This document shows, one piece after another, positions 1 through 35,536 of a stretch of DNA of 35,536 bases. Every line of letters begins with the position of its first letter. Position 1 is the stretch's first letter. The stretch is from Desulfobacterales bacterium (GTDB lineage Bacteria; Desulfobacterota; UBA8473). The notes under the pieces are model-generated. The model was not told the DNA's origin, did no database searches, and was given only the letters and a program-made list of their open reading frames with translations. The translations under genes and the position numbers were made by a program. The stretch covers positions 1-35,536 of the forward strand of contig JACQWO010000095.1 of assembly GCA_016209225.1 (NCBI GenBank). Reading direction: 5' to 3'.

Positions 1-1
1 G

Positions 2-121
2 AAAATGGACAGGTTTACCTTACGCGGTCAGATTAAGGTCAACATCCAATGGATGTTATATTGCCTGGTTCATAATATTGAAAAGATCATCAACTTCGGG
101 AAAAGTTATGCAACGGTGTAA
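2..121 (+). CDS. IS1182-like transposase, C-terminal end (5' partial)
   Basis: An open frame enters from the left edge and stops at 119-121, giving 39 residues containing MDRFTLRGQIKVNIQW, a Tyr-Cys pair and HNIEKI. This matches my memory of the C-terminal end of IS1182-family DDE transposases (MDRFTLRG.. then VHNIEK). Only the last 39 residues lie in the window, so whether the transposase is intact cannot be judged. It is followed by about 175 bp of AT-rich sequence typical of an IS right end and then by the 3' end of the acetyltransferase gene. Family assignment is from recognised residues, not a search. Confidence 0.7.
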   Translation, partial: KMDRFTLRGQIKVNIQWMLYCLVHNIEKIINFGKSYATV

Positions 122-297
122 TTATAATAGGAGATTAGGACGGAAATCTGTCTGCAAAGCTGTACTATGTGCCCCTATTTCTGATATTGAGGATAGCTTC
201 AATATCTGTTTTCTGTCGAAATCCTGTATTTTTTGACAGAGTTAACTTTGCCGACAAGAGAACCATCTCGCAAAGTGGTTTTTCGACAGTCTCGTTG
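122..297 (+). mobile_element. Right end of the IS1182-like element
   Basis: Non-coding stretch between the transposase stop and the acetyltransferase stop at 298. It contains GAACCATCTCGCAAAGTGG (260-278) and TTTTTCGACAGTCTCGTTG (279-297), which look like the terminal inverted-repeat end of an insertion sequence. The exact last base is inferred from the gene boundary; the left end and any target-site duplication lie outside the window. Confidence 0.5.
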
Positions 298-807
298 TCA
301 AGAGAAAAAAGCTTTGCCATGATGATTCGATAGAAGAAGCGAAGGTTCTTCTTGAAGATTTAAAACCATAGCAGTTTCATCACAATCAGGGAACTTAACA
401 CATTTTAAACAATCCGCCCATATCTTGTGTGGGAGAGCAGATTTGTCTATTATCTCGAACCCTAGTTTTTTGAAGAACCCGGTCTGGTATGTCAAAGCAA
501 AGACTTTATATATGCCTAAAGTTTTACATTCAGACAGGCAGGTTTCTACAAGTTTAGCACCAATACCCTTGCCCCAGAAGTCTTCACGTACGATGAGAGA
601 TCTAATTTCTGCCAGGTCTTCCCAGCAGATATGCATGGCACATGTGCCAATGATATTGGCTGCCTTTTCGTCCACATAAACACTAAAGTCTCTGACATTA
701 TCATAAAGCTCACTCAAAGAACGAGGCAGCATCTCGCCCTTTTTAGCATAAATCCCTATTAAATCCTGAATTTCTTTGATATCTCGCACTCTTGCTTTTC
801 TGATCAT
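298..807 (-). CDS. GNAT-family N-acetyltransferase (short ArgA-like)
   Basis: 169-residue GNAT acetyltransferase, expected to use acetyl-CoA. The N-terminal start MIRKARVRDIKEI, the IRSLIVREDFWGKGIG segment (acetyl-CoA-binding motif A, R/Q-x-x-G-x-G/A) and FFKKLGFEII (motif B) are all present. Cys residues near IWADCLKCVKFPDCDETAM resemble short ArgA-like N-acetylglutamate synthases of anaerobes, which would place it in arginine synthesis; that is from family memory. It starts with ATG 9 nt after the aroK stop, so it is probably the last gene of the aroC-aroK operon. The last residues after AMVLNL run up to the insertion-sequence end at 297, so the original C-terminus may have been altered by that insertion. 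Confidence 0.8.
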   Translation of the reverse strand: MIRKARVRDIKEIQDLIGIYAKKGEMLPRSLSELYDNVRDFSVYVDEKAANIIGTCAMHICWEDLAEIRSLIVREDFWGKGIGAKLVETCLSECKTLGIYKVFALTYQTGFFKKLGFEIIDKSALPHKIWADCLKCVKFPDCDETAMVLNLQEEPSLLLSNHHGKAFFS

Positions 808-816
808 ATTAAAGTA

Positions 817-1332
817 TTATAACACCCCCTTGACTTCTTTAACAACCTCTAAAACCTCTCTGTCTGTAGTATCAATGGTCACATCAGCCTTAGCATAAAA
901 TGCTTCTCTTGATTTTAGCAGTTCCTTGATTTTGGTAAGTTTACCAGAGACAGTTAATAATGGACGATCATCATTTCCCATTACCCGGGAGAGGATCACT
1001 TCCGGGGTTGCTGTCAGGCATATTACTATACCATTCTTTTTCAGGTCACCGATATTCTCAGGATTAATTACCACCCCTCCACCAGTGGCTATAATCATAC
1101 CCTTCAACTCTGACAGATACTTAACTACCTCCCTCTCTATATCTCTGAAGTAACTTTCCCCATACTTTTTGAATATCTCGGGTACTTTAATGCCGAGTCT
1201 TTTTTCTATTACATCATCAGTATCAATAAACTCAAAGGAAAAATCCCTGGCCAGAATCCTTCCCACCTCCGTTTTTCCTGTCCCCATAAATCCTACCAGT
1301 ACTATATTCTTGTTGAACTTTATCTTCTCCAT
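817..1332 (-). CDS. aroK: Shikimate kinase
   Basis: 171-residue shikimate kinase, which phosphorylates shikimate with ATP in chorismate synthesis in the cytosol. The Walker A loop GFMGTGKTEVG lies near the N-terminus, followed by FIDTDDVIE (Asp pair binding Mg and shikimate), FRDIEREV, the ATGGGVV glycine-rich loop and the DDRPLL lid arginine. Length is normal for AroK. I chose ATG at 1332; a TTG at 1359 extends the frame by nine residues, but those codons lie against the foldback element at 1361-1578. aroC is next upstream and catalyses a later step of the same pathway; the two were probably tightly linked before the element inserted between them. Confidence 0.93.
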   Translation of the reverse strand: MEKIKFNKNIVLVGFMGTGKTEVGRILARDFSFEFIDTDDVIEKRLGIKVPEIFKKYGESYFRDIEREVVKYLSELKGMIIATGGGVVINPENIGDLKKNGIVICLTATPEVILSRVMGNDDRPLLTVSGKLTKIKELLKSREAFYAKADVTIDTTDREVLEVVKEVKGVL

Positions 1333-1360
1333 CGTTACAAAATTTCCCAAAACTATCAAT

Positions 1361-1578
1361 CAGAAATTTTAAAACTCATCGATGAGCTACAAAATGTCGG
1401 GAGAGCTATTCGTTTACTTGTTATACGTAAGGCACTGTCACAAATCAATATCGCCTAATGAACTCGTAATACAACTGGAACGAATCACTTGTGACAAATT
1501 GTAGTTCATAAGAAGTAAACGAATAGCTCTCCCGACAACAGCTGAAAAGCATAATCCAAATGAGTTTTAAAATTTCTG
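1361..1578. mobile_element. 218-bp MITE-like foldback element with 6-bp target duplication
   Basis: Terminal inverted repeats of 19 bp, CAGAAATTTTAAAACTCAT at 1361-1379 and its exact complement at 1560-1578. The element is bounded by a direct repeat ATCAAT at 1355-1360 and 1579-1584. A second, perfect 25-bp inverted repeat sits inside (1395-1419 and 1513-1537, core GGGAGAGCTATTCG), and TGTCACAA/TTGTGACA near 1437 and 1490 add further pairing. There is no coding frame. Size, nested symmetry and flanking duplication fit a non-autonomous miniature transposable element. It sits between aroC and aroK and its right flank overlaps the aroC stop codon. Confidence 0.75.
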
Positions 1579-1579
1579 A

Positions 1580-2806
1580 TCAATAATTCTTAATGTAGTT
1601 CAGGTACCCCTGATAATTTCTCCTTATCTCTTCAACAGAATCCCCTCCAAACTTTTCTAATAAGGTATTGGCAATTTCAATGGCTACCACTGCTTCACCG
1701 ATTACTCCTGCGGCTGCAACAGCGCAGGTGTCAGACCTCTCCACACTGGCATTAAAGCTCTCTTTGGTATCAATATCCACTGATTTTAAAGGTTTGGGTA
1801 AAGTGGGAATGGGTTTCATGGCAGCCCTGGCAATTATATATTCCCCATTAGAGATTCCTCCTTCAATACCGCCTGCATTATTTGTCTTTCTGTAAAAACC
1901 CTCCTCTGGTTTAGCCCTTTGAGCTTCTATGTCACAAGGCACTTCAGATAACCCTTTGTCATCTCTGGCTGGCGATTTATAGTATATCTCATCATGAACC
2001 TGAGACCCCCATCTCCTGGCAGATTCAAACCCTAAACCGATCTCAACCCCCTTGATTGCCTGTATACTCATCAGGGCGTATGCTATCCTTCCATCGAGTT
2101 TTTTGTCCCATTGGGTATAAGTTCCCAACCCAACAGGTACACCTGTGACTACTATCTCAAATATCCCTCCAAGGGAATCTCCCCTGGCTTTTGCCTCATC
2201 TATTTTAGCTTTCATCTCTCTTTCGGCATTATCATCAATACATCTCAGTTCCGAAGCCTCAGCCCTTCTGTATACATCCTCAGGAATTAGATTTTGGACA
2301 CTGATCCCTATCCCCCCTATTTCAATTACATGGCTAATTACCTTAATGCCGAATTCCTTAAGAAGACATTTTGCTACAGCCCCTACAGCAACCCGACAGG
2401 CAGTTTCCCTTGCGCTTGCCCGTTCAAGAATGTTTCTGATATCTCTTTGGTTGTATTTGATTGCACCGGCAAGGTCAGCATGACCGGGTCTAGGCCTGTT
2501 AAGACGAATCCCCTTTCCTTCATATTGAGGGGATATAGACATTTCTGCCTTCCATTTTTCCCACTCTTTGTTCTGAATTACCAAAGTTATTGGAGCTCCT
2601 ATAGTCTTGCCCCATCGAACTCCGGAGGTTATCTTGACCATGTCCTTTTCTATCCCCATCCGCTGCCCCCGGCCGTAACCTATCTGCCTCCGGGCAAGAT
2701 CAATATTTATACCATCTTCTCTAACACTCAAACCAGCGGGCATGCCTTCAAGGATGGCTGTCAGAGAGCTTCCATGTGATTCGCCTGCTGTAAGATACCT
2801 TATCAT
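1580..2806 (-). CDS. aroC: Chorismate synthase
   Basis: 408-residue chorismate synthase, the FMNH2-dependent enzyme converting EPSP to chorismate. Family signatures seen: TAGESHG at the N-terminus, [38 protein letters not shown], and near the C-terminus the Arg- and Asp-rich [19 protein letters not shown]. Length is slightly over the common 360-390, as in many anaerobes. The start is ATG at 2806, preceded by AGGTGA at good spacing; the longer frame to 2827 has no site. The TGA stop is at 1580-1582, inside the direct repeat that flanks the foldback element. aroK follows in the same direction. Confidence 0.96.
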
Positions 2807-2839
2807 AATTGTCACCTGGGGCTGCAATATTAATATTTA

Positions 2840-2900
2840 GGATTCTTCTCCCATTTGGTTGTTGAAGGGGTTCGAGGATTCAAGGATTCTAGGGTTCAAG
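2840..2900. repeat. Degenerate GGATTCAAGG-type repeat, overlapping the pilQ 3' end
   Basis: The stretch GTTCGAGGATTCAAGG, then GATTCTAGGGTTCAAG, is a run of degenerate 7-10-bp units (GGATTC/GGTTC/AAGG). The same style of repeat recurs at 9255-9292, 11024-11056 and 16630-16715. Here it also encodes the last codons of pilQ. Confidence 0.55.
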
Positions 2901-4788
2901 TGTTTATCAGAAGTTCAGTTACCTCGTCCTTTTTGTATTTACTCTTAAATAGCCACCCAAGGAGGGGGATATTTGATAATAAAGGTACGCCGCTTACTGT
3001 ATCAGTTTGTATACTTTCGTAAATTCCACCGATTACCGTAGTCTCTCCGTCTTTTACAATAACCTCTGTTTCTGCACTCCTGGTGTCTATGCCAGGTTCG
3101 CCGCCAGCTCCTGTTTGAGAAGACTTCTGATCTTTCTTTGCCAGGACCTTCATTATGATACTTCCATCCGGTGTAATCTGGGGGGTAACTTCCAGTAACA
3201 GGGTAGCCAACTTGAATTCCGTGGATACTATTCCTTGTTCATTCTGTTTGGGATAAGGAAGGGCAACTCCCTGCTCTATCTTCGCCTTTTTATTATTTAT
3301 GGTAACGATCTTTGGTCTTGATATAATCTTTATCTTTTCGTCCTTTTCCATAGCTGTCAGCTTTAAATCCAGTATTGCTGAAGAATTTACAAAGGCGGCG
3401 CCCAATCCTCCATGGATTAAACTGGAGGGGAGATTTATAGCATAATTGCTGCCTGCTGTCCCTGAAACGGTATAGGTGCCCGATGAAACACCTCTTGAAT
3501 ATTGCCCGCCCCATTGAATGCCAAGCTCTCTTGTAAATGTCGGATTGCTCTGTACAATCCTTGCCTCGATCAGTACCTGAAGGGGTGGAGTATCCAAATC
3601 CCCTATTATCTTTTTTGCTTCCCTTACAGTCCCTTTAATGTCGGTGATGAGTATAGAATTTTTCCTTTCATCAGCAGAGGCTTTTCCCCTTTTAGATAAC
3701 TTGTTCTGTATCTGGGGCAAAGTATCTTTAGCCAATGCATAGTTTACAGGGATTATCTCTGTGACTAATTCTTCAACATCTTCTGTTCCTTTCTGTTTTT
3801 CTATCAGGGCCTTTTCTTCCTTGGCGATTTTTTCATAAGGAGCAATCCTGATAATATTTCCTTCCCTGATCATTCCCAGGTTATTGGTGGCCAGGATAAC
3901 ATCCAGGGCTTGATCCCACGGGACATCAACCATCCTGATTGTGACTTTGCCTTTAACATCGTCTCCGAAAACTATATTCAGGTTGCTAACCTCAGCTATT
4001 AACCGAAAGAGATTCTTTATGTCTGCATCCTTAAAGTCCATTGAGACCCTCTTGCCGGTATATTTTTCCCTTAAATCTCCTTCCACAGGGGTTAACTCGA
4101 CATTAGGATTCATCTTTTCAGCTTTTTCTATCTGAACCCCCTCTTCATAGTTCTGGGTTTCTCCTGCCCTCCTGGTTGCTTCAACCTTTGTTCTTGGTAC
4201 AGCAGATAGAGGCGGAGGTGAAGCGATCTCTTTATGTAGTACATCCTGGGGCTGATTGAAGTTGAGATATATTTTGTTTTTCTCTTGAATAATATGATAT
4301 GGCACCATAGCTCTCAATTTTATATCAATCTTAACGGCCTTTTTGCCTGAAATTGTGGTTTGATAAGGTTTAATCAGTTCTACTGCGCTGTTAATTTCTT
4401 TAATCTCCATGCCTTCCTGGAGTTTTTTCGGGATATCCATTTCAACCAATTCCAGAACCAATGTATCCTTAGACACCCTGGAAAGATCATATCCGGCTTT
4501 GCCGGATGTGGATATTATAATCTGAGACTTCCCTATTGTCTGTTTGAAATCTATGCCTTCAACTGCCCCCTCTTCTTTAACTTGTGTTTTATTCGTATTC
4601 TCCGCCTCTTCTGAAATTTCTAACCTTTGAATTTCAGATGCCAGACTCTCTTCCGGTTTGATAAGCTCTGGTTTAACCTGAACGCCTCTGTGAGAGCATG
4701 CAAAAATCGAGAAAGTGGATACTACCAGGAAGAAAAACATGAACCGTCTTGTCCGCTTGTTGCAAACAACATCCCCTGGATACTTCAT
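2896..4788 (-). CDS. pilQ: Type IV pilus secretin PilQ (C-terminus truncated)
   Basis: 630-residue outer-membrane secretin that forms the channel for type IV pili. An N-terminal hydrophobic segment ends in a lipobox-like SIFAC (Cys31). An AMIN domain (about 85-185) is followed by a short secretin/TonB N-terminal domain (about 245-300, with GKRVSMDFKDADIKNLFRL), an N1 (KH-like) domain (about 330-400) and the secretin barrel domain (about 410-625, with VTPQITPDGSIIM and VPLLSNIPLLGWLF). ATG at 4788 overlaps the pilP stop (ATGA) and follows AAGGAG. The protein ends TELLINT, whereas secretins normally continue TELLIFITPRI; the frame runs into the degenerate repeat, so about ten C-terminal residues appear lost. 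Confidence 0.93.
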   Translation of the reverse strand: MKYPGDVVCNKRTRRFMFFFLVVSTFSIFACSHRGVQVKPELIKPEESLASEIQRLEISEEAENTNKTQVKEEGAVEGIDFKQTIGKSQIIISTSGKAGYDLSRVSKDTLVLELVEMDIPKKLQEGMEIKEINSAVELIKPYQTTISGKKAVKIDIKLRAMVPYHIIQEKNKIYLNFNQPQDVLHKEIASPPPLSAVPRTKVEATRRAGETQNYEEGVQIEKAEKMNPNVELTPVEGDLREKYTGKRVSMDFKDADIKNLFRLIAEVSNLNIVFGDDVKGKVTIRMVDVPWDQALDVILATNNLGMIREGNIIRIAPYEKIAKEEKALIEKQKGTEDVEELVTEIIPVNYALAKDTLPQIQNKLSKRGKASADERKNSILITDIKGTVREAKKIIGDLDTPPLQVLIEARIVQSNPTFTRELGIQWGGQYSRGVSSGTYTVSGTAGSNYAINLPSSLIHGGLGAAFVNSSAILDLKLTAMEKDEKIKIISRPKIVTINNKKAKIEQGVALPYPKQNEQGIVSTEFKLATLLLEVTPQITPDGSIIMKVLAKKDQKSSQTGAGGEPGIDTRSAETEVIVKDGETTVIGGIYESIQTDTVSGVPLLSNIPLLGWLFKSKYKKDEVTELLINT

Positions 4789-5369
4789 CGTGTTTCTCCT
4801 TCTTCAGCATTATGGAGTTTAAGAGAAGCCGTTCTGGTTTTAATCTTACCAGAATTATTACGGTACACTTCTTCTATTATTACCCTGTCCTTTAGTATAT
4901 TTATAACCCTTCCATTATTTTCCCCTATAAGGGTCCCTTTCTTTAACACATATCCTTTGCCTTCAGGGTCCTCAACCATAGCAGCAGCGATATTCTTATC
5001 ATCCCTCCATATAATTCCGATGAGCTTTAACTGGCTAAAGTTATATCTCTGAAGTGGGGTAAGTCGTACACCTGTTATCTTGCTTTTACCCACTGTAAGT
5101 TTGGAGATAAACGGTTTAAAGGGATCTCTTTTCCCCGTAGGATTGTAACCGGATTTAACCTCTTCTTCCTTAATCCCCTCTTTTTTCTCAGAGGTTGCTT
5201 TTTGAGATTCATCGATAGCTATATTTTTACCAATATTTTCTGGAAGGGAATCAGTTGATTCAGGTTTAGTCTCGGAGCTTATTAAAATAAACGAAAAAAA
5301 CAGGACAGCGGAAAGTAGTAATATATGAGTCTTAGAGTGACTACTTCCCTTTGGTATTCTTAGTCTCAC
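4785..5369 (-). CDS. pilP: Type IV pilus assembly lipoprotein-like PilP
   Basis: About 194 residues. After an N-terminal hydrophobic segment (ILLLSAVLFFSFILISS) and a low-complexity charged linker comes the conserved RDPFKPF motif and a beta-rich C-terminal domain with KLIGIIW, AAAMVEDPEGKGYVLKKG, the PilP HR-like fold. PilP bridges PilN/PilO in the inner membrane to the secretin PilQ. Unlike classical PilP there is no lipobox Cys, so it may be anchored by an uncleaved signal. The start is uncertain: GTG at 5369 is my choice, TTG at 5387 is possible; both lie inside the 3' end of pilO. The stop overlaps the pilQ start. Confidence 0.88.
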   Translation of the reverse strand: MRLRIPKGSSHSKTHILLLSAVLFFSFILISSETKPESTDSLPENIGKNIAIDESQKATSEKKEGIKEEEVKSGYNPTGKRDPFKPFISKLTVGKSKITGVRLTPLQRYNFSQLKLIGIIWRDDKNIAAAMVEDPEGKGYVLKKGTLIGENNGRVINILKDRVIIEEVYRNNSGKIKTRTASLKLHNAEEGETR

Positions 5370-5946
5370 TTTTGTCTTCTTTCTCAAGAAATCTAAAGGT
5401 TGTTGCCAGACAAGAGACAGTCAATGAATCCTCTGTATCAGAAATCTTTGTGATACTCACGTTTAGGTTCGTAATATTTACTATGCGGGTTAGCTTACTC
5501 ACCCTGTTGAAGAAGGCAACAATCTTGTGAAATTTTCCTAACACCTTAATGTCAACAGGAATTTCGGCATAAAAATCTCGTTTAACCTCTGGCATTGGCT
5601 TGAAGAGCAAGAATTCAAGCCCTGTCTCCCTTCCCAACCTGGATACGTTGTATAGCAGAGCAGGAACTTCTTTTTTGTTGGGGAGTTGGACTAATGCTAT
5701 AGTAAAATCCTCATTCAATTTTGCCACTTCTTTCTTAAATTTTGCCAGTTTTCTAGCAATAGTCTGTTTTTTTATCAAATCTGATTGCAATTGGTCCAAT
5801 TTAGATTGAAGCTGGCTTATCTCTGTCTGCTTGGGCATATAAAAAAGGTAGTAGTAACCACCGGATATCAAAAGCAAGATACCTATAAGTATCATTATCT
5901 TTTTGGGGGTAGGTAATTTTGCTATTTTATCCAGTACTTCAGCCAC
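5341..5946 (-). CDS. pilO: Type IV pilus inner-membrane protein PilO
   Basis: 201 residues: short cytoplasmic N-terminus (LDKIAKLPTPKK), one transmembrane helix (about 17-36, IMILIGILLLISGGYYYLF), a coiled coil (about 40-85) and a ferredoxin-like periplasmic domain with LLYNVSRLGRETGLEFLLF, the conserved PilO segment. It pairs with PilN to form the inner-membrane alignment complex. ATG start 9 nt downstream of the pilN stop. The 3' end overlaps the pilP start region, which indicates tight translational coupling within the operon. Confidence 0.92.
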   Translation of the reverse strand: MAEVLDKIAKLPTPKKIMILIGILLLISGGYYYLFYMPKQTEISQLQSKLDQLQSDLIKKQTIARKLAKFKKEVAKLNEDFTIALVQLPNKKEVPALLYNVSRLGRETGLEFLLFKPMPEVKRDFYAEIPVDIKVLGKFHKIVAFFNRVSKLTRIVNITNLNVSITKISDTEDSLTVSCLATTFRFLEKEDKSETKNTKGK

Positions 5947-5955
5947 TTCAATTAC

Positions 5956-6507
5956 TCACTTATTTTCAGGCAGCAATACCCGGCATGCGATATCGAACCT
6001 TTTAAGTCTCAAACCTTCCTGTATTTCTTGCTGTGATTGAATAAGCTCAATATCTGAGAAATAGGTTGACCTTTCCATGTTCCTCATAAAGCTGGCAATC
6101 GTTTCATTATCCAGTGCTATACCACTCAGGGTTAATTTTAAATCGATTTCTTGCAATGAGGTAATCCATAATTTGCCTGGGGTGCTTTTACTGAGTTCGT
6201 CCAGCATATGTACCGGGCCGGTCTTTTTACGACTCAACATGTCAATGACCTTAATCTTCTCCTGCAGTTCTTTCTTTCTTTTTTTATATTCCTCGACATC
6301 CCCCACTACTTTATTTAAGCGATTGATCTCCTCTTCGGTACTTTTAATCTCAGAGTTTAGTGTATTGATTCTTCTGGATGCATTAATCTGAATATAACCA
6401 AGAACAAGCACCAACAGTACCAAAGAGAGTATACCTATAGATATTGATTGCCTTGCACCTTCTTTCTTTCTATCTTCTCTTACCGATAATAGATTTATCC
6501 TTATCAT
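5956..6507 (-). CDS. pilN: Type IV pilus inner-membrane protein PilN
   Basis: 183 residues. It opens with MIRINLLSVRE, the conserved IN-L-P-like motif by which PilN docks into PilM, followed by one transmembrane helix (about 22-41), a coiled coil (about 45-90) and a ferredoxin-like periplasmic domain ending in RFDIACRVLLPE. It links the cytoplasmic actin-like PilM to PilO. Its ATG overlaps the pilM stop (ATGA), consistent with the standard pilMNOPQ order. Confidence 0.93.
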   Translation of the reverse strand: MIRINLLSVREDRKKEGARQSISIGILSLVLLVLVLGYIQINASRRINTLNSEIKSTEEEINRLNKVVGDVEEYKKRKKELQEKIKVIDMLSRKKTGPVHMLDELSKSTPGKLWITSLQEIDLKLTLSGIALDNETIASFMRNMERSTYFSDIELIQSQQEIQEGLRLKRFDIACRVLLPENK

Positions 6508-7565
6508 TTATCCCCAGCCCGTCTTAATGCCAAACCTACACCCACAGCCATCAGCGGAGCGATGTATTCAAGGTATTCCGGGTCAAATGCCTTTTCACTA
6601 CAATCAATACCTGCAAAGGGGTTTACTACCTCTACAGGAATATCTGCTACCCTATCCTCTATAAGTCTTTTTAATTCAATGCTCTTTGAGCATCCTCCGC
6701 TCAGGTATATTTTATTGATGTGTTCATCTGTAAAGGTTGCCCAGAAGAAGTCCATAGATTTTTGAATCTCTGTAGCCAATGAGAGAGATACCTCCTCAAC
6801 AATATCTTCTATCTCACTATATTCGATCTCCTTGATCTGTCCACCTATCTTGAGAGTCTCCGCTTCCTCGCGGCCAATATCCTTCCTCTTTTGAATCTCC
6901 GCAGTAATCTTATTGCCTCCAATAGATATAGCTCGTGTAAAAACAGAGATGCCATTTTTAAGAATATTCATATTCAAAATACTAGCGCCAATATCGACAA
7001 GGGCTATTACCTCACCTTCATTATATGGGTAATTTATCTCAAACATATTCTCTAAGGCAAAGGAATCAACATCCATTACAACAGCATTCAACCCAGCTTC
7101 TTTTATTACCTTAGTGTAATCGTTAATAATGTCCTGTTTGGCAGCTACCAAGAGTACATTCATTTGGCTTTTGTCTTCGGGGTTTTCTCCCCATATATGA
7201 AAATCAATATTCACATCATCAATCTCAAAGGGGATATACTGTTCTGCTTCCCATTTAATTGATTCCTCAAGCTCATTCTCAGTCATAACGGGAAGAGATA
7301 TGTTTTTAACGATTACAGAGTGTCCGGATATTGAAGTAGCTACATTTTTAGTTTTTATGTCAAGATTCGACACTAAATTTTTGATGATATTAGTAACAGC
7401 GCCTTGGTCCTTTAAGTCTCCATCGACAACAGTGCCTGGAGGCAGGAAGCCAATCCCCACATTCTTTAGCTGGTAGCCATTTTTAGTTTCCTGAAGTTCC
7501 AATAATTTAACAGAACTGGAACCTATATCTATGCCAATAATGTTCTTCTTTGGAAAGAAAATCAT
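6504..7565 (-). CDS. pilM: Type IV pilus actin-like ATPase PilM
   Basis: 353-residue cytoplasmic actin/FtsA-fold protein. Nucleotide-binding phosphate 1 motif IGIDIGSSSVKLLEL is at residues 9-23, VALVDIGAS near 190 is phosphate 2, and LSGGCSKSIELKRLIE near 295 is the adenosine motif. The EWEAEQYIPF-like segment (KWEAEQYIPFEIDDV) is a PilM hallmark. It forms the cytoplasmic ring of the pilus platform through PilN. It is the first gene of a five-gene pil operon, with an extended -10 promoter candidate immediately upstream at 7587-7595. Confidence 0.95.
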   Translation of the reverse strand: MIFFPKKNIIGIDIGSSSVKLLELQETKNGYQLKNVGIGFLPPGTVVDGDLKDQGAVTNIIKNLVSNLDIKTKNVATSISGHSVIVKNISLPVMTENELEESIKWEAEQYIPFEIDDVNIDFHIWGENPEDKSQMNVLLVAAKQDIINDYTKVIKEAGLNAVVMDVDSFALENMFEINYPYNEGEVIALVDIGASILNMNILKNGISVFTRAISIGGNKITAEIQKRKDIGREEAETLKIGGQIKEIEYSEIEDIVEEVSLSLATEIQKSMDFFWATFTDEHINKIYLSGGCSKSIELKRLIEDRVADIPVEVVNPFAGIDCSEKAFDPEYLEYIAPLMAVGVGLALRRAGDK

Positions 7566-7586
7566 ACTTAAAGACTCTCAATGTAA

Positions 7587-7595
7587 ATTATATCA
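7587..7595 (-). promoter_or_regulatory. Candidate extended -10 promoter for pilMNOPQ
   Basis: On the minus strand the sequence reads TGATATAAT, an extended -10 (TG-N-TATAAT), about 21 nt before the pilM start codon. No strong -35 is visible at 17 bp, which is typical for extended -10 promoters. It is a pattern match only. Confidence 0.4.
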
Positions 7596-7670
7596 AATGG
7601 TCTAAATCAAAGATTATTTAATATTAAAAGCAATCCTTGTGCCAAAATCAGTATCTGGTTAAAATTATCG

Positions 7671-7810
7671 TAACTATTCAGGAGTCAGAAGTCAGGAGCC
7701 AGAATCCAGAATAGAAGCAAAATAAGCCCATACATCTCAAATCCTTAGCACGTTTCCTCTCGTTGTGCTTCCTCGATGCATGCTTTTTCATTCTGTCTCG
7801 TGAATAGTTA
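7671..7810. repeat. 140-bp foldback element with TAACTATTCA ends
   Basis: Perfect 10-bp terminal inverted repeats, TAACTATTCA at 7671-7680 and TGAATAGTTA at 7801-7810. The left side is filled with degenerate heptamers (CAGGAGTCAGAAGTCAGGAG). No coding frame. The same ten-base end occurs at 23164-23173 with different internal repeats. It occupies most of the gap between pilM and the ftsB-like gene. Confidence 0.55.
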
Positions 7811-7829
7811 AAACTATCTAAAAAAACTA

Positions 7830-8207
7830 TCATAACCCAGCAGCAGTGTCAAGATTCATTTCCGACTTCTTTTTTGACTTTTTTTTGTTGTTAAGGTTTT
7901 CATTTCTTAGATTTTTTTGATTTTTAAACTGGTAAATAATCTCATCTTCTTTGGCTAACCCCAGTCCCTGTCGGGCTATCCCTTCTATGTAACTTCTGTC
8001 TTTCTTCAGGGAATGAATCTTTGTTTTTAAATTACGGTTGTCTTTCTCGATCTTTTTATTGAGGGCTTTTATCTGATCCTTCTCCTTTGTTAAACGGTAA
8101 ATATGGATAATTCCCTGCTGCCTAAAGATGGTGAAGAATATCATAACAAGAATTAATAATAGTAGAATAATCAAGTATTTCTTATCTGTCTTTCTTTGAC
8201 CCCTCAT
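7830..8207 (-). CDS. FtsB/DivIC-family septum formation initiator
   Basis: 125 residues: basic N-terminus, one transmembrane helix (about 12-28, LIILLLLILVMIFFTIF), then a coiled coil (about 38-75) and the ARQGLGLAKEDEIIY motif, equivalent to the A-R-x-x-L-G-xx-P/K-x-E-xxx motif that ends FtsB/DivIC domains. Such proteins join FtsL/FtsQ at the division septum. The C-terminal tail is unusually rich in Lys and Asn. The gene starts inside the 3' end of larE (26-nt overlap), so translation is probably coupled. Confidence 0.8.
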   Translation of the reverse strand: MRGQRKTDKKYLIILLLLILVMIFFTIFRQQGIIHIYRLTKEKDQIKALNKKIEKDNRNLKTKIHSLKKDRSYIEGIARQGLGLAKEDEIIYQFKNQKNLRNENLNNKKKSKKKSEMNLDTAAGL

Positions 8208-9003
8208 TCATTTTCCCTGTTCTGTATCCTTCTAAATCTAAAGTAATATACGTAAATCCTAATTCTTTAAATTTAGTTATTATCTTGAGCATGGTGTTTT
8301 TGTCATAGAACCTCGGCATCTCCTGGAGATCAACCTCAATCCTGGCAATCTCTTTGTGGTATCTTACGCGAAACTGTTTAAACCCCATGACCCTTAAGAA
8401 TTTTTCACACTCACCAACCTTGTTTAACAGTTCGTATGTAATCTTTGTTCCATAGGGAAAACGAGACGATAGACAAGCAAAAGAGGGCTTATCCCAGATC
8501 GAAAGGTGTAGTTTTCTGCTTAGTATTCTAATCTCGTCCTTTGTAAACATCGCTTCAAAGAGGGGGCTACGGATTCCTATCTCTCTTGCCGCTTCCATAC
8601 CAGGTCGGAAATCTTCCCGATCAGCATAATTTGTTCCATCCACTACCCAGTCTAATTGGAAATCCTTTGCCTTCTTTTTGCATATTCCAAACAGTTCTTT
8701 TTTGCAGTAATAGCATCTCCTCCTGGTATTTTTATAAAAATCCGGCATATCCAATTCATTGGTTGGAACAATCAAGTGCCTGACCCCTATCTCTGAAGTC
8801 AATTTTTTGGCATCCTCAAATTCATGCTCTGGATAGGTAGCAGAGACTCCGGTTAGTGCCAATACTTTATCTCTCAATTCGTCATGGGCAACCTTTAATA
8901 AGAAGGTGCTGTCCACCCCTCCGGAGAAAGCCACTAATACGGAGCCCATATCCCTGATTATCTCCTTAAGTCTTTCAAACTTTTCATCTATTATATCAAC
9001 CAT
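8182..9003 (-). CDS. larE: LarE-type ATP-dependent sacrificial sulfur transferase
   Basis: 273 residues with the PP-loop LVAFSGGVDSTFLLKVA near the N-terminus and the PGMEAAREIGIRSPL and LSSRFPYGTKI segments of the LarE family. LarE adenylates and thiolates pyridinium biscarboxylate to make the nickel-pincer cofactor of lactate racemase-like enzymes. Three Cys positions (CYYC and the Cys of FACLSSR) match the type of LarE reported to carry an iron-sulfur cluster rather than spend a single Cys; that is from memory. larB, larC and larA are not in the window. I chose ATG at 9003 (MVDIIDEKF); a TTG 18 codons upstream lacks a ribosome site. Confidence 0.88.
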   Translation of the reverse strand: MVDIIDEKFERLKEIIRDMGSVLVAFSGGVDSTFLLKVAHDELRDKVLALTGVSATYPEHEFEDAKKLTSEIGVRHLIVPTNELDMPDFYKNTRRRCYYCKKELFGICKKKAKDFQLDWVVDGTNYADREDFRPGMEAAREIGIRSPLFEAMFTKDEIRILSRKLHLSIWDKPSFACLSSRFPYGTKITYELLNKVGECEKFLRVMGFKQFRVRYHKEIARIEVDLQEMPRFYDKNTMLKIITKFKELGFTYITLDLEGYRTGKMNEGSKKDR

Positions 9004-9181
9004 ACCAATAAAGAATCCCTTTACCAGCCAGAGAGAAAATGTATTTGAGCAAGACAATAAAGTATTCTAGATGTCTATTCCTCATTTTGTCAAGAAAAAT
9101 CTAGTTTCTTCAATAGCTTAAGACTATGTTCCAATAAATATAACCTGGGTGAGCAGGGTAAATCTTGAAGCGATAAGCTGC

Positions 9182-9210
9182 TTGACATACATAATTATAT
9201 AATTTACTAT
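9182..9210 (+). promoter_or_regulatory. Candidate sigma70-type promoter upstream of the HAD gene
   Basis: TTGACA at 9182-9187 is followed after 17 bp by TACTAT at 9205-9210. It points toward the HAD hydrolase and epimerase genes, with the 9221-9357 foldback element lying between it and the start codon, so a transcript would carry that hairpin in its leader. Confidence 0.4.
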
Positions 9211-9220
9211 AATCTTTAAC

Positions 9221-9357
9221 AATTATGGTTCATCTCCCAAAGAGTTGCTCGATGAAAAGGATTCAAGGGGTCAAGGATTTAAGGATTCGAGCGAAATGCT
9301 TAAAAATTACAAAGTAATTAAAGTTCTGGAAAAAGTACTGGGAGAAGAACCATAATT
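9221..9357. repeat. 137-bp foldback element with 19-bp inverted ends
   Basis: Ends AATTATGGTTCATCTCCCA (9221-9239) and TGGGAGAAGAACCATAATT (9339-9357) are inverted copies with one mismatch. The interior contains GGATTCAAGGGGTCAAGG and related degenerate units (9255-9292). It fills the gap before the HAD gene and has no coding frame. Confidence 0.6.
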
Positions 9358-9379
9358 ATAGACCGAGAGGCAACTCCAA

Positions 9380-10012
9380 TTGAGAACCTACAGAGAAGTA
9401 AAGCTTGTTATTTATGACTGTGACGGGGTTATGTTTGAAAGCAAAAGGGCCAACCTGGCCTATTACAATTTTATACTTGATAAATTTGGGGAACCCCCTA
9501 TAGATGAAAAAGATCTCCTCTTGACCCATATTGCCCATACCCATACCAGTAAGCAGGTAATAGATATTCTCTTTAAAGAAGATATAAGACTGGATGATGC
9601 GTATAAATTTACCAGCCGTCTTGACTATACCCCTTATTTACAGTACATGGAACTAGAACCAGGGCTTATTGAGATGCTGGAGTTGTTAAAAGACAACTAT
9701 TATGTAGCTATTGCTACCAACAGGGGCATTACTTTGCAAACTATCCTCCATCGTTTTGACCTGGAGAAATATTTCCACTATTCAGTTACATCCCTGGATG
9801 TGAAGATGCCAAAACCCGATCCTGAATGTCTTTTGAAAATCCTGAATCATTTTCAATTATCTAAAGAGGCAGCTTTATATATAGGAGATTCTGAGATAGA
9901 CCTGGAAACAGCTAAAAATGGAGGGGTAGGCTTTATTGCGTATAAAAGTAGCCTGAGTAACCCTTTCAAGATAAAGACCCATCTGGAGCTTAAAGGTATC
10001 CTTGGGTTATAG
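9380..10012 (+). CDS. HAD-superfamily hydrolase
   Basis: 210-residue haloacid-dehalogenase-like phosphatase. Motif I is VIYDCDGVMF (Asp13 nucleophile, Asp15), motif II is IATNRG, the motif III Lys lies in DVKMPKPDPECL and motif IV is YIGDSEIDLETAK. The helical cap after motif I places it in the phosphoglycolate phosphatase/beta-phosphoglucomutase-like subfamily; the substrate cannot be told. The start is TTG at 9380, preceded by GAGAGG at suitable spacing; no ATG lies before motif I. The epimerase follows 38 nt downstream, so the two may be co-transcribed. Confidence 0.85.
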   Translation: MRTYREVKLVIYDCDGVMFESKRANLAYYNFILDKFGEPPIDEKDLLLTHIAHTHTSKQVIDILFKEDIRLDDAYKFTSRLDYTPYLQYMELEPGLIEMLELLKDNYYVAIATNRGITLQTILHRFDLEKYFHYSVTSLDVKMPKPDPECLLKILNHFQLSKEAALYIGDSEIDLETAKNGGVGFIAYKSSLSNPFKIKTHLELKGILGL

Positions 10013-10050
10013 GGGAAAAATATGAAGGTGAGTATAGGAGGGATCAAAAG

Positions 10051-10977
10051 GTGAGGGTTTTGCTGACAGGTGGCGCAGGTTTTATCGGTTCGCATGTATC
10101 TGATATGTTGATTAATAACGGCCATGAAGTGATTGCAATAGACAATCTCTCATCAGGAAAAGAGGAAAACCTGAATCCAAAGGCTGTATTATACAAGGAA
10201 GATATAAGGGATTCGGTTATAGAAGGAATCATGGAAAGGGAAAGACCGGAAGCAGTAATACATCATGCAGCCCAGGTAAGTGTCAGAAATTCTGTTGAAG
10301 ATCCTCTTTATGATATGGATGTAAATATTGGCGGCACCTTAAATCTACTGGAAAATTCTGTCAAAAATGGGGTTAAAAAGTTTATCTTTGCTTCCACAGG
10401 AGGGGCAATTTATGGTGAGCAGAGTTGTTTTCCTGCAAATGAAACCCATGCCACCAAACCTCTAAGCCCTTATGGTATTGCCAAATTGACTTGCGAAAAG
10501 TATCTCTATTATTATCACAAAACCTATGGTCTAAATTATGTCTCTCTGAGGTACAGTAATGTCTATGGGCCAAGGCAGGACCCGTATGGGGAAGCAGGGG
10601 TTGTTGCCATATTTTCCCAAAAAATGCTGGCCGGGGATCAGCCTATTATAAACGGAAATGGAGAGCAGACCCGTGACTATGTTTTTGTGGAGGACGTGGC
10701 CAGGGCAAACGCACTCACTTTAGAAAAGGATGTTGTCGGAGAGTTCAATATTGGGACAGGGATAGAAATCACTGTTAACGGTCTATTTGAAGAGATAAAG
10801 ACCCTTGCTGGGTCTAAAGTCAAAGGTGTCCATGGAGAGGCTAAAAAGGGAGAGCAATTTCGCAGTGTCTTAGACTGGTCAAAGGCTAAAAGGGGGCTTG
10901 GATGGAATCCGGAGGTTTCATTGAAGAAGGGGCTCAAACGAACACTTGCCTTTTTTCAGGGGCAATTAATTCTTTGA
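10051..10977 (+). CDS. NAD-dependent sugar-nucleotide epimerase (GalE-like)
   Basis: 308-residue extended short-chain dehydrogenase. The nucleotide-binding loop GGAGFIGSH (residues 7-15), the acidic end of beta2 (IDNLSSG), HHAAQ, a Ser/Thr at 115-116 and the catalytic Tyr141-xxx-Lys145 (PYGIAK) are all present. This family converts UDP-glucose/UDP-galactose or related nucleotide sugars for surface polysaccharide. The start is GTG at 10051 with AGGAGGGA just upstream. The precise substrate is not decidable from the sequence. Confidence 0.9.
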   Translation: MRVLLTGGAGFIGSHVSDMLINNGHEVIAIDNLSSGKEENLNPKAVLYKEDIRDSVIEGIMERERPEAVIHHAAQVSVRNSVEDPLYDMDVNIGGTLNLLENSVKNGVKKFIFASTGGAIYGEQSCFPANETHATKPLSPYGIAKLTCEKYLYYYHKTYGLNYVSLRYSNVYGPRQDPYGEAGVVAIFSQKMLAGDQPIINGNGEQTRDYVFVEDVARANALTLEKDVVGEFNIGTGIEITVNGLFEEIKTLAGSKVKGVHGEAKKGEQFRSVLDWSKAKRGLGWNPEVSLKKGLKRTLAFFQGQLIL

Positions 10978-11023
10978 CATCCATTAAGTTACAGTGGTAT
11001 GTTTAAAAAAAGATAGCTGCTCA

Positions 11024-11056
11024 GGTTCAAAGTTCCAAGGTTCACGGTTCAAGGTT
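11024..11056. repeat. Degenerate GGTTCAAAG-type repeat
   Basis: Runs of AGGTTCAAAGTTCCAAGG and GTTCACGGTTCAAGG in the gap between the epimerase and the DUF3842 gene, of the same style as at 2840 and 9255. Confidence 0.45.
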
Positions 11057-11135
11057 AGAGAGCGATGAAGATTGAACGCTTTGAAAAAGTATCCCTTTTC
11101 GCTTCAGCATGAATTTTTTGGGGGAACCTATATAA

Positions 11136-11555
11136 ATGCGTATATGTGTTATTGACGGACAGGGTGGCGGTATTGGTAGCGCCCTTATCAAGAGGTTGAA
11201 AGAGGAATTTCAAGAGAGGATTGAAATAATAGCCCTGGGGACCAATTCAATCGCTACCTCTGCCATGATGAGAGCTAAGGCTAACAGGGGAGCAACAGGT
11301 GAGAATGCAATAGTCAGGACAGTTCCTTCAGCCGATATAATTATAGGGTCACTGGGAATAGTCATGGCCAATTCAATGATGGGAGAACTTACCCCAAAGA
11401 TGGCTGAGGCTATTTCTTCTAGCCCGGCAAAAAAGTTACTCTTGCCTATGTTGCAAGAAAAGGTAGAGATTATAGGGGTTACTCCCGAACCCTTACCACA
11501 TTTAGTAGAGTGCCTGGTAACTGAAAAACTTAAGGAGTTGGTAAACAATGTGTGA
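11136..11555 (+). CDS. DUF3842 family protein
   Basis: 139 residues of unknown biochemical role. It opens MRICVIDGQGGGIGSALI, a glycine-rich Rossmann-like loop, and contains ALGTNSIATSAMMRAKAN, GENAIVRT and PSADIIIGSLGIVMANSM, then LVECLVTEKLKEL near the end. I recognise it as the DUF3842 family of anaerobes. Its 3' end overlaps the start of cooT by 8 nt, so the two are almost certainly translated together, which suggests a role connected with nickel handling. That link is inference from context. Confidence 0.8.
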   Translation: MRICVIDGQGGGIGSALIKRLKEEFQERIEIIALGTNSIATSAMMRAKANRGATGENAIVRTVPSADIIIGSLGIVMANSMMGELTPKMAEAISSSPAKKLLLPMLQEKVEIIGVTPEPLPHLVECLVTEKLKELVNNV

Positions 11556-11739
11556 AGCTAATGCATATTTAGAACGAGATGGCAAGGAAGAACTAATCAT
11601 GGAAAGCGTAGATATTATAGAGCCTGAAGACGGTAAAGTATTTATCAGGAATATCTTTGGGGAACAGAAAGTGCTGAACAGCAGGATTAAGAAGATCTCC
11701 TTAATTGACCATAAGATACTTCTGGAAGAAGTAGGTTAA
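11548..11739 (+). CDS. cooT: CooT-family nickel-binding protein
   Basis: 63 residues beginning Met-Cys-Glu-Ala, matching the CooT family, in which the Cys at position 2 takes part in nickel binding and the protein is linked to maturation of the nickel CO dehydrogenase. Conserved MESVDIIEPEDGKVFIRNIFGE and the small beta-rich fold fit. AAGGAG lies just upstream inside the DUF3842 gene. cooS is about 5 kb downstream on the same strand, giving a plausible client, though other nickel enzymes or the nickel-pincer pathway (LarE nearby) are possible. Confidence 0.85.
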   Translation: MCEANAYLERDGKEELIMESVDIIEPEDGKVFIRNIFGEQKVLNSRIKKISLIDHKILLEEVG

Positions 11740-11766
11740 CATAAAACCCCTGAAAAGGTATCCTTT

Positions 11767-12429
11767 TTGCTTCAAGCGTTAATGTTGATTTACCAAAGGC
11801 TGTATGATTCTTTTGGACCGCGGGGATGGTGGCCTGGTAATACCCCTTTTGAGGTAATTGTGGGAGCAATACTTACACAAAACACCTCGTGGAAAAATGT
11901 AGAAAGGGCCATTGCCAGACTTAAAAGGGATAGCCTGCTTCACCCGGAGAGATTGTATTGTATCGAAGAACCCGTGCTGGCAGAGGCCATCAGGCCGTCA
12001 GGGTACTACAACATAAAGGCCGGAAGATTAAAAAAATTCATGGATTTTTTATTCGGGGAATACGAAGGGGATCTTTCTCTAATGTTCTCTGAGGACATGG
12101 AAACCCTGAGGGAGAAAATGCTGGGTATTAACGGGATAGGCCCGGAGACAGCCGACAGCATACTTCTCTATGCAGGATGCAAACCTGTCTTTGTGGTAGA
12201 TGCCTATACCAGAAGGGTTTTATCGCGCCATAATTTTGTTTCCCCCAATACCGGCTATCATGAAATCCAGGACCTGTTCATGAAGAACCTGCCGAAGGAC
12301 GTGGAACTGTACAATGAGTACCATGCCTTAATAGTCCACGTAGGGAAAAACTTCTGTAAGAAAAGACCAAACTGTACTATTTGCCCCATTTCATCCCCTG
12401 AGTTTTTCCTTGATAACCCTGACCTGTGA
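11767..12429 (+). CDS. Endonuclease III-like HhH-GPD DNA glycosylase
   Basis: 220-residue HhH-GPD base-excision glycosylase. FEVIVGAILTQNTSWKNV is the N-terminal family motif; the helix-hairpin-helix reads LGINGIGPETADS and the catalytic Asp is in VVDAYTRR (Asp145). The Lys used by bifunctional EndoIII is replaced by Glu127, so a monofunctional glycosylase is expected, in the manner of MagIII-type 3-methyladenine glycosylases. Only three Cys of the usual four-Cys iron-sulfur motif are present (Cys197, 203, 206), the fourth being absent from the tail PISSPEFF. TTG at 11767 has AAAAGG upstream; ATG at 11782 is an alternative. Confidence 0.85.
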   Translation: MLQALMLIYQRLYDSFGPRGWWPGNTPFEVIVGAILTQNTSWKNVERAIARLKRDSLLHPERLYCIEEPVLAEAIRPSGYYNIKAGRLKKFMDFLFGEYEGDLSLMFSEDMETLREKMLGINGIGPETADSILLYAGCKPVFVVDAYTRRVLSRHNFVSPNTGYHEIQDLFMKNLPKDVELYNEYHALIVHVGKNFCKKRPNCTICPISSPEFFLDNPDL

Positions 12430-12506
12430 TTTAACTATTTTGCCATTGACGTTTCACGCAAATACGTGATATGCGTATTTATGTAATCTTTATAAAAGGA
12501 ATATCT

Positions 12507-12752
12507 ATGGACAGACAGAATGTAACTCTATCCCTGCCTAAAACATTATTGAAGAAGGCCAAAGTAATTGCCGCAAGCAGAGAAAAATCCCTGAGTCAAT
12601 TCTTAAGAGAATCTCTTGAGGAAAAAGTCAGAGGAGCTAATGGATATAAAAAAGCGAAGGAGAGACAGTTTAAGATTCTTAAAGAAGGGCTTGACCTTGG
12701 GACAAAAGGGCACATTGTAACCACGAGGGAAGAGGTACATGGCAGACGATAA
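12507..12752 (+). CDS. Ribbon-helix-helix antitoxin
   Basis: 81 residues. MDRQNVTLSLPKTLLKKAKVI and SREKSLSQFLRESLEEKV form a MetJ/Arc-type ribbon-helix-helix fold: one strand and two helices for DNA binding and dimerisation. The C-terminal half would bind and inhibit the toxin. ATG at 12507 has AAAAGGA upstream; a longer frame from 12471 lacks a site. Its 3' end overlaps the PIN gene by 14 nt, the usual antitoxin-toxin arrangement, and it should autoregulate the pair. Confidence 0.8.
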   Translation: MDRQNVTLSLPKTLLKKAKVIAASREKSLSQFLRESLEEKVRGANGYKKAKERQFKILKEGLDLGTKGHIVTTREEVHGRR

Positions 12753-13173
12753 AGTATTCCTTAATACTAACATCATCATATATGCCTATGATGTGAGCGC
12801 AGGAGAAAAACACGAAATAGCCAGGAAAATCCTCGTTGATTTATGGGATTCAGGACTGGGGGTCATAAGCACCCAGGTACTCCAGGAATTTTTTGTTACC
12901 GTCACCCAAAAGCTTCCCAAACCATTGGATAAAAGATTAGCCGGGGAAATTGTGAGTGATCTTTTGAAATGGGATGTTGTGATCAACGATGGTGAGTCTA
13001 TTTTAGAAGCCATAGAGATTCTTTTAAGGTACGGGTATTCCTTCTGGGATTCACTGATTATTGAGGCAGCAATAAGAAGTGGCACTGTAACATTGCTGTC
13101 TGAGGACATGTCTCATGGACAGACAATTAATAGAGTGACCATTAAGAATCCTTTTAAGGCTGGTCCTATTTAG
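12739..13173 (+). CDS. PIN-domain toxin, VapC-like, with an active-site Asp replaced
   Basis: 144-residue PIN-domain protein, the RNase half of a VapBC-type pair. The family N-terminus V-F-L-D-T-N is here VFLNTNIIIYAYD, so the first acidic metal ligand is Asn9 instead of Asp. Other acidic positions are kept (Glu in VLQEFFVTV, Asp in YSFWDSLIIEAA, Asp in LLSEDMSHG). Without the first Asp the nuclease may be inactive or weakened. The stop codon lies within the left arm of a MITE-like element at 13169. The upstream antitoxin overlaps its start. Confidence 0.82.
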   Translation: MADDKVFLNTNIIIYAYDVSAGEKHEIARKILVDLWDSGLGVISTQVLQEFFVTVTQKLPKPLDKRLAGEIVSDLLKWDVVINDGESILEAIEILLRYGYSFWDSLIIEAAIRSGTVTLLSEDMSHGQTINRVTIKNPFKAGPI

Positions 13174-13332
13174 ATGAACTTGCAAAAAGTCGTCATTCCC
13201 ACGAAACTTGTCCTCGACTCCGATCGGGGAGCGGGAATCCATAAAATAGGTAACTATATGAAAATACTGGATTCCCGTTTGTACTGGAATGATCCAAAGG
13301 TGCTTTTTGGAACTTTTTGCGAAGCCATCAAA
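13169..13332. mobile_element. MITE-like foldback element between vapC-like gene and histidine kinase
   Basis: Imperfect inverted ends at 13169-13190 (TTTAGATGAACTTGCAAAAA..) and 13312-13332 (complement TTTGATGGCTTCGCAAAAAG..). Further inward are GTCATTCC and GGAATGAT, and a 9-bp inner stem GGGAATCCA/TGGATTCCC near 13233 and 13268. Such foldback sequences with CAAAAAGT ends and ATTCCC stems are familiar from other bacterial genomes. The peptide frames across it are not genes. The left arm holds the vapC-like stop. Confidence 0.65.
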
Positions 13333-13393
13333 CTTGCTGACCTGGCAAATCATAGAGAAAGAGGTATTGTGTTGCCGGGATTTGATCTGGGCG

Positions 13394-14971
13394 ATGAAAG
13401 GCAGGGAAAAGATAGAGGATATGCTCCGGCAGGAAGCTAACCTCTCTAATCTTATTATGGAGACAAGTCCCGTAGCAGTACAGATAAACAAGCAACTGTT
13501 TAGGCAGTTTATCGAGAATACGCCGGCACCCATCGCAATGTTCGATCGGGACATGAAGTACATCATGACGAGCCGTCGTTTCCTGACCGATTATAACCTG
13601 AAGATACGGGATATCATTGGCCGCTCACATTATGAAGTTTTCCCTGAAATTCCTGAACGATGGAAAGAAGTGCACCGACGGTGTCTGGCAGGTGCGACGG
13701 AAAAAGCCGAGGATGACTCGTTTCCTCGATCCGATGGGGGGCTGGACTGGGTGCGTTGGGAGATACAGCCTTGGTATGATGCGAATGGCGAAATAGGGGG
13801 CATCATCCTCTTTTCCGAGGTAATCACCGAGCGCAAGCGGGCGGAAAAGGCACTGAGTAACAGTGTGGAGCGGTACGGGGAATTGTTCAATCGGATGAGC
13901 AATGGGGTTGCCATCTATCGTGCTGTGGACAATGGTTTGGATTTTGAATTGGTTGATTTTAATGCTGCCGGTGAGCGGATCGAGCGGGTAAGTAAAGCGG
14001 AAATTATTGGTAAACGGGTGACGGAGGCTTTCCCCGGGGTAGAGGAGTTCGGCTTGCTCGATGTCTTTCGCCGGGTTTGGCAGACAGGCATCCCTGAGCA
14101 TTATCCGATTTCGCGCTATGAAGACAATCGTATCTCAGGTTGGCGGGAGAACTTTGTATACCGCCTTAGTTCGGGGGAAGTGGTTGCTGTTTATGATGAT
14201 GTCACCGAGCAAAAACGGGCGGAAGATGAAATCCGAAAACTTAACAAGGAACTGGAACAGCGAGTCGCCGAACGCACTGCAGAGCTAGTCTATACCAACA
14301 AGGAACTCGAATCTTTTTCGTACTCGGTTTCCCACGATTTGCGCGCTCCGCTGCGTGCTATCAGCGGCTTCAGCGAGATCATCGCGCGTAGCCACCGCGC
14401 CGATCTGAACGAAGAAGGCAGGCATTATGTAGATAATATCGTGCAGGCGAGCGAACGGATGGGATATCTGATTGACAACCTCCTGCAATACTCCCGCCTT
14501 GGACGTCAAGGCATCCGGCGTAACCCAGTCCAGCTTGCCGACCTTTTGGCTGATATCGCCCAGAACATGCGGGAACATGTGATCGAAATCCACGGGACAT
14601 TGAATATCGCTCACGACTTGCCCACCGTGATCGGCGACAAGATGTTGCTTGGCCAGATATTTAGCAATCTGATTGAGAATGCGTTGACCTATTACAAACC
14701 CTGCGTTCCCCCACAGGTAACGGTTAAGGGCAGGACTGAAGGCAAAGCGGTTATCATTAGCGTCAGTGACAACGGCATCGGCATTCCACCGGAATACCAT
14801 GAAAAAATATTCAATGTCTTCCAGCGTCTGCACAGCGAGGAAGAATATCCAGGCACCGGGATCGGCCTGGCGACCGTGAAAAAATCTGTCGAGTTGCTTG
14901 GGGGCAGTGTGCAGATCGAATCAGAAGTGGGAAAAGGAAGCACATTTATTGTTAAATTGCCAAAGGAGTGA
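13394..14971 (+). CDS. PAS-PAS sensor histidine kinase (chimeric N-terminus)
   Basis: About 525 residues, no membrane segment, so a cytoplasmic sensor. Two PAS domains (about 35-145 and 160-275, each ending in ITERKRAE/VTEQKRAE), a short coiled coil, a HisKA dimerisation domain with phospho-acceptor His in SYSVSHDLRAPLR (His314 from this start), and an HATPase domain with N-box NLIENAL, G1 DNGIGIP and G2 GTGIGLA. Residues 1-30 (LSNLIMETSPVAVQ) look like the beginning of a different PAS domain, cut and joined to the first full one. The gene is visibly richer in GC than its flanks from about 13490. The start is uncertain: ATG 13289 lies in the repeat, ATG 13421 is possible. Confidence 0.85.
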   Translation: MKGREKIEDMLRQEANLSNLIMETSPVAVQINKQLFRQFIENTPAPIAMFDRDMKYIMTSRRFLTDYNLKIRDIIGRSHYEVFPEIPERWKEVHRRCLAGATEKAEDDSFPRSDGGLDWVRWEIQPWYDANGEIGGIILFSEVITERKRAEKALSNSVERYGELFNRMSNGVAIYRAVDNGLDFELVDFNAAGERIERVSKAEIIGKRVTEAFPGVEEFGLLDVFRRVWQTGIPEHYPISRYEDNRISGWRENFVYRLSSGEVVAVYDDVTEQKRAEDEIRKLNKELEQRVAERTAELVYTNKELESFSYSVSHDLRAPLRAISGFSEIIARSHRADLNEEGRHYVDNIVQASERMGYLIDNLLQYSRLGRQGIRRNPVQLADLLADIAQNMREHVIEIHGTLNIAHDLPTVIGDKMLLGQIFSNLIENALTYYKPCVPPQVTVKGRTEGKAVIISVSDNGIGIPPEYHEKIFNVFQRLHSEEEYPGTGIGLATVKKSVELLGGSVQIESEVGKGSTFIVKLPKE

Positions 14972-14974
14972 TAT

Positions 14975-15232
14975 ATGGACAGATCGGCTCATATCCTCCT
15001 AGTCGAGGATAACCGCATGGACATCGAGTTAACCCTGGATGCCTTTAGCGAGGCGAGGCTGCAAAACAGCGTGCATGTTGTGCCCAACGGTCAAGAGGCG
15101 CTGTCCTACCACAACGGCGCTAACAGTTATCTGGTCAAGCCGGTATCCTTTGAAGGTTTCATGGACATCGTTCGTCAGATTGAAGGATACTGGCTGTCAC
15201 TGAATGTGGGGCCACCGGAGGGAGAATCATGA
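14975..15232 (+). pseudogene. Response-regulator receiver with internal deletion
   Basis: 85 residues. The N-terminal part HILLVEDNRMDIELTLDAF and the C-terminal part GANSYLVKPVSFEGFMDIV are those of a stand-alone CheY/Rcp1-type receiver of about 145 residues. Between GQEALSY and HNGANSY some 60 residues are missing, including the strand with the phospho-acceptor Asp and the Thr/Ser switch. The frame is kept, so a short protein could be made, but it cannot be phosphorylated in the normal way. It sits 3 nt after the kinase stop and overlaps the next gene by 4 nt, so it was once its cognate partner. Confidence 0.8.
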
Positions 15233-16587
15233 GCAAACCCATTCGTATTCTCTACGTTGACGATAATCCACATGATCGTGCTTTGGTAAGGGCATTATTG
15301 GAAAAAGAGCATGGTGGTTTTCAGATCGCCGAGGCTGCCTCGCGCGAGGATTTTGAAGCGCGGTTGGAGGAGGGTGAATACGATCTGATTTTGAGCGATT
15401 TTAATATCCTTGGCTTCGAGGGATTGCAGGTGGTCGATATTATCCGTGCCAAAAACCCCCACTTGCCTGTGGTGATTCTCACCGGCACCGGTTCAGAAGA
15501 AATCGCTATCGAGGCGTTGAGACGCGGCGTGGATGACTATATCGTCAAGACCCCCAATCACATGAAGCGATTGCCGCACATGATTTACTCTGTACTCGAA
15601 AAAAAGCGGCTGGGAGAGGAGCGCACACAAGTTCAGCAAGAACGCGACCGCTTATTCAACTTCTCGATTGACCTTTTGTGCATTGCGGGTTTTGACGGCT
15701 ACTTCAAGCAACTCAACCCGGCATGGGAGAAAACCTTCGGTTGGACAAATGATGAACTCGTGTCTAAACCATATATCGAATTAGTTCATCCGGACGATCT
15801 TAAACGAACGACACATACGGGACATAACCTTGCCAACGGGATACAGGTCTTTTCTTTTGAGAACCGCTATCTCTGCAAAGATGGTACTTACAAATGGATT
15901 TCATGGAACTCCTATCCGTTAGTTGAGGAGGGGCTAATTTTCGCCGTGGCGCGTGATGTTACCCAACATAAACTGATGGAGGAAGAACGTATACAGTCTA
16001 CACAGAAGTTAATAAAGGCTATGGAGTCAACTATTGAAGCCATTGCAACGACAGTTGAAATGCGCGACCCCTATACCGCCGGTCATCAGCGTCGGGTAGC
16101 CGGAATTGTTTCAGCCATAGCCAGGGAGATGTGCCTTTCAGAAGATCAGGTTCATGGAATCAGCATGGCAGGGATTGTCCATGATATTGGCAAGATTTCT
16201 GTACCGGCAGAGATTCTCAGTAGGCCTGGAAAGTTGAGCAAAATTGAGTTCGACCTGATAAAGATGCATCCCCAGGCTGGTTACGATATATTGAAGGATA
16301 TAGAATTCCCCTTGCCGATTGCCCAGACCATTCTTCAACATCATGAGAGGATGGATGGCTCGGGGTATCCTGCCGGTCTATCTAAAGATGCTATTCTACT
16401 GGAAGCGCGAATTATGTCTGTGGCCGATGTTGTTGAAGCCATGGCATCACACCGGCCTTACCGGCCGGCTATAGGTCTGGATGGAGCGTTGGAGGAAATC
16501 TCCATGAACAGCGGTATCCTTTACGATGCCGATGTGGTAGATGCGTGCATAAGGCTCTTTCGCGAGAAGGGGTTTAAGCTTGAGTGA
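15229..16587 (+). CDS. Response regulator: receiver-PAS-HD-GYP phosphodiesterase
   Basis: 452 residues. Receiver domain 5-120 with acidic pocket VDDN (Asp11, Asp12), phospho-acceptor Asp57 (ILSDFN), Thr85 and Lys107. PAS domain about 130-255 ending DVTQHKLMEEE. HD-GYP domain about 270-445 with AGHQRRVA, HDIGKI and HHERMDGSGYP, the signature of cyclic-di-GMP phosphodiesterases. It should be phosphorylated by the upstream kinase and lower c-di-GMP, which often controls pili and surface behaviour. ATG overlaps the stop of the truncated receiver. The first two domains share the GC-rich character of the kinase, whereas the HD-GYP part resembles the host genes. Confidence 0.93.
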   Translation: MSKPIRILYVDDNPHDRALVRALLEKEHGGFQIAEAASREDFEARLEEGEYDLILSDFNILGFEGLQVVDIIRAKNPHLPVVILTGTGSEEIAIEALRRGVDDYIVKTPNHMKRLPHMIYSVLEKKRLGEERTQVQQERDRLFNFSIDLLCIAGFDGYFKQLNPAWEKTFGWTNDELVSKPYIELVHPDDLKRTTHTGHNLANGIQVFSFENRYLCKDGTYKWISWNSYPLVEEGLIFAVARDVTQHKLMEEERIQSTQKLIKAMESTIEAIATTVEMRDPYTAGHQRRVAGIVSAIAREMCLSEDQVHGISMAGIVHDIGKISVPAEILSRPGKLSKIEFDLIKMHPQAGYDILKDIEFPLPIAQTILQHHERMDGSGYPAGLSKDAILLEARIMSVADVVEAMASHRPYRPAIGLDGALEEISMNSGILYDADVVDACIRLFREKGFKLE

Positions 16588-16620
16588 CAAAACTAGCTTA
16601 AGTAACACACTGAAATTTTA

Positions 16621-16752
16621 TATGAAAATAGGGTTCGAGGATTCCAGGATTCGAGGGTTTTAATTTCAACGCCTTTCACTTGAATCCTTGACCTCTTGAC
16701 CCCTTGAATCCTTTTGATAATTTTCATCCTTCGTTGTGCCCGCGCCGGGCAT
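16621..16752. repeat. Degenerate inverted repeats upstream of cooS
   Basis: GGTTCGAGGATTCCAGGATT at 16631-16650 is matched by opposite-strand units CTTGAATCCTTGACCTCTTG and CCTTGAATCC (16679-16711), so the region can fold back. ATGAAAAT (16621-16628) and ATTTTCAT (16720-16727) flank it. A GC-rich hairpin, TGCCCG-CGC-CGGGCA, follows at 16737-16751. No gene is visible in 16588-16818. Whether any of this regulates cooS is unknown. Confidence 0.5.
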
Positions 16753-16818
16753 GGGGGTTAGTGTTTTGAAAGGTTTCAGTTAGATAGCTATTCATTATGG
16801 TAAAAGGAGGAATAGATT

Positions 16819-18735
16819 ATGTCGGATGGCAAGGAAAATTCAAAGAAAAGCACCGATCCTGCGGTTCAAGAGATGATAAGCAAGGCAAAAGATATGGATG
16901 TAACAACGGTTTGGGATCGGTATGATGCTATGACGCCACAATGCGGTTTCGGGGAGACGGGTCTTTGCTGCCGGCACTGTCTGCAGGGACCGTGTCGAAT
17001 CAATCCGTTCGGGGATGAGCCCAAGACCGGGATTTGCGGCGCCAGTGCGGATGTTATGGTGGCCCGAGGCATAGACAGGGCTATTGCCGCCGGGACAGCA
17101 GCCCATTCCGGACATGCCAGACACCTGGCACACGCAATGCTGAAGATGGCGGAAGGTAAGACGCGGGATTATATGGTCAAGGATGTGGAGAAGCTAAAGG
17201 CAGTGGCTGCCCGTTTAAATATCCCGGTCGAAGGACGAAAAGAAAATGACATTGCGTTGGATGTGGCTAAAGCTGCCCTTGCGGATTTTCATGAAAAGGA
17301 CACCCCTGTGTTATGGGCGGCAACTGTGGTGACTCCGGGACGTGTAAAAGTCCTGACCGACCTGGGTCTGGTACCAAAAGGCATTGATCATGAGGTCTCT
17401 GAGATTATGCACCGTACCCTCTACGGTGTGGACGCTGATGCAGTCAACCTGTTGCTGGGTGGACTGCGCTGTGGTGTTGCCGATCTGGCTGGCTGCTACA
17501 TGGGGACAGATTTAGCCGATATTCTTTTTGGGACTCCTAAGCCTGTTGTAACAGAGGCAAACATGGGGGTAATCAAGGCTGGTGCGGTGAACATAGCAGT
17601 CCATGGTCACAATCCGGTTTTGTCCGATCTGATAGTATCCGTTGCCAGAGATATGGAAAAAGAGGCTAAGGCAGCCGGCGCCTCAGGTATCAACCTGGTG
17701 GGGATATGCTGTACAGGCAATGAGGTAATGATGCGTCATGGCATTCCGGCCTGCACCCACTCAGTCAGTCAGGAGATGGCTATCATGACCGGAGCATTGG
17801 ATGCCATGGTAGTTGATTACCAATGTATTATGCCTTCTCTGGTTAATGTGGCTGAATGTATGGGCACTACAGTTGTTACCACTATGGATATATGCAAGAT
17901 CTCAGGCGCCACCCATGTAGATTTTTCAGAAGAGGCGGCATCGGAAAAGGCAAGAGAGGTTATCGGTATTGCCATTAAGAACTTTTCTAACAGGGCCAAA
18001 AGACCTGTTGACATTCCAGACGTTAAAACCCCGGTCGTTGCCGGATTCTCGGTAGAAGCGATTGTTGCGGCATTATCCAGGCTGGACGCTAAAGACCCCC
18101 TCAAGCCTCTCATTGACAATATAAAGGCAGGCAACATCAGGGGTGTATGTCTCTTTGCCGGGTGTAATAATGTTAAAGTGCCTCAAGATCGGAATTTTAC
18201 AGTAATTGCGCGAAAATTGTTGAAGAAGAATGTCCTGGTAGTTGCCACAGGTTGTGGGGCCGGCGCACTTATGCGCCATGGGTTTATGAATCCTGCCAAT
18301 GTGGACGAATTATGCGGCGATGGGCTTAAAGCCGTCTTGACAGCTATCGGTGAAGCAAATAACCTGGGTGGCCCTCTGCCGCCTGTATTGCATATGGGCT
18401 CATGTGTAGATAACTCCCGGGCAGTGGCTTTATGTGTTGCTGTAGCCAATTATCTGGGAGTTGATACCGATAAGCTTCCTGTGGTGGCTTCAGCGGCGGA
18501 GGCTGTATCTGAAAAGGCCGTCTCCATTGGTGCCTATGCAGTTGCCGCAGGATTACCAACCCACGTGGGTGTAATGCTCCCTGTTCTGGGCAGCCCTTTG
18601 GTAACACAGGTGTTGACAGAAAAGGTAAAGGACTTAACAGGCGGCTACTTTATTGTAGATCTTGACCCTGATTCTTCAGCAGACAAGCTTCTCGATGCCA
18701 TTGATGCCCGTCGGGCCGGTTTAGGACTGAGTTAG
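16819..18735 (+). CDS. cooS: Anaerobic carbon-monoxide dehydrogenase, catalytic subunit
   Basis: 638-residue monofunctional nickel CODH, oxidising CO with water to CO2, two protons and two electrons. Relative to the well-studied Carboxydothermus CODH-II, ligands are shifted by +3 and all are present: D-cluster Cys42 and Cys50; B-cluster Cys51, 54, 59, 73; C-cluster His264, Cys298, 336, 449, 479, 529; catalytic His96 and Lys566. No acetyl-CoA synthase subunits or CooC lie nearby, so this is the CooS type rather than the bifunctional complex. AAAAGGAGG precedes the ATG. cooF and an FAD oxidoreductase follow, forming a CO-to-pyridine-nucleotide module. Confidence 0.98.
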   Translation: MSDGKENSKKSTDPAVQEMISKAKDMDVTTVWDRYDAMTPQCGFGETGLCCRHCLQGPCRINPFGDEPKTGICGASADVMVARGIDRAIAAGTAAHSGHARHLAHAMLKMAEGKTRDYMVKDVEKLKAVAARLNIPVEGRKENDIALDVAKAALADFHEKDTPVLWAATVVTPGRVKVLTDLGLVPKGIDHEVSEIMHRTLYGVDADAVNLLLGGLRCGVADLAGCYMGTDLADILFGTPKPVVTEANMGVIKAGAVNIAVHGHNPVLSDLIVSVARDMEKEAKAAGASGINLVGICCTGNEVMMRHGIPACTHSVSQEMAIMTGALDAMVVDYQCIMPSLVNVAECMGTTVVTTMDICKISGATHVDFSEEAASEKAREVIGIAIKNFSNRAKRPVDIPDVKTPVVAGFSVEAIVAALSRLDAKDPLKPLIDNIKAGNIRGVCLFAGCNNVKVPQDRNFTVIARKLLKKNVLVVATGCGAGALMRHGFMNPANVDELCGDGLKAVLTAIGEANNLGGPLPPVLHMGSCVDNSRAVALCVAVANYLGVDTDKLPVVASAAEAVSEKAVSIGAYAVAAGLPTHVGVMLPVLGSPLVTQVLTEKVKDLTGGYFIVDLDPDSSADKLLDAIDARRAGLGLS

Positions 18736-18777
18736 ATGATAGAGAGGAGAACCGTATATTTTAAATAGGAGGCTATT

Positions 18778-19284
18778 ATGTCTCAGCCAAAAGAAATATT
18801 TGTCCGATTGGATCGTTGTGTAGGATGTCATACATGCAAAATTGCCTGTTCAGTAGAACACTCCAAGAGCAAAAACCTGTTCGAAGCCATTTCAGAACAG
18901 CCGGCTCCTAAAAACCGTGTCTATGTGGAATGGGTGCCTCCTGATCGTAAGGTTCCGGTATTATGTCGCCACTGCGAGGATGCCCCATGTATGCACGCCT
19001 GCATCAGTGGCGCTATCAGTCGTACCGAAGAAGGGGTGATCATAACCAACAGTGATAAGTGTATAGGGTGCTGGACATGTGTAATGGTTTGTCCCTATGG
19101 TGTCATTGGACGACATCTGGAGACCCGCAAGGCGTATCGTTGCGACCGATGTCCGGACCTTCAGGTTCCGGCCTGCGTGGATTCCTGTCCCACCCAGGCT
19201 CTGGTTTATCGGACCGTTGAGGGATTCTCTGGTGATGTCCGTCAGGATGCGGCCAGAGAAATGATCTCTGGAAAAGGGAATTAA
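18778..19284 (+). CDS. cooF: CooF-like ferredoxin with four 4Fe-4S motifs
   Basis: 168 residues of the DMSO-reductase-subunit/CooF ferredoxin class. Four Cys clusters are visible: CVGCHTCKIAC near residue 14, CRHCEDAPCMHAC near 63, CIGCWTCVMVCP near 95, and CDRCPDLQVPACVDSCP near 122. It takes electrons from CooS and hands them to the next carrier, here probably the flavoprotein encoded 2 nt downstream. AGGAGG lies upstream of the ATG. Gene order CooS-CooF-FAD oxidoreductase is a known arrangement. Confidence 0.94.
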   Translation: MSQPKEIFVRLDRCVGCHTCKIACSVEHSKSKNLFEAISEQPAPKNRVYVEWVPPDRKVPVLCRHCEDAPCMHACISGAISRTEEGVIITNSDKCIGCWTCVMVCPYGVIGRHLETRKAYRCDRCPDLQVPACVDSCPTQALVYRTVEGFSGDVRQDAAREMISGKGN

Positions 19285-19286
19285 TA

Positions 19287-20537
19287 ATGGCAGTAAAACA
19301 GATGCAGTATCTTATCATTGGGGCAAGCGCGGCCGGAATGGCCGCTGCAGAGGCAATCCGAAAACTGGATTCAGAGGGCTCTGTCACAGTCCTGTCGGAT
19401 GAACAGGATATGCCGTATTTCCGGCCCATGATCCCCTTTGTGATAAGCGGTAAAAAGAAGTTCTCGGAGATAATGCTTATAGGTCAGGGCCCCTACCAGG
19501 GCGCCAATATTGATGTCCGACTTAATTCCAGGGTGGAGACAGTCAATACGGCCGATCAAAAGGTTTCTGTCAAGAGTGGTGAGGAATTACCATACGACAA
19601 ACTACTTATTGCCACCGGCAGCGTTCCTAATATTCCGTCTGACATCGGTGGGGTGGAAGCTGAAGGTGTCTTTGTATTACGGACCATTGCCGATGCTCGT
19701 GCTATGGCTCGTAGAGCAGAGACTGCCGGACATGCTGTGATGCTGGGAGGCGGATTACTGAATCTAAAGGCGGCCTTTGCTTTGCTTGAACGAGGCCTGG
19801 ATGTTACATTAATCGTGAAGTCTCCTGAGATACTCTCCCGGTTGATGGAGCCTGACGACACGGTATTGATTCGTAATGCTTTAAATAAAGCAGGCCTAAA
19901 ATTGATGACCGGATCAAGCGTTACCCGGATATTATCCGATTCCACCGGGGTCATTGGAGTACTGCTGGATAACGGCGGGGAAATCCCCTGCCAAATGGTT
20001 TGTATCGGTAAAGGAATCCGCGCCAACGTAGAATTTCTTGATAAGAGCGGTATCCTCGTAGACCAGGGCGTGGTGGTTGACAAATTCACCTGCTCCAATA
20101 TCCAGAATGTCTTTGCAGCCGGGGATGTGGCCGTGACATTTGATCCGATTACAGGACAAAGAATTGTAACCGGGCTTTGGACCAATGCAGCGGAGATGGG
20201 TAGCTGTGCCGGACGGAATATGGTCGGCCGGCCAAGCGCTTATTCGGGAACCTTTGGCATTTTAAATGCAACCCAGGTGGCTGATGAACCATTTGTGTCC
20301 ATGGGTATCGTTCATACGAAGGGTACCGATTACGAGACGCACATTGCAGCCACTCCAAAGGCCTATCGTAAACTGGTTTTTACCCCGGACGGAACCAGGC
20401 TTATTGGCGCCCTCTTTATCGGCGACATCTCAAGGGCAGGATTGTACCGTTACATAATCCGTGAAAGGATGTCTGTAAAAGATATAAAGTCAGATATAGT
20501 AAATCATCGCCTTCATTATGGTTACTTTTTAAGGTAA
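19287..20537 (+). CDS. FAD/NAD(P)-dependent oxidoreductase of the CO dehydrogenase operon
   Basis: 416-residue two-dinucleotide-binding flavoprotein. FAD loop YLIIGASAAGMAAAEAI near residue 8, ATGSVPNIP, the NAD(P) loop AVMLGGGLLNLKAAFALLE near 150, and the second FAD motif NVFAAGDVAVTF near 272. It resembles NADH:rubredoxin reductase-like enzymes. Placed directly after cooF it is expected to transfer electrons from reduced CooF to NAD(P)+. The start ATG is two bases after the cooF stop. It ends with the operon; no clear terminator follows. Confidence 0.92.
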   Translation: MAVKQMQYLIIGASAAGMAAAEAIRKLDSEGSVTVLSDEQDMPYFRPMIPFVISGKKKFSEIMLIGQGPYQGANIDVRLNSRVETVNTADQKVSVKSGEELPYDKLLIATGSVPNIPSDIGGVEAEGVFVLRTIADARAMARRAETAGHAVMLGGGLLNLKAAFALLERGLDVTLIVKSPEILSRLMEPDDTVLIRNALNKAGLKLMTGSSVTRILSDSTGVIGVLLDNGGEIPCQMVCIGKGIRANVEFLDKSGILVDQGVVVDKFTCSNIQNVFAAGDVAVTFDPITGQRIVTGLWTNAAEMGSCAGRNMVGRPSAYSGTFGILNATQVADEPFVSMGIVHTKGTDYETHIAATPKAYRKLVFTPDGTRLIGALFIGDISRAGLYRYIIRERMSVKDIKSDIVNHRLHYGYFLR

Positions 20538-20801
20538 TACCCCTCCGAAAATCAAAGCGTCGTAATAGGGATAGCCGTTCCTAAAGCAAAATCCTGACAA
20601 AACATCACTTGAACTTGCAAGTTGTTGTGTTTATGTGGTAACTTACAGAAAACTATGTAATAACTTGTCCCCCCTCGCATCCTTTACGAACAATAGTTCA
20701 GAATCGCCTATCGAGACAAGCCATCTTTCAGTTAGACGACTTTTCAAAACTCATAAAATAGTTCATTAGGTTATGGCAATACAATTATTGAGGAGCATAC
20801 A
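20538..20801. other. Intergenic gap with no recognised gene
   Basis: 264 bp between the flavoprotein and a small ORF. The only structure I see is a perfect 12-bp palindrome AACTTGCAAGTT near 20612. No terminator-like hairpin with a T-run is visible. Confidence 0.4.
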
Positions 20802-20990
20802 ATGTCAGAGATAAAACCTTTTCATACCAACAAAAAAAACTATACTTTGCTTCTAATATCTGTCCTGTCTGTTTTTTTCTTCTCTATTTCTTATGCAGCC
20901 CGTTATTGCATTGCAGAGGACAAGTCAGAGATTAAAGGAAATCTGTTTCCTATTCATACTCAGTCATCTCAGGTAATCACAGAGGTTTAA
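20802..20990 (+). CDS. Small hypothetical protein with N-terminal signal/TM segment
   Basis: 62 residues, not recognised. A polar start (MSEIKPFHTNKKN) is followed by a hydrophobic stretch (about 14-32, YTLLLISVLSVFFFSISYA) with an Ala-X-Ala-like end that could be a signal peptidase site, then about 30 polar residues. GAGGAG is well placed before the ATG, which supports translation. It may be a genuine short secreted protein or the 5' remnant of a longer gene; no continuation of homology is evident after the stop. Confidence 0.4.
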   Translation: MSEIKPFHTNKKNYTLLLISVLSVFFFSISYAARYCIAEDKSEIKGNLFPIHTQSSQVITEV

Positions 20991-21046
20991 AGCTTCAGAG
21001 CATACAAATTTTAAACCGAGGATGATTATAGCAGTCCAGTCGGACA

Positions 21047-21700
21047 TCAGTCATATCCCACCGCCCCTCGTTGTCGGTGCCGCAGGAACTCGATGAGGCC
21101 CGGCAGGATGGAGATAAAGACGATAGCCAGGATGACCAGGGAGAAGTTCTTCTTCACGAAGGGTAAATTCCCGAAGAAGTATCCGGCGAACACGCAGATC
21201 AAGACCCAGGCCAGTCCGCCTATCACGTTGTAAGCGATGAAACGGCCGTAACTCATGGAGCCGATCCCGGCTACGAACGGAGCGAAAGTGCGAATGATGG
21301 GCACGAACCGGGCGATGATGATGGTTTTTCCACCGTACTTCTCATAGAACTTGTGAGCGCGCATGAGATGCTCCGGGTTGAAAAAACGGGATTTCTTGTA
21401 GTGGAACACTTTGGCCCCCAGATAGTGTCCAATCCAGTAATTCACGGTGTCTCCCGCGATGGCCGCGACCGAAAGCAAGACAGAAAGTAACCAGACATCC
21501 ATGTATCCCAAGCTCGCAAACGTCCCGGCCGAGAACAGCAAGGAATCGCCGGGCAAAATTGGCGTCACCACCAGGCCGGTCTCACAGAATACGATGATAA
21601 ATAGCAGGCCATAAGTGTAAATTCCATATGTTTTTATCACATCCCCCATGTGCACGTCCAGGTGGATGAAGAAGTCCCAAAACCAGTAGATTATGTCCAC
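21047..21700 (-). CDS. DedA-family membrane protein
   Basis: 217 residues of the DedA/VTT family, inner-membrane proteins implicated in lipid carrier and phospholipid flipping. Seen: FCETGLVVTPILPGDSLLFSAGTF (the E-x-G-xx-xP-xPGD-x-LL motif), GDTVNYWIGHYLG, and FARFVPIIRTFAPFVAG-like ARFVPIIRTFAPFVAGIG (F/Y-x-R-x-(P/x)-x-R motif). Several transmembrane helices. I chose GTG at 21700 (VDIIYWFWDF) with GGAGGG just before it; a longer frame to 21772 overlaps the next gene. Codons look richer in GC than the acyl-CoA ligase gene beside it. Confidence 0.9.
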   Translation of the reverse strand: MDIIYWFWDFFIHLDVHMGDVIKTYGIYTYGLLFIIVFCETGLVVTPILPGDSLLFSAGTFASLGYMDVWLLSVLLSVAAIAGDTVNYWIGHYLGAKVFHYKKSRFFNPEHLMRAHKFYEKYGGKTIIIARFVPIIRTFAPFVAGIGSMSYGRFIAYNVIGGLAWVLICVFAGYFFGNLPFVKKNFSLVILAIVFISILPGLIEFLRHRQRGAVGYD

Positions 21701-21731
21701 ATTCCCTCCAATCCTTAGCAGGACACACCTT

Positions 21732-23123
21732 TTAAGATTCAAAGATACGGGAGTGATATCTCCACAGGGCACCTAATGCCCTGATTGCCCTTTCAGGAGA
21801 TGCAAAGACAGGGATGCCGTTTTCTTCAAAAGTGCTGATATGCTCTCTCACCAACGTATCCTCACCTATTACCCAGGCTGCCACCGGCTTGTTTTGGCAT
21901 TGCTTTAAATCACTTAACACATGATTTAAATCCACACTCCAAACCCACTTGTTTACCATAAGGCAGAAAAGGACAATATCCACATTGGGATCATGCATAA
22001 AGGCGGCTAGAGGCGCCCGATATACATCATTTATATCCAGCGGCACCCCGACAGCAAAACAGTCTAAGGGATTTGATATCTTTGTGGATGGAAGCAAGAA
22101 CGGTTTAACCTTTTCAATGGTGTCCTTTGAGAATTCAGCCAGCTTCATGCCAAACTCTCCGCAGGCATCGGCAACCATTGATCCGATACCTCCACTGTAA
22201 GTTATAACCGCTATCCTGTTGCCTTTTGGTATATGTGTGGAGTCAAATATCTTTGTAAAATCAAGGAATTCATCCAGGTCAAAAGCCCTTATAATCCCAG
22301 CCTGTCTCAGCGCAACATCGAATATTGTATCATCTACGGCTATAGCGCCTGTGTGGGATGCAGCAGTCTTCCGCCCATCCTCTGTCCTTCCTGTTTTAAA
22401 TACTACTATGGGTTTCTTTTTAGTGACCCTTTTCGCAGCCTCCAGAAATCGCTTGCCTGTCCTGATACTCTCCATGTACATAGCAATAACCCTTGTTTCA
22501 GGGTCTTTTTCCAGATACTCCATTGCCTCAGCCTCGTCTATATCGCAGCAGTTTCCCAGGTCTATGGATTTGCTTACCCCAAGGTGCATAGATGACATAA
22601 TATGTTCCATGACAGGACAACAGAATTGACCGCTTTGAGCTACAAATGCTACTCCCCCTTCCTTAAAGCAATCCATGGGATAAAAGTGCAGCACAAGGCT
22701 GTTAAAGGTATTGACAGGGCCGACTGCATTAGGGCCCATTATTCTTATTCCCTTCTGTTTTGCTAAGTTAACTACCGCCATCTGGCGGTTTGCCCCAATT
22801 TCACCAGATTCAGAGAACCCTCCGGAGACCAGTAATACATTCTTGATTCCTTTATCTGCACAGTCATTCAACAATTCAAGGGTGTCATCTGCAGGCACCA
22901 TAGAGACGGCCAGGTCTATATTCTTGGGGATATCTTTCATGCTTTTGTAAGTCTTGAATCCTAAAACCTCACCTCCTTCAGGATTAACAGGATAGATATC
23001 TCCTGCAAAGCCGAACTCTCTTAAGTTTCTTAAGATAAGGTGCCCTGGTCTATTTGGGGTTTTGGAAACCCCAACTATAGCAATGCTTTTCGGTTCTAAA
23101 AACGCCTTTAAAACGTGTGCCAT
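21732..23123 (-). CDS. Acyl-CoA ligase (ADP-forming) alpha subunit
   Basis: 463 residues. A CoA-binding domain (about 8-130, with SIAIVGVSKTPNRPGH and the Pro-Asn of GIRIMGPNAVGPV) and two succinyl-CoA-synthetase-like ligase domains. ASHTGAIAVDD (near 258) holds the His that is phosphorylated in this family. The length equals the separate alpha subunit of archaeal-type acetyl-CoA synthetase (ADP-forming), which needs an ATP-grasp beta subunit; none is present in the window. The enzyme makes ATP from acyl-CoA plus ADP and phosphate. ATG at 23123 is preceded by AGGAGG. Substrate is not decidable. Confidence 0.88.
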   Translation of the reverse strand: MAHVLKAFLEPKSIAIVGVSKTPNRPGHLILRNLREFGFAGDIYPVNPEGGEVLGFKTYKSMKDIPKNIDLAVSMVPADDTLELLNDCADKGIKNVLLVSGGFSESGEIGANRQMAVVNLAKQKGIRIMGPNAVGPVNTFNSLVLHFYPMDCFKEGGVAFVAQSGQFCCPVMEHIMSSMHLGVSKSIDLGNCCDIDEAEAMEYLEKDPETRVIAMYMESIRTGKRFLEAAKRVTKKKPIVVFKTGRTEDGRKTAASHTGAIAVDDTIFDVALRQAGIIRAFDLDEFLDFTKIFDSTHIPKGNRIAVITYSGGIGSMVADACGEFGMKLAEFSKDTIEKVKPFLLPSTKISNPLDCFAVGVPLDINDVYRAPLAAFMHDPNVDIVLFCLMVNKWVWSVDLNHVLSDLKQCQNKPVAAWVIGEDTLVREHISTFEENGIPVFASPERAIRALGALWRYHSRIFES

Positions 23124-23163
23124 TATTCCTCCTGATAATCTTTAGCGTATTGTAAAAATACGG

Positions 23164-23354
23164 TAACTATTCAGGCACAAAGAGACAAAGGCACATAGGC
23201 ACAAAGTTGTAGGAATACGATTGGAATGCAGGACACAGCCTGTCCAAATACCGCTTTGTAAACATCTCATAGGAACTTAAGCAACTCATTCTCTTCAGAT
23301 CTCTCGGCTTTGTGCCTTTGGCACTCTGTGCCTTTGTGCCTACCTGAGTAGTTA
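23164..23354. repeat. 191-bp foldback element with TAACTAYTCA ends
   Basis: Ends TAACTATTCA (23164-23173) and TGAGTAGTTA (23345-23354), inverted with one mismatch. Inside are GGCACAAAG-type units on the left and the complementary CTTTGTGCC units on the right, so long pairing is possible. It has the same terminal ten bases as the element at 7671-7810. Confidence 0.55.
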
Positions 23355-23399
23355 CAAAATACAGTAAAATACTATATATAAGAGTAATATGTGTGTCAA

Positions 23400-23545
23400 G
23401 TCAGAAGTAAGGAGTCTGTGAGTCAAACGGTAGACCATAGACATCAGACATCAGACAACAGACATCAGGCTGAAGAGGGGGAAATAGCCAGGGATTACAC
23501 AATTGGAGAGTCTGGTGTCTAACGTCTGAAGTCTAGTGTCTGAAT
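23400..23545. repeat. Degenerate CAGACATCAGA-type inverted repeats
   Basis: The left part has repeated AGACATCAGACATCAGACAA units (23438-23470) and the right part TCTGGTGTCTAACGTCTGAA with AGTCTAGTGTCTGAAT (23510-23545), the complement of the same unit. It lies in the gap before the Mre11-like gene. Units are too short and irregular for a CRISPR array. Confidence 0.5.
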
Positions 23546-23605
23546 TGCAGATCCTTGGCTAAAATAGCTTTGACAAAGAGAATTTCTTTATGGTAGGTTT
23601 GTGTT

Positions 23606-24730
23606 ATGGTTAAGTTTATTCACACTGCCGACGTCCATTTAGGAAGAGAGTTTGATCAATTCGATGAAAGAGGTGAAGAGAGGAGAGAGGACATCCGTCT
23701 CACCTTTCGTCGGATAGCCGGTCTGGCTGTAGAAAAGGGTATTGACCTTTTTCTAATATCCGGCGATCTGTTTAATTCACCCAACCCCTCTAAGAAGGAT
23801 CTGGAATTTGTCTTCGAAACCTTCAGGATGTTACGCGATAACAATGTGGTTATTTTCATAACCCCTGGGAATCATGATTATTATATTCCAAATGGGATCT
23901 GGGATAGAGAATTTAATTCTCTTGGGGGAAACCTCCACATTTTCACCTCTCCCAAGTTTGAAACGATAGACCTCGAACATTTCAAAGTCTCAGTGGTTGG
24001 ATGTGCCTATAACAGGCATCAATCCAATTTCAGGTTGCTTGAGAAGCCTGAACTCAAGATCAGTCAGCAAAACTCTATCCTGCTTTTTCACGGTTCCTAT
24101 GAGTACCCGAATCAGGAGTACCAGGATCAGCCTTTTTCATTGGAAGAAATCAAAAGATTGCCATTCAACTATATAGCTTTGGGGCACTACCATCGGCACC
24201 TGGGGATTTTTTCAGAGGAGAGAAAGGCATGTTTCTATCCCGGTGCCCCGGAGGGGCTGAACCTGGATGAGCGGAATGCCGGGAAGCGGCATGTAATATT
24301 AGGGGAGATCTCTGACCACGGTGAAGTTAACATAACCATTGAAGAAGTTCAAAGGAAGATCATAGAGATATTAAGCATCGACTGTACCCGCTTCCAGGAA
24401 AAGGGTGCTCTGGAGATGAAAATCAGGGAACACGCTGGCGATAATAAGATTCTCAAACTGAACCTGACCGGCAAGCCGACGATGGATATATTAGAGACCA
24501 TCGACGAGTTACAGGAGAGATTTAGCGGATACTTCTACCTGCTGAAGATTAATAAAAACCGGTTAGATACCCCCATAGACATTCCCGTAGATCCAAGGTT
24601 CATAATCGGAAGGTTCTGTCGCAAATTAGAAGACCAGATAGACAGAACAGAGAATGAGGATGAAAAACAGCTTCTTAAGGTAGCCCTTAACCTTGGCATC
24701 AATGCCATCAGAGAGGCCGAAAAGAGATGA
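23606..24730 (+). CDS. SbcD/Mre11-like metallophosphoesterase (YhaO-like)
   Basis: 374-residue DNA repair nuclease subunit. The five metallophosphoesterase motifs are present: HTADVHLGREF, ISGDLFNSP, TPGNHDYY, LLFHGSYEYP and ALGHYHRHLG. The C-terminal third (about 260-374) is an adapter region. ATG at 23606 follows GGTAGG; the stop overlaps the ATG of the ATPase gene by 4 nt, so the two subunits are translationally coupled. By analogy with SbcCD and Mre11-Rad50 it should trim DNA ends or hairpins. Confidence 0.92.
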   Translation: MVKFIHTADVHLGREFDQFDERGEERREDIRLTFRRIAGLAVEKGIDLFLISGDLFNSPNPSKKDLEFVFETFRMLRDNNVVIFITPGNHDYYIPNGIWDREFNSLGGNLHIFTSPKFETIDLEHFKVSVVGCAYNRHQSNFRLLEKPELKISQQNSILLFHGSYEYPNQEYQDQPFSLEEIKRLPFNYIALGHYHRHLGIFSEERKACFYPGAPEGLNLDERNAGKRHVILGEISDHGEVNITIEEVQRKIIEILSIDCTRFQEKGALEMKIREHAGDNKILKLNLTGKPTMDILETIDELQERFSGYFYLLKINKNRLDTPIDIPVDPRFIIGRFCRKLEDQIDRTENEDEKQLLKVALNLGINAIREAEKR

Positions 24731-27255
24731 AGATCAGGTTCATCGAATTTGCAGGAATAAGGGTTTACTCTGATAACCAAAGAGTGGAATTTGGTGATAA
24801 TATTAATATCCTTGTTGGAAAAAACAGGGCTGGTAAATCAAGCCTTCAGGATGCCCTTGTGATTGGTCTCTTTGGCCTGGGTAAACAGAGTGAGCGATTA
24901 AACAGGTCTTCTGTGTGGTCATGGACCAATCCCGGTGAGTTCAGGACATTAATTCAATACCAGGTGAATAGTGAACTCTATCAGATTGAGAGAGACTTTA
25001 TAAAGAACAGGGTTTCTTTGGGAGAGCTTGTTGATAATGAGACATATATGGAGTTAACAAATGACCCAGAAAAGGTAAAGCAGTATGTATCCGATCACAC
25101 CGGGATGGAGAATTTGGGTCTGTTTACCTCTACCTGCTGTGTAAGACAGCAGGAGCTGTCTAAGGTAAGCGAGAATTTATCCGAGGTAGGGCATTTAATC
25201 CAGAGGGTGTTTACTGGTTCCATTAAGAGCAATGCAAAAGAGATAATAGATATCCTCAAGGCAAAAAGACTGGACATAAAGGCTTCAAAGACAACTGAAA
25301 TAAGGCATGCCAGGAAACGGGAGTATGACACGCTCGAAGAGGAGAGAGAGGCGGTTGTCTCTGCCCTCAAACATGCAAAAGACGGATTTAAAGAGCTATC
25401 CAGGCTGACAGACACTGTAAGCAAACTGGAAGAGGAGATTCCAGGAGAAAGAGAACAACTGGAAGAGGTCAGATATTTGCTGGTGAAACAAGAAAAGAAG
25501 GGTAATGTCCAGAAAGAGCTCCAAAAGTCTGCTGAAGATTTGGACAGGGTTTCAGGGCAAATACAAAGGATTAAAGTCATCGACGAAAGCCTTTACAGGA
25601 TTAGCAAGAGGATAGAGGCATTACAATCTATTGAAAGTTTTAAAGATACCATAAAGAATGAAGTACCTAATTGGATGGCTTCTAAGGAAACCTTCGAGGA
25701 TAAACTTATAAGATTGCAGAATAAGAAGAAAGAGACCGAAGAGGAGAGGCACAAGGTTCAGATAGAACTCGACAGATTGAATTCCCTTGAGAATTGCAGC
25801 AAATACATTGATCAGGATCTTCCAGGGTGGGAGTATCGTAGCTCAGAGATTAAAGAAGAAATCGAGAGTACTAATGCCGAAGTAACAAGGATGGAGTCAA
25901 CCTTGAAGCACGAATCTTCCAGAATTCCTTCATGGAGGAAGGTTGGCGGCGTACTGCTCTCTTTAGCAGGGATAGTTTCCTTGTTCAGCCTGCATGGACA
26001 TGTGAAATGGATTGGAGGGCTGCTTGTCTTGATAGGGGTTTCAATGTTCCTTTGGGCATTGTACCCTATATATAAAAATAAAAGACTACATTTAGCTAGA
26101 CTCCAGATATTGAGGGATGGTATCAAAAGGGACTATGCCCAGCTGAAAGAGCTGGAAGAGAGGATTACCGCCCTTATTCAGGATGCCCGGCAGAAGGACG
26201 TTGAGACCTTAAAGAAGGAATGGGAGAGATGTAAGGAACTAAAGAGGCTCAAGTCTGCTCTTGACTCAAATCTTGCTGATACCGAGGGAGAATTATTGGA
26301 GGCTAACAAGCAATACGAAAAGTATGAAGGGATGTTCAAGAATATCCTTGGCGACACCAATACGAATTCTATAGGTGAGATGAGAGAGAGATTGAATGAT
26401 TATGAAGGACTGATTGAAGAAAAGAAAAACAGAGAGGCTGAGAGGCAAGGAATTTTGGGGAAAGAGGGACTGAAGGAGTTAGAGGATAAACAGAGGATTT
26501 TGGATAGTAGAGTTCGTCAATACAACCTGGAATTGGCCGAATCTGGTTTGATTTCTTTCTGTCCTGCCACAGAGGAGATAGAAAGGTGGCGAGGGGTTCA
26601 GAAAGAACTGAAACCAAAACTCAAGGATGATGAACACGAGTTGATAAGGACGAAGGAGAGACTGGATACCCTAAAAGACACAATGCAAGACCCTGTAGGG
26701 CTCGAAGAAAGAAGGATTTATATCGAAGGCAGATTGAAGGAGCTTGATTTAATCTACAAAGCCTATGGAAAGGCTATAGCAACCTTTGAAGAAGCGGTAA
26801 AAGAGTTACAGGAGGAGTATCTGCCAGAGATGGAAAAGACAGCCAACCAATACTTTAAAGAGATTGTGCCTGAGGAGTTTGACAGTGTCCAGTTGATCAA
26901 ATCATGGCCAAAGATAATCCTTTCCTCAAAGGTTAATGACAGTATTCCGGTAGCCGGTCTCAGTCTTGGAACCATTGATCAGCTCTATCTCAGTCTGAGA
27001 ATCGCCTCTCTGGAACTGTTGGGTAAGGGTGTGACTCTCCCATTGATCATAGATGACTCCTTTGCCAACTACGATCCTCATTGCCAGGCAAAATCTTTAA
27101 GGATACTGGAGGAGTTAGCTGAGAGCAGACAGATAATATTCTTTAGCTGTCATCCGGAATACCTGGAATGGGGGAGAGAACTAAAGAAATCCAGGGGTTA
27201 CCCGGTAAAGCTTTTTAATTGGGATAACAGCCACAGGATTGTGGAGATAGATTGA
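24727..27255 (+). CDS. SbcC/Rad50-like ATPase with mid-coil membrane segments (YhaN-like)
   Basis: 842 residues. Walker A ILVGKNRAGKSS near residue 30; long coiled coils (about 170-400 and 455-740); ABC-type signature VAGLSLGTIDQLYLSLR near 745; Walker B LPLIIDDSFANYD near 772. Between the coils, at about 406-450, lie two hydrophobic helices (VLLSLAGIVSLFSLHG and GGLLVLIGVSMFLWAL) in place of a zinc hook. This matches the YhaN/AAA-27 group rather than classical SbcC. It pairs with the upstream nuclease. The membrane segments suggest that the complex is tethered at the membrane. Confidence 0.9.
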   Translation: MKIRFIEFAGIRVYSDNQRVEFGDNINILVGKNRAGKSSLQDALVIGLFGLGKQSERLNRSSVWSWTNPGEFRTLIQYQVNSELYQIERDFIKNRVSLGELVDNETYMELTNDPEKVKQYVSDHTGMENLGLFTSTCCVRQQELSKVSENLSEVGHLIQRVFTGSIKSNAKEIIDILKAKRLDIKASKTTEIRHARKREYDTLEEEREAVVSALKHAKDGFKELSRLTDTVSKLEEEIPGEREQLEEVRYLLVKQEKKGNVQKELQKSAEDLDRVSGQIQRIKVIDESLYRISKRIEALQSIESFKDTIKNEVPNWMASKETFEDKLIRLQNKKKETEEERHKVQIELDRLNSLENCSKYIDQDLPGWEYRSSEIKEEIESTNAEVTRMESTLKHESSRIPSWRKVGGVLLSLAGIVSLFSLHGHVKWIGGLLVLIGVSMFLWALYPIYKNKRLHLARLQILRDGIKRDYAQLKELEERITALIQDARQKDVETLKKEWERCKELKRLKSALDSNLADTEGELLEANKQYEKYEGMFKNILGDTNTNSIGEMRERLNDYEGLIEEKKNREAERQGILGKEGLKELEDKQRILDSRVRQYNLELAESGLISFCPATEEIERWRGVQKELKPKLKDDEHELIRTKERLDTLKDTMQDPVGLEERRIYIEGRLKELDLIYKAYGKAIATFEEAVKELQEEYLPEMEKTANQYFKEIVPEEFDSVQLIKSWPKIILSSKVNDSIPVAGLSLGTIDQLYLSLRIASLELLGKGVTLPLIIDDSFANYDPHCQAKSLRILEELAESRQIIFFSCHPEYLEWGRELKKSRGYPVKLFNWDNSHRIVEID

Positions 27256-27336
27256 AGGGGGAGCTTTGAAGGGTATTTAAAAAAATATTACTTATGTTTA
27301 TCCCAGATTAAATTTTTCATCTTAAAGAGGAGTTAA

Positions 27337-28482
27337 TTGGTAAAAAGGGTATTCATAACGCTGTTTTTGGCTGTTTTTTCCGCTATGGTGGGGATAGGGA
27401 TTATCATCCCCCTTTTGCCACTTTATGCCCAGAACTTAGGGGCTACCGGGATCTGGTTGGGCATAATCTTTTCCGGCTTTTCCATTTCTCGCTCTATATT
27501 CATGCCAATCATCGGCAGACTATCTGACAAAAAGGGCAGAAAGATATTTATATGCATCGGACTATTTGGATATACCTTAGTTTCAATGATCTATATCCAT
27601 GCGGATAAGGCTTATGAGCTTGCCGTCATTCGTTTTTTGCAGGGTTTATTTGCAGCCATGATTATCCCCATAGCCATGGCTTACATAGGTGAAATATCGC
27701 CGGTGAAGAAAGAAGGGACATTTATAGGGGCCTTTAGTGTTTCTCTGTTTGCCGGGTTTGGTGTGGGTCCTCTTATGGGTGGGGTTTTAAAGGATCATTT
27801 TGGCATGAATGCAGCCTTTTATGCTATGGGAGGACTAAGCTTAATAGCTTTTGCATTGGTTCTGTTATTTCTCCCCGAACTCCATCTGTATAAGAAACAG
27901 TGGGGAAACCCCAGGGCTTCTTACAGGATGATGTTGGATAACAAAATAATAAAGGGGATAACAGCCTTCAGACTGACCAACTCTGTGGGAAGGGGAATGG
28001 TTGCGACCTTTCTCCCTATCTTTGCTCACCAATACCTTAGATTGAGCGGTTCGGAGATAGGGCTTTTGATCTCCGCAAATATATTACTGACCTCCTTTCT
28101 GCAGGCGCCCTTCGGAAGGTTGGCAGACAAGGTCAGCCGAAATAAGCTGGTTGTTGTTGGGGGGGGTATGGCTTCCCTGGCAATATCACTGATACCTTAC
28201 ACATCTGATTTCGCCCATCTATTGGTTTTAAACATGGCAATGGGCATTGCCGGAGCCGTCTCTCTACCGGCAGCAACTGCCTTAGCAGTAGAAGAGGGAA
28301 GAAATATGGGTATGGGGGCTGTAATGGGAGCATTCGACATGGCTATGAGTTTGGGATTGGCCGGCGGTCCGCTGCTTGGGGGGCTCCTTATGGATTTTAT
28401 GGGAATAGATTACATCTTCCTTTTTGGAGGGTTCGCCGGATTTGTAGCCACAGGGCTTTTCGTGTGGTTCGTGAAATTCTAA
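27337..28482 (+). CDS. MFS transporter
   Basis: 381 residues with twelve predicted hydrophobic helices. Motif A between helices 2 and 3 reads GRLSDKKGRKIFI, repeated in degenerate form in the second half as GRLADKVSRNKLV. PLLPLYAQNLGATG near the N-terminus and GIGPLLGG-like GGPLLGGLLMDFMG near the C-terminus are typical of drug:proton antiporters of the tetracycline/multidrug class. The start is TTG at 27337 with AGAGGAG upstream. The substrate is not known. Confidence 0.9.
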   Translation: MVKRVFITLFLAVFSAMVGIGIIIPLLPLYAQNLGATGIWLGIIFSGFSISRSIFMPIIGRLSDKKGRKIFICIGLFGYTLVSMIYIHADKAYELAVIRFLQGLFAAMIIPIAMAYIGEISPVKKEGTFIGAFSVSLFAGFGVGPLMGGVLKDHFGMNAAFYAMGGLSLIAFALVLLFLPELHLYKKQWGNPRASYRMMLDNKIIKGITAFRLTNSVGRGMVATFLPIFAHQYLRLSGSEIGLLISANILLTSFLQAPFGRLADKVSRNKLVVVGGGMASLAISLIPYTSDFAHLLVLNMAMGIAGAVSLPAATALAVEEGRNMGMGAVMGAFDMAMSLGLAGGPLLGGLLMDFMGIDYIFLFGGFAGFVATGLFVWFVKF

Positions 28483-28486
28483 ATCG

Positions 28487-28516
28487 GGCTTGATTTTGGC
28501 CATAAAAGCCTGTTTT
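28487..28516 (+). terminator. Weak intrinsic terminator candidate after the MFS gene
   Basis: A short GGCTT/AAGCC stem (28487-28491 and 28505-28509) with a long loop is followed by TGTTTTT. The stem is only five pairs, so this is a tentative call. Confidence 0.3.
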
Positions 28517-28703
28517 TCATAATTACAACTGTTCATTAGATCCATCCGCAAATTCCCGCCACATTACTTCGCAACCGTTATTCCATCAGATATCGGAGAT
28601 GGCTAAGAATCTTCTTACTCTTATAATGGTAGATATTTCGATAGGAATATTTTTCATCTACTTCTATGATGATCCATTAGATAATACTATATGACAATTT
28701 ATA

Positions 28704-28730
28704 TTGACAAATAATATCATATGATATAAT
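28704..28730 (+). promoter_or_regulatory. Promoter with an internal palindrome upstream of the Panacea antitoxin
   Basis: TTGACA at 28704-28709 and TATAAT at 28725-28730 with a 15-bp spacer. A perfect 14-bp palindrome ATATCATATGATAT (28714-28727) covers the spacer and most of the -10. This placement suits a repressor operator, and the downstream gene encodes a helix-turn-helix protein. The remainder of the 374-bp gap 28483-28856 shows no gene. Confidence 0.55.
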
Positions 28731-28856
28731 GTAGCCTCACGCTTGATGCGGTTATGGAATGGTTGATCAGGATGGTATGAATAAACCTGTATGTATTTCC
28801 TTTCACCTCTTCGAAAGAGAAGCAAGATATCTATTTAAAAAGAGAGGAGAGTCCAA

Positions 28857-29855
28857 ATGAAAGAAATATGTCCAATTTGTGATAAAAAATCACGGGCAAA
28901 GCTAATAAAGAAAAAAGAAGCAATGAATGTTCGGGGTGAGCGCATTAATGTAGAGTATGAAGTTTTTAAATGTTATGCATGTGGTGAAGAGTACATAGAT
29001 ACCGAAACTGAGTATGAGCCATTTGTGTATGCTTACGCCATTTATCGAAAAAAGCACAATATGTTGCACCCCCAGGAGATTAAGGAAATTAGAAGAAAGT
29101 ATGGGCTTACGCAAAGCGAACTCGGCGGTCTTCTTGGATGGGGCGGAGCGACGTTAAGCAGATATGAAAATGGCGCGCTTCAAGACAAGGCCCACGATAA
29201 TCAACTGAAGCTTTTGAGAGAGCCTCGTAATATGCTCAAGATGATCACTGAAAATTTAGATGCCTTGAGGGAGCAACGGAGGAATCAATTACTGACAAAC
29301 ATTAAAAAGTTGGCGAAGGACGAGTATCCCATTAAGCGATTCTTAAAAGAATGGGGTACAGAACGTGAGATATCTGTGTATTCGGGCTACAAATCTTTTG
29401 ATCTGGATAAGCTGATTAACTGCATACTTTACTTCTGTAAAGACGGTTTGCTGAAAACTGTCATAAACAAATACCTTTTCTACGCCGATTTTCAGCACTT
29501 CAAAGAATACCAGACCAGCATAACCGGTGCCCGATATGTTCATCTGACTTATGGCCCTGTTCCTATGAACTATGACATTTATCTTGCTACTTTGGTCAAT
29601 GAGAGGGAAATCGACGTCAATGAAGTTTTTTATGAAGGCAAGGACTTTGTTGGTGAGGAATATAAAGCAATAGAAGCGCCCATTTTGACGCTTTTTTCCG
29701 ATAGTGAGCTGAAAATACTGGCTACTGTAAAAGAGCATTTCAAGGGATACTCGGCTAAAGCCATTAGTGATTTTTCGCATGAGGAGAAGGGATATCAAGA
29801 AACTACGAAAGGACAACCAATATCCTATGAATATGCTGAGACATTAAGAATGTAA
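28857..29855 (+). CDS. Zinc-finger/HTH/Panacea-domain antitoxin-like protein
   Basis: 332 residues in three parts. An MqsA-type zinc finger (Cys5, Cys8, Cys39, Cys42); an XRE-type helix-turn-helix (about 72-125, with RRKYGLTQSELGGLLGWG and SRYENG); and a C-terminal Panacea/SocA-like DUF4065 domain (about 175-325, with NKYLFYADFQHFK and YGPVPMNYD). Panacea domains are widespread antitoxin modules that neutralise diverse toxins. GAGAGG precedes the ATG. A toxin partner would be expected next to it, but downstream lies a transposase remnant and upstream an empty gap, so it appears orphaned. Confidence 0.85.
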   Translation: MKEICPICDKKSRAKLIKKKEAMNVRGERINVEYEVFKCYACGEEYIDTETEYEPFVYAYAIYRKKHNMLHPQEIKEIRRKYGLTQSELGGLLGWGGATLSRYENGALQDKAHDNQLKLLREPRNMLKMITENLDALREQRRNQLLTNIKKLAKDEYPIKRFLKEWGTEREISVYSGYKSFDLDKLINCILYFCKDGLLKTVINKYLFYADFQHFKEYQTSITGARYVHLTYGPVPMNYDIYLATLVNEREIDVNEVFYEGKDFVGEEYKAIEAPILTLFSDSELKILATVKEHFKGYSAKAISDFSHEEKGYQETTKGQPISYEYAETLRM

Positions 29856-29864
29856 ACTTAGTGC

Positions 29865-29980
29865 TTATCCGTAAATAATATAACCATCGTTAATTTTTCT
29901 CCAGCATATGATGGAAAAGGCGAGATGGATTAATGCTTCGTAACTGTTGGCTTTCTTTTCATATCGTCTTGAGAGCGCAA
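29865..29980 (-). pseudogene. IS5-type transposase C-terminal remnant
   Basis: Reading the minus strand gives ALSRRYEKKANSYEALIHLA followed by FSIICWRKIND and a stop at 29865-29867. This is the characteristic C-terminal end of IS5-group DDE transposases. Only about 38 residues remain, with no catalytic core. The HEPN fragment on the other strand begins right at its edge, which suggests the insertion truncated that gene. Confidence 0.7.
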
Positions 29981-30297
29981 AGGAGAAACTCAAATCTGCC
30001 ATAGCACTTTTAAAAGATGGTGATTAAGGATTCTGTAATCAGGTCATATTATGCCATCTTTACCGCTGCAAGAGCGCTCCTTGCAACAAAAGGGCTGGAT
30101 AGTTCAAAATATTCTGGAGTAGTTGCCCTTTTTAATCAGCATTTTGTTAAAACTAAAATTGTATCTAAAGAGGCAAGCAAGTTAATAGGAAAGGCAAAAC
30201 TTTACAGGGAACAAGCTGATTATGGGGATTTCTTTGTTGTTTCCAGAGAAGAAGCAAAAACTCAAATCCAATCTGCAAAAAGATTTATTGCAGAGGT
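29976..30297 (+). pseudogene. HEPN-domain gene, truncated and frameshifted
   Basis: Upstream of 30017 the frame encodes AKEKLKSAIALLKDGD and then hits TAA; after a two-base loss the sequence continues in another frame as KDSVIRSYYAIFTAARALLA, DSSKYSGVVALFNQHFVKT and YGDFFVVSREEAKTQIQSAKRFI. Together this is a HEPN domain of the kind paired with small nucleotidyltransferases. The N-terminus is cut by the IS5-type remnant and the C-terminus runs directly into a caspase fragment. An open frame from ATG 30017 to 30460 could still make a 147-residue hybrid. Confidence 0.75.
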
Positions 30298-30645
30298 TGT
30301 CCTTGTCCTTGATTCCTGTTTTTCAGGTGCAGGAGGAAAGAGCGTTCTTGCAAAAGGGGCAATACCATTGGTTATGATGACAACAAGCACAGTTCTTCCT
30401 TCCAACATAGCCGTCCTTTCAGCAACGCAAGGCTCACAGATAAGCACATCATCTCCCTAAAAAGGGCACGGCGTATTCGCTATTTCCTCAAGGCATTGAA
30501 ATAAGGCAAAAAGACCATTACAGAGATTTATGATTATATAAAGCCACTGGTAGAAGATGAGGCAAAGGCAATCAATGTCCAGCAAAGTCCGAGCATAAAC
30601 CCTGAACCAGAAAAGTTGAAGGGAAGGTTTGGGTTGAGGAAATGA
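30288..30645 (+). pseudogene. Caspase-like (peptidase C14) gene fragment, copy A
   Basis: The sequence encodes VLVLDSCFSGAGGKSVLAKG and IAVLSATQGSQISTSSP, then TAA, a frameshift and a second stop, and finally EIYDYIKPLVEDEAKAINVQ and KGRFGLRK. It matches the last part of the intact caspase gene at 32134-33591, including the catalytic Cys, but lacks everything before it. By eye about 36 of 146 bases differ in the body, but only 4 of 75 in the tail, so it is an older paralogue with a well-preserved 3' end. The join to the HEPN sequence is at TTGCAGAGGT, shared in similar form by the intact caspase gene. Confidence 0.8.
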
Positions 30646-30648
30646 ATT
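30591..30648 (+). repeat. 58-bp caspase-tail direct repeat, copy A
   Basis: Begins GAGCATAAAC and ends TTGAGGAAATGAATT. It is identical to 31398-31455 except for one base, and similar (about 7 differences) to the end of the intact caspase gene near 33538-33595. Together with copy B it flanks the RHH-PIN gene pair. Confidence 0.85.
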
Positions 30649-30741
30649 GCAGCAACCCATATATATTCTTGACATAAACAAGTGTTGCTGCAATAATAGA
30701 ATCATAATGAATCACTTTTAGGGTCAAGGGGGGTGATGCAC

Positions 30742-31014
30742 GTGAAACAGATTACGCTGAGGAGTATACCTGATGAGATTGAAGTGATGGTTAAAAAGGA
30801 AGCAAAAGCAAAAGGTTTAAGTCTTAATAAGGCTTTCATTGCCCTACTGGAAAAGGCAACAGGTGTAAAAACAAAGGACAGAAAGAAGAAAGCGCTGTAT
30901 CATGATCTGGACAATCTGTCTGGTGTATGGTCGAAAAATGAGGCTGCGGCATTCGATAACAACCTTCAGTTACAGCGAAAAGTGGATGAGGAATTATGGA
31001 AAAAAACAAGATAA
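30742..31014 (+). CDS. FitA-like ribbon-helix-helix antitoxin
   Basis: 90 residues. MKQITLRSIPDEIEVMVKKE and KGLSLNKAFIALLEKATG form the ribbon-helix-helix typical of FitA/VapB antitoxins; the C-terminal half (HDLDNLSGVWSKNEAAAFDN) is the toxin-binding tail. I chose GTG at 30742 because AAGGGGGG lies eight bases upstream; GTG 30733 and ATG 30736 are in frame but too close to that site. The gene overlaps the PIN toxin by 19 nt. Confidence 0.82.
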   Translation: MKQITLRSIPDEIEVMVKKEAKAKGLSLNKAFIALLEKATGVKTKDRKKKALYHDLDNLSGVWSKNEAAAFDNNLQLQRKVDEELWKKTR

Positions 31015-31412
31015 TACTGGATACATCTGCTTATTCTTCCTACCTGACAGGAAACTCTGAGATTAAGTTATCAATTCAGCAGGCTGACGAGATATTTCTA
31101 AATCCTGTGATACTTGGTGAACTATTAGCCGGCTTCATAATGGGGAAAAGCCAAAAGAAAAACAGGGCGATTCTTGAGGAATTTCTTTCCTCTCCAAGGG
31201 TTAAGGTTGTGGCTATTGATGAAGAGACATCAGAAAGATATGCTGTGATTGTTAATCATCTCAGGAAAGAAGGCACCCCGATACCTACCAATGATTTATG
31301 GATTTCTGCTTCTGCCATGCAACATGGGTTAAAAGTTGTAACTACCGACAGCCACTACCTGAAGGTATCCCAGATAATAACCGAGTATTATCAGGCGGAG
31401 CATAAATCCTGA
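30996..31412 (+). CDS. PIN-domain toxin (FitB/VapC-like)
   Basis: 138-residue PIN RNase toxin. All acidic positions are kept: Asp9 in IILDTSAYS, Glu in NPVILGELLAGF, Asp in TNDLWISASA and Asp in VVTTDSHYLK. It would cleave RNA when freed from its antitoxin. Its last codons (EHKS and the TGA) come from the second 58-bp caspase-tail repeat, in a different frame from the caspase, so the gene end was set by that junction. Together with the antitoxin it forms a unit bounded by the two repeats. Confidence 0.86.
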   Translation: MEKNKIILDTSAYSSYLTGNSEIKLSIQQADEIFLNPVILGELLAGFIMGKSQKKNRAILEEFLSSPRVKVVAIDEETSERYAVIVNHLRKEGTPIPTNDLWISASAMQHGLKVVTTDSHYLKVSQIITEYYQAEHKS

Positions 31413-31455
31413 ACCAGAAAAGTTGAAGGGAAGGTTTGGGTTGAGGAAATGAATT
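31398..31455 (+). repeat. 58-bp caspase-tail direct repeat, copy B
   Basis: Copy B of the repeat described at 30591-30648, 807 bp downstream of copy A. No other caspase sequence precedes it; it abuts the PIN toxin directly and its final ATG opens the nucleotidyltransferase frame. Confidence 0.85.
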
Positions 31456-31950
31456 CCATGCTTGATTATTTTTCCGTATTTAAGAAGTTAAATGAAAAAG
31501 GGATTAGATATATTGTTGTCGGTGGCATAGCAGTCAATCTTTATGGTATCCCCAAGATGACATACGATATAGACCTTATACTTGACCTTGAAGACAAAAA
31601 CTTAGAAAAATTTCTAAAATTGTTGAAAGGATGGGGGTTCAAACCAAAGGTGCCTGTGGACATCATGGAATTTGCAGAAAAGGATAAGAGGAAAGACTGG
31701 ATAAAAAACAAGAATATGAAGGCATTTAATCGTAAACCCGGAATGGGCTATTTCAGAGATAGACATTGTGATTGATTCACCTGTAGATTATGATAAGGCA
31801 CATAAAAGAATCAATGAGATTAAACTTCATGGTGTTACAATCCCTGTAGTCTCGATTGACGATCTCATAAAGATGAAGGAAAGGACAGGGAGACAGCAGG
31901 ATAAGGCAGATATAAGATATTTAAAGGAATTGAAGGATGAGAAAAAGTAA
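31449..31950 (+). pseudogene. DUF6036/AbiEii-like nucleotidyltransferase, frameshifted
   Basis: The first frame encodes YFSVFKKLNEKGIRYIVVGG, IAVNLYGIPKMTYDIDLILD and FLKLLKGWGFKPKVP, the nucleotidyltransferase core with GG and the D-x-D of YDIDLIL. Near 31733-31740 one extra base (or two missing) shifts the frame; the sequence then continues as NPEWAISEIDIVIDSPVDYD and IPVVSIDDLIKMKERTGRQQ to a stop at 31950. The rest of the family length is present, so the damage is recent or a sequencing error. ATG 31449 lies in the repeat; ATG 31458 is better spaced from GAGG. Confidence 0.78.
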
Positions 31951-32113
31951 AGTCAAAGGCTTTGATTATTGTTTAAGCAAAGATGCGATTGAAAGATATA
32001 GAGAGAAGCCCATTGAGTTACGACTTAAATGGCTTTACATGGGAAACCTCTTGCGTAAGGGTTACAGTAAGGATGTTATTGAGATTCAGGATAAATTCAG
32101 AGAAGGGAAGTAG
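31937..32113 (+). CDS. 58-residue partner of the DUF6036 nucleotidyltransferase
   Basis: 58 residues: FDYCLSKDAIERYREKPIEL then RLKWLYMGNLLRKGYSKDVI and a basic tail. Small proteins of this type, with the K-W-L-Y-M-G-N-L-L motif, commonly sit beside DUF6036-like nucleotidyltransferases, probably as the antitoxin or cofactor; that is from memory of gene neighbourhoods. It overlaps the 3' end of the nucleotidyltransferase frame by 14 nt and has AAGGA before the ATG. The overlap supports the reading that the two frames upstream are one gene. Confidence 0.7.
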   Translation: MRKSKVKGFDYCLSKDAIERYREKPIELRLKWLYMGNLLRKGYSKDVIEIQDKFREGK

Positions 32114-32133
32114 TTTTTCTTAGGAGGCGGAGG

Positions 32134-33591
32134 ATGAAAGGGATATTTGCAGTAATTTTAATCTTTGCATTAGCAGGCTCGATGGCAGGGTGTGCGACAC
32201 CGTTGACGAATGCGGTAAGTAGGGGCGACGTCCAGCAGGTTAAAACCCTGCTTGATAGCGGAGCTCAGATTGATGAGCAAGGTGGTGACCCTTCTCGAAC
32301 ACCGTTAGCATGGGCAATAACATATAGGCATTTTGATATAGTAAAACTCTTGATTGAGAGGGGTGCAGACCTTAATTATAGGGGGATGGGATCACCTCTA
32401 TCTTGGGCCATAAAGGTTGGTGATATTAATTTGGTGAATTTTTTGATCGAGAAAGGCGCGAATGTAAATCAAATTCAATGGGATTTAAGTACACCTTTAA
32501 TGGAGGCAGCGCAAAAGAGAAACACTAATATTGTAGACCTTCTGCTGGAAAGGGGTGCTGATCTGGAATATGCAATAAATGCATGTGCCGTAAACAAAGC
32601 GCATTGGGTGTGGGGTGCTGAGCCTTGCCTTGCAACATTAAAACCAATCAAGGCTAAACAGGATAAAATCGCGCAACAGAAAGAAAAAGAGCAGGAGATA
32701 GCTAGGGCAAAAGAGATAGAAATGTTGAAGGCGAAAGAGATGAAGGACTTACTCAAAGAAGTTGTTAAGGAATCATCTATGCAAAAAACCGATTCTAAAG
32801 CCGTTCCTTCCATTCAGTCCGACATAGACAAACCCTCCTTCAGTCCGTCGGAGAGGATAATGAGAGATAACGATCTTGCAGTCATCATCGGCATAGAAGG
32901 CTACCAGAGCCTTCCAAAATCCGATTATTCGTATGACGATGCAAAACTTGTGGGTGATTATGTAAAGGCATTGGGCTTTAAGCCGAGAAATATAGAACTT
33001 CTCTTGGATGAACGTGCGACTAAGTCAGCCATTGAAAAGATTATAAAAACATGGCTTCCAAACAAGGCGAAGCCTGAAAGCAGGGTATTTGTGTATTATT
33101 CAGGGCATGGAGCACCAGAGCCAAAAACAGGAGATGCTTATATTGTGCCGTTTGATGGAGACCCAAACTACCTCTCTGATACAGGTTATCCGCTTAAAAG
33201 TCTTTATGACACTCTGGCTAAACTTCAGGTTGCAGAAGTAACAGTTATTCTTGACTCATGCTTTTCAGGTGCAGGAGGAAGGAGCGTTCTTGCAAAAGGG
33301 GCAAGGCCTTTGGTGATGATGACAGAGGGTTTCGTTTTACCGCAGAATATTGCAGTTCTATCTGCAACACTAGGAACACAGATTTCTACATCATCTCCAG
33401 AAAAAGGGCATGGCGTATTCACATACTATTTTCTCAAGGCGTTGAAGGACGGCAAAAAGACAATTACGGAGATTTATGAATACATAAAGCCACTGGTAGA
33501 AGACGAGGCAAAGGCAATCAATGTCCAGCAAAGCCCAAGCATAAATCCTGAACCAGAAAAGATAAAAGGAAGGTTTGGGTTGAGGAAGTGA
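32134..33591 (+). CDS. Ankyrin-repeat caspase-like (C14) lipoprotein
   Basis: 485 residues. A lipoprotein signal peptide with lipobox MAGC (Cys20, followed by Ala, so outer-membrane sorting is likely); three to four ankyrin repeats (about 21-150, with TPLAWAITYRHFDIVKLLIE and TPLMEAAQKRNTNIVDLLLE); a Lys/Glu-rich coiled linker (about 175-215); and a caspase-fold peptidase C14 domain (about 245-420) with catalytic His325 in YYSGHGAPE and Cys376 in LDSCFSGAGG. The domain is complete. AGGAGGCGGAGG precedes the ATG. It is predicted to act in the periplasm; the ankyrin part may bind a partner. Activation signal and substrate are unknown. Confidence 0.9.
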   Translation: MKGIFAVILIFALAGSMAGCATPLTNAVSRGDVQQVKTLLDSGAQIDEQGGDPSRTPLAWAITYRHFDIVKLLIERGADLNYRGMGSPLSWAIKVGDINLVNFLIEKGANVNQIQWDLSTPLMEAAQKRNTNIVDLLLERGADLEYAINACAVNKAHWVWGAEPCLATLKPIKAKQDKIAQQKEKEQEIARAKEIEMLKAKEMKDLLKEVVKESSMQKTDSKAVPSIQSDIDKPSFSPSERIMRDNDLAVIIGIEGYQSLPKSDYSYDDAKLVGDYVKALGFKPRNIELLLDERATKSAIEKIIKTWLPNKAKPESRVFVYYSGHGAPEPKTGDAYIVPFDGDPNYLSDTGYPLKSLYDTLAKLQVAEVTVILDSCFSGAGGRSVLAKGARPLVMMTEGFVLPQNIAVLSATLGTQISTSSPEKGHGVFTYYFLKALKDGKKTITEIYEYIKPLVEDEAKAINVQQSPSINPEPEKIKGRFGLRK

Positions 33592-33764
33592 AGATATACT
33601 TTAGTAGGCATGCAAGAAGGCAGATGAAGTGGAGGGAGGTTGCTGAAGATGAAAAGGTTATTGGTATTGAGATTATAGGGGCAACAGAGCGATATAAACT
33701 GGAAGACATCTTCAACCTTTCTACTGAAAATCTGATATTAGAAGAAACAGCGCAAAAGCGCTGA
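33588..33764 (+). pseudogene. DUF4258-DUF2283 hybrid remnant
   Basis: 58 residues from GTG overlapping the caspase stop. The first 20, KIYFSRHARRQMKWREVAED, are the start of a DUF4258 toxin-like protein (F-S-x-H-A-x-x-R-M-K). The rest, KVIGIEIIGATERYKLEDIF then NLSTENLILEE, is the end of a DUF2283 antitoxin-like protein. These two families are often neighbours, so an in-frame deletion seems to have fused the head of one to the tail of the other. The product would have neither domain whole. Confidence 0.65.
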
Positions 33765-34105
33765 AGATAATTGAAAAATAATATGGAGACCTGTCCTTTC
33801 TGGAAATGGGAAAATTACCTTGACTTAAAATTCATGGGAGGTAGGCTCATTGATACAGGCTGTTTTGTGATAAAATAGCTACAGAAACTTAGGGTTCTTA
33901 GAGAAGGAAATCGCTGAAGATATGGAAAATGTCTTTGCTGAAATGAGGCAAAAGGAGGGTTGGATATCGGTTCCAGCCCTGTAACAGCTACAAAAAGGCA
34001 TCGCATAATCATCAGCATTGGATATGAGATTGTTCCAGTGGTGATGGCCAATCGTTTTAGGTGGAGAGTTGTATTGAGAATAGATATGGCAAAGGAGAAG
34101 ATAGC
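33765..34105. other. 341-bp gap without a recognised gene
   Basis: All three plus-strand frames are broken. Fragments such as KEIAEDMENVFAEMRQKEGW and RFRWRVVLRIDMAKEKIA look protein-like but I recognise no family. It may be decayed sequence from a lost module. Confidence 0.4.
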
Positions 34106-34375
34106 ATGACGATTAATCAAGCATTAATCGAAAAAATTATTAGCGTAGCAAAGAGGTATGGGGCTACGAGATTGATTTTGTTCGGCAGCGCATTGGAAAT
34201 GCCTGGACAGGCACGAGACATCGACCTTGCATGTGACGGCATTGAAGGATGGAAATTATACGAAATGGCGGCAAAAATCGAAGAAGAATTGGGCGCTTCT
34301 TTGGATATTGTACCATTGAATCCGCCAACCCGCTTTACAAGGATTATAGAGGCAAAGGGTAAAACCTTGTTATGA
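34106..34375 (+). CDS. MntA-like minimal nucleotidyltransferase antitoxin
   Basis: 89 residues of the minimal nucleotidyltransferase fold. RLILFGSALEMPGQARDIDL contains the GS-x9-D-x-D active site (family consensus has ten residues between), and SLDIVPLNPPTRF the third strand. MntA proteins neutralise HepT by attaching AMP units to a Tyr of its active site. AAGGAG is eight bases from the ATG at 34106; an in-frame ATG at 34061 is not needed. The stop overlaps the next ATG (ATGA), matching the usual pair. Confidence 0.85.
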   Translation: MTINQALIEKIISVAKRYGATRLILFGSALEMPGQARDIDLACDGIEGWKLYEMAAKIEEELGASLDIVPLNPPTRFTRIIEAKGKTLL

Positions 34376-34830
34376 GATCTGAAGATCTTCGAGAAGAAAT
34401 TGATATTGAGCTGGAATTGATTGACTCTACAGTGAGCGAACTGACAGCTTTACGGGATGACATAGCTCAAAGAGACCCGACTGTTCGTGAAAAGACGGCT
34501 GCTGGCGCTTTTCTGGCTCAATTTTACACAGGCATAGAGAATATCCTGAAAAGAATCTGCCATTTCAATGCTATTGCTATTCCGACTGGTGATACATGGC
34601 ATATTGATCTTTTTAAACATTTTTGCAAGCCAGGTTACGGTCCTCTGCCAGTATTATTTGATGAATCATTGGCATCCGACATGGCGCCATTCCGTAAATT
34701 TAGGCATGTTGTGTATCACGGTTATGGATTTCAACTGGATTGGAGCCGGATGAAGGAAGGGATAGAATCTGTAGAGAATGTATACCTGCGGTTTAAAACA
34801 AGGCTTTTGGAATATATGCAAACATTGTAA
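34372..34830 (+). CDS. HepT-like HEPN RNase toxin
   Basis: 152-residue HEPN protein. The catalytic R-x4-H-x-Y motif is present as RHVVYHGY in FRKFRHVVYHGYGFQLDW, including the Tyr that MntA modifies. A helical N-terminal half (LELIDSTVSELTALRDDI; AQFYTGIENILKRICHF) fits the HEPN four-helix fold. HepT degrades RNA when not modified. The gene is translationally coupled to the MntA-like gene by a 4-nt overlap and appears intact, unlike the HEPN fragment at 29976. Confidence 0.86.
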   Translation: MRSEDLREEIDIELELIDSTVSELTALRDDIAQRDPTVREKTAAGAFLAQFYTGIENILKRICHFNAIAIPTGDTWHIDLFKHFCKPGYGPLPVLFDESLASDMAPFRKFRHVVYHGYGFQLDWSRMKEGIESVENVYLRFKTRLLEYMQTL

Positions 34831-34847
34831 TTTCAGGAGGTGAAATT

Positions 34848-35536
34848 ATGAGAATGAAGGGTGATTTAATTTCTTTAATCAGTGTAATCTTTATCCTGCT
34901 TGTGGGCATGGCGATGACAGGGTGTGCAACAACTCCATTAAGGGCACAGTTCAAAACAGAAGTTGGGGTTATCGGTATATCAAAAAAACTCCCTCTCAAA
35001 GCAGCGTTGTACGTTTCAGATACAACAAAGGCATACTCTTTTAATGCACCAATTCCTTTAGGCAGCTTGGAATATCATTTTGGAGAACATATAGAAAGAG
35101 CATCTTTCACAGCTTTTTCACAGGTATTTGAAGAAATATCAGTTGTTAGAGAGATGCGTAATCTTGACCAATTTGATATCGTAATAGAACCAGAATTCGT
35201 TAAAGAAAAGACACGAGTCAATATTGGTTTAAGTAAAATAGAAGTAACTGTCGGTCTGGCTTACCATGTATCTGACCGTGATGGTGTGTTCTGGCAGAAT
35301 GTTTTTGTTGGTGATGTGACAACTGGCGGACACAGAACTGATATAATGAAACAAGGGGAAGCCTTATCTAAAGCTGTGAAGGAGGGAGCACTCCAAATGG
35401 GGAGGGATTTCAATAGCGAGACAATAATTAATAGGCTCTATGCAAAACGCACCTCGCCCTCTACGCCTATGTTAAAAGAAAAAATTGGAGCTTTCCCTGA
35501 AATCCTACCAGCTCCCAAATCCGATGTTGACGAACT
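34848..35536 (+). CDS. Predicted lipoprotein of unknown function (3' partial)
   Basis: At least 229 residues, running off the window end without a stop. A signal peptide (LISLISVIFILLVGMAM) ends in lipobox MTGC (Cys26) followed by ATTPL, much like the caspase lipoprotein (GCATPL). The body is beta-rich: KLPLKAALYVSDTTKAYSFN, GEHIERASFTAFSQVFEEIS, DIVIEPEFVKEKTRVNIG and VFWQNVFVGDVTTGG. This outline recalls small Gram-negative surface lipoproteins but I do not recognise the family. AGGAGGTGA is ideally placed before the ATG. Outer-membrane attachment is likely. Confidence 0.75.
   Translation, partial: MRMKGDLISLISVIFILLVGMAMTGCATTPLRAQFKTEVGVIGISKKLPLKAALYVSDTTKAYSFNAPIPLGSLEYHFGEHIERASFTAFSQVFEEISVVREMRNLDQFDIVIEPEFVKEKTRVNIGLSKIEVTVGLAYHVSDRDGVFWQNVFVGDVTTGGHRTDIMKQGEALSKAVKEGALQMGRDFNSETIINRLYAKRTSPSTPMLKEKIGAFPEILPAPKSDVDE

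What the first reader, a model, noticed from the sequence alone, without database searches (positions are those of the whole stretch)
29976..30645. HEPN gene fused to a caspase fragment at a short shared sequence
The reading frame passes from HEPN (QSAKRFI) straight into the caspase active-site strand (VLVLDSCFSG). At the join both parents share TTGCAGARGT (30288-30297 versus TTGCAGAAGT before the same point in the intact caspase). This looks like microhomology-mediated fusion. The 147-residue open frame (30017-30460) would carry the catalytic Cys but no His, so a decoy or dead product is possible.
Basis: partly seen in the sequence, partly recalled or inferred. Interest (0 to 1): 0.55.

Follow-up and report, generated by a model that had tools for sequence, protein, structure and literature searches.

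The report
Dead HEPN–caspase fusion scar
Two unrelated cell-death-type genes were joined, probably by an accidental deletion between short matching sequences, and then decayed, leaving a broken gene scar in a bacterial gene cluster where such deletions have happened before.

Summary
From 29957 to 30646 the window holds a 5'-truncated HEPN gene joined in frame, at TTGCAGAGGT (30288-30297), to the 3' part of a caspase gene. The 147-aa frame 30017-30460 carries the caspase Cys and no His.
The product is very likely dead. HEPN has lost its native start, has a 2-nt frameshift, and its conserved His is Tyr (His in 49 of 51 relatives). The caspase part has two stops and a 4-nt deletion. No genome but its own showed the fusion in sets of 198 and 395 (overlapping), nor did 43 HEPN relatives readable to their end.
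How it was joined is probable, not proven. One of four HEPN relatives tested shares 7-8 nt with four of five caspases at the join; the others do not. The strongest support lies next door: at 33644-33654 a DUF4258-DUF2283 fusion is an exact 281-bp deletion between two TGAAGATGAAA copies that both survive elsewhere in the same genome. Two size differences at 7-8 nt repeats occur in sister genomes at this locus.
Best reading: a short-direct-repeat deletion pseudogene in a decaying array of toxin-antitoxin modules and caspases. The mechanism is known; nothing found supports a decoy.

The parts
28857..29855 (+). MqsA-like/HTH/Panacea (SocA-like) antitoxin-type ORF, ending at the IS end
   Evidence: Pfam PF13274 1.1e-20, PF15731 2.9e-12; L094 and L095 have no room for it between MFS and TA
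29856..29966 (-). remnant of an IS5-family transposase C-terminus with one IS end
   Evidence: translation RRYEKKANSYEALIHLAFSIICWRK..., 64-67% aa to copies in L026/L029; 78% DNA to G285; IS5-family transposases among plasmid hits at 50-60%, weak E-values of 0.02 to 6
29957..29966 (+). possible short homology TTTCATATCG at the IS/HEPN join
   Evidence: HEPN relatives L042 and L046 carry TTTCATATCG; IS relative L029 carries CTTTTCATA, but the closer IS relative L111 does not
29957..30297 (+). HEPN toxin remnant, native start missing
   Evidence: alignment with 11 relatives; Pfam PF05168
30024..30025 (+). 2-nt deletion (frameshift) in HEPN, about here, relative to relatives
   Evidence: alignment; sequence
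30017..30460 (+). 147-aa chimeric open frame HEPN-caspase
30288..30297 (+). shared sequence TTGCAGAGGT at the HEPN/caspase join
30288..30646 (+). 3' part of a caspase gene (Cys loop to original stop), pseudogene
30458..30460 (+). in-frame nonsense codon TAA where the ten compared copies have GAA
30478..30479 (+). 4-nt deletion between these bases (frameshift)
30502..30504 (+). second nonsense codon TAA where the compared copies have GAC or GAT
30586..30651 (+). caspase 3' tail copy 1
30733..31014 (+). ribbon-helix-helix antitoxin of the RHH/PIN module
   Evidence: weak Pfam FitA-like_RHH 5.6e-4, below the curated cut-off; same place in L094, L095, L098
30996..31412 (+). PIN toxin
   Evidence: Pfam PF01850 5.1e-15
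31393..31458 (+). caspase 3' tail copy 2, where L094 has a whole caspase between PIN and NT and L095 a longer 3' remnant
31449..31775 (+). nucleotidyltransferase (DUF2204/AbiEii-like) ORF, 108 aa against 164 aa in L095
32134..33591 (+). intact ankyrin-caspase gene with lipoprotein-type signal
   Evidence: Pfam Peptidase_C14 2.1e-19 and Ank; lipobox-like SMAGC read by eye
33592..33765 (+). second fusion scar: DUF4258 5' part joined to DUF2283 3' part
   Evidence: both genes whole in own-genome contig C23 (L099 1501-1955)
33644..33654 (+). TGAAGATGAAA, single copy left by a 281-bp short-repeat deletion
   Evidence: two copies in L099; the only repeated 11-mer of the 511-base stretch examined

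Best explanation
The sequence is a pseudogene scar. An MNT-HEPN type toxin gene once stood upstream of a caspase gene in an array of toxin-antitoxin modules and caspases (inferred). A deletion between a short sequence in the last codons of HEPN (IAEV) and a similar one just before the caspase Cys strand (VAEV) removed the end of HEPN and the front of the caspase, with its His (join shown, deletion inferred). The shared sequence encodes the same residues in the same phase in both genes, so the join is in frame. Another truncation, against an IS5-type remnant, removed the HEPN start. Stops, frameshifts and loss of the conserved HEPN His then accumulated (shown). No function is expected.
For: Breakpoint bracketed by other genomes on each side. 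HEPN L043 and four of five caspases share 7-8 nt at the join. Caspase part: two stops and a 4-nt deletion. HEPN: native start lost and 2-nt frameshift; H32Y where 49 of 51 relatives have H. No fusion in any genome but its own among 198 and 395 (overlapping set); of 52 HEPN loci, 43 could be read to their end and none runs more than 27 residues past residue 92; no viral-contig match to a pattern over the join; none of 15 plasmid records covers 80% of the chimera; no phage match. Same process nearby: 281-bp deletion at an 11-nt repeat with both copies kept in contig C23 of the same genome; differences of 1644 bp at 8 nt and 156 bp at 7 nt in sister genomes. Null of that scan: at least 7 nt in 0.36%, at least 8 in 0.11%, at least 11 in 0 of 60,000.
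Against: No genome was found with this HEPN directly followed by a caspase, so deletion in cis is inferred. Three of four HEPN relatives do not share the 7-nt string with any caspase tested. Of 15 junction rows between copies, 8 have repeats of only 2-5 nt, which chance explains, and the PIN/tail join at 31393 shows only 1-3 nt by eye. Codon-position counts do not separate the fragment from live copies: its 5 unique changes fall 2, 3, 0, but the open copy L095b shows 0, 3, 0. HEPN keeps 25 of 26 conserved positions, so decay is recent or partial. Caspase homologs without an intact dyad are common (PMC3501461 passages: 84% intact overall, 57% in Nitrospirae), so a missing His alone proves nothing. 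No reads were available to rule out a contig error.
Confidence: 0.66

Rival explanations
1. The join is an ectopic recombination or template switch between DNA from two places (for example imported with the IS and the MqsA-like gene) rather than a deletion between neighbours. The product is equally dead.
For: The MqsA-IS-HEPN-caspase block is an addition between the MFS gene and the RHH/PIN module relative to L094 and L095; the caspase fragment looks mosaic by eye, its middle like L096 copies and its end like W/L094/L098; HEPN has no other DNA match in this genome.
Against: A deletion needs fewer steps, and deletions are what the nearby junction with a known parent shows.
Confidence: 0.22
2. 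Assembly chimera in a draft genome.
For: The genome is in 95 contigs, IS/TA/caspase repeats favour misassembly, and there are no reads to check.
Against: Apart from a 61-nt tail match at 97% well away from the join, neither side has a near-identical copy in the assembly (best other caspase 82%, no other HEPN match); the caspase side carries its own decay, which a misjoin would not create.
Confidence: 0.06
3. The 147-aa chimera is expressed and acts as a decoy or inhibitor: the HEPN half binds a nucleotidyltransferase partner or the caspase half titrates caspase regulators.
For: The frame is open across the join for 147 codons; 25 of 26 conserved HEPN positions are kept; the Cys strand is intact.
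Against: No forward promoter-like site upstream of 30017; the two found on + start at 30669 and 30675. No native start, no evident ribosome-binding sequence, N-terminal part missing, conserved His lost, found in no other genome. The intact neighbour has a lipoprotein-type signal; this product has none.
Confidence: 0.04
4. An established HEPN-caspase domain architecture of which this is a degraded member.
For: Both domains occur in conflict systems (recalled); in one other genome a HEPN match lies about 440 bp after a caspase match (L044, same contig as L102).
Against: None of the 43 HEPN relatives read to their end is fused; the ten plasmid hits listed of 15 are annotated HEPN and cover at most residues 3-101; phages none.
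Confidence: 0.01

Closest known systems
Deletions between short direct repeats in bacteria (RecA-independent recombination; PMC5426353, start of abstract and passages seen; it cites Albertini 1982 and Bi & Liu 1994, which I did not see)
   Same: Loss of the sequence between short repeats leaving one copy, with gene fusions as a by-product; shown exactly at 33644-33654
   Different: At the HEPN/caspase join the undeleted parent is not in hand
MNT-HEPN (type VII) toxin-antitoxin modules, PF05168 HEPN (PMC3710099, passages seen; PMC11586414, listing and start of abstract)
   Same: HEPN part belongs to PF05168; relative L042 has a nucleotidyltransferase gene then HEPN in tandem
   Different: Here the nucleotidyltransferase partner, the HEPN start and end and the conserved His are gone
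Bacterial caspase homologs (metacaspases), PF00656 (PMC3501461, passages seen)
   Same: 3' part is a C14 caspase with the Cys loop; that paper reports members with an N-terminal helix that may be a signal peptide
   Different: No His, two stops and a frameshift; the operon passages shown mention no toxin-antitoxin neighbours

Membership tests
Short-direct-repeat deletion product | one copy of a short repeat at the join | tested here: inconclusive
   TTGCAGAGGT 30288-30297; 7-8 nt of it shared by HEPN L043 with four of five caspases, not by L042, L044 or L046
Short-direct-repeat deletion product | undeleted parent with both repeat copies | tested here: inconclusive
   not found for HEPN/caspase; found for the neighbouring DUF4258/DUF2283 scar
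Functional MNT-HEPN toxin | complete HEPN domain with start | tested here: not met
   native start and N-terminal part missing from the frame, frameshift
Functional MNT-HEPN toxin | conserved His of this HEPN family (that it is the active-site His is inferred; passage says such proteins have a conserved H elsewhere) | tested here: not met
   Y at position 32; H in 49 of 51 relatives
Functional MNT-HEPN toxin | adjacent nucleotidyltransferase upstream | tested here: not met
   an IS5-type remnant lies upstream; relative L042 has the partner
Active C14 caspase | Cys and His dyad | tested here: not met
   Cys kept, His region not present
Conserved HEPN-caspase fusion family | same architecture in relatives | tested here: not met
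Expressed decoy protein | transcript or peptide | not testable with these tools
   no expression data

The most novel reading that the evidence does not exclude
In this genus lipoprotein-type caspases and toxin-antitoxin modules share one array, and the array is pruned by short-repeat deletions in a fixed direction. Caspases lose their front just behind a toxin-type gene, while the toxin-antitoxin modules and caspase 3' ends stay. The toxin-antitoxin modules would then act as stabilisers that decide which deletions survive, and HEPN-caspase is a case where the stabiliser itself was lost.
Probability: 0.12. Interest if true: 0.5.

Novelty: new member of a known kind. Interest (0 to 1): 0.25.

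Why it matters
The fusion is a clear example of how bacterial gene arrays decay into chimeric open frames that annotation could take for a new domain architecture. The useful part is the setting: toxin-antitoxin modules and bacterial caspases in one unstable island, with a parental and a deleted version of one gene pair in the same genome, where the dynamics could be followed.

Tried and rejected
Conserved fusion family: not found. Mobile copy on phage or plasmid: no phage match; 15 plasmid records, all under 60% identity, the ten listed being HEPN genes; no viral-contig match to a pattern across the join. Another HEPN or IS copy in the own genome: none by DNA. Microhomology at the IS/HEPN join: possible, up to TTTCATATCG, but the closer IS relative L111 (78%) does not share it, so not counted. 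Microhomology at the PIN/caspase-tail join: 1-3 nt by eye, not counted. Codon-position test of relaxed selection: numbers too small and one open copy looks the same, so not used as evidence.

A mixed HEPN and caspase protein alignment put the two families on top of each other and was not used.

One-sided loss of caspase fronts: five remnants with only the C-terminal part (window 30288 and 31393, two in L095, one in L096) against no N-terminal-only remnant in the seven sequences searched. The search for N-terminal pieces used only two N-terminal types; a copy at a contig edge (L096 88-663) was left out; a partial copy on G001 contig 141 and a copy with a stop on G003 contig 88 were not examined; and two of the five sit at the same place after PIN and may be one event. 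The asymmetry is only suggestive.

Literature: seven searches, each showing 8-15 of the papers that matched. None of the titles or abstract starts shown describes a HEPN-caspase fusion or a caspase/toxin-antitoxin array. Two papers on bacterial conflict systems that hold both words (PMC8195603, PMC7159879, listing) were not opened. The library is open-access only.

Full report
What is there. The window (G000 contig 89, a 3.1-Mb draft genome in 95 contigs) has an ORF at 30017-30460 whose residues 5-93 match Pfam HEPN (6.9e-16) and whose end is the Cys-bearing strand of a caspase (30275-30484, 76% aa identity to the intact neighbour at 32134-33591). The caspase part continues, out of frame, to its original stop near 30645 (93% aa identity for 30478-30642). 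DNA repeats D1, D2 and D4 show the same. HEPN-like DNA extends upstream to about 29957, where it abuts the C-terminal end of an IS5-family transposase on the minus strand.

Where the join is. With DNA of the region as query, HEPN matches in other genomes end at or before 30295 and caspase matches begin at or after 30288 (198 genomes; 395 genomes; the sets overlap). This brackets the shared TTGCAGAGGT at 30288-30297. In the closest HEPN relatives this is the IAE/IGE/ISE stretch near the C-terminus; in one group of caspases it is VAEV/VAEI just before the active-site strand, in the same reading phase, which explains the open frame. The exact shared run was measured for 20 pairs, 4 HEPN relatives by 5 caspases. 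L043 gives 7, 8, 8 and 7 nt with four caspases and 4 with the fifth. L046 gives 7 nt with two, but in a different string that the window does not hold, and 3-4 with the rest. L042 and L044 give 3-5. In 400,000 random joins of these genes a run of 7 or more occurs in 0.072%, without correction for taking the best pair. The homology is therefore likely but not certain, and its length is not known because the parents are not in hand.

The product is dead. HEPN: native start missing, 2-nt deletion at about 30024/30025, and Tyr at position 32 where 49 of 51 relatives have His; it keeps the other 25 of 26 conserved positions. Caspase: GAA to TAA at 30458, 4-nt deletion after 30478, GAC/GAT to TAA at 30502, against ten copies that are open over this stretch. 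The codon-position counts do not help: the fragment's changes at otherwise invariant columns fall 2, 3, 0, but an open copy (L095b) shows 0, 3, 0. No forward-strand promoter-like site lies upstream of 30017 in the 29700-30760 scan, and no ribosome-binding sequence is evident before 30017 by eye.

No family. Of 52 HEPN loci found in the species-representative genomes, 43 align to the end of the HEPN part, and their frames stop a median of 12 and at most 27 residues after residue 92; the other 9 are partial matches. Caspase sequence occurs in two of the 52 loci, L044 (same contig as L102) and, further off, L079; in neither does the HEPN frame run on. The chimera as a protein finds 15 plasmid records, none covering 80% of it and the ten listed annotated as HEPN, and nothing in phages; a pattern over the join finds nothing in viral contigs.

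The setting. In sister genomes L094 and L095 the order is MFS transporter, RHH/PIN toxin-antitoxin module, caspase (whole in L094, a remnant in L095), nucleotidyltransferase, then further caspase genes or remnants; L098 has MFS, a 582-aa gene, RHH/PIN (PIN internally deleted) and two caspases. The window has an added block (MqsA/Panacea gene, IS remnant, HEPN-caspase scar) before the RHH/PIN module and only a 66-bp caspase tail after it (31393-31458), where L094 has a whole caspase gene and L095 a longer remnant. PIN matches lie within 3 kb of caspase matches more often than expected in the five genomes of this genus: 8 against 0.78 expected, from 75 PIN and 29 caspase matches. Four of the eight are one orthologous place and two are pieces of one gene, so about four are independent; no other gene family was run as a control.

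The same process next door. At 33592-33765 the start of a DUF4258 gene is joined to the end of a DUF2283 gene. Contig 23 of the same genome has both genes complete after its own caspase. The two loci differ by 281 bp lying exactly between two copies of TGAAGATGAAA. That is the only repeated 11-mer in the 511-base stretch examined, and the window keeps one copy. A systematic comparison of ten sequences gave 15 rows of junctions. Counted once each, the short-repeat cases are 11 nt (this one), 8 nt (1644 bp, missing in L094 and L095, present in L098) and 7 nt (156 bp inside the PIN gene of L098). A 9-nt row joins two caspase tails and may be ordinary homologous recombination. The remaining eight rows have 2-5 nt, as chance gives. 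By chance the same statistic reaches 5 in 4.9%, 7 in 0.36%, 8 in 0.11%, 9 in 0.04% and 11 in none of 60,000 trials. For the 8-nt case, insertion in L098 instead of deletion in the others cannot be excluded.

Judgement. Shown: the join, its position, the lesions, its absence in the relatives searched, and one exact short-repeat deletion in this island with two more likely. Inferred: that HEPN and caspase were neighbours and were joined by such a deletion. Deletions between short direct repeats are a known RecA-independent process in E. coli (PMC5426353, passages seen). A HEPN-caspase chimera of this kind is therefore a product of decay, not a new architecture. The wider pattern, toxin-antitoxin modules and caspases in one unstable array with caspase fronts lost behind toxin-type genes, is more interesting but only suggestive here.

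Noticed in passing
33592-33765; L099 1501-1955: DUF4258-DUF2283 fusion scar: exact 281-bp deletion between two 11-nt repeats, with the undeleted version in contig 23 of the same genome.
   Followed up: yes
31393-31458: Caspase 3' tail, 66 bp, between the PIN and nucleotidyltransferase genes, 94% identical to the tail at 30586-30651; L094 has a whole caspase gene at this place, L095 a longer 3' remnant.
   Followed up: partly
window 30288-30646 and 31393-31458; L095 3235-3711 and 4432-4674; L096 1153-1365: Five caspase remnants keep only the 3' end, each after a toxin-type gene or the 59-aa ORF that follows the nucleotidyltransferase; no N-terminal-only remnant was seen with two N-terminal queries.
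   Followed up: partly
L098 6047-7795 versus L094/L095: A 582-aa gene (family not searched) between the MFS gene and the RHH/PIN module is missing in L094 and L095 at an 8-nt repeat AGGATATT, leaving a short joined stretch.
   Followed up: partly
L098 8150-8215: PIN toxin gene with a 156-bp (52-codon) internal deletion at a 7-nt repeat.
   Followed up: partly
31449-31775: Nucleotidyltransferase ORF ends early, apparently by a frameshift near 31730, compared with the 164-aa ORF of L095.
   Followed up: no
L096 4766-5650, L098 11590-12444, L099 1952-2782, L101 11570-12385, L102 1880-2698: A secreted-looking protein gene (DUF4384 in L096) with a similar VW(V/I)E...GE start by eye recurs near caspases in these arrays; a possible partner of the caspases.
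   Followed up: no

What the first reader, a model, noticed from the sequence alone, without database searches (positions are those of the whole stretch)
32134..33591. Outer-membrane-type lipoprotein combining ankyrin repeats with a complete caspase domain
Most bacterial caspase-like proteases in defence systems are cytoplasmic. This one has a clear lipobox (Cys20, Ala at +2), ankyrin repeats, a charged linker and a full His325/Cys376 dyad, so the protease should face the periplasm. Another lipoprotein with a nearly identical post-lipobox sequence (GCATTPL) lies 1.3 kb downstream. With the surrounding HEPN, PIN and nucleotidyltransferase toxin modules, the island could be an envelope-stress or phage-response locus; the role is speculation.
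Basis: partly seen in the sequence, partly recalled or inferred. Interest (0 to 1): 0.6.

Follow-up and report, generated by a model that had tools for sequence, protein, structure and literature searches.

The report
Envelope-anchored caspase family with swappable sensors
The gene makes a caspase-type protease that is predicted to sit outside the inner membrane on a lipid anchor; it belongs to a large, little-described bacterial family that keeps the protease constant, swaps the sensor in front of it, and usually travels with one conserved exported partner protein.

Summary
Window 32134-33591 encodes 485 aa: signal peptide, lipobox (Cys20, Ala at +2), ankyrin repeats, long helical linker and a caspase domain with His325/Cys376. 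It is one of a family. In 78 loci from Nitrospirota, 'Deltaproteobacteria', Nitrospinota and Elusimicrobiota, plus relatives' arrays, all 136 complete caspase domains keep His, Cys and the Asp of DSC. Of 121 proteins with an intact start, 87 have a lipobox and 24 another signal sequence, against 14 and 58 of 341 neighbouring proteins. The front half varies (ankyrin, PDZ, S41, CARDB, LamG) while the caspase is constant. A secreted DUF4384 protein usually lies directly downstream. The second lipoprotein (34848-35536) is a sister caspase cut off by the contig end at the caspase linker. The left HEPN and nucleotidyltransferase genes are broken; caspase 3' remnants show a decayed tandem array. A phage link found no support. 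Best reading: an envelope-facing, sensor-gated Arg/Lys protease with a dedicated partner. Exported caspases were foreseen in the literature; this architecture and operon appear undescribed. New variant of a known kind.

The parts
32134..33591 (+). Ankyrin-caspase lipoprotein gene, 485 aa
32134..32193 (+). Signal peptide with lipobox; Cys20 codon at 32191-32193
32194..32568 (+). Ankyrin repeats, about residues 21-145 (variable sensor part)
32620..32781 (+). Long Lys/Glu-rich helix, residues 163-216, linking sensor and protease
32872..33588 (+). Caspase (Peptidase_C14) domain, residues 247-485; His325 codon 33106-33108, Cys376 codon 33259-33261
34848..35536 (+). Second lipoprotein: 5' part of a sister caspase gene with another sensor domain, cut off by the contig end in the linker KSDVDE; the G001 orthologue reads on to KSDVDELPVIKAKPNKN
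30287..30646 (+). 3' remnant of another caspase gene (Cys motif kept, stop at 30458-30460), fused in frame to a HEPN remnant
31399..31453 (+). 55-bp remnant of a caspase 3' end directly after the PIN gene, 93% identical
30017..30292 (+). HEPN pseudogene: start lost (profile begins at position 26 of 117), 3' end replaced by caspase sequence
   Evidence: intact relative in L175:2695-3099
30733..31412 (+). RHH antitoxin-like gene and PIN toxin-like gene, apparently intact
31458..31947 (+). Nucleotidyltransferase (DUF2204/AbiEii-like) broken by a frameshift near 31730
31937..32113 (+). 58-aa gene of unknown function ending 20 bp before the caspase gene; same place in several other loci
33588..33761 (+). 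Fused remnants of DUF4258 and DUF2283 genes, intact between caspase and DUF4384 gene on contig C23
34061..34830 (+). MntA-like nucleotidyltransferase and HepT-like gene, apparently intact, just upstream of the second lipoprotein

Best explanation
The gene encodes an exported, lipid-anchored caspase-type protease. Shown by sequence: signal peptide and lipobox, ankyrin repeats, a complete clan CD active site, membership of a family with a constant protease and varying front domains, tandem copies, and a co-encoded secreted DUF4384 protein. Inferred: signal peptidase II lipidates Cys20 and, as residue +2 is Ala, the protein goes to the outer membrane with the protease in the periplasm (or outside). 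The front domain senses or docks onto an envelope ligand; binding frees the protease, which cuts after Arg/Lys because the Asp of DSC shapes the S1 pocket, perhaps first in its own Lys-rich linker so that the protease leaves its anchor. The DUF4384 protein is its dedicated substrate or regulator. Several paralogues with different sensors would let one cell watch several envelope signals.
For: Lipobox in 87 of 121 intact homologues and another signal sequence in 24, against 14 and 58 of 341 neighbours. No +2 Asp among the boxes. Front domains typical of the outside: PDZ, S41, CARDB, LamG. His, Cys and Asp in 136 of 136 domains. Front halves of tandem paralogues share little, caspases 50-87% in most pairs. 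DUF4384 gene directly behind the last caspase, often with a 4-bp overlap; 13 of 13 genomes with it also hold the caspase, which is found in 32 of 395; 12 of its 14 strong copies lie within 1 kb of a caspase. Model and fold matches: MALT1, metacaspase.
Against: No experiment on any member was found. Signal and lipobox calls rest on a rule-based scan, not a trained predictor, and the Lol +2 rule comes from E. coli. The loci were ranked by likeness to the full-length window protein and many are related, so the statistics are indicative only. Two of 14 strong DUF4384 copies stand alone, so the partnership is not absolute. On the window contig the DUF4384 gene is absent (the contig ends); the genome has one on contig C23. 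Nothing shows what is sensed or cut.
Confidence: 0.5

Rival explanations
1. Ordinary periplasmic processing or quality-control protease: ankyrin or PDZ parts pick substrates, the caspase trims them, with no signalling or death role.
For: Fusions to PDZ and to S41 processing proteases; Sec signals throughout.
Against: Patchy presence (32 of 395 genomes), arrays of up to six genes with diverging sensors and toxin-antitoxin neighbours do not look like housekeeping.
Confidence: 0.2
2. Surface toxin of the polymorphic-toxin kind: the caspase attacks neighbours or predators and the DUF4384 protein is its immunity partner.
For: Sec-exported toxins with ankyrin repeats and C-terminal caspases are described in PMC3482391; tandem copies, orphan 3' ends and a conserved small exported partner.
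Against: The constant part is the protease and the variable part is the front, the reverse of that plan; the protein is anchored to its own cell; DUF4384 is more uniform than immunity proteins usually are.
Confidence: 0.15
3. Phage defence: a receptor-side sensor that triggers cell death when phage damages the envelope.
For: Other bacterial caspase-like proteases act in defence (for example Craspase, PMC9729208); toxin-antitoxin genes nearby.
Against: Only generic caspase and ankyrin models hit in PADLOC; no viral relatives and one weak phage hit; no known defence effector among the scanned neighbours.
Confidence: 0.12

Closest known systems
Bacterial orthocaspases/metacaspases (Peptidase_C14)
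   Same: Fold, His/Cys dyad and Asp of the S1 pocket.
   Different: Exported and mostly lipid-anchored, with ankyrin or other extracytoplasmic front domains and a DUF4384 operon partner. The 2012 survey (PMC3501461) suspected signal peptides in some members; its held text names no ankyrin fusion and does not describe lipoprotein caspases.
Tox-Caspase of polymorphic toxins and lipobox-bearing APD effectors of Amoebophilus (PMC3482391)
   Same: Sec export, ankyrins, C-terminal caspase, lipobox in some effectors.
   Different: There the front is constant and the toxin varies; here the reverse.
EACC1-associated caspase (NF047832)
   Same: Same domain family; 64.3 bits.
   Different: Far below the 140-bit cut-off; no EACC1 partner was seen among the scanned neighbours.
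TPR-CHAT (Craspase type) and MALT1
   Same: Clan CD protease joined to protein-binding domains (for MALT1).
   Different: Those are cytoplasmic systems (established knowledge); here an exported protein without CRISPR or signalosome partners in the window.

Membership tests
Peptidase_C14 (orthocaspase/metacaspase) | Caspase domain above curated cut-off | tested here: met
   70.6 bits against 21.4
Peptidase_C14 (orthocaspase/metacaspase) | His/Cys dyad and acidic S1 residue | tested here: met
   136 of 136 complete domains
Peptidase_C14 (orthocaspase/metacaspase) | Cleavage after Arg/Lys, calcium dependence | not testable with these tools
   Needs enzyme assay
Bacterial lipoprotein | Signal peptide with lipobox Cys | tested here: met
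   Cys20; 87 of 121 homologues
Bacterial lipoprotein | Lipidation and outer-membrane location | not testable with these tools
   Only the +2 residue was checked
Polymorphic toxin | Constant front with variable C-terminal toxin domains | tested here: not met
   Reverse arrangement
Polymorphic toxin | Immunity gene directly downstream | tested here: inconclusive
   Conserved DUF4384 gene downstream, role unknown
EACC1-associated caspase | NF047832 cut-off | tested here: not met
   64.3 bits against 140
Known anti-phage system | Complete PADLOC-type system | tested here: not met
   Six proteins scanned, generic single-protein hits only

The most novel reading that the evidence does not exclude
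A modular envelope surveillance system: exported caspases with interchangeable sensors, diversified by recombination between a shared leader and a shared protease, that activate one conserved DUF4384 partner and so run a proteolytic cascade or a death programme entirely outside the cytoplasm.
Probability: 0.25. Interest if true: 0.8.

Novelty: new variant of a known kind. Interest (0 to 1): 0.5.

Why it matters
Bacterial caspases are mostly discussed as cytoplasmic death or defence enzymes. A widespread exported branch with swappable sensors and a fixed operon partner makes two open points testable: whether caspase signalling also operates in the bacterial envelope, and what DUF4384 does.

Tried and rejected
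Phage link: a viral-contig scan found no relatives, phage records gave one 29.5% hit, PADLOC only generic models. Fold of the DUF4384 partner: the model is moderate (pLDDT 78.6) and Foldseek gave no convincing match; the profile search gave only weak matches to lipoprotein chains (E 0.0095 at best). Fold of the second lipoprotein's sensor: no solved relative. Toxin-antitoxin neighbours: AbiEii/DUF2204-type genes 10 of 111 near caspases against at most 1 of 102 far away, PIN 8 against 2, the latter not significant, so toxin modules are neighbours rather than shown parts. A calcium-binding (EF-hand-like) loop is in 14 of 121 sisters but not in the window protein.

Full report
Observation. The ORF 32134-33591 is as described: 485 aa, lipobox Cys20 with Ala at +2, ankyrin repeats, charged helical linker, caspase domain with His325 and Cys376. 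AlphaFold2 gives mean pLDDT 89.5, with an ordered protease except the loop 379-397 just behind the catalytic Cys. Foldseek finds MALT1, yeast metacaspase and designed ankyrins; by sequence the only solved relative is a metacaspase (E 6e-5).

A family, not a single oddity. The same genus holds close copies (83-84% identity in two genomes) and arrays. Over these and the relatives' arrays, 136 of 136 complete domains keep His, Cys and the Asp of DSC. Of 121 non-redundant proteins with an intact start, 87 have a lipobox and 24 another signal or TM sequence by a rule-based scan; at least four of the other ten look like signal peptides by eye (L076, L104, L110, L126). Neighbouring ORFs of 250 aa or more give 14 and 58 of 341. 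No +2 Asp occurs. Caveat: loci were ranked with the full-length protein and are not independent. For comparison, the 2012 survey found TM helices in 15% of its metacaspases (PMC3501461).

Constant protease, variable front. Of 97 full-length members scanned, all hit Peptidase_C14, 54 ankyrin, 7 PDZ, 5 CARDB, 3 S41 protease, 2 each LamG, TPR and DUF2846. PDZ, CARDB, LamG and S41 fit an extracytoplasmic place. In adjacent paralogues the front parts align poorly or not at all, while caspases share about 50-87% in most pairs and 30-43% in the rest. Loci carry one to six complete genes. The domain tree mixes phyla, and the two caspases of this genome fall in different clades; bins and paralogues limit what this proves.

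Partner. Thirty-one loci hold a relative of the secreted DUF4384 protein, in most of them directly behind the last caspase, often with a 4-bp overlap; two of those loci (L056, L061) repeat contigs also held as G-genome loci. In 395 genomes of the phylum, strong DUF4384 hits occur in 13 genomes, all among the 32 with the caspase (hypergeometric p 5e-16, relatedness not corrected). Twelve of 14 strong copies lie within 1 kb of a caspase; two stand alone. A second cluster of large exported caspases in this genome also has a distant DUF4384 gene (contig C44).

The window's own locus. The contig ends at 35536. The second lipoprotein ends in KSDVDE; its G001 orthologue (85% identity) reads on to KSDVDELPVIKAKPNKN, the start of the sister caspase domain. 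So it is a second caspase lipoprotein with another sensor, probably cut where the repeated caspase sequence stopped assembly. Upstream, 30287-30646 and 31399-31453 are 3' remnants of further caspase genes. HEPN (30017), nucleotidyltransferase (31458-31947) and DUF4258/DUF2283 (33588-33761) are broken; RHH/PIN and the MNT/HepT-like pair look intact. The locus is a partly decayed tandem array with toxin-antitoxin genes between copies.

Mechanism. Shown: anatomy, family, partner. Inferred: lipidation, outer-membrane location, sensing by the front domain, Arg/Lys specificity, self-release in the Lys-rich linker, DUF4384 as substrate or regulator. I hold the anatomy near 0.9 and the sensor-gated envelope protease reading near 0.5.

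Novelty. Phrase searches for periplasmic, exported or lipoprotein caspases returned no paper in the held library, and 'caspase + lipobox + ankyrin repeat' returned two, the polymorphic-toxin survey and an unrelated proteomics paper. Sec-exported ankyrin and caspase toxins are in that survey, so the parts are known; the constant-protease, variable-sensor, DUF4384-partnered family is a new variant. The library lacks most subscription journals, so absence there is weak evidence.

Noticed in passing
window:34831-34931; L043, L045, L054, L057, L063, L064, L066, L113, L118: A leader of about 100 bp (ribosome site plus MRMKGNLISLISVIFILLVGMAMTGC) is very similar at DNA level in front of different sensor domains in different bacteria, and similarity stops just after the lipobox; window and G023 (another family of the phylum) are 95% and 94% identical to the same query.
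   Followed up: partly
window:31458-32113; L057, L058, L113, L040, L041: A nucleotidyltransferase plus a 58-aa gene of unknown family sit directly before caspase lipoprotein genes in several loci.
   Followed up: partly
L048:6837-13324: A lipoprotein caspase lies near a lipoprotein with TPR repeats and a CHAT protease domain.
   Followed up: no
L182 (contig C44 of this genome): Large exported caspases flank a distant DUF4384 gene.
   Followed up: no
L039:8518-9975 and sisters: A perfect EF-hand-like loop (DTNGDGKIEIGE) lies near the end of the caspase domain in 14 of 121 members.
   Followed up: partly
window:28857-29855: MqsA-like zinc finger, HTH and SocA/Panacea domain in one protein, an antitoxin-like regulator.
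   Followed up: no
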